Assembly (NCBI RefSeq): GCF_963576615.1
Contig: NW_027045390.1
Coordinates: 248,001 to 312,000 of the forward strand
Length of the DNA stretch: 64,000 nt
From: Watersipora subatra
Taxonomy: Eukaryota > Bryozoa > Gymnolaemata > Cheilostomatida > Watersiporidae
Reading direction: 5' to 3'
Shown one piece after another: positions 1 to 64,000 of the stretch (the stretch's first letter is position 1; every line of letters begins with the position of its first letter). Both the position numbers and the translations under genes were made by a program. Under the pieces are notes generated by a model. It was not told the origin of the DNA and ran no database searches. It saw only the letters and a program-made list of their open reading frames with translations.

Positions 1-118
1 ACAAAAAAAAATACTCTTCCAATTTAAGTGGCAGATTATTTTATATTACTTTAGGTTTAGCTGTAATCAGTAGAAAAAGTCACTAGTAAGTTGAGATTAT
101 AACAACAGGTTGTGAGAA

Positions 119-185
119 ACTTTGATATAAGAGGTGACATGAGATAACATGAGGTGCCATGAGATAACATGAGATAACATGAGCT
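119..185. repeat. 20-bp minisatellite (gagataacatgaggtgacat)
   Basis: About three copies of a 20-bp unit in the intron after exon D'. The equivalent arrays at 9,600-9,705 and 54,790-54,900 are longer, so copy number differs at all three places. Confidence 0.8.
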
Positions 186-446
186 AGACGTATCAACAAA
201 AGGCAAACAGTAAATCGCCGTTTGAGCAACAAGCAGTTATCTACTCTGCAATTGCTCATTTAACATTGTCTAGTTTTATCTCAGCTATAAGTTACGACCA
301 AGTTAGTGCTATGGCCCAGCTATAAGTTGTTCTTCAGTAACTAACATTCGCTACCAGAATACTGTCCAGAAATGAAAATCATTCTGAAGCAAATTTGGCA
401 GATTGATTGGGACAAAGAGGTTAAAAAAGACGATGCAAACATTTAC

Positions 447-617
447 CTTGGGAGAGAAGAGAAGAGCTGCTGACTTGTGCCTAGAACCAGAAGATGATGA
501 AGTCTTGCCAGATGAATTTTTATGGGAGAGGTTTGCCCTATTTTTGGCCATCACCCTGGAAGAGGCGGACGAGTCTCTTTGTCTTTTCCTCAACTGACTG
601 ACCTCTTCGTGCTTGCG
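447..617 (-). CDS. KIF21: KIF21 exon D' (duplicate copy)
   Basis: 171-bp phase 0-0 exon bounded by ttgccag and gtaaat. It encodes a basic, Ser-rich segment beginning RKHEEVSQLRKRQRDSS, which corresponds to the end of the KIF21 coiled coil and the start of the Ser-rich linker. It differs from the copy at 9,968-10,138 by a few substitutions (for example Gly for Ala in the Ser run). Confidence 0.75.
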
Positions 618-834
618 CTGGCAACACAATACGCTGACTTATGCAAAGGCTAGGATAAAATAAAAAAGATTTATATGTCAAGGATACATGAAATGTCGAT
701 GGCTATCCCAAGCCACCTACCTTTTACGACAAAATTAATTAAAACATCAGTAGACTGTTATATTCGTCCTGTAATTCATGAAGGCACTCTTTGAAAACTT
801 AGAGACCAACATTTGAGTGTTGTTAAAGACCAAC

Positions 835-996
835 CTTGAGTATGGCATCTTTCTGTCTGTTTTGCAACTCCAACATGCGCAAGTGATTGTCTCGTTGCCG
901 CTTCTCTTTTTTCAGCCGTAGCAGCTCCTTATTCTTTCGTTGGTCACTAATCTTATTCTTCTCTGACTCCGTCTTCATCTGTGCCATCAGTCGCAC
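835..996 (-). CDS. KIF21: KIF21 exon C' (duplicate copy)
   Basis: 162-bp phase 0-0 exon, attgcag acceptor and gttggt donor. The product reads VRLMAQMKTESEKNKISDQR onward, matching the KIF21 coiled-coil block with VRLMKQMKEEQEK. This copy has substitutions relative to the other left copy (for example RLKKEKRQRDNHLRML). Confidence 0.78.
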
Positions 997-1139
997 CTGC
1001 AATAGTATCACCATAGTTGTCGAGATCTCCAAAACCAAGATCATGTGGTGGTGCAATAGTCAACACAACACATTACGAAGATCCCAAAAAACTCATACGC
1101 CAAACAATTATTTCCCATTCAAACTTTTCCCTGACTAAC

Positions 1140-1605
1140 ACAGATATAAATATAGTAGTGATGTCTCTCTGTGTAGGATTAAGTAAGACATAAATAAATA
1201 TAGTGGTGATATCTCTTTGTGTAGGATTAACTAGCACATATAAATATAGTGGTGATATCTCTCTGTGTAGGATTAACTAACACATATAAATATAGTGGTG
1301 ATATCTCTGTGTAGGATTAACTAACACATATAAATATAGTAGTGATATCTGTGTGTAGGATTAACTAACACAGATATAAATATAGTGGTGATATCTCTGT
1401 GTAGGATTAACTAACACAGATATAAATATAGTGGTGATATCTGTGTGTAGGATTAACTAACACAGATATAAATATAGTGGTGATATCTCTGTGTGTAGGA
1501 TTAACTAACACATATAAATATAGTGGTGATATCTCTCTGTGTAGGATTAACTAACACAGATATAAATATAGCGGTGATTTCTCTCTTTGTAGGATTAACT
1601 AACAC
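1140..1605. repeat. About 44-bp minisatellite, ~10 copies
   Basis: Intron array of a unit around taggattaactaacacat plus ataaatatagtggtgatatc. The same array has about 22 copies at 10,655-11,615 and about 27 at 52,655-53,850. Confidence 0.9.
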
Positions 1606-1632
1606 AGCTTTTGTATCGGTCAGCAAGCCTAC

Positions 1633-1832
1633 CTTTATCTTCTTCATCTCATTCAGTTCAGTACTAAGGTCCCTGATGCGCCGGTCGTAGACAACTTGGT
1701 TCTTCATCATTTTGGCGTGCTCCTTTTTGGCAGTATTTACCTTATTGAGCTCCTGTTGCATGGTATCCAGCCGTTTCTCAAACTCCATTTTAACTTTGCG
1801 CACCCGCTCCTCCGACTGCTGCTTCTTGCTGC
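1633..1832 (-). CDS. KIF21: KIF21 exon B' (duplicate copy)
   Basis: 200-bp exon (ttttcag acceptor, gtaggc donor; 2 nt completing a codon plus 66 codons). It encodes coiled coil with KKEHAKMMKNQ and LNEMKKIK, aligned with KIF21 (AQKEHARLLKNQ...MEMKKTK). One of three copies in this window. Confidence 0.8.
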
Positions 1833-2116
1833 CTGAAAACAGAACTCACATAACAGTTTATTTCATTTGTATTTGCTATCCTGGTAACTGCTGTCCGGTT
1901 ACGAATTAGCTGGTTGCAAAGCTAGCTACACGTTAAGATTATCAAACTCATACCAATTACTATCTAAATGACAGATTATTACACCAAAGCCATAGCACTG
2001 TATGGACTGAACTTTATAACTTGTTAAGAGCTAGCTGATTAACTATTAACAGCTGATCTAACATATACTAGCTATAACAGCTGATCTAACATATACTAGC
2101 TATAACAGGAGGTTAC

Positions 2117-2311
2117 CTAAGCTGCTTAGGACCTGGTTTCGTTCTCGTTCAACAGCCATTATTTGGTCCTGCAAGTTGCGCATCTTATCCTCGTAATGCT
2201 GACGAATTGTTTGCAGTTGTCGCTGGCTCCTTTCGAGTTCTTCAATCATTCTTTGTTTAGGTGAAATTTCTCCTGACAGCTCTGCCAGGTCTTCTTGAAG
2301 ATGGTCAGACT
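2117..2311 (-). CDS. KIF21: KIF21 exon A' (duplicate copy)
   Basis: 195-bp exon, acceptor cttgtag and donor gtaacc. It encodes the coiled-coil start with the LKQRMIEELERSQRQLQT-type register of KIF21. In this copy some residues differ (for example PKQRMIEE), consistent with relaxed constraint. Upstream exon H ends in phase 0 whereas this exon needs phase 1, so a direct H to A' splice would shift the frame. Confidence 0.72.
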
Positions 2312-2394
2312 CTACAAGAATTAGAAATGATAAAAACCAGCTGATTATATCAAGTCCTGATGAGCATATGAAGGTTTTAGCAATGCTTTCGACC

Positions 2395-2800
2395 AGTATT
2401 CATATGGGTAGAATAGCACCAGTGTATATACGTATATGGGTAGAATAGTTACCAGTGTATATACGTATATGGGTAGAATAGTACCGGTATCTATGCGTAT
2501 ATGGGTAGAATTGTACCGGTATCTATATGGGTGCTATTCTACCTAGTATAGATACTGGGTAGAATAGTATCTATATGGGTAATCTTGGCCTTGACCTTTA
2601 AACGGTTGCATCAACCAAGGGTGATCAACTGATCAAGGCGGCAAAAGAAATTAACTGAAAGCAGCTGTCATATATGTTATAGCAGTTGTTATATATGTTA
2701 TAGCAGCTGTTATATATGTTATAGCAGCTGTTATATATGTTATAGCAGCTGTTATATATGTTATAGTAGCTGTTATATATGATATAGCAGCTGTTATATA
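2395..2800. repeat. Two AT-rich minisatellites (about 32 bp and 21 bp)
   Basis: 2,395-2,580 holds imperfect copies around tatatgggtagaatagtacc. 2,660-2,800 holds about seven copies of the 21-bp unit ttatatatgttatagcagct(g). Both recur at 12,405-12,778 and, inverted, at 51,484-51,860. Confidence 0.85.
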
Positions 2801-2856
2801 TGTCAAAATATGATGCTAGTAAGCGATCAATAAAAGTAATCTAGACTTGCACACTA

Positions 2857-3928
2857 CGCTTACTGCTTCTAGCGAGCTGCTCTTCCTTGTGTTAGTCTAG
2901 CAAAACATTATCGAATTAATTGTTACATGATATACCTTACCCGCCTTAGCTTATTATGGCATAGACTTATTATGGCAATAACTTACTTAACAAGTTGTAT
3001 ACCATTACTGTTAACAAACTGTAGATTTCACCTTAGTTGGTGGTCTTTAATACTTCTGAAAAACTCAGATTTTGCCCCCAAGTGAACAATAGTCTAGAGA
3101 CACCTCATTTAATACTCTAACATAGAATTCAATTCTTTTTTAAAAATTACAGATAAATAATTTATAGATAGGCTAACTTTCAATATTATTTGCGTTCAAC
3201 AAAGTTTACATAAGTTGGTAAAGCACAATGTTCAAATACTATTTGACTAAGAAAAATGTAACTAGCAGTTGTGACAGAGCTAAAACATAAGTTAATCATG
3301 TAAAATGTATCAAATAGTTTGTAGCTCTAAAAGTTTCAAGTTAATTACAAAAGATACATGAACGCTACGTTTTTTGTGGCGTTAAGAAGAAAAGCAACAA
3401 ATGACAGCCACTGACTTACATTTAAAAAATGTGTCAAAATGTGTAAGAGTTGAGGCTGTTGTGGCTAGACACACGAAATAACGCGTCACATTGACAAATA
3501 AATGGACGAGTGCGAATTAGCCTTTACCAGGCGAAAGCCATGACATTCTTGTTAGATTTTTTATTATCATTAGTTGTTATTATTAGCGTTTTTAAGGAAA
3601 TTTTGTTGTGTAAGTTTTACTGTTGGTTTTGAGAGAGAATAAATTGATTGGTTAAAAAAGGTCAGACTTTACAGAATCCAGCTAGTTTTTTTCTGCCTTA
3701 ACAACAACAACTTAAAAGCATACTATATAAAACATGTAATATAATTATTAGGTTAACAAAACTGTGTTTTGCCAAATAAACAACGACATTGATTCAAATT
3801 GTCTTTGTAATTTATTCAAATATCCATTCGCATCTTACTGACACTTAACAATGATTGAACAATGCGTGCAGAGTTATTGAAATTAATAATAAATGCCTGT
3901 TCAATAAATCAATAAAGGTCAGTATTAC
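2857..3928. other. AT-rich non-coding stretch
   Basis: Sequence found only here in the window, between the tandem-duplication junction and exon H. No convincing ORF, RNA gene or repeat was seen. Probably intronic. Confidence 0.5.
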
Positions 3929-4023
3929 CTGAGGTATTGAAGAAACGGAATTGTTATCCATTTCAGTAGGAAGTGTTTGCACAGAACTATCACCACTAGT
4001 GCCACAGCTATACCGTTCTAGAT
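3929..4023 (-). CDS. KIF21: Putative KIF21 exon H (Ser/Thr-rich linker)
   Basis: 95-bp open segment between a ctgcagag acceptor and a gtaata donor. Read in the phase left by exon G (phase 1), it gives a Ser/Thr-rich peptide containing SCGTSGDSSVQTLP. KIF21 proteins have a Ser-rich linker at this point, but linkers align poorly, so the call rests on splice signals and phase. The right arm has no equivalent, because arm homology ends near 4,035/60,131. Confidence 0.5.
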
Positions 4024-4034
4024 CTCTGCAGGCA

Positions 4035-4275
4035 GAAAAAGTAGGTCAAGGCCAGTCATACGGAGCAAGTTAAGGCCTGTCATACAGAGTAAGTTAAGGC
4101 CTGTCATACAGAGTAAGTTAAGGGCTGTCATACAGAGTGAGTTAAGGCCGGTCATACGGAGCAAGTTAAGGCCTGTCATACAGAGTAAGTTAAAGCCTGT
4201 CATACAGAGTAAGTTAAGGCCTGTCATACAGAGTGAGTTAAGGCCTGTCATACAGAGTGAGTTAAGGCCTGTCAT
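4035..4275. repeat. 24-bp minisatellite, ~10 copies
   Basis: Unit ggcctgtcatacagagtaag plus ttaa. The mirror array at 60,003-60,131 has about five copies. The outer end of palindrome homology lies at this array. Confidence 0.9.
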
Positions 4276-4544
4276 ACAGAGAGCTAAAAGCTACTAAAAC
4301 TGATAGTAGCTATTTACTATAAATACTATTTACTGTGTATGTGAACTTGTAGCTGTCATAGATAGATTTGCTGGAGCTCACCCTATAAAATTTTACTTGC
4401 ATTCACAAACATGAATTAATGCAATGTCCGTAGTCATGTATTTTAATAGTCATTTTATTGCACTAGTGCTTTAAAAAAATTTCGAAAAAGATTAAATGTC
4501 CAGTAAACTGATGCAAATAAAAACAATCACATTAACCTTAACAC

Positions 4545-4770
4545 AAGAGAAGATCTTAACACAAGAGAAGGTACCACAGCTTATAACTACAGGTAGATTT
4601 TAACACAAGAGAAGGTAACACAGCTTATAACTACAGGTAGATCTTAACACAAGAGAAGGTACCACAGCTTATAACTACAGGTAGATCTTAACACAAGAGA
4701 AGGTGAACCACAGCTTATAACTACAGGTAGATTTTAACACAAGAGAAGGTAACACAGCTTATAACTACAA
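4545..4770. repeat. About 45-bp minisatellite, ~5 copies
   Basis: Unit around taacacaagagaaggtacca followed by cagcttataactacaggtag, in the intron downstream of exon G. The right arm counterpart (59,330-59,745) has about nine copies. Confidence 0.9.
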
Positions 4771-4858
4771 CCATCTGCAAGACATTTCACATTCTCTTTG
4801 ATAATCCTTAACACCATGGTAGTAAACGTAGAGTGTTTAGAATATTTGGCCGGCTTAC

Positions 4859-5096
4859 ATTCTTGTTGCGACTGTATAGTTATCCCGGAATCCTGCAAAA
4901 CCTGGTCTAAAAGCTGATCCCGTAACCTGGAATCCATCTGCATTTTATCGTAGCGAGCAGTCAACTCCTTGAATTGAGATTCTTTCTGAGTACAAGCAAA
5001 GCCCTGAGTGAGAGCGAGGGAGAGAAGGTGCTCCAACAGATACTTGCTTCCATCAACAGAGGAGACATCCAAAGCTTTTGTTAAGCTAGTCTCATC
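4859..5096 (-). CDS. KIF21: KIF21 exon G, left arm
   Basis: 238-bp exon (cttgttag acceptor, gtaagc donor; starts phase 0, ends phase 1). The peptide contains VDGSKYLLEHLLSLALTQG and then QKESQFKEL, aligned with KIF21 [30 protein letters not shown]. The right copy reads VDESKYLLEH, one of several arm-specific substitutions. Confidence 0.82.
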
Positions 5097-5899
5097 CTAA
5101 CAAGTAAAGTAGTATGTGTAATGAGCACATTTTGTAATATGGTTCAGAGACATCATTACAAGCAATATAACAACCAGTTCTTCGAGTTGCGTTGTGATTG
5201 CAAAAGCAATGACCAAATTTGATGCTCAAACCAAAGAGCTATCGCAATATGTAAATGTAACTTGTTTTGTCGTACTATTAACTGATAAAAACTAATGAAA
5301 AAGGACTCAAGAAAAAAACAGCAGGGATTCATTCTATAAGAATATATAACAGGTTAACTGTTTCTTGAATCTATGAGAAGAATTTGAGCCATAATAAAAT
5401 TATTGATATAGGAATAAAAGTGTCATTTCTTCTAGTGAATAACGACAGGTTAAAATATTATCTTGGCTTAAAATAATATTTTATATGAGAGACAAGATAG
5501 GTATGAAAGGGCATGAAAGTCGTACGATGAGGTTTAGAGGTTGTTAGAGGGGCAGCGTTTTAAACATAACATGAACTGCTTCTAGTGAATTATTGAGAAA
5601 ATGTTTCCAGTCGATAGGAGATGAACTCATTGTGGATGCCAAATAAAGGTGAAAGATTATAGATTCTGAATTAACAAAATCAAATGTTGCTGCATAACTG
5701 TAGAAGATAACTTTTTCTGATTTACATGCGCTTACGTAAATTCGAGTATAGCCATCTATGGGAACGGGCAAATAAATGGGAGTTGTTAGCTAAGCCCGCT
5801 GTAACATTAAAAAGGACAAATAAAGCAATGAATAATTACTAAACATACAAACACATACTAAGCACCAAACATACTAAACACTGATGAAATATATTAGGT
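5097..5899. other. Intron, no gene seen
   Basis: Unique arm sequence between exons G and F. An open frame of 75 codons on the minus strand (5,544-5,771) lacks family similarity and is not treated as coding. Confidence 0.5.
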
Positions 5900-6660
5900 A
5901 AATGCTTAGACAGGAAGCAATGCGAGATTACTAAATGCTTAGACAGGAAGCAATGTGAGATTAGTAAATGCTTAGACAGGAAGCAATGCGAGGTTAGTAA
6001 ATGCTTAGACAGGAAGCAATGCGAGATTAGTAAATGCTTAGACAGGAAGCAATGTGAGGTTAGTAAATGCTTAGACAGGAAGCAATGTGAGATTAGTAAA
6101 TGCTTAGACAGGAAGCAATGCGAGGTTAGTAAATGCTTAGACAGAAAGCAATGCGAGATTAGTAAATGCTTAGACAGGAAGCAATGCAAGGTTAGTAAAT
6201 GCTTAGACAGGAAGCAATGCGAGGTTAGTAAATGCTTAGACAGAAAGCAATGCGAGATTACTAAATGCTTAGACAGGAAGCAATGCGAGATTAGTAAATG
6301 CTTAGACAGGAAGCAATGTGAGGTTAGTAAATGCTTAGACAGGAAGCAATGTGAGATTAGTAAATGCTTAGACAGGAAGCAATGCGAGGTTAGTAAATGC
6401 TTAGACAGAAAGCAATGCGAGATTAGTAAATGCTTAGACAGGAAGCAATGCAAGGTTAGTAAATGCTTAGACAGGAAGCAATGCGAGGTTAGTAAATGCT
6501 TAGACAGGAAGCAATGCGAGGTTAGTAAATGCTTAGACAAAAAGCAATGCGAGGTTAGTAAATGCTTAGACAGGAAGCAATGCGAGGTTAGTAAATGCTT
6601 AGACAGGAAGCAATGTGAGGTTAGTAAATGCTTAGACAGGAAGCAATGCAAAGTTAGTAA
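5900..6660. repeat. 33-bp minisatellite, ~23 copies
   Basis: Unit gaggttagtaaatgcttaga plus caggaagcaatgc. It begins just inside the intron after exon F. The right arm has only about nine copies (57,932-58,235). Because 33 is a multiple of 3, it creates a long artefactual ORF. Confidence 0.95.
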
Positions 6661-6719
6661 ATGCTAGCAGTAGTCACTACAAGCCTAAGCAGACGCATAG
6701 CAAAAGCAAATGAACAAAC

Positions 6720-6839
6720 CTTCGCCTCCTCTTCCATCTGCATGATATTGTTTTGGCACTCAGACACGTTACTCTGAATGTATGTCATATTGGTGCTCAT
6801 CAACTCCAGCTGATCTTCTCGGTCCATGGCGACAGTCCT
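6720..6839 (-). CDS. KIF21: KIF21 exon F, left arm
   Basis: 120-bp phase 0-0 exon. It encodes NMTYIQSNVSECQNNIMQME, a clear match to KIF21 [21 protein letters not shown]. The left copy has LELMST where the right has LETMST. Confidence 0.88.
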
Positions 6840-6875
6840 CTGCAAATGAATAGGAGTTACACAACAACTACCTTA

Positions 6876-7233
6876 AGCGTGGTTCTCATATATGCCGCAA
6901 AGCACCGGCAACAGCACCGCAGGCTATGGCGGTGAAATGTGAGCCTACACGCTGGGTACCGCCGAGTACCACCGGTAGTTGCCGGCTCAACACAAAAGTT
7001 TAGCGCTGTTCAAATTTCGCAAATAGCCGCAAGCAAAACTTTCCTGAAATGCGCTGTACAGGTGAAGGTCACCATTATCAAAATGGCGTGGCGAGCAAAC
7101 ATTTTATGTGATTATGCGATTATGTTTACCAATGCAGCTTTAGATGTGAACAGAAGCTGCCGATCCTGACGTCGCAAGCGTTTTGCTGCGCAAGTTACCG
7201 CCGGAGTCTCGCAATCGATATGGAAACCAGACT
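6876..7233 (-). mobile_element. GC-rich MITE with TTA/TAA target duplication
   Basis: Mirror of the element at 57,354-57,713 and homologous to 32,075-32,427. Imperfect terminal inverted repeats (right-arm end tggtttccatatcg... against tggttctcatatat...) flanked by TTA at 6,873-6,875 and 7,234-7,236. The 3-bp TWA duplication suggests a PIF/Harbinger-mobilised MITE (inference). No coding capacity. Confidence 0.75.
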
Positions 7234-7236
7234 TTA

Positions 7237-7904
7237 GCAGCTATGAAGATGAGTTGAACATATCATCAACAAAATTGCAGCGCAATATAGTGTAACCGTG
7301 ACATTACTGATTACTCTATGCAATGTAATGACTATGCCAGCAATTATCAAATAAGAGTTTGTAGAGAGTTTTCTGTTCAACAGAACAGAAAACATCAGAG
7401 AAACACAAGGAATAAGGCATTGGCTATTTACGCTGGCAAAATTATTATTTGCAAAAACACTACACACCCCTGATGGCTGTGTAGTAATAGAAGAAACTGA
7501 TGTATTTGTGATTGGTTAGAAGTGTTGATCCCTGATTAACATAATCATGACACCAATTTGTTCATTTTCACAGTAAACCGATTTTATTTGAAAGTTGCTT
7601 TGAACTAGTGACAACGATGACCAACAAGTATTTATATATGAAAAAGGCTATTACTTGCTGTAAAAGATATGTGATGAACACTGGTGTAAATTGGAACTGC
7701 TTGCATAACATTTCAGGATATGTTAGATTAAATATTTTAAAGACCTAAGTTTTACTTGCAGTTTGATACAATTCATTAGCCTGACTTCAAGTTGTAGTTG
7801 GACGATTTTAGATTATAAGTTGATGGATCTTTTTCTTAAGAAAACACAAGTGTAAATAGCTGTACAAACATTAGTGCAATGATAAACTATGGTTTACCCA
7901 TATC
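7237..7904. other. Intron sequence, nothing recognised
   Basis: Palindrome-arm sequence between the MITE and the (TA)n microsatellite. It has a close inverted counterpart at about 56,690-57,350 and no coding similarity. Confidence 0.5.
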
Positions 7905-7936
<32 letters not shown>

Positions 7937-7942
<6 letters not shown>

Positions 7943-8966
7943 TGTTTCCTCACCCCGGATACCCCGTATGGGTGGTAAATTCTGCTCTAACTCGGGTCTC
8001 CTACCAGAGACCTGGGAGTTTGAGCACTCGTCTCAAGATCTTAGCTGTTCCCAATAGCGCACTTTTCTGCAACTCACCTGAGTTGATTGTTGTTGGTATT
8101 TGGGCAAGCCACATTTTATGCGCCGGTGTTATTGCGCCCAGTGCCCCAATCACTACTGGGATTACGGTTGTTCTTACATTCCAGCATTTTTCAATTTCTT
8201 CTCCAAGAGGGAGATATTTTTCTACCTTTTCTTTTTCTTTGCTGGCTATATTGTAATCATTGGGTACTGCTATATCTATTATAGTAGCCCTCTTGTTCTC
8301 CTTGTCTATCGCCACTATATCTGGTTGGTTTGCTAGGACATGCTTGTCAGTTTGGATGTAGAAGTCCCAGAGGATCTTAGCGCGGTCATTTTCATTGACC
8401 TTACCAGGAGCCTCCCACCAGTGTTGTGGTTTATTAAGGCCATACTCATCACATAGACTTCTATACACAATACCTGCGACATGATTATGCCGCTCAGTGT
8501 ATGCGTTCCCTGCTAGCTGTCTGCATCCACTGATGATGTGTTGGATGGTCTCAGGTGCATCTTTGCACAGTCTGCATCTAGGATCGTCTCTAGTGTGATA
8601 GATTTTCGTTTGGAGTTGCCTTGTTGGGAGCACTTGCTCCTGGGCTGCCATGATTAGCGACTCTGTATTGGCCGTTAGGTTTCCTTTGTTCAGCCACATA
8701 TATGTCTGGTGAAGATCGCCAACCTTAGATATTTGTTGGTGGTAAGCACCATGAAGAGGTTTCGTATGCCAGTCAATTTCCTCATCATCAGGGCATAGGT
8801 CGGTTGTGAGAGCAGCCGATTGAAATTCAGCTAGCAAATTATCTGAGATGGCCATCCTCTTTCACTGTCTGCTGTACACTTTTGAGTCCCCTACCGCCAT
8901 CTTTCCTATCAAGATACAATCTAATAGTATCAGATTTTGGGTGGAGTGCTCCATGCATGGTCAGCA

Positions 8967-8973
<7 letters not shown>
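7937..8973 (-). mobile_element. 5'-truncated RLE-type non-LTR retrotransposon in a (TA)n tract
   Basis: The minus strand encodes the C-terminal part of a LINE polyprotein. A short upstream piece with GALHPKSDTIRLYLDRKDGG is followed by a frameshift near 8,850, then about 284 residues (8,855-8,001). Visible features are a CCHC knuckle CRLCKDAPETIQHIISGC, a PDIVAIDKENKRATIIDIAVP stretch that fits the PD-X12-D core of a restriction-like endonuclease, and a KILRRVLKLPGLW end before TAG. The coding region is followed by about 60 bp of 3' UTR and then TA repeats. RT motifs are absent, so it is a dead 5' truncation. The right arm lacks it. Confidence 0.85.
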
Positions 8974-9000
<27 letters not shown>

Positions 9001-9204
9001 AATACAATCATGTTCCAATAAGGGTAATGACAACATCCAATAGATGTTTTGATCTTTACTTGACCTAGGTTGATACTTGTAAAACATAACTAGTTATTCA
9101 GTAGTCTCGATCTGTGTAGTCGCAGCAGATGTTTATGCCATGCGTCAGCTAAGAAGTTTGCCCGTTTTAAGAGCCTAAGAGTAATGACTATACATGTGTC
9201 CGAC

Positions 9205-9381
9205 CTCATTTCTCCTAATGGCAGTGTCCAGCCTTTTACTGTACGCATCTATCTTCTTGCTGAGCTGTTCTCGCTTGCTAATGTGAAGATCCATCTCAGC
9301 TTCCATGTTGGCAATTGTCTGTTTCCGCACAACAACGGATGTAATGTACCGCTCAAGCTTGTCCCACTTGCTTTTCGCCAC
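9205..9381 (-). CDS. KIF21: KIF21 exon E, left arm
   Basis: 177-bp phase 0-0 exon, acceptor aactcag, donor gtcgga (weak). The peptide starts VAKSKWDKLERYITSVVVRK and includes QTIANMEAEMD, matching KIF21 [30 protein letters not shown]. Confidence 0.86.
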
Positions 9382-9599
9382 CTGAGTTAGAGTAATCGAG
9401 TAAAACGTAGTGTCCATTAGCACAGAGGACAAGACAACATAATATGTGTATATATAAGAAACATGCCATACACAAAAAAAAATACTCTTCCAATTTAAGT
9501 GGCAGATTATTTTATATTACTATAGGTTTAGCTGTAATCAGAAGAAAAAGTCACTAGTAAGTTGAGATTATAACAACAGGTTGTGAGAAACTTTGATAT

Positions 9600-9705
9600 A
9601 AGAGGTGACATGAGATAACATGAGGTGCCATGAGATAACATGAGGTGACATGAGATAACATGAGGTGCCGTGAGATAACATGAGGTGACATGAGATAACA
9701 TGCGC
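9600..9705. repeat. 20-bp minisatellite
   Basis: About five copies of the gagataacatgaggtgacat unit. It matches 119-185 (shorter) and 54,790-54,900 (inverted). Confidence 0.85.
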
Positions 9706-9967
9706 TAGACGTATCAACAAAAGGCAAATAGTAAATCGCCGTCTGAGCAACAAGCAGTTATCTACTCTGCAATTGCTCATTTAACATTGTCTAGTTTTAT
9801 CTCAGCTATAAGTTACGACCAGGTTAGTGCTATGGCCCAGCTATAAGTTGTTCTTCAGTAACTAATATTCGCTACCAGAATACTTTCCAGAAATGAAAAT
9901 CATTCTGAAGCAAATTTGGCAGATTGATTAGGACCAAGAGGTTAAAAAAGACGATGCAAACATTTAC

Positions 9968-10138
9968 CTTGGGAGAGAAGAGAAGAGCTGCTGACTTGTG
10001 CCTAGAAGCAGAGGACGATGAAGTTTTGCCAGATGAATTTTTATGGGAGAGGTTTGCCCTATTTTTGGCCATCACCCTAGAAGAGGCGGACGAGTCTCTT
10101 TGTCTTTTCCTCAACTGACTGACCTCTTCGTGCTTGCG
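9968..10138 (-). CDS. KIF21: KIF21 exon D, left arm
   Basis: 171-bp exon with donor gtaaat, encoding the basic and Ser-rich segment RKHEEVSQLRKRQRDSS onward. It is followed in transcript order by exon E, giving continuous KIF21 order D-E-F-G. Confidence 0.8.
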
Positions 10139-10355
10139 CTGGCAACACAATACGCTGACTTATGCAAAGGCTAGGATAAAATAAAAATGATTTATATGTC
10201 AAGGATACATGAAATGTCGATGGCTATCCCAAGCCACCTACTTTTTACGACAGAATTAATTAAAACATCAGTAGACTGTTATATTCGTCCCGTAAATAAT
10301 GAAGGCACCCTTTGAAAACTTAGAGACCAACATTTGAGTGTTGTTAAAGACCAAC

Positions 10356-10517
10356 CTTGAGTATGGCATCTTCCTGTCTGTTTTGCAACTCCAACGTGCG
10401 CACCTGATTGTCTCGTTGCCGCGTCTCTTTTTCCAGCTGTAGCAGCTCCTTATTCTTTCGTTGGTCACTAATCTTATTCTTCTCTGACTCCGTCTTCATC
10501 TGTGCCATCAGTCGCAC
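10356..10517 (-). CDS. KIF21: KIF21 exon C, left arm
   Basis: 162-bp phase 0-0 coiled-coil exon. It carries LEKETRQRDNQVRTLELQ where the right arm has LKKEKRQRDNQVRMLELQ, so the arms are not identical even in coding sequence. Confidence 0.82.
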
Positions 10518-10654
10518 CTGCAATAGCATCACCATAGTTGTCGAGATCTCCAAAACCAAGATCATGTGGTGGTGCAATAGTCAACACATTACGAAGATCC
10601 CAAAAAACTCATACGCCAAACAATTATTTCCCATTCAAACTTTTCCCTGACTAA

Positions 10655-11615
10655 CACAGATATAAATATAGTAGTGATGTCTCTCTGTGTAGGATTAACT
10701 AGCACATATAAATATAGTGGTGATATCTCTCTGTGTAGGATTAACTAGCACATATAAATATAGAGGTGATATCTCTTTGTGTAGGATTAACTAACACATA
10801 TAAATATAGTGGTGATATCTCTCTGTGTAGGATTAACTAACACATATAAATATAGTAGTGATATCTGTGTGTAGGATTAACTAACACAGATATAAATATA
10901 GTGGTGATATCTCTGTGTGTAGGATTAACTAACACATATATAAATATAGTGGTGATGTCTCTCTGTGTAGGATTAACTAACACGTATAAATATAGTGGTG
11001 ATATCTCTGTGTAGGATTAACTAACGCATATAAATATAGTGGTGATAACCCTGTGTAGGATTAACTAGCACATATAAATATAGTGGTGATATCTTTCTGT
11101 GTAGGATTAACTAACACTTATAAATATAGTGGTGATATCTCTGTGTAGGATTAACTAACACATATAAATATAGTGGTGATATCTCTGTGTAGGATTAACT
11201 AGCACATATAAATATAGTGGTGATATCTCTCTGTGTAGGATTAACTAACACATATAAATATAGTGGTGATATCTCAGTGTAGGATTAACTAGCACATATA
11301 AATATAGTCATGATATCTCTCTGTGTAGGATTAACTAACACATAAATATAGTGGTGATATCTCTGTGTAGGATTAATTAGCACATATAAATATAGTGGTG
11401 ATATCTCTATGTGTAGGATTAACTAGCACATATAAATATAGTGGTGATATCTGTGTGTAGGATTAACTAACACAGATATAAATATAGTGGTGATATCTCA
11501 GAGTGTAGGATTAACTAACACATATAAATATAGTGGTGATATCTCTCTGTGTAGGATTAACTAACACAGATATAAATATAGCGGTGATTTCTCTCTTTGT
11601 AGGATTAACTAACAC
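10655..11615. repeat. About 44-bp minisatellite, ~22 copies
   Basis: Intron between exons B and C. The array starts a few tens of bases after the exon B donor. Length polymorphic against 1,140-1,605 and 52,655-53,850. Confidence 0.95.
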
Positions 11616-11642
11616 AGCTTTTGTATCGGTCAGCAAGCCTAC

Positions 11643-11842
11643 CTTTATCTTCTTCATCTCATTCAGTTCAGTACTGAGGTCCCTGATGCGCCGGTCGTAG
11701 ACAACTTGGTTCTTCATCATTTTGGCGTGCTCCTTCTTGGCAGTATTTACCTTATTGAGCTCCTGTTGCATGGTATCCAGCCGTTTCTCAAAGTCTATTT
11801 TAACTTTGCGCACCCGCTCCTCCGACTGCTGCTTCTTGCTGC
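11643..11842 (-). CDS. KIF21: KIF21 exon B, left arm
   Basis: 200-bp exon, ttttcag acceptor and gtaggc donor. Coiled coil with RKVKIDFEKRLDTMQQELNK. The first two bases complete a Gly codon begun by exon A. Confidence 0.87.
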
Positions 11843-12126
11843 CTGAAAACGGAACTCACATAACAGTTTATTTCATTTGTATTTGCTATCCTGGTAACTG
11901 CTGTCCGGTTACGAATTAGCTGGTTGCAAAGCTAGCTACACGTTAAGATTATCAAACGCATACCAATTACTATCTAAATGACAGATTATTACACCAAAGC
12001 CATAGCACTGTATGGACTGAACTTTATAACTTGTTAAGAGCTAGCTGATTAACTATTAACAGCTGATCTAACATATACTAGCTATAACAGCTGATCTAAC
12101 ATATACTAGCTATAACAGGAGGTTAC

Positions 12127-12321
12127 CTAAGCTGCTTAGGACCTGGTCTCGTTCTCGTTCAACAGCCATTATTTGGTCCTGCAAGTTGAGCATTTCATCC
12201 TCGTAATGCTGACGAATTGTTTGCAGTTGTCGCTGGCTCCTTTCGAGTTCTTCAATCATTCTTTGTTTAAGTGAAATCTCTCCTGTCAGCTCTGTCAGGT
12301 CTTCTTGAAGATGGTCAGACT
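12127..12321 (-). CDS. KIF21: KIF21 exon A, left arm
   Basis: 195-bp exon (2 nt plus 64 codons plus 1 nt), encoding the first recognisable KIF21 coiled-coil segment with IEELERSQRQLQT and VERERDQVLSSLG (KIF21: IDELENSQKRLQT and LERDQVLQNL). The next exon upstream in the transcript is WDR47-like exon 4, and the phases agree. Confidence 0.86.
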
Positions 12322-12404
12322 CTACAAGAATTAGAAATGATAAAAACCAGCTGATTATATCAAGTCCTGATGAGCATATGAAGGTTTTAGCAATACTTTC
12401 GACC

Positions 12405-12778
12405 AGTATTCATATGGGTAGAATAGCACCAGTGTATATACGTATATGGATAGAATAGTTACCAGTGTATATACGTATATGGGTAGAATAGTACCGGTAT
12501 CTATACATATATGGGTAGAATTGTACCGGTATCTATATGGGTGCTATTCTACCTAGTATAGATACTGGGTAGAATAGTATCTATACGGGTAATCTTGGCC
12601 TTGACCTTTAAACGGTTGCATCTTTAAACTGAAAGCAGCTGTCATATATGTTATAGCAGTTGTTATATATGTTATAGCAGTTGTTATATATGTATTAGCA
12701 GTTGTTATATATGTTATAGCAGCTGTTATATATGTTATAGCAGCTGTTATATATGTTATAGCAGCTGTTATATATGTC
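12405..12778. repeat. Two AT-rich minisatellites (about 32 bp, 21 bp)
   Basis: Same pair as at 2,395-2,800. Lies in the long intron between WDR47-like exon 4 and KIF21 exon A. Confidence 0.85.
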
Positions 12779-12832
12779 AAAATATGATGCTAGTAAGCGA
12801 TCAATAAAAGTAATCTAGACTTGCACACTACA

Positions 12833-15800
12833 ACATTTGAAGCAAAGTTTGAAGAAAAATAATGATAATTCCGATGACAGTCACGCAGACTCGGACAGAC
12901 ACACATCCAAAAGAATGCTAACAACTCCAAAGACACATACACATAGCACGAGGACAGATGCGCAGACTTGCATAGACACACACATGCATGTTCACACATA
13001 CAAACAAAACGCATACACATACAAGCGCGCACACACCCACACGTGGACGCACATGCATACACACACGCACACACACACACACACACACACAGGTATTCAA
13101 GCACACATTAAATAGTGTTAAATGTATATTTTACTTGCGGGTATAAAACTTGTTTTTAAAGTGCACGGTAACCTCTTGACAGATTAAAACAGCTTCGCGT
13201 GATTGAATAAAGTTCCCCACATTAAATCTCGCGAAATTGCCGCATTTGGAAAAATGTTTGCAGAGCTTTGATGGTAACTCTAATAATAGTCACGCAGACA
13301 CAGAGACGGACAAATACATTTATATACTTGCTCAGAACAGACACAGACATAAACGTGCAAAGGCATACATACAGACACGGACAGCGACACACACACACAC
13401 GCGTGCACACCCAAACTCAGATACACAAACATACAAAGATGTACAGACACAGCTGTGCACAGAAATACACAAGCTCACACGCAGAGACACACACAGAAAC
13501 ACACTTGGGCGATTAAACAGACACACACTTGCACACACACATAGTCAGACTCACATACGGTCACGCACACACAGTCATGCGCAAACACGCTTGCACACAC
13601 CAAACTCCCACCAACATGCATGCACAAACAAACACACTTATGTAACAGGATACATGTATGTACCACTAAATGCATCGGATTTGATTTGTTTATCAATCGC
13701 CAAATGTTCTATTGATAGTTCACCGTAGCAGCTTGATAACGGTCCCAAATAGTGACAGTTTGATAGTTCCAACTGTACCTTCAACCTTCGAGTTGAAAGG
13801 CCGTCCTTGAAGATTATGGTAACATCTTGACAAACTTGAAAATCTTGTTGTTATTGAACAAAATTCACCTTGGCGTACCTGCAACATTTGGAGCAAATTT
13901 TGAAAAAAAATAATGATTATTCCGATGACAGTCACCCAGACACAGACAGACACGCATTCAAAAACCTGCTAACAACTGCGAAGACACATACACATAGCAC
14001 GAGGACAGGTGCGCAGACTTGCATAGACACACGCATACGTGTTCACACATACAAACAAAACGCATACACATCCAGGCGCACACACACACGCATAGAAACA
14101 CATGGATACACACATGTATACACACATGCACACACACACGCACACATACTGTATGCAAACACACATTAAATGGTTTTAAATGTATGTTTTACTTTCAGGT
14201 ATAAAACTTGTTTATAAAGTGCACTGTAACTTCTTGACAGATTAAAACAGCTTGGCGTGATAGAATAAAGTTCCCCACATTAAACCTCGCGATATTGCGC
14301 CATTTGAAAAAATGTTTGCAGAACATTGATGGTAATTCTAATAATAGCCACGCAGACACAGAGACGGACAAATACATTCATATACTTGCTCAGAACAGAC
14401 ACAGACATGAACGCGCAAAGACATACACACAGACACAGACAGCGACACACACACACGCGTGCAAACACACCCAAACCCAGATACACAAACATACAAAGAT
14501 GTACAGACACAGCTGTGCACAGAAATACACAAACTCACATGCAGAGACCCACACAGAAACACACTCAGGCGATCAAACAGACACACTTGCACGCACGCAT
14601 AGCCGCACACACATACAGTCACACACACGCAGTCTTGCGCAAACACACTTGCACACACCAAACTCTCACCAACACGCATGCACATACACACGCGCTTATG
14701 TAACCAGATACATGTATGTACCACTAAATGCATCGGATTTGATTCGTTTATCAATCGCCAAATGTTCTTTTGAGAGTTCACTGTGACAGCTTGATAACGG
14801 TCCAAAATAGGAACAGTTTGATAGTTCCAACTGTACCTTCAACCTTCGAGTGAGAAGCCGTCCTTGAAGATTATAGTAACCTCTTGACACACTTTGAAAT
14901 TCTTGTTGTTAATGAACAAAATTCACCTTGGCGTACCTGCAACATTTGGAGCAAAGTTTTAAAAAAAATAATGATAATTCTGATGACAGTCATGCAGACA
15001 CGGACAGACACACATCCAAAAGAATGCTAACAACTGTGAAGACACATATGCATAGCACGAGGACAGATGCGCAGACTTGCATAGACACACACATGCATGT
15101 TCACACATACAAACAAAACTCATACACATACAGGCGCGCACACACACACACACACGTGGACACACATGCATACACGCATGCACACACACAGGTCTTCAAA
15201 CACACATTAAATAGTGTTAAATGTATCTTTTACTTGCACGTATAAAACTTGTTTTTAAAGTGCACGGTAACCTCTTGACAGATTAAAACAGCTTGGCGTG
15301 ATTGAATAAAGTTCCCCATATTAAATCTCGTGATATTGCACCATTTGGAAAAATGTTTCCAGAGCTTTGATGGTAACTCTAATAATAGTCACGCAGACAC
15401 AGAGACGGACAAATACATTCACATACTTGCTCAGAACAGACACCTGCCATAAACGTGCAAAGGCATACACATAGACACGGACAGCGACACACACAAACAC
15501 ACACACACGCGCGCAAACACACCCAAACTCAGATACACAAGCATAGAAAAATGTACAGACACGGCTGTGCACAGAAATACACAAACTCACACGCAGAGAC
15601 ACACACAGAAACACACTTGGGCGATTAAACGAACACACACTTGCACACACACATAGTCAGACATACGGTCACGCATAGCAGTCATGCGCAAACACGCTTG
15701 CACACACCAAACTCCCACCAACATGCATGCACATACAAACACACTTATGTAACCGGATACATGTATGTACAAGTAAATGCAACGGATTTGATTCGTTTAC

Positions 15801-16250
15801 CAATCAATGTTCTATTGAGAGTTCACAATAGCAGCTTGAGAGAGGTCCCAAATATTGACAGCTTGATAGTTCCAACTGTACCTTCAAATTTCGAGTTAAA
15901 AAGCCGTCCTTGAAGATTTTAGTAACCTCTTGACAGACTTTGAAGATCTTGTTGTGATTCAACAAAATTAACCTTGGCAAACCTGCAATATTTGGAGCAA
16001 AGTTTGAAGAAAAATGATGATAATTCCGAAGACAGTCACGCAGACACGGACAGACACATATCCAAAAGCATGCTAACAACTGCGAAGACACATACACATA
16101 GCACGAGGACAGATGCGCAGACCTGCATAGACGCATGTATACATGTTCAAACACACGAACAAAACGCATACACATACAAGCGCACACACACACGCACACA
16201 CGTGGACGCACACACATACACACACGCACACACACAGGTATTCAAACACA
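12833..16250. repeat. CA-rich higher-order repeat, ~3.3 units of ~1.05 kb
   Basis: Each unit holds dense CACACA/GACACA tracts plus a shared non-CA segment starting acctgcaacatttggagcaa (at 13,878, 14,936 and 15,981; spacing 1,045-1,058 bp). The His/Thr- and Cys/Val-rich ORFs here are by-products of the CA/TG tracts. The right arm block (48,690-51,436) has about 2.6 units. Confidence 0.92.
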
Positions 16251-16254
16251 CATC

Positions 16255-16635
16255 ACAGTTGTAGCTTTCATCGCAATGGAAGCTACAAGTAGAATAGGTA
16301 TGACATAATCCACAGTTGTAGTTTTCATTGCAATGGAAACTACGAGTACAATAGGTATGACATGACCCACAGTTGTAACTTTCAATGCAAGGGAAGCTAC
16401 AAGTAGAATAGGTATGACATGATCTACGGTTGTAGCTTTCATTGCAATCGAAGCTACGCGTACAATGGTTATGACACGACCCACAGCTGTAGCTTTCACT
16501 GCTATGGAAGCTACAAATACAATAGATATGACATGACCCACAGTTGTAACTTTCCTTGCAACGGAACCAACGAGTACAATAGGTATGACATAGTCCACAG
16601 TTGGAGAATTCATTGCAATGGAAGGTACTAGTACC
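16255..16635. repeat. 57-bp minisatellite, ~6.7 copies
   Basis: Unit around gtagctttcattgcaatgga then agctac...aggtatgacatga. The right arm retains only about three copies (48,510-48,690), where it runs directly into the CA-rich block. Confidence 0.92.
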
Positions 16636-16895
16636 ATTAACTAGTCTGAAAACTGACCTATAGCTAGCAGGTTAACTAGTCTGAAAACTGACCTTTAGTG
16701 AGCAGGTTAACTAGTCCGAAAACTGACCTTTAGCAAGCAGGTTAACTAGTCTAAAAACTGACCTTTAGCGAGCAGGTTAACTAGTCTGAAAACTGACTTT
16801 TAGTGAGCAGGTTAATTAGTCTGAAAACACACCTATAGTGAACAGATTAACTAGTCTGAAAACAGACCTTTAGCAAGCAGGTTAACTAGTCTGTC
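16635..16895 (-). repeat. 35-bp minisatellite built from an exon end and its splice donor
   Basis: About seven copies of a 35-bp unit (gcaggttaactagtctgaaa followed by actgacctttagcga). On the minus strand each unit contains the last ~20 bases of WDR47-like exon 4 and a following GT donor. Confidence 0.9.
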
Positions 16896-16964
16896 GTGTT
16901 TAGCTGATGAATTGCTCGGTGCTGCCTTTTCAAGCCCGATGAACCTGCTGACCAGTGGGTATAG
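16868..16964 (-). CDS. WDR47: WDR47-like exon 4, left arm
   Basis: 97-bp exon (ctttcag acceptor; 32 codons plus 1 nt). It encodes LYPLVSRFIGLEKAAPSN and then AKHDRLVNLLAKG, aligned with the WDR47 CTLH region (VAEFIPADRK...ASNNRLFQLVMKG). The 3' end lies inside the 35-bp array. Confidence 0.7.
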
Positions 16965-17799
16965 CTGAAAGAACAGAGACAATATTGACAGCAAAATAAG
17001 AACATAAAACCTTCTCAAACATCGTGTTTAAACATTCCCTACATCCATGATTTGTAATTTTCGCTCAATATACTGTACAGGTTGTAGTTATTGCTGGTAG
17101 GGCTAAAAACCTCCTCGCCAAGCAATGGTTTTGATAAATTTACCATCATGGTAAAAATGTTGTTCAATTGTATCATTAGGCTATGTGTGATCAAAACTTC
17201 ACTAAGGCCTAAGGTTGTATCTATCATTTAGCACAGCCAAAGTTAATGGAACTCATGCTATCTATACTAACTGTGTACATGGAATATTCAAGTACAGTTG
17301 ATATAAGGTTGTCAAGGGGAACCGGCGTCCCAGTGATAAGTGAAAATTTGCTAAATAAAAGCTTATGTTTTAAAGTATATGTAAGAGCCAAAATTTTAAC
17401 ACCAAAACACTTACACTGCTTTCTAAACATATTGTATTGATTTCTTATATAATAAGTAATTTGAAGTTATATTGATTGACCTACAGTTTATATTTCAACC
17501 CCAGTCCCAGTATTTAAAACCACAGAATACACTTACATAGTATGAACGTAGTTTGGACTTCATCTGACCTGAATATTCATACTTGTGTTAACTCGGTTCG
17601 TTGTGAGAAGGAAGTCACATGTTTATAATTCATGAGATTGATGTGTCTTATGTATTTTACTTTTTAAATGGTTTTTAATTAATTTTCTCTCGATTTTAAC
17701 AAAAATTTTCTACTGTGAAGTACTGAATCCGTGAATGGTGAGCCAGGAAGTAGTGATGGATTACTGTATAGTTACAAATGTTAGTACTGAAGTGTAATT
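16965..17799. other. Intron sequence, no gene seen
   Basis: Non-repetitive arm sequence between WDR47-like exons 4 and 3. Short ORFs here have no family similarity. Mirrored at about 47,350-48,173. Confidence 0.5.
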
Positions 17800-18335
17800 G
17801 TGCAAAGCAAGGAGTGTAAATGATAACCCAACTGACTAAGTAACCCCATGCAATAAGAACATGGAGAGCATGTAACTGTACAAAGCAAGGAGTGTAGATG
17901 ATAACCCTACTGACTAAGTAACCCCATGCAATAAGAACATGGAGAGCATGTAATTGTACAAAGCAAGGAGTGTAGATGATAACCCCACTGGCTAAGTAAC
18001 CCCATGCAATAAGAACATGGAGAGCATGTAATTGTGCAAAGCAAGGAGTGTAGATGGTAACCCCACTGACTAAGTAACCCCATGCAATAAGAACATGGAG
18101 AGCATGTAACTGTACAGAGCAAGGAGTGTAGATGATAACCCCACTGACTAAGTAACCCCATGCAATAAGAACATGGAAAGCATCTAACTGTACAAAGCAA
18201 GGAGTGAAGATGATAACCCTACTGACTAAGTAACCTCATGCAATAAGAACATGGAGATCATGTAACTGTACAAAGCAAGGAGTGTAGATAATAACCCCAC
18301 TGACTAAGTAACCCCATGCAATAAAACAACATGGA
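17800..18335. repeat. 78-bp minisatellite, ~7 copies
   Basis: Unit begins taaccccatgcaataagaac. The array abuts the 3' end of WDR47-like exon 3. 78 bp is 26 codons, which explains the long repetitive ORFs. Confidence 0.95.
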
Positions 18336-18343
18336 GAGCCGAC

Positions 18344-18520
18344 CTCGTTAAAGCAGTTGATACGGGCGCTGGAAGGGTTCCAATTCTTGTAGGCCTGATC
18401 AGAGGAAATGGAGGGAAGAGTCAATAGAAAGCACAAGTTGTCATACTCCTTACTATCAGAACAAAGATGCTCTAACTCAGTGAGGCAGCTGACGACCTCG
18501 TCCAATGTGGAGTCATGGTT
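18344..18520 (-). CDS. WDR47: WDR47-like exon 3, left arm
   Basis: 177-bp phase 0-0 exon, acceptor catacag, donor gtcggc (weak). It encodes LCFLLTLPSISSD and KNWNPSSARINCFNE, a close match to WDR47 [31 protein letters not shown]. Confidence 0.85.
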
Positions 18521-18779
18521 CTGTATGAACAAAATGAAAAAATAATGATTGCTAGCCAACCACAGGGATGATGATGGAATGACAGCCAAGGAAGACATTA
18601 GCCAATCACAGATGTCAGAAACAGACTGTGTTTAATCGAAAATACAAAAACTGAAGAAACTAAACATCCAAACAAAGTAGCATCAGAACTAAAAGTGTTT
18701 TTTTCAAGAAAACAGTGAGTCAATGAGTGACAACTTCATGGCACGTGTAGTTGTAACTATAATTATATGTATTCTCACA

Positions 18780-19562
18780 TGTAATGGCCTGTCAAACACA
18801 CTCACATGTAATGTGAGTGTCAGACAAACTCACATGTATTGGCCTGTCAGACACTCCCACATGTAATGGCCTGTCAGACACCCTCACATGTAATGGCCTG
18901 TCAGACACACTCACATGTAATGGCCTGTCAGACAAACTCACGTGTAATGGCCTGTCAGACACTCCCACGTGAAATGGCCTGTCAGACACTCTCACATGTA
19001 ATGGCCTGTCAGACACACTCACATGTAATGGCCTGTCAGATACACTCACATGTAATGGCCTGTCAGGCACACTCACATGTAAAGGCCTGTCAGGCACACT
19101 CACATGTAATGGCCTGTCAGACACACTCACATGTAATGGCCTGTCAGATACACTCACATGTAATGGCCTGTCAGACACACTCACATGTAATGGCCTGTCA
19201 GACACACTCACATGTAATGGCCTGTCAGACACTCTCACATGTAATGGCCTGTCAGACACACTCACATGTAATGGCCTGTCAGACACTCTCACATGTAATG
19301 GCCTGTCAGACACACTCACATGTAATGGCCTGTCAGACACTCTCACATGTAATGGCCTGTCAGATACTCTCACATGTAATGGCCTGTCAGACACTCTCAC
19401 ATGTAATGGCCTGTCAGATACTCTCACATGTAATGGCCTGTCAGACACTCTCACATGTAATAGCCTGTCAGACACACTACCCTGTAAAGACTTGTCAGAC
19501 ACTCTCAAATGTAATGACCTGTCAGATACTATCACATGTAATGACCTGTCAGGACAACTTAC
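18780..19562. repeat. 24-bp minisatellite, ~32 copies
   Basis: Unit cactcacatgtaatggcctg plus tcag fills the intron up to the exon 2 donor. A 24-bp unit with no stop in several frames yields long ORFs on both strands (for example MACQTHSH or SDRPLHV repeats) that are not genes. Confidence 0.97.
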
Positions 19563-22335
<2,773 letters not shown>

Positions 22336-22339
22336 AAAA

Positions 22340-22465
22340 CGGTCAAATGGTGTAGATGTTGGAGTGTCTGTCTACTGAGCTAAATGTGGTGAGTTCAAAT
22401 CCCACCTGGTGAAATCCTTTTTTCATAATCTACCTGTCTCTTCAGACAGCCAGACAGGGCTTTGA
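22340..22465 (+). mobile_element. tRNA-derived SINE
   Basis: Contains a tRNA-like head with A-box-like tggtgtagatgttggag and B-box gagttcaaatcccacc, followed by ttttttcataatctacc and a gacagccagacaggg tail. The tail resembles that of the copy at 31,690-31,805. Not a functional tRNA: no clean cloverleaf or discriminator end. Confidence 0.65.
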
Positions 22466-22477
22466 TCATACCGCATT

Positions 22478-22915
22478 AAGATTATACGGCATACAATTAT
22501 TATACAATATTATGTAATTATCATACAAGTATTATATAATATTGTGTAATTATCATACAATTATTGTACAATATTATTTATATATTATATAATATTGTGT
22601 AATTATCATACAACTATTATATAATATTATTCAATTATCATACAACTATTATATAATATTATTCAATTATCATACAATTATTATATAATAGTTATATTAT
22701 TATACAATTATTACATAATATTACTCAATTATCATACGACTATTACAAAATAATGTAATTATCGTACAATTATTATATAATATTATGTAATTATCATATA
22801 ATTATTATATAATACTATGCGATTATCATACAATCATTATATAATATTATGTCATTATCATACAATTATTATATAATACTATGTAATTATCATACAATTA
22901 TTATATAATTACCAC
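22478..22915. repeat. AT-rich ~30-bp minisatellite
   Basis: About 14 degenerate copies of attatcatacaattattata followed by taatattatgta. Inverted copy at 39,740-40,170. Confidence 0.85.
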
Positions 22916-23085
22916 ACTGTAATAGCGCGAAGGTCAGAAAAGAATACTATTACTTGAATTTTAACTTAGTTTTCAGCAAACTTGTTGGTGGAAGGTCTGA
23001 CGGAGAGACAAGCCTATGAATGGTTTTAGACATGGTTTATGACAACGAGGTATCCCTTTCAACCAGAACCATATTCAGGACATAC

Positions 23086-23216
23086 CATTAATGATTCCCG
23101 ACTCTCTCTCTCTCCAAGCATATGAGGGCAACATCAACCTGTTTATTTGCTAGGTACTCCTCTATTATCTTGATGATTTCCTTGTCGCCGAGCTCAACCG
23201 TATGAGAGAGTGTCAT
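23086..23216 (-). CDS. WDR47: WDR47-like exon 1 with start codon, left arm (AG-tract frameshift)
   Basis: 131-bp exon from ATG (23,216-23,214) to a gtatgt donor. It encodes MTLSHTVELGDKEIIKIIEE and LICLE, then an (AG)6 tract, then the codons for SGIING. This matches WDR47 VEIIKLILDFLNSKK...LEKESGVING (LisH region). The tract length leaves the frame wrong for SGIING. The right arm tract is 6 bp longer and in the same wrong frame. Confidence 0.75.
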
Positions 23217-24458
23217 GATGGGGGAAGATTAAACTCTCACGAATCGGAAAATTAAAAAATTAGCGCTGTTTCTACATCGAGGCAGCACCATCCTGTAGAG
23301 ATAGAAGTAACAGTCTGTGTAATAATTTAGTGAGAAGACACTCAGACTTTAGAAAGTCAAGGTAGAAACACTGAAGAAAGATTGTCAGAGGTCAATAACA
23401 CCTAGGAAAAAATGTTTTTAAATATTTCAGTGTCTTTGGCTGTCATTCATACTCTGTGTAAAACTGCTAGTAGCTTGACTTCACCAACTTACACGTGGTT
23501 TGTGCGTATATTTTTTATATGGCTGTTGAATGCAAGAAATATAAGAATTTCTCAAACTAAAACATGTAGACTATTACAATCAACAAGCAACAGACATATC
23601 TTTCAAAATAGGAGGTAGATGCTACCTATTCAGACTTGAGATTGGCAAAAATTGTAGCCGAGCCCTTTCAAGTCAGTACCTGAGCCTGTTTCATACTTTG
23701 TATCGAACAGATGTCACAGCAAACATAGTACCGTGTATCAAGCCCTTTGCAAAACCAAGCTGAGTTTCAGTAAAGCGATTAAAACTTGTACATGAAAATG
23801 TTTCACCCTCGTACATCGTACAGAACTAACGCAAAGGAGATACCAGATATAGAGGAAAACACTGATTCTGGAATGTGAGAGAATGACCACTATATAGAGT
23901 GAATAGAAGATATGAGCTACGAGATCGTACAACAAAAGCGGATGACAAATTATATTTATGATGATGAGAGAGAGTACGAATAAAAATAGCTTACAGCGCC
24001 CAGCTTAACATGAATATATATATCAAAACATAAAACAATCAAAAAACTTGATAACATAAAACCTACAAAAAGAATGTTTGGATCCTTAATAATTATAAGC
24101 AACTTACATGAAATAATAAGCAAATATATAAATAATTATACTCAATACAGTTGACTATCGCAATGATACAGCAACCACAATATATTTCCTGAATGACCTT
24201 CTAATAACTTAATGTAAATTATGTAAATTTACATATACATATATACATGTACTTTACAGCTTGATCTTATGGCATATATACAGCTAGATAAACGACTATG
24301 AATATACGGATTCCGAATAATTATAAGCAACTTACATGAATTAATAAGCAAATATATATATATATAATTATATTCAATATGGTTGACTATCGCAATGATA
24401 CAGCAACCACAATATATTTCCCGAATGACCTTCTAATAACTTTACATATACATATATA
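23217..24458. other. Upstream region with a ~220-bp tandem duplication
   Basis: Between exon 1 and the LTR element; the promoter of the chimeric gene would be here. From about 24,082 a unit starting near aattataagcaacttacatg repeats at 24,308, and a third partial copy resumes after the LTR element at 29,894. No core promoter could be assigned. Confidence 0.6.
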
Positions 24459-24949
24459 TGTAAGATATGTCAAGCTTTACTCTCAAACATTGCGATAGTA
24501 CCCGTATATGACAGTTAACATTTCATTCGAAGGGTTGTGATCCCTATCTGTGTACAGTGGCTGTAAGAAATACCCTCATTTTATAACGTCAATGCACTGA
24601 CTGCTTGTGTACGCTCTACCATCATGCCGCAAAGCACTCAGTGCCAATGTGAATCTCCTCTGTCTGACCGTTGTAACCTAACAAAATTATAAACATATTA
24701 TTCATTCTTGTCTCCTTAATTTATCTTGTGTTTGGCTCATTTTTCTAGTATGAATCACGTGTTTTGTGCTGTCAAAACTATATAAAAGCATGCAGTTTGA
24801 TTAGATCTAGACTTGTAGTTTTATAATCCTCGTACTTGTTGTCAGTATATTAATAAACGCTCGTAAGACAAGACTCTCTCTCTATCTCTGGCGTACTTTA
24901 GGCTTTAGGAGTCAAAAGCCACCTTAGGGCAGCATAGCGCGCTGTCACA
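24459..24949 (+). repeat. 5' LTR (491 bp)
   Basis: Starts TGTAAGATATG and ends CACA. TATA box tataaa at 24,781-24,786 and poly(A) signal aataaa at 24,852-24,857. By eye it differs from the 3' LTR at only two positions (T/G in ttaat-tatct and in gttt-gtgct). Flanked by TATA. Confidence 0.95.
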
Positions 24950-24951
24950 TT

Positions 24952-24969
24952 TGGTGTCAGAAGTGGGAT
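24952..24969 (+). promoter_or_regulatory. Primer-binding site, tRNA-Leu type
   Basis: tggtgtcagaagtgggat, two bases after the LTR. It is complementary to a 3' end ATCCCACTTCTGACACCA, which is the end of animal tRNA-Leu(CAA). Confidence 0.85.
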
Positions 24970-25013
24970 TCGATAAAATTGATAAAATCCCAAGGACACT
25001 GCCAGAATTTGAG

Positions 25014-27122
25014 ATGACAGAGAGAGAAGGATCACAAAGTGCTCGTGATGAGGATTTGGAGCGATCTGATGCTGAAGAACCAGCAGCTGACGAATTTAGA
25101 GATCAAGTCAACGAAAGATTTGCCGGCGTGGGAGAAGCCATCGATGAACAGAGAGATGCCTTGGCCGGTGTAGCGCAACAGACCGGGAAAATTGAGGAGA
25201 TGATCAAGCTCCTGACGACACAAGTTGCCAAGTTGGCCGATGTTACTGGCAATGCCAAGAAAGACAACGATTCAGAGGTAAGTTTTGATACACCTCAACC
25301 TAGTAAAAGTGATTCAAACTTACGAAGAGAATGGGTTAAATTTGGCCTAAAATTCACAGGTAGGTCACTCGATGACGATTTCGAGAGCTTCGCCATGCAA
25401 TTTGAAACTTGCTGTTTACTGCACGAAGTCCCAAAATCGTCATATGTATTAATCCTACAGCTATACCTTAAAAATCTAGCATCGGCATACCTGAAAGACA
25501 TAATTAAGGCTGAAGGAAGTTCAGTTTCGTACCAGCGAGTAAAAATCCTTATGAAAAATAAATTAAACGCGGTTAAAGGAGAGCAACAAATTGCCATGGA
25601 AGTCTCTGCAGTGAGGCAGGGAGGAAATGAGACAGTCAGAGAGTATTACGAAAAGTTCCACAAAATAATTGCTAGTGGATCTGCAGGGGAAGAGAACCCC
25701 TACGTTCTCTTACATTTTCGAGCGGGTTTGAGGCCCGACATAAAAGACAAAATCATGGGCATACCGGGAAAAACCCTTTCAGAAATACTAAAAGCTGCGG
25801 TTAGTGTCGAAACGGCTTTGGTGGTTGACAAAAAAGTGGCTGATGTATCTGTCAACTTCAGCAATCAAGTCAGACCTAACCCAAGTGTAAACAAACACTT
25901 TGATAAACCAGCAAGAAAATGCTTCATATGCCAATCACCAAATCATATAGCTAGATTCTGTGACAGAAAAACCAGTAATCTTAGATACCAGCAGCCTAGA
26001 CAAGAACACCCTAATAAGATCAGGTTTACTCAGAACCAACCAGGTAAGTCACACCCTAGTCATTTCCCTAGAGATAGACAAGGTAGCAACCAGAGCCAGA
26101 TGCCACAATGGTTTCAGGCTTGGTTGACCAGCCAACGCTCACAGCCACCCATACCCCAACCTCCCACCTATCAGCCCCAGGAAGCCTATGCTTCAACTGC
26201 AGTCACTAAGTCCACACTTGAAACACCCCCTGCCCCCATTGCTTCATCTAAACCCAACCATGTAAGTGACAACAATACAGTTATTTATGACAATATGGCT
26301 GTTGAACATGTACAGGAACATGCGGAGCTCTGCCAGGGACAGGTAGAGGCAGGCAATGTAGAGGTAGCAGAAGTCATACCTGTGGTTCCTGTAATGATCA
26401 CTCCAGTCATAACAGTAGAGTATGCTGAGTTAGAAGTCGCTGTAGTAGAGGTGGTAGAAGCCTATTTACAGGTAAGCGAGGCCCCTTCAAATAGTTGTAA
26501 TGTGGCCAACGAAAACTCTGTAAATAAACAAGAGGTCACTCTAAATAGCCTCCCACCAAAACACAAGGCTTCAGAAACATTGAGTAAGGCCCATGTCAAA
26601 ACTTCCAAGGTAAGTTTGGATAAGATATATGACTTTGTAACCTTTGAAGATGACACTGTTGAGCGCTCTGAGCCAGGAACTAGCACTCCTAAAGTAAAGA
26701 AAGCATCAACAGGTGTCGGTAATGTGAATGAGATCAAGTCATACCACCCAACTAGACCACCTAATTTACATGTATATGCATGCTCTGGTAGTAAACTGAA
26801 CGTGTCACAATCTATGCTCTTCATGCTGACTTTATGTTCTTTGGTAACTCTATGCTATGCACAGGCCCCAATGATATGTCGAACGGGACATACTGTGGCA
26901 AACTTTCAACTACCTCAGTTACCACTTTGTGTGCTGCCAGACACGACAGCAGCAAATGACTCATACAATTGGATGCTACAACATCATAAACCCAACCTTG
27001 TGCAATATAGAAGTTCTTCTTTTCATTGCAAAATTGTGAAAATCAAGACATTGACAATATTTCTGACTCTGACGTTAAGCAGCCTAAACATAGCTACAAT
27101 TTTCGACCTTGAACCTAATTGA
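25014..27122 (+). CDS. Gag-like protein of the LTR retrotransposon, with C-terminal secretory-type segment
   Basis: 702 codons from the ATG in gagatgacagag. The open frame extends upstream into the PBS but has no earlier ATG. Residues ~15-100 are acidic and helical. Residues ~105-290 look like a retrotransposon capsid (FESFAMQFETCC..., VREYYEKFHKI, LHFRAGLRPDIK). A single CCHC zinc knuckle CFICQSPNHIARFC lies near residues 303-316, followed by a Pro/Gln/Ser-rich stretch. Around residue 600 a hydrophobic SMLFMLTLCSLVTLCYAQA looks like a signal peptide, followed by Cys-containing sequence and a second hydrophobic segment at the C-terminus. There is no pol between them. It may have arisen by internal deletion fusing gag to an envelope-like start (inference). 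Confidence 0.88.
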   Translation: MTEREGSQSARDEDLERSDAEEPAADEFRDQVNERFAGVGEAIDEQRDALAGVAQQTGKIEEMIKLLTTQVAKLADVTGNAKKDNDSEVSFDTPQPSKSDSNLRREWVKFGLKFTGRSLDDDFESFAMQFETCCLLHEVPKSSYVLILQLYLKNLASAYLKDIIKAEGSSVSYQRVKILMKNKLNAVKGEQQIAMEVSAVRQGGNETVREYYEKFHKIIASGSAGEENPYVLLHFRAGLRPDIKDKIMGIPGKTLSEILKAAVSVETALVVDKKVADVSVNFSNQVRPNPSVNKHFDKPARKCFICQSPNHIARFCDRKTSNLRYQQPRQEHPNKIRFTQNQPGKSHPSHFPRDRQGSNQSQMPQWFQAWLTSQRSQPPIPQPPTYQPQEAYASTAVTKSTLETPPAPIASSKPNHVSDNNTVIYDNMAVEHVQEHAELCQGQVEAGNVEVAEVIPVVPVMITPVITVEYAELEVAVVEVVEAYLQVSEAPSNSCNVANENSVNKQEVTLNSLPPKHKASETLSKAHVKTSKVSLDKIYDFVTFEDDTVERSEPGTSTPKVKKASTGVGNVNEIKSYHPTRPPNLHVYACSGSKLNVSQSMLFMLTLCSLVTLCYAQAPMICRTGHTVANFQLPQLPLCVLPDTTAANDSYNWMLQHHKPNLVQYRSSSFHCKIVKIKTLTIFLTLTLSSLNIATIFDLEPN

Positions 27123-27369
27123 CATTTGCCCTATCGAATCTCACTAGAAGACTTGCTTTGCTGAGAAATATTAACCACACTTATGAGGACAACGCCTCAA
27201 ACAAAGACATGATCATTATCGTTTATTTACGATATGCATAGGTATATAGGTATATAGATAGTTAGTAGTTAAAACTTCAGTAAGTAAATAGATTTGTAAT
27301 TAACCACCATGCGTTAAAAACAGTAGTAAATCCTATTTAATAATAATGTTGGAAAATAATGTTAAGAAA

Positions 27370-27752
27370 TTAGGCAGTTTGAATAGAATCATGGCTTCGA
27401 TCAAACATAACGTTTTCTTCTTCGCTGTCAATAATTGTAGAAATATTAGATAATTGTCCTAGAGCAATTAATTGATTAGTTGTAAGTTGCTGATTATGAT
27501 TCCGTCTTCTTATATACAGTCGATAGATTAATACGATAGCGGTAATTATGATAATAGACAAAGGAGCAGCTATTGATAGTTCAAGAATCAGGTGTGAATT
27601 TGATGGATTTGTCAACGAAATAGTAGTGGAATTGATGATTAAACTAGCAGATACATCTTCGATAGTAAAGTTATTGTTGGTAGAGTTCATGATTTCTGTG
27701 ACGGTAGGATCGGCATTAGGAGTGGTTGACGTTAAATCAGTAGAAGAATCAG
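27370..27752 (-). CDS. Antisense membrane-protein gene, exon 2
   Basis: 383-bp terminal exon on the strand opposite gag. Acceptor ttgttttag; 2 nt complete the Ala codon started by exon 1; then 126 residues to the stop. The peptide is a Ser/Thr/Asn-rich stalk with several N-glycosylation sequons, then a membrane segment ELSIAAPLSIIIITAIVLIY (about residues 132-151 of the 201-residue product), the stop-transfer RLYIRRR, and a tail containing DSEEENVMFDRS. An AATAAA (minus strand, 27,222-27,227) lies about 140 bp downstream. Function unknown. Confidence 0.6.
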
Positions 27753-28063
27753 CTAAAACAAAAGGAATTTGCTTATTAATACTAGACTTACCAGTTTAGT
27801 TGTGCCTAGGCTTCATTAAATCCTTACTACAGCTAGCCGCACTACCAAGGCGGCGATCCAATATGACACTTGCTCGTAAGTATTATTGCAGTAACAGGAA
27901 TTGGAGGGCTACTACTGAGCGATCATGCGTTGCAAAATCAAAGTAAACACAACTCTTATAATTTATCACGAAAAGGCGCATAATCGTTAGAATGTTTTTG
28001 CTACACGTGTATTGGAACTAATGCTTGTTAATTAAGTAACTGTAAATTAATTCTTATACATAC

Positions 28064-28286
28064 CTCGTGTGATGATTAGGCGTGGATTGGAAGAAATTGC
28101 TAGTAAATCAGTGGGAAGAGTAATTTTGGTTAATTTCGGATTTCCATGGAAATCAATGAAGCGATATGGCGGATAAGAGTTAGGATTAAGTTGGATAAAA
28201 TCAAGATCAGTCAGATTTCGATTAGAACAATCAATTTTTAGTAGAGTCATGGAGCAGCAGCATAAAACCAAGAATGGACAAAGCAT
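28064..28286 (-). CDS. Antisense membrane-protein gene, exon 1 (signal peptide and LRR cap)
   Basis: 223-bp exon: ATG, hydrophobic leader MLCPFLVLCCCSMTLL, then IDCSNRNLTDL, which resembles an LRR N-terminal cap, and an LRR-like stretch ending RLIITR before a gtatgt donor. It ends in phase 1, which fits the exon at 27,752. The intron (27,753-28,063) would be kept in the element's sense RNA. Predicted secreted/type I membrane protein; whether captured from the host or a viral accessory gene is unknown. Confidence 0.6.
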
Positions 28287-29320
28287 GATTCAGAAGATAA
28301 AAATGACTGTAATAGTAAATGAAAATAGTTTGAAAGGTAAATTTTATGAACGTAATGAAAAATCTGGCTGTCTGCAGAGGTAATGATTGAGTTCCACAAA
28401 ATGGCTTGTTGGATTGATTTATTTGAGAAATTTAATTATCTGAGATGAATCTCAGTCTAAATTGGTCCTCTAAATTCGTGTGTGTAAAGAGCACACAACT
28501 CTCATTGTCAGCTGAATTAGCTGGCAGTTTCGGTTCCCCTCCTTTAGCAACAGGAATCTAGACACCAACATATAGAAGCAGAAGATTTCCAGCCTACCAG
28601 ACCAATATCAGTAAATTCACAGCCATCTGACAAAAGGAATGACAACATACTGCAAGACCACTCAAATCTGAGAAGTTAAAATTGCCATCACTTCAGGGTT
28701 ACGTGATTAACTCTGACACCCTCTCCGAACACTACCTAAATGATGGGTTGGTTTTAGTGAGCTGTGCAGCCAATATACTTGATTTTTGAGCTACTGCCTA
28801 TGGATTGTTTTGTGTTAGACATATCTACTTGTTATGTACCATTTTTGTGAGTGGATGGAAGTAAAACAAAAAAAGGAGTAATTAGAATCAAATGCTACAT
28901 ATGCTTAAAATTTTAATTTTTTTATAACCGTAGTTTGAGGCCTGACAAGTAGGGTAAGGCTTCACTTAGATAGGATTTTTTTTAATTGCATATTGTATTA
29001 GTTTTGGGTATACTGTGTTTCTTATTTTTATTCCTAGGAAGCGGCAACTATAATTACAAGATACATGCTGACAGTGCATAGCGATTCGTGAGTCATCGAC
29101 AAGATATATCAGGGGACATCCTGTAGCATACAAGTTTGGGTATTCGCGAAAATTACGGTACAATGGCAGACATACAAACAAACAGTTACTATACAAACAA
29201 TTCAGAAGTCATTATACAAACGATACTTTAGCTACGTCAACACATGACGCCCACCAATAACTATGACAGATCAACAACCAACAACCCCTCTAGAAAAGAA
29301 TTACGTCCGTGACGTCATCT
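28287..29320. other. Non-coding 3' part of the LTR element
   Basis: No sense-strand ORF of note and no pol or envelope remnants recognised. It would hold any promoter of the antisense gene. Confidence 0.5.
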
Positions 29321-29331
29321 AAGGAGGAAGG
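29321..29331 (+). promoter_or_regulatory. Polypurine tract
   Basis: aaggaggaagg immediately before the 3' LTR, in the expected place for plus-strand priming. Confidence 0.8.
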
Positions 29332-29822
29332 TGTAAGATATGTCAAGCTTTACTCTCAAACATTGCGATAGTACCCGTATATGACAGTTAACATTTCATT
29401 CGAAGGGTTGTGATCCCTATCTGTGTACAGTGGCTGTAAGAAATACCCTCATTTTATAACGTCAATGCACTGACTGCTTGTGTACGCTCTACCATCATGC
29501 CGCAAAGCACTCAGTGCCAATGTGAATCTCCTCTGTCTGACCGTTGTAACCTAACAAAATTATAAACATATTATTCATTCTTGTCTCCTTAATGTATCTT
29601 GTGTTTGGCTCATTTTTCTAGTATGAATCACGTGTTTGGTGCTGTCAAAACTATATAAAAGCATGCAGTTTGATTAGATCTAGACTTGTAGTTTTATAAT
29701 CCTCGTACTTGTTGTCAGTATATTAATAAACGCTCGTAAGACAAGACTCTCTCTCTATCTCTGGCGTACTTTAGGCTTTAGGAGTCAAAAGCCACCTTAG
29801 GGCAGCATAGCGCGCTGTCACA
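29332..29822 (+). repeat. 3' LTR (491 bp)
   Basis: Same length as the 5' LTR, two visible differences, followed by the TATA target duplication. Confidence 0.95.
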
Positions 29823-30679
29823 TATACATGTACTTTACAGCTTGATGCTATGGCATATACAAGGCTAGATATTTAAAAGTGACTATGAATATACGGATTC
29901 CGAATGATTATAGACAACTTACATGAAAGGACAAACAAGCCAGTATGCAATCCAGCTAAATACTGTTAAGATGAAATGATTCAACTCCAGCACCATGGTG
30001 ACCATTGCACGAGTATATAACTATAGAAACCTACGAAAATACGATTATGAACCCCGGGGTGACTAGATCACAACTGATAGAGGGATAATTGACATTCCTC
30101 AAACTGGGACAAATTTGCCAAACGATGGAAAGCCATCCAATAACTGTCGCACAATAAGACTAGCTACTAACTAGCCGCGACGAGACACTGCATTAAGAGA
30201 CCGCCACACAAAATGTACTCAGCGGAAAAACCAAAAACATGACACAGAGGCGCGTAACCAGTGTTATTGAACTGAGATGAGGATCACTGCTGGGAAAAAC
30301 TGATAAAGACCGAGGGCTACGCACAAAGCAACCAATAAATTGCAGATTATTAGGACGGATTCGGCATGAATATTTAAGCTAGGGTCTGGCTTCACCTGAC
30401 GGCTAATATGTGTCAGGGTTTAAAACGATATTTGACCAATCAGCAAATATGAAAACCTAGAGCAATTGCTATGCTGCCGGAAATATCAAGTATGGGATTT
30501 GTCCAACCATCACAGCTGATGCGATGTGAATGTATGGGACATCAATTGGATTGGGAATTATCTGTCCATTGTAATGAAGAGCTTAGGAATGAAAACATAA
30601 AATTCCAACTAAATAATGGATATTAGTTATCAACACCACTTAATATAAAAGAGAGTAACTGGCTACAACAAATACTAAC
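29823..30679. other. Innermost left palindrome arm
   Basis: Reverse complement of 37,342-38,200. Homology ends at gagagtaactggctacaaca plus aatactaac (30,679). No gene recognised. Confidence 0.85.
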
Positions 30680-31689
30680 GTCAGAAATTCAGCATATTTA
30701 TAGATTACTATGTAACTACAATTTATCAGGATTTAACTATTCAACATACTCTGAGCTGAGACTTTAATATAAATAAAATGAATGAAATAAATAAGTAAAA
30801 TGACTTACATTAATATTCAAGAATATGGTGAAAACTCTATACATAAATTATCTGATAAAACAATAATACAGCATGCACAAGAAATATAACAAAATAGAAT
30901 ATAACATAAGACGGTATAGTATTTAGCTATTAAGTAAAACCTCTGGCTCCAGAGAGTACCAGAATTAGTGAATGGACACAAACGGTAACAGTTACTGGAG
31001 ATGATATAAATATTATAACTAAAAATAAAATGGTAACTAGGTGCACTTTATGATTTCATACACTCACCTTGAAATTTCTTTATAAAAGGAGTAGATGACT
31101 CCATCAGGATGCTGTATCGTTATAAAAACAAAAACGTTACTTATTTAGTTATTAATGTTTTGCTAGCCTCAAAAAGGGCACGGCTAGAGCCTGTTGCAAT
31201 GAGTCAGTGCTTGAATACTATTAATTGATAGGAAAACCCAAAGTGACATAAAATTATTTCTACTGTTTTAGTTACTAACAGCTGGTTTTCATTCACTGCT
31301 ACAAGAAAAATGTGGTGACCCAACTATTCTCCTACTGTGTCTGGCATGTGTTCATACATTCGACCTTGTCATGTTCAGCTGCGGTTCACATGCAGAAATT
31401 CATAAACTGCCATATGTTCCTTTAAATATTAGAAGTTTACCAAAATGATTGAATTTCAATATCAATTTGAATAGCTACCAATTTCAATGTATTGAATAAT
31501 TCTGGAAACCTAGTCAACAGATCTTACCAATGAGCTCCAGAGTTAATCACTTGGATTCAGGAGGAGATCACACCGACTAACTTGTTACCTTATTAATAAC
31601 TAGGGCTCTGGCAGTCTAGTAAGCTATGAGAGATCATCATGTGTGCCAATAAAATACAAACAATTACTCTACCATCTATACTCAATAAT

Positions 31690-31805
31690 TCTAAACTACT
31701 GGAAGGTGAACAAGAAGCACGCATGGTATTGATGCAGAACGCTGCGAGTTCATATCCTGCGTGATATAATCTTTTTTCAAATGTAACCCTGCGCTTTTAT
31801 ACAGA
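31690..31805 (+). mobile_element. SINE copy (degraded)
   Basis: B-box-like gcgagttcatatcctgcg, then cttttttcaaatgtaaccct and tatacagacagacatgg. The order of head, T-run and gacag tail parallels the SINE at 22,340-22,465. Confidence 0.5.
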
Positions 31806-32074
31806 CAGACATGGTTCTTATTATAGTAAATATTACAAGTAATACCCATCAGTCACATTGTTGTTGATAAATTTGATGATGCTTCATGTATATAGAAACC
31901 CTTGTTGAGTAGCAAGAGCAGCCCGTATTGTAAGCACTCACCTCTATTATATGCTCTGGTTAATAAGTATTTGCTTTGCTATTGTTACCTGCTTATCTTT
32001 GCCAAAACTTAGAAAATCAACTAGCTTTAAAATAATGTTTACATTACGAGCCTGCAGAAAGCATGTGCTCCTAA

Positions 32075-32427
32075 AGCCTGGTTCCCATATCGGCTGCGAG
32101 ACTCCGGCGGTAATAATGTGCAGCAAATCGTTTGCGACGCTAGGCTCCGGTGGCTTCTGTTCACATAAAGCTGCATCGCTAATAACCGAATAAAGAATGT
32201 TCGCTCGCTATGCTGTTTCGATAATGCTGACCTTTACCTGTACAGTGCACTTTGAGAAGGTTTTGCCTGCGGCTCTCGCAAAATTTGAATAGCTCTAAAC
32301 TCTTGCGTTGACTGCCGGCAACTACCGGCGGTACCCGGCGTGTAGGTTCACAATTCATCTCTGATAGCCTGCAGTGCTGTCGCCGGTGCTGTTGCCGGTG
32401 CTTTGCGGCATATATTGGAACCGAGCT
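32075..32427 (+). mobile_element. MITE, third copy
   Basis: 353 bp, starts agcctggttcccatatcggc and ends ggaaccgagct (its reverse complement agctcggttcc pairs with the start). Flanked by TAA at 32,072-32,074 and 32,428-32,430. More diverged than the two arm copies. Confidence 0.8.
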
Positions 32428-32489
32428 TAATAGATATTGATATCCCACCAAATGTAGGGGTCAACATATTTATATTGGTTATAAGACCT

Positions 32490-32600
32490 ATAAAAAATAA
32501 TGCAGCATAAATGATTTGAACTCGTGATTGTCAGCCCGCAAGACCAACCCACCAATTACTGCGTAACCCAATTGCCTTCCATGTGTTAGAACTATTGTGC
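32490..32600 (-). mobile_element. tRNA-like SINE fragment
   Basis: On the minus strand, gggttacgcagtaattggtg then ggctgacaatcacgagttcaaatc gives A- and B-box-like spacing. No intact tRNA fold is claimed. Confidence 0.4.
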
Positions 32601-32825
32601 ATATGCTTATTATCTGCCCTTTTATTTGACACTCCTGTCATGCTCTCAAACCAAACTAGACTGCCGAGGTACCACTAGCTTTTGTTATAATGAAAGTGTG
32701 TATGTCCATCTATCTGAAGTCACAGTTAGAAGTTGGGATAAAATATTGCTTCATACTGGATTCACACTTGTGACACTCGGTTTAGTAGTAAAACACTCTA
32801 ACACCTGCACTAATCAAACAACCTG

Positions 32826-33010
32826 AGTACCTCATCACTCATCATCAACATCATCGCACACTCCAATGGAGACATCTACAAGATCAACAGGTCCACTGAC
32901 TCTTTATTTTGACAGTCAAGGCTCCTAGCTGTATGAAGCTGTTTTTCTCAGGCCACAGGGCTGAGAAAAACATAAACTGAACATAATTGAAACTAAAATA
33001 AACTGACAGA
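32826..33010 (-). repeat. LTR-like direct repeat, left member
   Basis: Diverged direct copy of 37,017-37,203 (shared: ccaatggagacatcta, gctcctagctgta, taattgaa-ctaaaataaa-tgacag). The pair brackets the integrase relic and may be remnant LTRs or two copies of another repeat. Confidence 0.5.
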
Positions 33011-33654
33011 TTCAACAGTGATGTATGATTGGGTGCAAAATAATTTTGCATCACGTTGTTCTTCTAAAAGTACACGTAAAAGTATAGAGGCAATTTCATG
33101 GCAGGTCTAAACCTCATGGGCTTACATAGAGCAAAACCATTCATCCTGTCTACTGGTGTCAATACGCGACTGTTGGCATGTAATGCTTATCAATCAACAT
33201 CTGCTGTTAGCCCTGTCACTATCTCGGTCTATGCATTTATCATGCCTTGCAATAAATAATTGTTTTGATAGACTTTAACGCATAGCGTAATATCCTTACA
33301 CTCATGCAGGCAATCGTACATACATGTAGTTATTTTCACCGTAAACATAAGTAATCGTGGCAGCTTATAGGCTATTAGCCAATAACGTACGAATATCAAT
33401 GATATATCGATATACGCACCGGCACCTTACGCCTAGAATAGCTTAATGCTAGGGTCACGGGCAATACATTAGTCACTGAAGCGCGCATTTCGTTTGTAAT
33501 TGTTGTTTACAACCGAAAAGTCCCACCATAGTACAGGAAAAAGCAGGTAATCTGCGACTATGTATTTATTTCCATCACATTGACTGTAGAGTAACCATGT
33601 TTCTACAAAGCTCAAATAAAAAACACTTAGCCTACATAACTGATTTATGCAACT

Positions 33655-33855
33655 CTTGCTTAAAAACCCATGGGTGGATATGGAGAATTTACGTTATGTA
33701 TAACTAAAAACTAACACAAATCCACACACGACATCAGTGTTGAATGTGCTTTGTCATTTTAATCTATTTTGACTATATTATTCAGTTTACACACTTTTGC
33801 TTAGCTTGTGGGAACTGAATTGATCATTACTGGTTCAAGTACTAGAGAAGGTTGT
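33655..33855 (-). mobile_element. Diverged inverted copy of the MITE at 34,771-34,999
   Basis: Shares gacatcagtgttgaat, attttgactat and cttagcttgtggg with the reverse complement of 34,800-34,990. The terminal repeats are not obvious in this copy. The two could form a foldback structure with a ~0.9-kb loop. Confidence 0.5.
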
Positions 33856-34770
33856 TGTATGGAAATACTGTGAAAACAAGATACCGATAGGGAATGTAGC
33901 CAGACCACAGGATAAGCATATAATACGTTCAAGCAGCAAGACGCCAAAGGACATTAAAAGATTCGATAATTAGAAAATGTCAATTGAAAATTATGAACTT
34001 CAGAATTGGAAGAAATCAATCATAGAAATTGCGTCAACACTAGATAGAGAACATGCTAAAGAGAAACCGAAGCAGTTAGACCTACCAACCACTATCATCA
34101 AAAGGCCACCATAAAAACATTAGAGACGAGTCAAATGAGTCACATATAGATCTGCCACTTCTGTCAAACATGACCTAGATACCAGGAGTAAGTCACGAGC
34201 TCCACCCTACATGTCAACATCACATGCACCAGCTGAAGACTTAGGCAAACAAGATATCTTCACACGCCTGACAGAAAGCATCGAACCTTAACACTCTACC
34301 TACACCCACAGGCTAACCATCCTACATGCCAGACATCTATAAAAGAGAACAGCTCCAATGACTCAGCACCTCCTCTATCCCCATCTCTATCTCCGGCTCT
34401 AGCTTGAGTTCTGGCTCTCTCTCTTCCCGAGGGCCCCATTGGACGCTTTCCCATCTGCCTGCTGAGGAGCCTTTCTCTTTTCTCTACCAATGGAGCCTCC
34501 TTCTCCTCCACCAGCTGAGCCTCCTCTACGCCACTATCTCAACTGTCGACACTCTCTACCTATGACCTCTCACGACTCTCGTTTGACTATCGAAACTCGC
34601 AGCCGCATGGACCGAGCCAAGCAAACACAGACGACCGTTCGAGTAAGGATGTAATTTTTATTAGCTCTTCTAATTGTTTTGTCATTAATGTTATTGTTTT
34701 AGAATTTTGTTAGTTGTGTATTTTAATTGTTTGACTTATAGAATAAAGAAGTAACTTGTACTGGTAAATA

Positions 34771-34999
34771 TCAGCATTACTTACGATAGCTTAACACCTT
34801 CACTATACCTGAACCAGTAATAATCAAATTAGCACCCACAAGCTAAGTAAAAGTGCACAAACTAAACATAGTCAAAATAGAATAATATGACAAGCAAATT
34901 CAACACTGATGTTGTGTGTGGATTCAGATTAGTTATGCATAACATAATTTCTCCACAACCACACATAAAAAGGTGTTAAGCTATTGTAAGTGCCAAGTT
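34771..34999 (+). mobile_element. 230-bp MITE
   Basis: Terminal inverted repeats: cttacgatagcttaacacct at the left end against aggtgttaagctattgtaag at the right end. No coding capacity. Confidence 0.6.
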
Positions 35000-35962
35000 A
35001 TGGCTAGATTAATTGGTTCAAAGTGTATGATTATATTTTATAGGCCTAGTATAAAAACAATGGCTGCTGGAAAAATACGTTTTTCGACCGAAAATCCTCG
35101 AAACTAAACGAAATGACATAACATCACTCTTTCTTTAAACAAAAAAGAAATCAAGCAGAAAAGCTAAGCAAGTATGAGTATTAAACATATGAAACCTACG
35201 TAGCAAAAAATTAAAGCCAGACATGACTATTTATATAACACTCAATAAACTAACCAAGTTGGGGGTACGAAAAACTATATGAGTACTAGTAGGTACTAGT
35301 AGTACTAAATGATTACTAGTACTAAACAGAAACAACGACGAAATAACTAAAAGGATGATTATTGAAACTACCAGTTAGAAATCAAAATCAAACTAAAACC
35401 TTTTGACAGGTTTATGTTTGGAAGAATTTAGTCTTTAAACCTAAGCAGCTTTCCCACAATTTTGCCTGACCTAGTTAATGGCACTCATAAATTTGACTCT
35501 TAAAACTTTTCAAAGTCTGCACCTAGCGTTGCTTTGCTGGTAGAGGAATTGCCCATAGCTATGTCTCTGTAGGAGAGAGTCGTGTTGGATTTTGAAACAA
35601 CTTTGGGAGTTGAATGGCATGATTACTTACCACGATCTGGTTTATGGCTTTGCGCTACTTCGCTTTCTCAACTTTGCTCTACTAACCCTTCAGTTGAATC
35701 TGGTCGCAACTGCTCTCTATTTCATTTGATCATTATTCCAGTAACATCATTATCTATGTTGTATGACTGAGTGGATGTATCATGACTTACCAATGTTGCC
35801 TTTTCCCACTTACTTTGCAAATATCTTAATCGTACTGGTTGACTAGTCTTTAGCAGTCTTCTCATGGAAAGTTTTGCCATCTTGTTGCATTTTCATCTTT
35901 TCTGTTTCGTTTATAAGTTCGGTATGTATGTCTTTCTGATCATATGCTCTAGGGCACGGACA
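35000..35962. other. No gene recognised
   Basis: Spacer sequence with short ORFs only. Part of it may be decayed 3' sequence of the Ty3-like element. Confidence 0.4.
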
Positions 35963-36650
35963 TCATCGCTTTATTGGGATCTCATCATAAAGGCTTTTGC
36001 TTTGTGAGGATTGTGCAGGGGATAGCAAATCTGTATCAATGGGTGTGTTTTGCAGCATCTGTAGGACATGCAAAATGCATTGTCCATCTTCTGCAGCTTT
36101 AATCATTGTTTTCTTCACTGTCTGTATGGCTCCCTCAACCAGTTCATTCAACCTTGAATAACCTTGGGCAAGAAATTTTTGTGAGTGATGTCTATGTGCT
36201 TCATGAAAGTTTTGAATTCAGTTGAGTTGTACTGAAGGCCATTATCTGACTGAATTACGCCAACTCGGCCAAAATCTGCTAAATTTTTAGTAAATTCAGT
36301 AATTATTGTCTTCGTGGTCAAGTCTTCTGGTTTTGACACATTGACCCATTTCAAATAGTAGTCTATATTTAGTAGACATTGAGTGACTTGTGAGTGAAAT
36401 ATGTCACTGCCTATTATCTGCCAGGGATGATCAGGTATTTCGCTGGAAGTCAAAGGAGCATGGCATTGTGCTGTATCATGTTGCTTGCAAACTAAGCATG
36501 AGCTGATGCAGGCTTCAATTTGCATGTTTATGCCAGGCCGAAACAATGCAGGTATTGCGTGTTGCTTGGTTTTTGTGATGCCTTGGAGACTTTGATGTCG
36601 CTGACTGATTATTTCAGCTTGTTTGACCTAAAGCACTATTAATCTTTTAC
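35963..36650 (-). pseudogene. Ty3/gypsy-type integrase relic
   Basis: Minus-strand frames together read as a retrotransposon integrase: zinc-binding end with RHQSLQGI and CLVCKQH, FRPGINMQIE, then catalytic-core landmarks IIGSDIF (first Asp), GVIQSDNGLQYNS (second Asp) and NELVEGAIQTVKK (Glu). A frameshift near 36,150 and a break near 36,546 split it. No RT or RNase H lies upstream. Dead element. Confidence 0.85.
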
Positions 36651-37016
36651 CCAAGAACAACAGTTTATTAAACTCAGATATATTAACCTTATGTTGCCAG
36701 TCTGGCTTGACTGACTGACCAACCCATGAAACATTTGTGAGCTCTTCCGTAAGCTTGGATAAATAAACTCTGAATCATCAAGTATTGACACAAATAATTT
36801 GCACTTCCAACTTCAACTGAGCATATTTGACATTGAGTCTTCACCTGCGAAAGAACAATGTATGACAATTCCTGAGTCTTTAACAACCTTCCTGCGAAAT
36901 TTCAAAAAGATGTACTCATTAGCATCAACTGATGTACTTAATAACTTACCTGGTCCAATTAAGTATTTCTTTTTTGGTCTCATCATGTGCTATACACTAT
37001 AACCCAAACAACATTC

Positions 37017-37203
37017 AGAGTATAGCCTAAGCACCTCGTCGCACATCATGAACATTGCTTATTCCAATGGAGACATCTATAAAACCAACAGGTCCGCAGA
37101 CTCTTTTTTTGACAGTTAAGGCTCCTAGCTGTAAGAGACTGAAGTACAGGGCAGAAAAACATATAAACTTAATATAATTGAAGCTAAAATAAATTGACAG
37201 ATG
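37017..37203 (-). repeat. LTR-like direct repeat, right member
   Basis: Partner of 32,826-33,010, ending about 140 bp before the right palindrome arm begins. Confidence 0.5.
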
Positions 37204-37341
37204 TTATTTGTTGCTGATCTGGTGTATGCTGACTGCTACAATGTTTCAACAGTCCTAATTCTGGCTGCCTCCTGTTATATTGTTGATATCCCTCTCCTTG
37301 TGTTTGACACTCTGTAGAGTTGCTGACTTCGTTGAATACCT

Positions 37342-39435
37342 GTTAGTATTTGTTGTAGCCAGTTACTCTCTTTTATATTAAGTGGTGTTGATAACTAATA
37401 TCCATTATTTAGTTGGAATTTTATGTTTTCATTCCTAAGCTCTTCATTACAATGGCCAGATAATTCCCAATCCAATTGATGTCCCATACATTCACATCGC
37501 ATCAGCTGTGATGGTTGGACAAATCCCATACTTGATATTTCCGGCAGCATAGCAATTGCTCTAGGTTTTCATATTTGCTGATTGGTCAAATATCGTTTTA
37601 AACCCTGACACATATTAGCCGTCAGGTGAAGCCAGACCCTAGCTTAAATATTCATGCCGAATCCGTCCTAATAATCTGCCATTTATTGGTTGCTTTGTGC
37701 GTAGCCCTCGGTCTTTATCAGTTTTTCCCAGCAGTGATCCTCATCTCAGTTCAATAACATTGGTTACACGCCTCTGTGTCATGTTTTTGGTTTTTCCGCT
37801 GAGTACATTTTGTGTGGCGGTCTCTTAATGCAGTGTCTCGTCGCGGCTAGTTAGTAGCTAGTCTTATTGTGCGACAGTTATTGGATGGCTTTCCATCGTT
37901 TGGCAAATTTGTCCCAGTTTGAGGAATGTCAATTATCCCTCTATCAGTTGTGATCTAGTCACCCCGGGGTTCATAATCGTATTTTCGTAGGTTTCTATAG
38001 TTATATACTCGTGCAATGGTCACCATGGTGCTGGAGTTGAATCATTTCATCTTAACAGTATTTAGCTGGATTGCATACTGGCTTGTTTGTCCTTTCATGT
38101 AAGTTGCCTATAATCATTCGGAATCCGTATATTCATAGTCACTTTTAAATATCTAGCCTTGTATATGCCATAGCATCAAGCTGTAAAGTACATGTATATA
38201 TGTATATGTAAAGTTATTAGAAGGTCATTCGGGAAATATATTGTGGTTGCTGTATCATTGCGATAGTCAACCATATTGAATATAATTATATATATATATT
38301 TGCTTATTAATTCATGTAAGTTGCTTATAATTATTCGGAATCCGTATATTCATAGTCGTTTATCTAGCTGTATATATGCCATAAGATCAAGCTGTAAAGT
38401 ACATGTATATATGTATATGTAAATTTACATAATTTACATTAAGTTATTAGAAGGTCATTCAGGAAATATATTGTGGTTGCTGTATCATTGCGATAGTCAA
38501 CTGTATTGAGTATAATTATTTATATATTTGCTTATTATTTCATGTAAGTTGCTTATAATTATTAAGGATCCAAACATTCTTTTTGTAGGTTTTATGTTAT
38601 TAAGTTTTTTGATTGTTTTATGTTTTGATATATATATTCATGTTAAGCTGGGCGCTGTAAGCTATTTTTATTCGTACTCTCTCTCATCATCATAAATATA
38701 ATTTGTCATCCGCTTTTGTTGTACGATCTCGTAGCTCATATCTTCTATTCACTCTATATAGTGGTCATTCTCTCACATTCCAGAATCAGTGTTTTCCTCT
38801 ATATCTGGTATCTCCTTTGCGTTAGTTCTGTACGATGTACGAGGGTGAAACATTTTCATGTACAAGTTTTAATCGCTTTACTGAAACTCAGCTTGGTTTT
38901 GCAAAGGGCTTGATACACGGTACTATGTTTGCTGTGACATCTGTTCGATACAAAGTATGAAACAGGCTCAGGTACTGACTTGAAAGGGCTCGGCTACAAT
39001 TTTTGCCAATCTCAAGTCTGAATAGGTAGCATCTACCTCCTATTTTGAAAGATATGTCTGTTGCTTGTTGATTGTAATAGTCTACATGTTTTAGTTTGAG
39101 AAATTCTTATATTTCTTGCATTCAACAGCCATATAAAAAATATACGCACAAACCACGTGTAAGTTGGTGAAGTCAAGCTACTAGCAGTTTTACACAGAGT
39201 ATGAATGACAGCCAAAGACACTGAAATATTTAAAAAACATTTTTTCCTAGGTGTTATTGACCTCTGACAATCTTTCTTCAGTGTTTCTACCTTGACTTTC
39301 TAAAGTCTGAGTGTCTTCTCACTAAATTATTACACAGACTGTTACTTCTATCTCTACAGGATGGTGCTGCCTCGATGTAGAAACAGCGCTAATTTTTTAA
39401 TTTTCCGATTCGTGAGAGTTTAATCTTCCCCCATC
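37342..39435. other. Inner right palindrome arm
   Basis: Reverse complement of 29,823-30,679 and 23,217-24,458 joined without the LTR element, so it shows the pre-insertion site (about 38,190-38,205). Upstream region of exon 1; no clear core promoter. Confidence 0.8.
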
Positions 39436-39572
39436 ATGACACTCTCTCATACGGTTGAGCTCGGCGACAAAGAAATCATCAAGATAATAGAGGAGTACCT
39501 AGCAAATAAACAGGTTGATATTGCCCTCATATGCTTGGAGAGAGAGAGAGAGAGAGTCGGGAATCATTAATG
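39436..39572 (+). CDS. WDR47: WDR47-like exon 1 with start codon, right arm (AG-tract frameshift)
   Basis: 137-bp exon, ATG at 39,436 in ccatcATGa, gtatgt donor. N-terminus MTLSHTVELGDKEIIKIIEE as in the left arm; one visible difference is Ile for Val after QVD. An (AG)9 tract follows the Leu of LICLE and leaves the frame wrong for the conserved SGIING codons; a straight reading gives a stop. WDR47 is a neuronal microtubule-associated protein with LisH/CTLH at this end. Confidence 0.75.
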
Positions 39573-39739
39573 GTATGTCCTGAATATGGTTCTGGTTGAA
39601 AGGGATACCTCGTTGTCATAAACCATGTCTAAAACCATTCATAGGCTTGTCTCTCCGTCAGACCTTCCACCAACAAGTTTGCTGAAAACTAAGTTAAAAT
39701 TCAAGTAATAGTATTCTTTTCTGACCTTCGCGCTATTAC

Positions 39740-40170
39740 AGTGTGGTAATTATATAATAATTGTATGATAATTACATAGTATTATATAATAATTGTATGA
39801 TAATGACATAATATTATATAATAATTGTATGATAATCGCATAGTATTATATAATAATTATATGATAATTACATAATATTATATAATAATTGTACGATAAT
39901 TACATTATTTTGTAATAGTCGTATGATAATTGAGTAATATTATGTAATAATTGTATAATAATATAACTATTATATAATAATTGTATGATAATTGAATAAT
40001 ATTATATAATAGTTGTATGATAATTGAATAATATTATATAATAGTTGTATGATAATTACACAATATTATATAATATATAAATAATATTGTACAATAATTG
40101 TATGATAATTACACAATATTATATAATACTTGTATGATAATTACATAATATTGTATAATAATTGTATGCC
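39740..40170. repeat. AT-rich ~30-bp minisatellite
   Basis: Inverted counterpart of 22,478-22,915. Confidence 0.85.
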
Positions 40171-40199
40171 GTATAATCTTAATGCGGTATGATCAAAGC

Positions 40200-40325
40200 C
40201 CTGTCTGGCTGTCTGAAGAGACAGGTAGATTATGAAAAAAGGATTTCACCAGGTGGGATTTGAACTCACCACATTTAGCTCAGTAGACAGACACTCCAAC
40301 ATCTACACCATTTGACCGTTTTGGC
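40200..40325 (-). mobile_element. tRNA-derived SINE (right arm copy)
   Basis: Reverse complement of 22,340-22,465 with near-identical boxes. It was inserted before the arms were duplicated. Confidence 0.65.
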
Positions 40326-40899
40326 TTATTACACAATAACTAGTACAGTTTTTGGTCTTGTGCACCGTGAGATAACGTAATCACTCATCACTATCGTTTT
40401 GTAGGGGAAGACGGGGCACAGTAAGCCAATTTTGGTTTGTTTCTCAAATAAAATATAAGTGACTGCTTGAATTGAGCTTAAACTTGGTCTATAAAAATTT
40501 AACATGTTATTATTATTGTATTTGAATTGTAATGATTCACTTTGGATCAATCGCGAGATTTTATTGTTTTTGCAACATTTTACACCTGGCTCACTTTGCT
40601 CCACTACCGGAGGCAAGGTGAGCCACCCAATGGGGCAAAGTGAGCCATAGCAATAAATATGTGATTTGATTGCACATAATATATATTTGATATCTTTTAA
40701 CTGTTTTAAAACATTGAGTGTGACAATTGTCTAACTAAATTTGACTTATGACTAAGACAGAACATGGTAAACTAATTATACATAGTTTATAACATAAAAT
40801 GTGGGAGCAAGTCGTATGAGCATTATCGTGAAATAATGTAGTAAAAAGTGTGTCGCCTACAGTCTCTATCAGCAGTGTTATTGAGAATAGTTTATCTTA

Positions 40900-41106
40900 C
40901 AGTGTAAGCAGATAAATCTACTCTGAATGTAGTTCGATTTCTAACCCTCAGAGTCCCACCAGTGTTTACTGGCTGCCCTAAAAATATAACTATAGATTCA
41001 AAGTCAACATCATACACGTCTTCCTCCTCTGGATAAACAAAGCAGTTTCCAGCTTTTCTTATGAAACTGATGGTAACTGAGTTTTCATTACATTTCATGA
41101 CTCTTC
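40900..41106 (-). pseudogene. C-terminal fragment of a transposase-associated protein
   Basis: After a tatgcag acceptor the minus strand is open for about 65 residues, with CNENSVTISFIRKAGN, FVYPEEEDVYDVD and RVDLSAYTVR. This resembles the small C-terminal domain found in invertebrate Tigger/Jerky-like or related transposon proteins. Identification is tentative. Confidence 0.4.
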
Positions 41107-41127
41107 CTGCATAATAAACATTAAAGA

Positions 41128-41748
41128 TTGACTTGCAACAAAATTCACATTACAGTTATTTGCTATCAAAACATTTACCATGTCTTACTCTGCTGTGTTG
41201 TAGTTCCAAAATAGGTGGAAATGGATTTACAAACTCTTAAAAGCTCAAAAACGAACAGTTAATCGCGGTCATTACGAGACCGCCATAAATTAGAATCTCT
41301 TTCCAAAACGGCTCAAATGGGACGTAGTTGTACCAGATGGCTTCTGTTTACACTTTCACGCAACCTCATTCGTCGAAATATTTTCACAAATATACTTCAT
41401 GCATTCAATGAAACCATGTCTATTGTCCTCACATGTCTATTTCATCGTCATTGTAATGCTGTCACTTTCAGCACTGATAACTTATAACTTACCGTGAGAA
41501 TTTATTTAATTTTTTAACCTTAGCTCGAAGGAGTACATATCATTGTCTGGTAAACATGACGAGCCTGTTGGTCACCTGTGATAATCAAAATATGTTGCAA
41601 AAATTATTCACGAAGTATGAGTCACATGATCAGATTACGACTAGATGATTAGTTCAAGTCGAAACAAAACTGTAAAGTAGCGATCATCTATATTTGATAC
41701 GGTCTTTTGATACCAAATAACTGTAATGTGAATTTTGTTGCAAGTCAA
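41128..41748. mobile_element. 621-bp element with ~36-bp terminal inverted repeats
   Basis: Starts ttgacttgcaacaaaattca and ends with its reverse complement tgaattttgttgcaagtcaa; the inverted match extends at least to attacagttattt. No ORF. It is nested between the two transposase-gene fragments. Confidence 0.8.
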
Positions 41749-42018
41749 CCTTAGCCAATTCCGTACCAAACTAAAACATGATTATTGATGTTAATATTGT
41801 CCCTAGTAGGAGGTACATCTTTACTTTCATCTTTATCTGGACTTTCTTCATCAGAACACAATAATTATTAGCCTAACTCTTCTTCCTCTGATGAAGAATC
41901 TGTTTGCTCTTTTTTCTTAGTTTTTCTTGTCTTGTTCTTAGTCACAGTTACTTTGGATGTTTTTAGCGTAGATCTAATCCAAGTAGACACATGTTGCTAC
42001 ACTTTAAACACCGGCTCA

Positions 42019-42116
42019 CCTGCTTTCTTGTTTCTTGACCAGCTTGGTGGAATACTCAAGTCATTAGCCATGCTGTATTTGTAAGCTAGTTCACATACTT
42101 TTTCAGTAGATAAACC
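42019..42116 (-). pseudogene. CENP-B/Jerky-type helix-turn-helix fragment
   Basis: The minus strand reads GLSTEKVCELAYKYSMANDL and then PPSWSRNKKAG before a gtgagc donor. This follows the KVRELAY...N.IP..W..NK.AG pattern of the first DNA-binding module in pogo/Tigger/Jerky-like proteins. The following catalytic domain is absent here. Confidence 0.45.
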
Positions 42117-43381
42117 TTAAAATCTGTTGTCTAGATTTTTTAAATGGCTAGCCAACTCTTCTTACTTCTCATGCAACACCTGAGATCCACGAGATCTCTC
42201 ATTCCTGCGCGAAGAGACGGTCACTTAGACGATGTTGTACAATAATGCAGTAACTTAAACAACTTTTTAGTTAAATGTAAGATTAGCTTGGTTAGATGCC
42301 AAGCTCATAGAACATGGTCACAAATTATTTAAATTATATCTATAAATTAAACAGGGTACATAGAACACTTGGGCACCTGCTTGTCCTGTCATGTGGAAAA
42401 AATACTTTTTCTGGAATATCCTTGATGTGCACCAAGCGATTAGCTAGCCTTAGATGAGAAAAGAAAATGTGGTGCATTCTTCTCTTGAGGTTGAAAGGTA
42501 GTTTTGTCAACCCAGTTTATCGTACATCACAGTGTGAGAAGGAAATTTATCACAAACTCTCTTGTACACCAGAGTACAGGGTTACGATGCATTAGAACGG
42601 AACTGCGTCAACGAAGTGCAGTACGCAATAATTTTGCAATACATTACAACTTTCTAATTCACAGTAGACATCCACTGCTACTGTGCTCCTGTTTCACATT
42701 GCCCATTGCTATATATTGGGCATTCACTTTTATGAAGCATTACCTGACAGGCACCACTTCACGCACGCATGCTCTGAATGCACATTCTTCATAACATGAA
42801 ACTGCTTGTGTACTGCAACTGCTGATTAGTATGAAGTTGATACTGTGGACCAGCTGACAATCCTGACTTTCCAAGCCTCTATACTGCATTGTGTACCATT
42901 TTTCACATACTGTGTTTAGCCAGTTCATGTAGGATACTCCTACTCTCACATCCTTTCATAATAGGAAGTCAGTCTGGCATTATCACAATTCTGATCGATG
43001 CAATTGAGGTTTTTGTGTTGTATTCTCTATAACATAATATGTTAAAAACGAAATAGATTTTTGCATTTCAACCATATAGCTAATTGTGATCAATTTGTTT
43101 GCCCACTCGTACTCAACTTTGACAGCATTCACATCTCGCCATCGTGCTGTGGTTGTGTCAAAGTCAACTTAATATTTGATTTTGTGATGAGTTTTCACAA
43201 AAATTGTGCTTAGGATGTATGTATGGTGTACTACTAACATTCCTACTACACCTTGCACTGCGAAATACACATTAGCAACACTCTCATAACATCTAGCACT
43301 GCACATTGTGCGGAAGGCAACCTAGCCACTGTATCAATACCACTTATCCCACGACCAACCACGAGCGAAGCGATTGTTTGA

Positions 43382-45575
<2,194 letters not shown>

Positions 45576-46362
45576 GTAAGTTGTCCTGACAGGTCATTAC
45601 ATGTGATAGTATCTGACAGGTCATTACATTTGAGAGTGTCTGACAAGTCTTTACAGGGTAGTGTGTCTGACAGGCTATTACATGTGAGAGTGTCTGACAG
45701 GCCATTACATGTGAGAGTATCTGACAAGCCATTACATGTGAGAGTGTCTGACAGGCCATTACATGTGAGAGTATCTGACAGGCCATTACATGTGAGTGTG
45801 TCTGACAGGCCATTACATGTGAGTGTGTCTGACAGGCCATTACATGTGAGAGTGTCTGACAGGCCATTACATGTGAGTGTGTCTGACAGGCCATTACATG
45901 TGAGAGTGTCTGACAGGCCATTACATGTGAGTGTGTCTGACAGGCCATTACATGTGAGTGTGTCTGACAGGCCATTACATGTGAGTGTATCTGACAGGCC
46001 ATTACATGTGAGTGTGTCTGACAGGCCATTACATGTGAGTGTGCCTGACAGGCCTTTACATGTGAGTGTGCCTGACAGGCCATTACATGTGAGTGTATCT
46101 GACAGGCCATTACATGTGAGTGTGTCTGACAGGCCATTACATGTGAGAGTGTCTGACAGGCCATTTCACGTGGGAGTGTCTGACAGGCCATTACACGTGA
46201 GTTTGTCTGACAGGCCATTACATGTGAGTGTGTCTGACAGGCCATTACATGTGAGGGTGTCTGACAGGCCATTACATGTGGGAGTGTCTGACAGGCCAAT
46301 ACATGTGAGTTTGTCTGACACTCACATTACATGTGAGTGTGTTTGACAGGCCATTACATGTG
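45576..46362. repeat. 24-bp minisatellite, ~32 copies
   Basis: Starts at the exon 2 donor. Mirror of 18,780-19,562, with nearly equal copy number in both arms. Confidence 0.97.
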
Positions 46363-46617
46363 AGAATACATATAATTATAGTTACAACTACACGTGCCAT
46401 GAAGTTGTCACTCATTGACTCACTGTTTTCTTGAAAAAAACACTTTTAGTTCTGATGCTACTTTGTTTGGATGTTTAGTTTCTTCAGTTTTTGTATTTTC
46501 GATTAAACACAGTCTGTTTCTGACATCTGTGATTGGCTAATGTCTTCCTTGGCTGTCATTCCATCATCATCCCTGTGGTTGGCTAGCAATCATTATTTTT
46601 TCATTTTGTTCATACAG

Positions 46618-46794
46618 AACCATGACTCCACATTGGACGAGGTCGTCAGCTGCCTCACTGAGTTAGAGCATCTTTGTTCTGATAGTAAGGAGTATGACAA
46701 CTTGTGCTTTCTATTGACTCTTCCCTCCATTTCCTCTGATCAGGCCTACAAGAATTGGAACCCTTCCAGCGCCCGTATCAACTGCTTTAACGAG
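46618..46794 (+). CDS. WDR47: WDR47-like exon 3, right arm
   Basis: 177-bp phase 0-0 exon, catacag acceptor. Contains LTELEHLCSDSKEYDNLCFL and NWNPSSARINCFNE. The 78-bp minisatellite begins within a few bases of its donor. Confidence 0.85.
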
Positions 46795-46799
46795 GTCGG

Positions 46800-47350
46800 C
46801 TCTCCATGTTGTTTTATTGCATGGGGTTACTTAGTCAGTGGGGTTATTATCTACACTCCTTGCTTTGTACAGTTACATGCTCTCCATGTTCCTATTGCAT
46901 GAGGTTACTTAGTCAGTAGGGTTATCATCTTCACTCCTTGCTTTGTACAGTTAGATGCTTTCCATGTTCTTATTGCATGGGGTTACTTAGTCAGTGGGGT
47001 TATCATCTACACTCCTTGCTCTGTACAGTTACATGCTCTCCATGTTCTTATTGCATGGGGTTACTTAGTCAGTGGGGTTACCATCTACACTCCTTGCTTT
47101 GCACAATTACATGCTCTCCATGTTCTTATTGCATGGGGTTACTTAGTCAGTGGGGTTATCATCTACACTCCTTGCTTTGTACAATTACATGCTCTCCATG
47201 TTCTTATTGCATGGGGTTACTTAGTCAGTAGGGTTATCATGTACACTCCTTGCTTTGTACAGTTACATGCTCTCCATGTTCTTATTGCATGGGGTTACTT
47301 AGTCAGTTGGGTTATCATTTACACTCCTTGCTTTGCACAATTACACTTCA
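46800..47350. repeat. 78-bp minisatellite, ~7 copies
   Basis: Mirror of 17,800-18,335, with unit-level substitutions between arms. Confidence 0.95.
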
Positions 47351-48173
47351 GTACTAACATTTGTAACTATACAGTAATCCATCACTACTTCCTGGCTCAC
47401 CATTCACGGATTCAGTACTTCACAGTAGAAAATTTTTGTTAAAATCGAGAGAAAATTAATTAAAAACCATTTAAAAAGTAAAATACATAAGACACATCAA
47501 TCTCATGAATTATAAACATGTGACTTCCTTCTCACAACGAACCGAGTTAACACAAGTATGAATATTCAGGTCAGATGAAGTCCAAACTACGTTCATACTA
47601 TGTAAGTGTATTCTGTGGTTTTAAATACTGGGACTGGGGTTGAAATATAAACTGTAGGTCAATCAATATAACTTCAAATTACTTATTATATAAGAAATCA
47701 ATACAATATGTTTAGAAAGCAGTGTAAGTGTTTTGGTGTTAAAATTTTGGCTCTTACATATACTTTAAAACATAAGCTTTTATTTAGCAAATTTTCACTT
47801 ATCACTGGGACGCCGGTTCCCCTTGACAACCTTATATCAACTGTACTTGAATATTCCATGTACACAGTTAGTATAGATAGCATGAGTTCCATTAACTTTG
47901 GCTGTGCTAAATGATAGATACAACCTTTGGCCTTAGTGAAGTTTTGATCACACATAGCCTAATGATACAATTGAACAACATTTTTACCATGAGGGTAAAT
48001 TTATCAAAACCATTGCTTGGCGAGGAGGTTTTTAGCCCTACCAGCAATAACTACAACCTGTACAGTATATTGAGCAAAAATTACAAATCATGGATGTAGG
48101 GAATGTTTAAACACGATGTTTGAGAAGGTTTTATGTTCTTATTTTGCTGTCAATATTGTCTCTGTTCTTTCAG

Positions 48174-48270
48174 CTATACCCACTGGTCAGCAGGTTCATT
48201 GGGCTTGAAAAGGCAGCACCGAGCAATTCATCAGCTAAACACGACAGACTAGTTAACCTGCTTGCTAAAG
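48174..48270 (+). CDS. WDR47: WDR47-like exon 4, right arm
   Basis: 97-bp exon (tctttcag acceptor) ending LVNLLAK plus one base, donor gtcagt. Its phase 1 end matches the phase 1 start of KIF21 exon A at 51,944, with only repeats between. Confidence 0.7.
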
Positions 48271-48500
48271 GTCAGTTTTCAGACTAGTTAATCTGTTCAC
48301 TATAGGTGTGTTTTCAGACTAATTAACCTGCTCAATAAAAGTCAGTTTTCAGACTAGTTAACCTGCTCGCTAAAGGTCAGTTTTTAGACTAGTTAACCTG
48401 CTTGCTAAAGGTCAGTTTTCGGACTAGTTAACCTGCTCACTAAAGGTCAGTTTTCAGACTAGTTAACCTGCTAGCTATAGGTCAGTTTTCAGACTAGTTA
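48245..48500 (+). repeat. 35-bp minisatellite containing exon 4 end and 5' splice site
   Basis: About seven units gactagttaacctgctcgct followed by aaaggtcagttttca. Each unit carries a possible ctaaag|gtcagt donor. Confidence 0.9.
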
Positions 48501-48509
48501 ATGGTACTA

Positions 48510-48690
48510 GTACCTTCCATTGCAATGAATTCTCCAACTGTGGACTATGTCATACCTATTGTACTCGTTGGTTCCGTTGCAAGGAAAGTTACAACTGTGG
48601 GTCATGTCATATCTATTGTATTTGTAGCTTCCATAGCAGTGAAAGCTACAGCTGTGGGTCGTGTCATAACCATTGTACGCGTAGCATTGT
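48510..48690. repeat. 57-bp minisatellite, ~3 copies
   Basis: Shorter counterpart of 16,255-16,635. It is joined directly to the TG-rich block at about 48,688, consistent with a deletion in this arm. Confidence 0.9.
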
Positions 48691-51436
48691 ACCATTGTGC
48701 ACAGCCGTGTCTGTACATTTTTCTATGCTTGTGTATCTGAGTTTGGGTGTGTTTGCGCGCGTGTGTGTGTGTTTGTGTGTGTCGCTGTCCGTGTCTGTGT
48801 GTATGCCTTTGCACGTTTATGGCAGGTGTCTGTTCTGAGCAAGTATGTGAATGTATTTGTCCGTCTCTGTGTCTGCGTGACTATTATTAGAGTTACCATC
48901 AAAGCTCTGGAAACATTTTTCCAAATGGTGCAATATCACGAGATTTAATATGGGGAACTTTATTCAATCACGCCAAGCTGTTTTAATCTGTCAAGAGGTT
49001 ACCGCGCACTTTAAAAACAAGTTTTATACGTGCAAGTAAAAGATACATTTAACACTATTTAATGTGTGTTTGAAGACCTGTGTGTGTGCATGCGTGTATG
49101 CATGTGTGTCCACGTGTGTGTGTGTGTGTGCGCGCCTGTATGTGTATGAGTTTTGTTTGTATGTGTGAACATGCATGTGTGTGTCTATGCAAGTCTGCGC
49201 ATCTGTCCTCGTGCTATGCATATGTGTCTTCACAGTTGTTAGCATTCTTTTGGATGTGTGTCTGTCCGTGTCTGCATGACTGTCATCAGAATTATCATTA
49301 TTTTTTTTAAAACTTTGCTCCAAATGTTGCAGGTACGCCAAGGTGAATTTTGTTCATTAACAACAAGAATTTCAAAGTGTGTCAAGAGGTTACTATAATC
49401 TTCAAGGACGGCTTCTCACTCGAAGGTTGAAGGTACAGTTGGAACTATCAAACTGTTCCTATTTTGGACCGTTATCAAGCTGTCACAGTGAACTCTCAAA
49501 AGAACATTTGGCGATTGATAAACGAATCAAATCCGATGCATTTAGTGGTACATACATGTATCTGGTTACATAAGCGCGTGTGTATGTGCATGCGTGTTGG
49601 TGAGAGTTTGGTGTGTGCAAGTGTGTTTGCGCAAGACTGCGTGTGTGTGACTGTATGTGTGTGCGGCTATGCGTGCGTGCAAGTGTGTCTGTTTGATCGC
49701 CTGAGTGTGTTTCTGTGTGGGTCTCTGCATGTGAGTTTGTGTATTTCTGTGCACAGCTGTGTCTGTACATCTTTGTATGTTTGTGTATCTGGGTTTGGGT
49801 GTGTTTGCACGCGTGTGTGTGTGTCGCTGTCTGTGTCTGTGTGTATGTCTTTGCGCGTTCATGTCTGTGTCTGTTCTGAGCAAGTATATGAATGTATTTG
49901 TCCGTCTCTGTGTCTGCGTGGCTATTATTAGAATTACCATCAATGTTCTGCAAACATTTTTTCAAATGGCGCAATATCGCGAGGTTTAATGTGGGGAACT
50001 TTATTCTATCACGCCAAGCTGTTTTAATCTGTCAAGAAGTTACAGTGCACTTTATAAACAAGTTTTATACCTGAATGTAAAACATACATTTAAAACCATT
50101 TAATGTGTGTTTGCATACACGTATGTGTGCGTGTGTGTGTGTGCATGTGTGTATACATGTGTGTATCCATGTGTTTCTATGCGTGTGTGTGTGCGCCTGG
50201 ATGTGTATGCGTTTTGTTTGTATGTGTGAACACCTATGCGTGTGTCTATGCAAGTCTGCGCACCTGTCCTCGTGCTATGTGTATGTGTCTTCGCAGTTGT
50301 TAGCAGGTTTTTGAATGTGTGTCTGTCTGTGTCTGGGTGACTGTCATCGGAATTATCATTATTTTTTTTCAAAATTTGCTCCAAATGTTGCAGGTACGCC
50401 AAGGTGAATTTTGTTCAATAACAACAAGATTTTCAAGTTTGTCAAGATGTTACCATAATCTTCAAGGACGGCCTTTCAACTCGAAGGTTGAAGGTACAGT
50501 TGGAACTATCAAACTGTCACTATTTGGGACCGTTATCAAGCTGCTACGGTGAACTATCAATAGAACATTTGGCGATTGATAAACGAATCAAATCCGATGC
50601 ATTTAGTGGTACATACATGTATCCTGTTACATAAGTGTGTTTGTTTGTGCATGCATGTTGGTGGGAGTTTGGTGTGTGCAAGCGTGTTTGCGCATGACTG
50701 TGTGTGCGTGACCGTATGTGAGTCTGACTATGTGTGTGTGCAAGTGTGTGTCTGTTTAATCGCCCAAGTGTGTTTCTGTGTGTGTCTCTGCGTGTGAGCT
50801 TGTGTATTTCTGTGCACAGCTGTGTCTGTACATCTTTGTATGTTTGTGTATCTGAGTTTGGGTGTGCACGCGTGTGTGTGTGTGTGTCGCTGTCCGTGTC
50901 TGTATGTATGCCTTTGCACGTTTATGTCTGTGTCTGTTCTGAGCAAGTATATAAATGTATTTGTCCGTCTCTGTGTCTGCGTGACTATTATTAGAGTTAC
51001 CATCAAAGCTCTGCAAACATTTTTCCAAATGCGGCAATTTCGCGAGATTTAATGTGGGGAACTTTATTCAATCACGCGAAGCTGTTTTAATCTGTCAAGA
51101 GGTTACCGTGCACTTTAAAAACAAGTTTTATACCCGCAAGTAAAAGATACATTTAACACTATTTAATGTGTGTTTGAATACCTGTGTGTGTGTGTGCGTG
51201 TGTGTATGCATGTGCGTCCACGTGTGGGTGTGTGCGCGCTTGTATGTGTATGCGTTTTGTTTGTATGTGTGAACATGCATGTGTGTGTCTATGCAAGTCT
51301 GCGCATCTGTCCTCGTGCTATGTGTATGTGTCTTTGGAGTTGTTAGCATTCTTTTGGATGTGTGTCTGTCCGAGTCTGCGTGACTGTCATCGGAATTATC
51401 ATTATTTTTCTTCAAACTTTGCTTCAAATGTTGTAG
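48690..51436. repeat. TG-rich higher-order repeat, ~2.6 units of ~1.05 kb
   Basis: Inverted counterpart of 12,833-16,250 with fewer units. Cys/Val- and His/Thr-rich ORFs are artefacts. Confidence 0.92.
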
Positions 51437-51483
51437 TGTGCAAGTCTAGATTACTTTTATTGATCGCTTACTAGCATCATATT

Positions 51484-51860
51484 TTGACATATATAACAGC
51501 TGCTATAACATATATAACAGCTGCTATAACATTTATAACAGCTGCTATAACATATATAACAGCTGCTATAACATATATAACAACTGCTATAACATATATA
51601 ACAACTGCTATAACATATATGACAGCTGCTTTCAGTTTAAAGATGCAACCGTTTAAAGGTCAAGGCCAAGATTACCCGTATAGATACTATTCTACCCAGT
51701 ATCTATACTAGGTAGAATAGCACCCATATAGATACCGGTACAATTCTACCCATATATGTATAGATACCGGTACTATTCTACCCATATACGTATATACACT
51801 GGTAACTATTCTACCCATATACGTATATACACTGGTAACTATTCTACCCATATGAATACT
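51484..51860. repeat. 21-bp and ~32-bp AT-rich minisatellites
   Basis: catatataacagctgctata units to 51,630, then acgtatatacactggtaact units to about 51,850. Mirror of 12,405-12,778. Confidence 0.85.
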
Positions 51861-51943
51861 GGTCGAAAGTATTGCTAAAACCTTCATATGCTCATCAGGA
51901 CTTGATATAATCAGCTGGTTTTTATCATTTCTAATTCTTGTAG

Positions 51944-52138
51944 AGTCTGACCATCTTCAAGAAGACCTGGCAGAGCTGACAGGAGAGATTTCACTTAAAC
52001 AAAGAATGATTGAAGAACTCGAAAGGAGCCAGCGACAACTGCAAACAATTCGTCAGCATTACGAGGATGAAATGCTCAACTTGCAGGACCAAATAATGGC
52101 TGTTGAACGAGAACGAGACCAGGTCCTAAGCAGCTTAG
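51944..52138 (+). CDS. KIF21: KIF21 exon A, right arm
   Basis: 195-bp exon, cttgtag acceptor, gtaacc donor. Coiled coil SDHLQEDLAELTGEISLKQR onward, matching KIF21 ETDLADLTCEIEIKQK and RDQVLQNLG. KIF21 is a kinesin-4 family microtubule-growth regulator whose motor domain should precede this; no motor exons are seen upstream. Confidence 0.88.
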
Positions 52139-52422
52139 GTAACCTCCTGTTATAGCTAGTATATGTTAGATCAGCTGTTATAGCTAGTATATGTTAGATC
52201 AGCTGTTAATAGTTAATCAGCTAGCTCTTAACAAGTTATAAAGTTCAGTCCATACAGTGCTATGGCTTTGGTGTAATAATCTGTCATTTAGATAGTAATT
52301 GGTATGCGTTTGATAATCTTAACGTGTAGCTAGCTTTGCAACCAGCTAATTCGTAACCGGACAGCAGTTACCAGGATAGCAAATACAAATGAAATAAACT
52401 GTTATGTGAGTTCCGTTTTCAG

Positions 52423-52622
52423 GCAGCAAGAAGCAGCAGTCGGAGGAGCGGGTGCGCAAAGTTAAAATGGACTTTGAGAAACGGCTGGATACCATGCAAC
52501 AGGAGCTCAATAAGGTAAATACTGCCAAGAAGGAGCACGCCAAAATGATGAAGAACCAAGTTGTCTACGACCGGCGCATCAGGGACCTCAGTACTGAACT
52601 GAATGAGATGAAGAAGATAAAG
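52423..52622 (+). CDS. KIF21: KIF21 exon B, right arm
   Basis: 200-bp exon. Contains RKVKMDFEKRLDTMQQELNK and KKEHAKMMKNQVVYDRRIR. Ends phase 0 at gtaggc. Confidence 0.9.
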
Positions 52623-52654
52623 GTAGGCTTGCTGACCGATACAAAAGCTGTGTT

Positions 52655-53850
52655 AGTTAATCCTACAAAGAGAGAAATCACCGCTATATTTATATCTGTG
52701 TTAGTTAATCCTACACAGAGAGATATCACCACTATATTTATATGTGTTAGTTAATCCTACACTCTGAGATATCACCACTATATTTATATCTGTGTTAGTT
52801 AATCCTACACACAGATATCACCACTATTTTTATATGTGCTAGTTAATCCTACACATAGAGATATCACCACTATATTTATATGTGCTAATTAATCCTACAC
52901 AGAGATATCACCACTATATTTATATGTGTTAGTTAATCCTACACAGAGAGATATCATGACTATATTTATATGTGCTAGTTAATCCTACACTGAGATATCA
53001 CCACTATATTTATATGTGTTAGTTAATCCTACACAGAGAGATATCACCACTATATTTATATGTGCTAGTTAATCCTACACAGAGATATCACCACTATATT
53101 TATATGTGTTAGTTAATCCTACACAGAGATATCACCACTATATTTATAAGTGTTAGTTAATCCTACACAGAAAGATATCACCACTATATTTATATGTGCT
53201 AGTTAATCCTACACAGGGTTATCACCACTATATTTATATGCGTTGGTTAATCCTACACAGAGATATCACCACTATATTTATACGTGTTAGTTAATCCTAC
53301 ACAGAGAGACATCACCACTATATTTATATATGTGTTAGTTAATCCTACACACAGAGATATCACCACTATATTTATATCTGTGTTAGTTAATCCTACACAC
53401 AGATATCACTACTATATTTATATGTGTTAGTTAATCCTACACAGAGAGATATCACCACTATATTTATATGTGTTAGTTAATCCTACACAAAGAGATAGCA
53501 CCACTATATTTATATGTGCTAGTTAATCCTACACAGAGAGATATCACCACTATATTTATATATGTGCTAGGTAATCCTACACAGAGAGATATCACCACTA
53601 TATTTATATGTGCTAGTTAATCCTACACAGAGAGATATCACCACTATATTTATATGTGCTAGTTAATCCTACACAGAGATATCACCACTATATTTATATG
53701 TGTTAGTTAATCCTACACAGAGAGATATCACCACTATATTTATATGTGCTAGTTAATCCTACACAAAGAGATATCACCACTATATTTATTTATGTCTTAC
53801 TTAATCCTACACAGAGAGACATCACTACTATATTTATATCTGTGTTAGTC
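52655..53850. repeat. About 44-bp minisatellite, ~27 copies
   Basis: Largest of three copies of this array. Fills the intron between exons B and C. Confidence 0.95.
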
Positions 53851-53981
53851 AGGGAAAAGTTTGAATGGGAAATAATTGTTTGGCGTATGAGTTTTTTGGG
53901 ATCTTCGTAATGTGTTGACTATTGCACCACCACATGATCTTGGTTTTGGAGATCTCGACAACTATGGTGATGCTATTGCAG

Positions 53982-54143
53982 GTGCGACTGATGGCACAGA
54001 TGAAGACGGAGTCAGAGAAGAATAAGATTAGTGACCAACGAAAGAATAAGGAGCTGCTACAGCTGAAAAAAGAGAAGCGGCAACGAGACAATCAGGTGCG
54101 CATGTTGGAGTTGCAAAACAGACAGGAAGATGCCATACTCAAG
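53982..54143 (+). CDS. KIF21: KIF21 exon C, right arm
   Basis: 162-bp phase 0-0 exon encoding VRLMAQMKTESEKNKISDQR and KRQRDNQVRMLELQNRQ; KIF21 has RLLEAQKRNQEVVLRRK here. Confidence 0.86.
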
Positions 54144-54360
54144 GTTGGTCTTTAACAACACTCAAATGTGGGTCTCTAAGTTTTCAAAGAGTGCCTTCAT
54201 TAATTACGGGACGAATATAACAGTCTACTGATGTTTTAATTAATTCTGTCGTAAAAAGTAGGTGGCTTGGGATAGCCATCGACATTTCATGTATCCTTGA
54301 CATATAAATCATTTTTATTTTATCCTAGCCTTTGCATAAGTCAGCGTATTGTGTTGCCAG

Positions 54361-54531
54361 CGCAAGCACGAAGAGGTCAGTCAGTTGAGGAAAAGACAAA
54401 GAGACTCGTCCGCCTCTTCTAGGGTGATGGCCAAAAATAGGGCAAACCTCTCCCATAAAAATTCATCTGGCAAAACTTCATCGTCCTCTGCTTCTAGGCA
54501 CAAGTCAGCAGCTCTTCTCTTCTCTCCCAAG
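54361..54531 (+). CDS. KIF21: KIF21 exon D, right arm
   Basis: 171-bp phase 0-0 exon, ttgccag acceptor, gtaaat donor. Basic and Ser-rich (SSSSASRHKSAALLFSPK), as expected near the coiled-coil end. Confidence 0.8.
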
Positions 54532-54789
54532 GTAAATGTTTGCATCGTCTTTTTTAACCTCTTGGTCCTAATCAATCTGCCAAATTTGCTTCAGAATGAT
54601 TTTCATTTCTGGACAGTATTCTGGTAGCGAATATTAGTTACTGAAGAACAACTTATAGCTGGGCCATAGCACTAACCTGGTCGTAACTTATAGCTGAGAT
54701 AAAACTAGACAATGTTAAATGAGCAATTGCAGAGTAGATAACTGCTTGTTGCTCAGACGGCGATTTACTATTTGCCTTTTGTTGATACG

Positions 54790-54900
54790 TCTAGCGCATG
54801 TTATCTCATGTCACCTCATGATATCTCACGGCACCTCATGTTATCTCATGTCACCTCATGTTATCTCATGGCACCTCATGTTATCTCATGTCACCTCTTA
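54790..54900. repeat. 20-bp minisatellite
   Basis: ttatctcatgtcacctcatg units; mirror of 9,600-9,705. Confidence 0.85.
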
Positions 54901-55114
54901 TATCAAAGTTTCTCACAACCTGTTGTTATAATCTCAACTTACTAGTGACTTTTTCTTCTGATTACAGCTAAACCTATAGTAATATAAAATAATCTGCCAC
55001 TTAAATTGGAAGAGTATTTTTTGTGTATGGCATGTTTCTTATATAAACACATTTTATGTTGTCTTGTCCTCTGTGCTAATGGACACTATGTTTTACTTGA
55101 TTACTCTAACTCAG

Positions 55115-55291
55115 GTGGCGAAAAGCAAGTGGGACAAGCTTGAGCGGTACGTTACATCCGTTGTTGTGCGGAAACAGACAATTGCCAACATGGAAGCTGA
55201 GATGGATCTTCACATTAGCAAGCGAGAACAGCTCAGCAAGAAGATAGATGCGTACAGTAAAAGGCTGGACACTGCCATTAGGAGAAATGAG
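55115..55291 (+). CDS. KIF21: KIF21 exon E, right arm
   Basis: 177-bp phase 0-0 exon, KSKWDKLERYVTSVVVRKQT and NMEAEMDLHISKREQLSKK. Matches KIF21 KWQLLERRVTDII...NMEADMNRLLKQREELTK. Confidence 0.88.
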
Positions 55292-55493
55292 GTCGGACAC
55301 ATGTATAGTCATTACTCTTAGGCTCTTAAAACGGGCAAACTTCTTAGCTGACGCATGGCATAAACATCTGCTGCGACTACACAGATCGAGACTACTGAAT
55401 AACTAGTTATGTTTTACAAGTATCAACCTAGGTCAAGTAAAGATCAAAACATCTATTGGATGTTGTCATTACCCTTATTGGAACATGATTGTA

Positions 55494-55580
<87 letters not shown>

Positions 55581-55724
55581 ATATATATATATATATATAT
55601 ATCCTATATATATATAGCAGGAAGTATATATATATATATATATATATATATACTTCCTGCTATATATATATATATATAGCAGGAAGTCAACTCTCATTGG
55701 TAATGGGATTTGTGTCCCTTGCCT

Positions 55725-55785
55725 AAGCTCTGAGCTGCACTGATGAGGCTTCAATAGCCGAAACAGTACTGTCTGTAGCATGAGT
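55725..55785 (+). ncRNA. Hammerhead ribozyme 1
   Basis: Core CTGATGA (55,740-55,746), stem II ggct/agcc with a tcaat loop, GAAA, tiny stem III (acag/ctgt around ta), then GTC with predicted cleavage after 55,773. Stem I gctgca/tgtagc extended by ctc/gag across an internal loop. All invariant core positions are present. Type I, short stem III. Confidence 0.85.
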
Positions 55786-55983
55786 ATATGCTCCCTTACT
55801 TCGGTTTGGTTGAGCACTCTGTGAGAGGTGCGGCACTATTAGCCTTTGTGCAAAGCTCATCACTTTTGTGATTTGAGCACTCTGGTGCCAGCACATTGAC
55901 TTTCTTAAAGTCTGCGAGGCAACTTAGTTGTTTTGTAGCAGGAAGTCAACTCTCATTGGTAATGGGATTTGTGTCCCTTGCCT

Positions 55984-56044
55984 AAGCTCTGAGCTGCACT
56001 GATGAGGCTTCAATAGCCGAAACAGTACTGTCTGTAGCATGAGT
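55984..56044 (+). ncRNA. Hammerhead ribozyme 2
   Basis: Same core and stems, 259 bp downstream; predicted cleavage after 56,032. Confidence 0.85.
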
Positions 56045-56242
56045 ATATGCTCCCTTACTTCGGTTTGGTTGAGCACTCTGTGAGAGGTGCGGCACTATTA
56101 GCCTTTGTGCAAAGCTCATCACTTTTGTGATTTGAGCACTCTGGTGCCAGCACATTGACTTTCTTAAAGTCTGCGAGGCAACTTAGTTGTTTCGTAGCAG
56201 GAAGTCAACTCTCATTGATAATGGGATTTGTGTCCCTTGCCT

Positions 56243-56303
56243 AAGCTCTGAGCTGCACTGATGAGGCTTCAATAGCCGAAACAGTACTGTCTGTAGCATG
56301 AGT
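56243..56303 (+). ncRNA. Hammerhead ribozyme 3
   Basis: Same core and stems; predicted cleavage after 56,291. Confidence 0.85.
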
Positions 56304-56501
56304 ATATGCTCCCTTACTTCGGTTTGGTTGAGCACTCTGTGAGAGGTGCGGCACTATTAGCCTTTGTGCAAAGCTCATCACTTTTGTGATTTGAGCACTC
56401 TGGTGCCAGCACATTGACTTTCTTAAAGTCTGCGAGGCAACTTAGTTGTTTCGTAGCAGGAAGTCAACTCTCATTGGTAATGGGATTTGTGTCCCTTGCC
56501 T

Positions 56502-56560
56502 AAGCTCTGAGCTGCACTGATGAGGCTTCAATAGCCGAAACAGTACTGTCTGTAGCATGA

Positions 56561-56562
<2 letters not shown>
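56502..56562 (+). ncRNA. Hammerhead ribozyme 4
   Basis: Complete core and stem I up to tgtagcatgag, immediately followed by TA repeats; predicted cleavage after 56,550. Confidence 0.85.
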
Positions 56563-56632
<70 letters not shown>

Positions 56633-56648
56633 ATATATATCCCATATC

Positions 56649-56682
<34 letters not shown>

Positions 56683-57353
56683 GATATGGGTAAACCATAG
56701 TTTATCATTGCACTAATGTTTGTACAGCTATTTACACTTGTGTTTTCTTAAGAAAAAGATCCATCAACTTATAATCTAAAATCGTCCAACTACAACTTGA
56801 AGTCAGGCTAATGAATTGTATCAAACTGCAAGTAAAACTTAGGTCTTTAAAATATTTAATCTAACATATCCTGAAATGTTATGCAAGCAGTTCCAATTTA
56901 CACCAGTGTTCATCACATATCTTTTACAGCAAGTAATAGCCTTTTTCATATATAAATACTTGTTGGTCATCGTTGTCACTAGTTCAAAGCAACTTTCAAA
57001 TAAAATCGGTTTACTGTGAAAATGAACAAATTGGTGTCATGATTATGTTAATCAGGGATCAACACTTTTAACCAATCACAAATACATCAGTTTCTTCTAT
57101 TACTACACAGCCATCAGGGGTGTGTGGTGTTTTTGCAAATAATAATTTTGCCAGCGTAAATAGCCAATGCCTTATTCCTTGTGTTTCTCTGATGTTTTCT
57201 GTTCTGTTGAACAGAAAACTCTCTACAGACTCTTATTTGATAATTGCTGGCATAGTCATTACATTGCATAGAGTAATCAGTAATGTCACGGTTACACTAT
57301 ATTGCGCTGCAATTTTGTTGATGATATGTTCAACTCATCTTCATAGCTGCTAA

Positions 57354-57713
57354 AGTCTGGTTTCCATATCGATTGCGAGACTCCGGCGGTAACTTGCGCA
57401 GCAAAACGCTTGCGACGTCAGGATCGGCAGCTTCTGTTCACATCTAAAGCTGCATTGGTAAACATAATCGCATAATCACATAAAATGTTTGCTCGCCACG
57501 CCATTTTGATAATGGTGACCTTCACCTGTACAGTGCATTTCAGGAAGGTTTTGCTTGCGGCTATTTGCGAAATTTGAACAGCGCTAAACTCTTGTGTTGA
57601 CAGCCGGCAACTACCGGTGGTACTCGGCGGTACCCAGCGTGTAGGCTCACATTTCACCGCCATAGCCTGCGGTGCTGTTGCCGGTGCTTTGCGGCATATA
57701 TGAGAACCACGCG
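57354..57713 (+). mobile_element. MITE, right arm copy
   Basis: 360 bp between TAA at 57,351-57,353 and TAA at 57,714-57,716. Terminal inverted repeats as in 32,075-32,427. Intronic, just upstream of exon F. Confidence 0.8.
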
Positions 57714-57749
57714 TAAGGTAGTTGTTGTGTAACTCCTATTCATTTGCAG

Positions 57750-57869
57750 ACGACTGTCGCCATGGACCGAGAAGATCAGCTGGAGACGATGAGCACCAAT
57801 ATGACATACATTCAGAGTAACGTGTCTGAGTGCCAAAACAATATCATGCAGATGGAAGAGGAGGCGAAG
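57750..57869 (+). CDS. KIF21: KIF21 exon F, right arm
   Basis: 120-bp phase 0-0 exon with YIQSNVSECQNNIMQMEEEA, the best-conserved KIF21 signature in the window after the WD40 exons. Confidence 0.9.
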
Positions 57870-57931
57870 GTTTGTTCATTTGCTTTTGCTATGCGTCTGC
57901 TTAGGCTTGTAGTGACTACTGCTAGCATTTA

Positions 57932-58235
57932 CTAACTTTGCATTGCTTCCTGTCTAAGCATTTACTAACCTCGCATTGCTTCCTGTCCAAGCATTTACTA
58001 ACCTCGCATTGCTTCCTGTCTAAGCATTTACTAACCTCGCATTGCTTCCTGTCTAAGCATTTACTAACCTTGCATTGCTTCCTGTCTAAGCATTTACTAA
58101 TCTCGCATTGCTTTCTGTCTAAGCATTTACTAACCTCGCATTGCTTCCTGTCTAAGCATTTACTAATCTCACATTGCTTCCTGTCTAAGCATTTAGTAAT
58201 CTCGCATTGCTTCCTGTCTAAGCATTTACCTAATA
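57932..58235. repeat. 33-bp minisatellite, ~9 copies
   Basis: Counterpart of the ~23-copy array at 5,900-6,660. Confidence 0.95.
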
Positions 58236-59003
58236 TATTTCATCAGTGTGTTGTATGTTTAGTAATTATTCATTGCTTTATTTATCCTTTTTAATGTTAC
58301 AGCGGGCTTAGCTAGCAATTCCCATTCATCGGCCCGTTCCCATAGATGGCTATACTCGAATTTACGTAAGCGCATGTAAATCAGTAAAGTTATCTTCTAC
58401 AGTTATGCAGCAACATTTGACTTTGTTAATTCAGAATCTATAATCTTTCACCTTTATTTGACATCCACAATGAGTTCATCTCCTATCGACTGGAAACATT
58501 TTCTCAATAATTCACTAGAAGCAGTTCATGTTATGTTTAAAACGCTGCCCCTCTAACAACCTTTAAACCTCATCGTACGACTTGCATGCCCTTTCATACC
58601 TATCTTGTCTCTCATATAAAATATTATTATAAGCCAAGATAATCTTTTCACCTGTCGTTATTCACTAGAAGAAATGACACTTTTATTCCTATATCAATAA
58701 TTTTATTATGGCTCAAATTCTTCTCATAGATTCAAGAAACAGTTAACCTGTTATATATTCTTATAGAATGAACCCCTGCTGTTTTTTTCTTGAGTCCTTT
58801 TTCATTAGTTTTTATCAGTTAACAGTACGACAAAACAAGTTACATTTACATATTGCGATAGCTCTTTGGTTTGAGCATCAAATTTGGTCATTGCTTTTGC
58901 AATCACAACGCAACTCGAAGAACTGGTTGTTATATTGCTTGTAATGATGTCTCTGAACCATATTACAAAATGTGCTCATTACACATACTACCTTACTTGT
59001 TAG
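58236..59003. other. Intron, no gene seen
   Basis: Mirror of 5,097-5,899. Confidence 0.5.
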
Positions 59004-59241
59004 GATGAGACTAGCTTGACAAAAGCTTTGGATGTCTTCTCTGTTGATGAAAGCAAGTATCTGTTGGAGCACCTTCTCTCACTCGCTCTCACTCAGGGCT
59101 TTGCTTGTACTCAGAAAGAATCTCAATTCAAGGAGTTGACTGCTCGCTACGATAAAATGCAGATGGATTCCAGGTTACGGGATCAGCTTTTAGACCAGGT
59201 TTTGCAGGATTCCGGGATAACTATACAGTCGCAACAAGAAT
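59004..59241 (+). CDS. KIF21: KIF21 exon G, right arm
   Basis: 238-bp exon with DESKYLLEHLLSLALTQGFA and KESQFKELTARYDKMQMDSR. Ends phase 1 at gtaagc. The next exon visible in this arm (60,915) needs phase 2, so at least one linker exon is missing or unrecognised. Confidence 0.85.
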
Positions 59242-59329
59242 GTAAGCCGGCCAAATATTCTAAACACTCTACGTTTACTACCATAGTGTTAAGGATTATC
59301 AAAGAGAATGTGAAATGTCTTGCAGATGG

Positions 59330-59745
59330 TTGTAGTTATAAGCGGTGTTACCTTCTCTTGTGTTAAAATCTACCTGTAGTTATAAGCTGTGGTTCACCTT
59401 CTCTTGTGTTAAGATCTACCTGTAGTTATAAGCTGTGGTACCTTCTCTTGTGTTAAGATCTACCTGTAGTTATAAGCTGTGTTACCTTCTCTTGTGTTAA
59501 AATCTACCTGTAGTTATAAGCTGTGGTTCACCTTCTCTTGTGTTAAGATCTACCTGTAGTTATAAGCTGTGGTACCTTCTCTTGTGTTAAGATCTACGTG
59601 TAGTTATAAGATGTGTTACCCTCTCTTGTGTTAAAATCTACCTGTAGTTATAAGCTGTGGTTCACCTTCTCTTGTGTTAAGATCTACCTGTAGTTATAAG
59701 CTGTGGTACCTTCTCTTGTGTTAAGATCTTCTCTTGTGTTAAGGT
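59330..59745. repeat. About 45-bp minisatellite, ~9 copies
   Basis: tagttataagctgtggtacc followed by ttctcttgtgttaagatcta units. Confidence 0.9.
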
Positions 59746-60002
59746 TAATGTGATTGTTTCTATTTGCATCAGTTTACTGGACATTTAATCTTTTTCGAAA
59801 TTTTTTTAAAGCACTAGTGCAATAAAATGACTATTAAAATACATGACTACGGACATTGCATTAATTCATGTTTGTGAATGCAAGTAAAATTTTATAGGGT
59901 GAGCTCCAGCAAATCTATCTATGACAGCTACAAGTTCACATACACAGTAAATAGTATTTATAGTAAATAGCTACTATCAGTTTTAGTAGCTTTTAGCTCT
60001 CT

Positions 60003-60131
60003 GTATGACAGACCTTAACTCACTCTGTATGACAGGCCTTAACTCGCTCTGTATGACAGGCCTTAACTCACTCTGTATGACCGGCCTTACCTTACTCTGT
60101 ATGACAGGCTTTAACTTACTCTGTATGACAG
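60003..60131. repeat. 24-bp minisatellite, ~5 copies; end of palindrome homology
   Basis: actctgtatgacaggcctta units. Beyond it the right flank no longer matches the left arm. Confidence 0.9.
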
Positions 60132-60914
60132 GCTTTAACTTGATGGCAAATGGCAAAATGGCAGATGGCAAATTATGTCTCCTGCTGAAGCAACACCTTC
60201 TAGATTTAGTTGAAAGTAAAAAAAGATCAACCTTCGAGTATCCAGAAATTTATTAAACAACCAAGATAAAATAGAAATGCTATCAGGGTAAGAAAGTGTG
60301 TGTTAAAACTCATTGACAATTTTGAAGTTTGCTTGAAATTGGGTATATATTTTTAAATCTTCAAATTTTCCTCCATTAATTCATAAAAATTTAAAACCCA
60401 AAACTGATGAAAAGAGAATTATTTGCTAATCAATAAAGGCATTATTTTGGGATTCGTCATGCTCAGTTTAAAAGCACAGGCTCATATGAGCATCTATTTA
60501 TGCATTGCAGCATACTAGTGTCATGGTAGCATACTTGTGTTATGGCAGCATACCTTTGTCATGGCAGCATACTAGTGTCATGGCAGCATACTAGTGTCAT
60601 GGCAGCATACTAGTGTAATGGCAAATACGTGTGTCATGGCAGCATACTAGTGTCATCACAGCATATTTGTACCATTGTCGCATACTACTGTCACTAGCAG
60701 GAACTATTTTCATGACCAGGCATTTGCAGATGTATAAAAAGAAATTGTGTGTTAATAAAAGGGTGACAATTCTGTAACTGGTATAGGCTTAAATTTTAGT
60801 ATAAAAAAGTTCATGAAAGGGTCTCTCCAAATTTAAATATTCCATTTCGCACTATGAGCTATAATGATTCTCTGGCTCTGCAGGCTGAATTTTATTCTGC
60901 TATTTTAATTTCAG
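60132..60914. other. Intron outside the palindrome, with a ~20-bp array
   Basis: Contains about eight catggcagcatactagtgt units at 60,505-60,700. No exon recognised in the rest. Confidence 0.7.
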
Positions 60915-61116
60915 CAGAGATAAATCACAGTTGACCACTTCTGAAATAAAAGACGTGCGGTTGACACCCCCATCCTCGCCATCGCTGAGCAGGAGACGCC
61001 AGCCACTCCAGGACTCTGACAGTACTAATGTATTCATGAGGCTCACCAACACACAAACTGGCGGCACACAAAACAAATAGGCGCAGAGCTTTGGCACCGT
61101 CAGCAGCTGTGACAAA
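60915..61116 (+). CDS. KIF21: KIF21 linker exon with in-frame TAG
   Basis: 202-bp exon (tttcag acceptor, gtaatg donor). The frame encodes LTPPSSPSLSRRRQPLQDSD and NVFMRLTNTQTGG, matching the KIF21 linker [25 protein letters not shown]. A TAG at 61,078-61,080 interrupts the frame, which otherwise continues AQSFGTVSSCDK and joins the WD40 exon at 62,565 in phase 0. Confidence 0.75.
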
Positions 61117-62564
61117 GTAATGAGGCCCAAGTTTTCAAGTTTAACCTGTTGAACTACTTACGTAATTGTCTTCATGTGTTGACTAACAAATTATGAGCTG
61201 GATTTGCATGTATGTGAGTCTATACAGCCTAATACTAACTTACTGTGATACCTCCAACATCATTAAAATCATTCAAAAACAAATATTAACCGAGCATGGA
61301 AAAAACATTTCATAATCACGATGATGAACAGTCGCGTGTTTCTAGAGCATTGCTGACTGAGTACTGCTGCAAAAAGTCTCAGACTGAACAAACAGTTGCC
61401 CTAATGCCATTCCCCTAAAGATATACTATTCGGCTCACATTGGACTAAATAGGAATATTGCATCTCTTAGAAATTAGAAACTCAGGCTAGAATTAGTGTT
61501 GTTAGTCTCAAATAGCAAGAATTAACAAAGAGTGCGCACCAAATCGCAGAGTGGTTTGTTATAACAGATGCGTTTCACTGCCTTGAAGGGGCCAACTCAA
61601 TTTTGGCGTTATCAGCTCTTAGATAAAAGCCCAATGCGTAAACCTTTTGAATGGCCCTACAATACGTTTTCTGTAGTCTATGATTTTTACCATGCGACAA
61701 TGTATTGTAAACAACCTCGCTACATCATGTGTCTGGTACACTTGTCTACACACAATCTATACACAATCTAGGCAACTAGTTGGGCAATTGACCTTATGAC
61801 CTTGTGTATCTTGACTAGAGAGGTGATACTAGCCATGGCATCCTAGGAGTAACTTGTAACTAAGCAAGTGCTTACAAATGTTTGCTTTTCAAACAACACG
61901 AGTGATTAGCCAGATGAGCAAACAATAGGCATTCGTAGTCCATAGTAGTCCCATTGTATAACGACTTGGAGAGGTTTATTTATGACGATAATATTGAGCG
62001 ATGCTGCTCCAAAGTACTCCTATTGTAGCGCGTTGCTTCATGAGCCTCTATTTTGATTGCTATGAGTTGGCAAATCGCTACTCTTTCAACTAGCCGCACT
62101 TTTTGCCTTTGGTGTTCTAGTAGCACACCAAACCACGGACTGCAGCACCTCTTCTTTACAAGAAAATAATAATTTTAGGAATCGTTATGATTTTAATGTT
62201 AGTTTTTCTAGGCTAAGCGATGCACTCTTTGATATAGTAAAATGGCTAGAGAGCATTAAATTAGCATTAGACTAACTACACGATATGCAAGTAAAATAAT
62301 TATACGTTGAAAGCATAATTTTTATTCCCCATAAGCCTTTAAAACGATTGACGTAAAAAATTTCACTAATAGAACATTGGGGTGAAGATATTTTCGAGTC
62401 ATCTTTATACCTGCAGTAGATCATTTATAGGAGGTATGATTGGTTTCTGTCTAAGAGCTATGTATGTGTAACCTTATCAAATTGTAATAGCGATGTTGTT
62501 ACTAGAAGCTCAGCAACATTGTTACTTAAATTTACATGTTTTCATTTTGGTGGGTCTCTTGCAG
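61117..62564. other. Intron, nothing recognised
   Basis: No repeats or coding similarity noted. Confidence 0.55.
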
Positions 62565-62673
62565 GTGACAAATTCCAACCAGAGTCTCATATGTGTAAAG
62601 AAGACAGTTGGTCACACAAAGGCTGTACTATCTATATGTGCCGCCGACAATCTTTTGGTTTCTGGCAGTAAAG
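62565..62673 (+). CDS. KIF21: KIF21 WD40 exon, blade 1 start
   Basis: 109-bp exon, cttgcag acceptor, gtaagt donor. Encodes VGHTKAVLSICAADNLLVSG, matching KIF21 [23 protein letters not shown]. Confidence 0.92.
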
Positions 62674-62756
62674 GTAAGTGTCAACTTGACTCTAATCTAA
62701 CGCACTAACATATTTTAATACCTCATAATTGACCTGCGTTTCCTTTTGTCTCGCAG

Positions 62757-62920
62757 ACTTGACGTGCAAAGTGTGGGACATGTCAATTGGTTCAGAAGTT
62801 TTGTGTCTTGGTGGCCACCCTAACTATGTCTCCAAAGTTCGATATTGCGAGGTCAACTGGCTTGTCTACACTGTCTCCAATTCATTTGTCAAAATGTGGG
62901 ACATGTATAACAGTGATCAG
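62757..62920 (+). CDS. KIF21: KIF21 WD40 exon, blades 1-2
   Basis: 164-bp exon. LTCKVWDMSIGSEVLCLGGH and VYTVSNSFVKMWDMYNSDQ align with KIF21 [30 protein letters not shown]...VFTVSTSYIKVWDIRDS. The Gly-His and Trp-Asp WD40 landmarks are intact. Confidence 0.95.
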
Positions 62921-63035
62921 GTAAGCCTAGCTCGACTCATACTTACTTGCTTTCAGATGCAATTACATTTATATGGCTACTTGTTACCTTCTCTACCACA
63001 CATACAGTCAAACTGTCTAACATAAGATATTACAG

Positions 63036-63905
63036 TTAGTTCCTATCGTAAAGGTTAGTTCCTATCATAACGGTTAGTTCCTATCGTAACGGTTAGTTCC
63101 TATTGTAAAGGTTAGTTCCTATCATAACGGTTAGTTCCTATCGTAACGGTTAGTTCCTATCGTAACGGTTAGTTCCTATCCTTGCGGTTAGTTCTTATGA
63201 TAATGGTTAGTTCCTATCCTTACGGTTAGTTCCTATCAAAACGGTTAATTCCTATCCTTACGGTTAGTTCCTATCCTTACGGTTAGTGCCTATCATAACG
63301 GTTAGTTCCTATCGTTACGGTTAGTTCCTATCATAACGATTTGTTGCTATCGTAATGGTTAGTTCCTATCGTAACGGTTAGTTCTTATCGTAACGGTTAG
63401 TTCCTATCGTAACGGTTAGTTCGTATCCTTACGGTTAGTTCCTATTGTTACGGTTAGTTCCTATAATAACTGTTAGTTTTTATCATAACAGTTTGTTCTT
63501 ACCATAACGGTTAGTTCTTATCCTTACGGTTAGTTCTTATCATAACGGTTAGTTCCTATCGTAATGGTTAGTTTCTATCATAACGGTTAGTTCGTATCCT
63601 TACGGTTAGTTCCTATCATAATGGGTAGTTCCTATAATAACTGTTAGTTCCTATCGTAACGGTTAGTTCCCATCGTAAATGTTAGTTCTAATCGTAACGG
63701 TTAGTTCCTATCGTAACGGTTAGTTCCGATCGTAACGGTTAGTTCCCATCGTAACGGTTAGTTCCTATCGTAACGGTTAGTTCCTATCGTAACGGTTAGT
63801 TCCTATTCTTGCGGTTAGTTCCTATCAAAACGGTTAGTTTCTATCATAACGGTTAGTTCCTATCATAACCGTTAGTTCCTATCATAACGGTTAGTTCCTA
63901 TTATA
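63036..63905. repeat. 19-bp minisatellite, ~46 copies
   Basis: Unit cggttagttcctatcgtaa with frequent variants. Fills the intron after the second WD40 exon. Confidence 0.96.
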
Positions 63906-63963
63906 GTGAATACTGTCCCAACAGAGATGGACACAATGTGAGGTTTTATATCTTATGTTGCAG

Positions 63964-64000
63964 TTCCTCTGGTCTGGTGCATGACAGTATCCCTGTGGAG
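63964..64000 (+). CDS. KIF21: Possible start of next KIF21 WD40 exon
   Basis: After a ttgcag acceptor, one frame reads SSGLVHDSIPVE, which recalls KIF21 TSSGQVISGD. It needs phase 2 while the previous exon ends in phase 0, so a small exon may be missing. Cut by the window edge. Confidence 0.35.

Follow-up and report, generated by a model that had tools for sequence, protein, structure and literature searches.

What kind of element is the 259-bp tandem repeat that sits in a (TA)n tract of this Watersipora subatra DNA, and which enzyme has been moving it? An original prediction, made from the letters of the window alone (the window being the whole stretch of 64,000 nucleotides analyzed), had read the repeat as retrozyme-like units that each carry a hammerhead ribozyme. 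In the cited parts of the literature, the enzyme that moves animal retrozymes is left open, with Penelope-like elements (PLEs) as a favored but unproven guess (PMC7229834, PMC7761336), and the 2020 review (PMC7761336) states that metazoan units lack a conserved motif from which the partner might be deduced.

TRF run on the window recovered a period of 259, with 3.4 copies and 99% matches at 55677-56566, embedded in a (TA)n tract (Table 1). The spacing predicted for the four hammerhead cores proved exact: CTGATGA-13nt-GAAA occurs at 55740, 55999, 56258 and 56517. The chance expectation for this pattern is 0.07 per window, and four cores were reached in 0/100 shuffles. The core reads CTGATGA GGCTTCAATAGCC GAAA, with one type I hammerhead per full unit. 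The paired stems are also as predicted, down to a tiny stem III; stem I has 6 bp (GCTGCA/TGTAGC, with an internal loop and an outer helix), stem II has 4 bp, and stem III has at most 3 bp (CAG-TA-CTG; the alternative is two pairs closed by a tetraloop).

Table 1. Features of the array and of the matching site on the other palindrome arm, in window coordinates. Phase is the position within the unit, phase 1 being 55678 in unit 1 and 55937 in unit 2.
Feature	Position	Strand	Basis or remark
Retrozyme array	55677..56566	+	3.44 units x 259 bp (TRF); 3' end = phase 112
(TA)n target tract, 5' side	55499..55676	.	TRF + sequence
(TA)n target tract, 3' side	56567..56679	.	TRF
Hammerhead, unit 1	55728..55785	+	core 55740-55763; predicted cut after 55773; pattern + HH9
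Hammerhead, unit 2	55987..56044	+	predicted cut after 56032; pattern + HH9
Hammerhead, unit 3	56246..56303	+	predicted cut after 56291; pattern + HH9
Hammerhead, unit 4	56505..56562	+	predicted cut after 56550; pattern + HH9
TATAT, proposed priming site	56044..56048	+	unique in unit; also 55785-55789, 56303-56307
TATAT at array end	56562-56566	+	3' junction of array
PLE-like start hairpin 1, TGCTC...GAGCA then CTCT	56048..56075	+	also 55789-55816, 56307-56334
Second hairpin, GCTC...GAGC then ACTCTG	56114..56137	+	directly 3' of 5'-end hot spot; also 55855-55878, 56373-56396
5'-truncated R2/R4-like LINE in place of retrozyme	7935..8990	-	other palindrome arm, same TA tract; ORF 8001-8861

A covariance-model check, proposed along with the original prediction, came out negative at the Rfam gathering cut-off, where the whole window gave no match, and positive below it. 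There, Hammerhead_HH9 (RF02275) matched over its full length at 4/4 cores, with 21.7-23.5 bits against a cut-off of 52. E-values were 0.0037-0.015 across the four cores and 0.0013 for one core in a separate run. The HH9-like features are the internal loop in stem I and loop II, at a score far below the gathering cut-off. Because the isolated 79-nt region, folded for minimum energy, lacked the hammerhead and did no better than shuffles (z -0.54), the ribozyme assignment rests on the core and the stems.

The 259-bp unit has a GC content of 46.7%, under the 50% used as a retrozyme criterion, and no ORF of at least 200 aa overlaps the array. As a circle, the unit is predicted to fold at -92.3 kcal/mol, compared with -66.7 ± 5.1 for mononucleotide shuffles, 0/200 of which are predicted to fold as low. 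A tRNA search of the whole window found none. In the cited sections of Cervera & de la Pena 2020 (PMC7229834), metazoan non-LTR retrozymes are tandem units of 170-400 nt with a type I hammerhead, low GC, no LTR and strong self-pairing, dispersed as dimers to multimers. Our units are alike in being small, tandem, dispersed as multimers, low in GC and predicted to self-pair around a type I hammerhead; they differ in their fixed 3' junction, their (TA)n target and a start signal that they have in common with resident PLEs. Plant LTR retrozymes, as far as the cited part of PMC4918200 describes them, are likewise hammerhead repeats spreading as circles, but with type III hammerheads, LTRs and a Gypsy-type partner (as told in PMC7229834). 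Together with the dispersed copies and the one-circle signature described below, the type I hammerheads, GC content, lack of such an ORF and predicted self-pairing bear out the retrozyme reading of the original prediction, and we consider the array well supported as a metazoan non-LTR retrozyme.

A search of the 783.7-Mb assembly, in which 40 of 1294 candidate regions were scored, gave at least 171 matches. The matches listed were merged by eye into 40 clusters; 38 of these were retrieved (L001-L050), and the other two lie on C1. The search revealed the dispersed multicopy arrays that the original prediction had suggested looking for, many of their units at 98-100% identity, in line with the recent activity it had claimed. 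We analyzed 43 arrays of at least 100 bp, leaving out L034 (a duplicate of L033) and shorter arrays and counting both copies of the duplicated locus L004/L005. Their lengths were 141-2854 bp, and by length 37/43 hold at least two complete hammerheads.

The 3' ends of these arrays follow one rule. In 40/43, the end falls at phases 110-113, in (TA)n, 16 nt beyond the predicted cut, and the next 10 bases are A or T only in 32 of those 40. These 40 arrays end in TA repeats and not in coding sequence, which speaks against their being parts of a coding Penelope element, the refuting case named with the original prediction. UAUAU, which occurs once per unit (phases 108-112), lies precisely at the 3' junction. 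Copying from that site on a cut linear monomer would have yielded no more than 16 nt, so the template was a ring or an uncut multimer. On the 5' side, at least (TA)5 is present within 40 nt in 40/43 arrays; both flanks are (TA)n, which masks any target-site duplication (in metazoan retrozymes such duplications, when present, are longer than 4 bp). The three exceptions to the 3'-end rule are L004, L005 and a short piece in L044. L004 and L005, which are one duplicated insert, begin right at the predicted cut of the hammerhead (phase 97) and end at phase 179 in A8; a different enzyme may here have moved an RNA that had been cut and tailed. The genome search also suggested a 3' end at phase 50, which was a BLAST split and no real end.

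The 5' ends vary, with a hot spot at phases 163-178 that holds 15 of the 42 inserts left when L004 is set aside (binomial p 1.4e-8, for an interval chosen after the ends had been seen). It lies directly 5' of a second hairpin copy, GCTCATC...TTGAGCACTCTG, which may stop copying there, offer another binding site or cause a pause by its structure. Some loci have a more complex layout. In L050 and L026, a sense piece faces inverted pieces head to head, and the outer end on either side is at phase 112 and adjoins TA; it looks as if both DNA ends had acted as primers, and two separate insertions would give the same picture. At L042 (3926-3958), an 11-unit array and an inverted piece stand tail to tail, at phase 112 versus 113, with 31 nt of mostly TA between them.

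Comparison of units within arrays bears on the template. We used 38 arrays of at least 300 bp, leaving out L004, L034 and the first 5 bases of each array. Among 153 variable array positions, 25 were fixed across all units of their array, compared with 2.3 on average and never more than 7 when letters were shuffled among units (500 runs). Examples are variants found in 4/4 units in L045, L040 and L043 and in 11/11 in L042. One recurrent CpG change (phase 257) accounts for seven of the 25, which are hence not private to an array. Non-CpG array-fixed variants fell in the hammerhead (phases 54-103) in 0/17 cases, compared with 18/108 for other non-CpG variants; this region makes up 0.193 of the unit, so that about 19% would be expected without selection. 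Among the eight CpG founder changes, however, one (at phase 83, in L047) falls in the hammerhead GAAA. The contrast is modest, but it fits the copying of working ribozymes. Judged by these variants, each array looks as if a single circle had served as its template over and over. A circular template, being endless, would give a simple reason both for tandem arrays and for arrays that end with an intact ribozyme.

The same results bear on whether the unit is a satellite that spread as DNA, with arrays made by unequal exchange and dispersal by recombination between TA tracts. A 3' end that is fixed while 5' ends vary, a polarity tied to the hammerhead and a hammerhead spared by non-CpG founder variants all argue against this, and we regard it as very improbable, having counted in its favor that TA tracts are recombinogenic, that some 5' ends carry foldbacks, that the arrays are homogeneous and that the window lies in a large palindrome. 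Unequal exchange could still be a partial contributor to the uniformity of arrays otherwise copied from rings.

A GIY-YIG search with PF01541 found one gene only, which we take to be SLX1-like, and we treated the absence of PLEs by that search as a false negative. A hand-typed motif probe for PLEs gave a weak best match (E 0.02), and its matches were tandem elements of 2400 bp (PLE1) and 2455 bp (PLE2), with ORFs of 756 aa and 728 aa. The two proteins are 56% identical. Read by eye, both contain the RT-like motifs YRDDG and FLDV and a GIY-YIG-like C-terminus, IIYQA...YIGLC...FKSRFRNH. Searches of these proteins against Pfam, NCBIfam and PDB gave nothing convincing, and the LINE RT profile did not match them. 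Their identification as Penelope-like elements is thus by motif, taking the eye-read motifs together with the tandem units, the hammerheads and the weak probe match. A wider search, with 59 of 5737 candidates scored, added more PLE copies, including a 709-aa family.

These families resemble the retrozyme in how they end. Type I hammerhead cores with a stem I of 4-8 bp lie upstream of the ends in PLE1, PLE2, PLE3 and PLE4; the PLE5 core did not pass the structural scan. All 20 of the PLE1 and PLE2 ends read (L075-L094) lie in (TA)n-type sequence, each at either of the two internal sites that its family uses. Of 12 ends from further PLE copies, 11 are in (TA)n (the exception is L106), and among them an internal site is evident for PLE3 site A alone, past which other copies continue. 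Three PLE families therefore have fixed internal end sites in (TA)n beyond the hammerhead, and an internal start 3' of the hammerhead (a 'tail') is the junction rule common to the retrozyme, PLE1, PLE2 and PLE3 site A. A comparable case is PAc, an Anolis PLE, in which, according to the cited part of PMC11167929, reverse transcription begins inside the element, at two sites beyond the hammerhead, in the 'tail'. Both PAc (PMC11167929) and our element have a type I hammerhead, tandem units, an AT-rich target and an internal start 3' of the hammerhead, whereas the retrozyme has no long ORF. The PAc start site is reported there not to match the cut DNA (PMC11167929), whereas UAUA here matches (TA)n.

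We then compared the start sites themselves. The retrozyme site reads AGTATA-TGCTCC-(13 nt)-GTTGAGCACTCT. PLE2 has AGTATATAGCTGCTCC-AATATATTT-GTTGAGCACTCT at site A and TTTATACAGCTCC-...-GTTGAGCACTTT at site B, PLE1 has ATTATACTTGCTCC-GTTTACC-GTTGAGCGCTTT at site B, and PLE4 has TTATATCAGCTCTG-...-ATTGAGCACTCT, a site that was picked by similarity, since the one PLE4 end read lies beyond it. When the whole unit was aligned with the whole PLE2 unit (a run made without shuffle control), the top local alignment was the start site, AGTATA..TGCTCC..GTTGAGCACTCT. The control for the 80-nt start region was a set of 2000 dinucleotide shuffles, of which 2 scored as high against the PLE2 tail and 57 as high against the PLE4 tail (TTGAGCACTCT). 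Matches to the other PLEs were no better than shuffles (PLE1, 1033/2000; PLE3, 706/2000; PLE5, 459/2000).

An RCUC...GAGY hairpin follows the junction at 6/6 observed sites (retrozyme, PLE1 A and B, PLE2 A and B, PLE3 A) and also at the similarity-picked PLE4 site. Its chance is 0.2-1.7% per site, under a rule framed after the sites had been seen; the rule is passed by 22/259 start points in the retrozyme and by 33/2400 in PLE1. In PLE1 site A and PLE3 site A, a hairpin G-C is changed to A-U. By these comparisons, the start-site sequence is common to the retrozyme and two PLE families, and elsewhere the hairpin alone is. The retrozyme and the resident PLE-like families thus share their target, junction rule and hammerhead position, and with two of the families the retrozyme also shares a short start-site sequence, so that the guess of a PLE partner becomes directly testable. 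Our confidence in that partner is tempered because the start-sequence match is above chance in two PLE families and not in all.

A unit that carries both PLE blocks, the hammerhead and the start hairpin, might instead have arisen simply by deletion from an unsampled PLE, as a pseudo-LTR that moves by ordinary PLE transposition without a circle. Arrays templated by uncut multimer RNA are also possible, which suits such an origin. Yet whole-unit alignments with the PLE1 and PLE2 units gave short blocks only, and both the one-circle signature and the HH9-like stem I with its internal loop speak against it; we think this derivation improbable. The retrozyme unit is no PLE, having no long ORF for RT and GIY-YIG, but it may work like one.

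Our preferred reading is a non-autonomous retrozyme of the metazoan type, and self-cut circles copied by a resident Penelope-like protein from UAUAU at (TA)n are its probable mode of spread. Transcripts of an array would be cleaved by their own hammerheads into 259-nt units, which would then close into circles. The protein would bind the hairpin UGCUC...UUGAGCACUCU on the circle and nick a (TA)n microsatellite. The freed TA end could then pair with the single UAUAU just 5' of the hairpin and prime reverse transcription, and the enzyme would go round the ring, in many cases between 1.5 and 5 times, so that units are left head to tail with a whole hammerhead at the end of the array. From the sequence evidence at hand, the case for (TA)n-primed copying of a ring appears good, and that for a PLE partner specific yet incomplete; cleavage, circularization and the action of the PLE enzyme are steps that we infer. 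We also suggest tentatively, at somewhat less than even chances, that circular ribozyme RNAs use the hairpin 3' of UAUA as a docking signal to recruit Penelope enzymes, one of its two copies in the retrozyme setting where copying starts and the other lying at the hot spot where it ends. If so, ring-template, TA-primed retrotransposition would have a cis-code that can be transferred.

A LINE was our first hypothesis for the partner and was demoted once the PLE ends had been read. It was suggested by the other arm of the palindrome, where an R2/R4-like LINE occupies the same TA tract (Table 1); a copy of the locus on C2 (L053) likewise has the LINE at that tract. The circular RNA element would then be the same, with the restriction-like endonuclease of the LINE cutting (TA)n and the TA end priming reverse transcription on the circle. 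We take this LINE to be Rex6/R4. Its RT has R2 as its nearest relative among PDB structures (E 7e-31) and is 61-63% identical to fish RT proteins. The LINE is very young and abundant (136 scored copies at 97-100% among 9066 candidates, many with an open 1123-aa frame), and three full-length copies both start and end in (TA)n. In our count of one locus per cluster (L004 and L034 left out), LINE pieces flank 14/36 retrozyme clusters and PLE pieces flank 5/36, a proximity that the shared target alone suffices to explain. Unlike the retrozyme, the LINE is protein-coding and has a fixed 3' terminus, GAAACAATTTT.. followed by (TA)n, with no internal start. No 12-mer is common to the retrozyme and a full-length LINE copy (3465 nt, both strands), the LINE 3' end matches the retrozyme start region no better than shuffles (1003/2000), and no hammerhead core in LINE loci L064-L066 passed the structural scan. 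Rfam gave nothing at gathering on the full-length LINE loci. We therefore consider a LINE partner unlikely, although less so than a PLE derivative. Restriction-like-endonuclease LINEs (R2/R4/HERO), as treated in the cited part of PMC4640811, are alike in microsatellite targeting, and the resident LINE inserts in (TA)n.

Two features of the LINE sequence were noted separately. Its ORF (e.g., in L064) contains the reverse complement of a retrozyme 11-mer, TTTGAGCACTC, which is wrongly oriented for a common signal and is probably there by chance. Directly after (TA)n, full-length copies (L064, about 1680-1740; L101) begin with a tRNA-like stretch, TAGCGCAGTTGG ... GGTTCAAACCC, presumably box A/B; ARAGORN called no tRNA on L064. 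L100 and L101 hold nested mixtures in TA tracts, with a PLE3 end, inverted PLE2 tails and a LINE 5' end within 700 bp.

The window is largely palindromic, with arm pairs of 1260 to 5309 nt at 98-100% and a mirror center at about 32569; the lowest of the 25 arm pairs listed (91-93%) are minisatellites. The small contig is perhaps a haplotype or an assembly fold-back. Beside the array, the 5'-side TA tract contains an inverted piece of the array's 5' end, and a hairpin, TAGCAGGAAGT...ACTTCCTGCTA, spans the tract at 55614-55664. A second hairpin, CCCATATCTAC...GTAGATATGGG, spans TA at 56640-56690 and is an inverted copy of flanking DNA that is absent from the other arm. Matches of the TA hairpins to miRNA families were dismissed as low-complexity chance. 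Between the arms, 24909-27122 is an open frame of 737 aa with a retrotransposon gag domain (PF03732) and a sub-threshold zinc knuckle. TRF also reported many minisatellites of 19-94 bp (1134-1607, 10650-11616, 52649-53849, 5898-6665, 18774-19568 and others), several of them mirrored between the arms with differing copy numbers.
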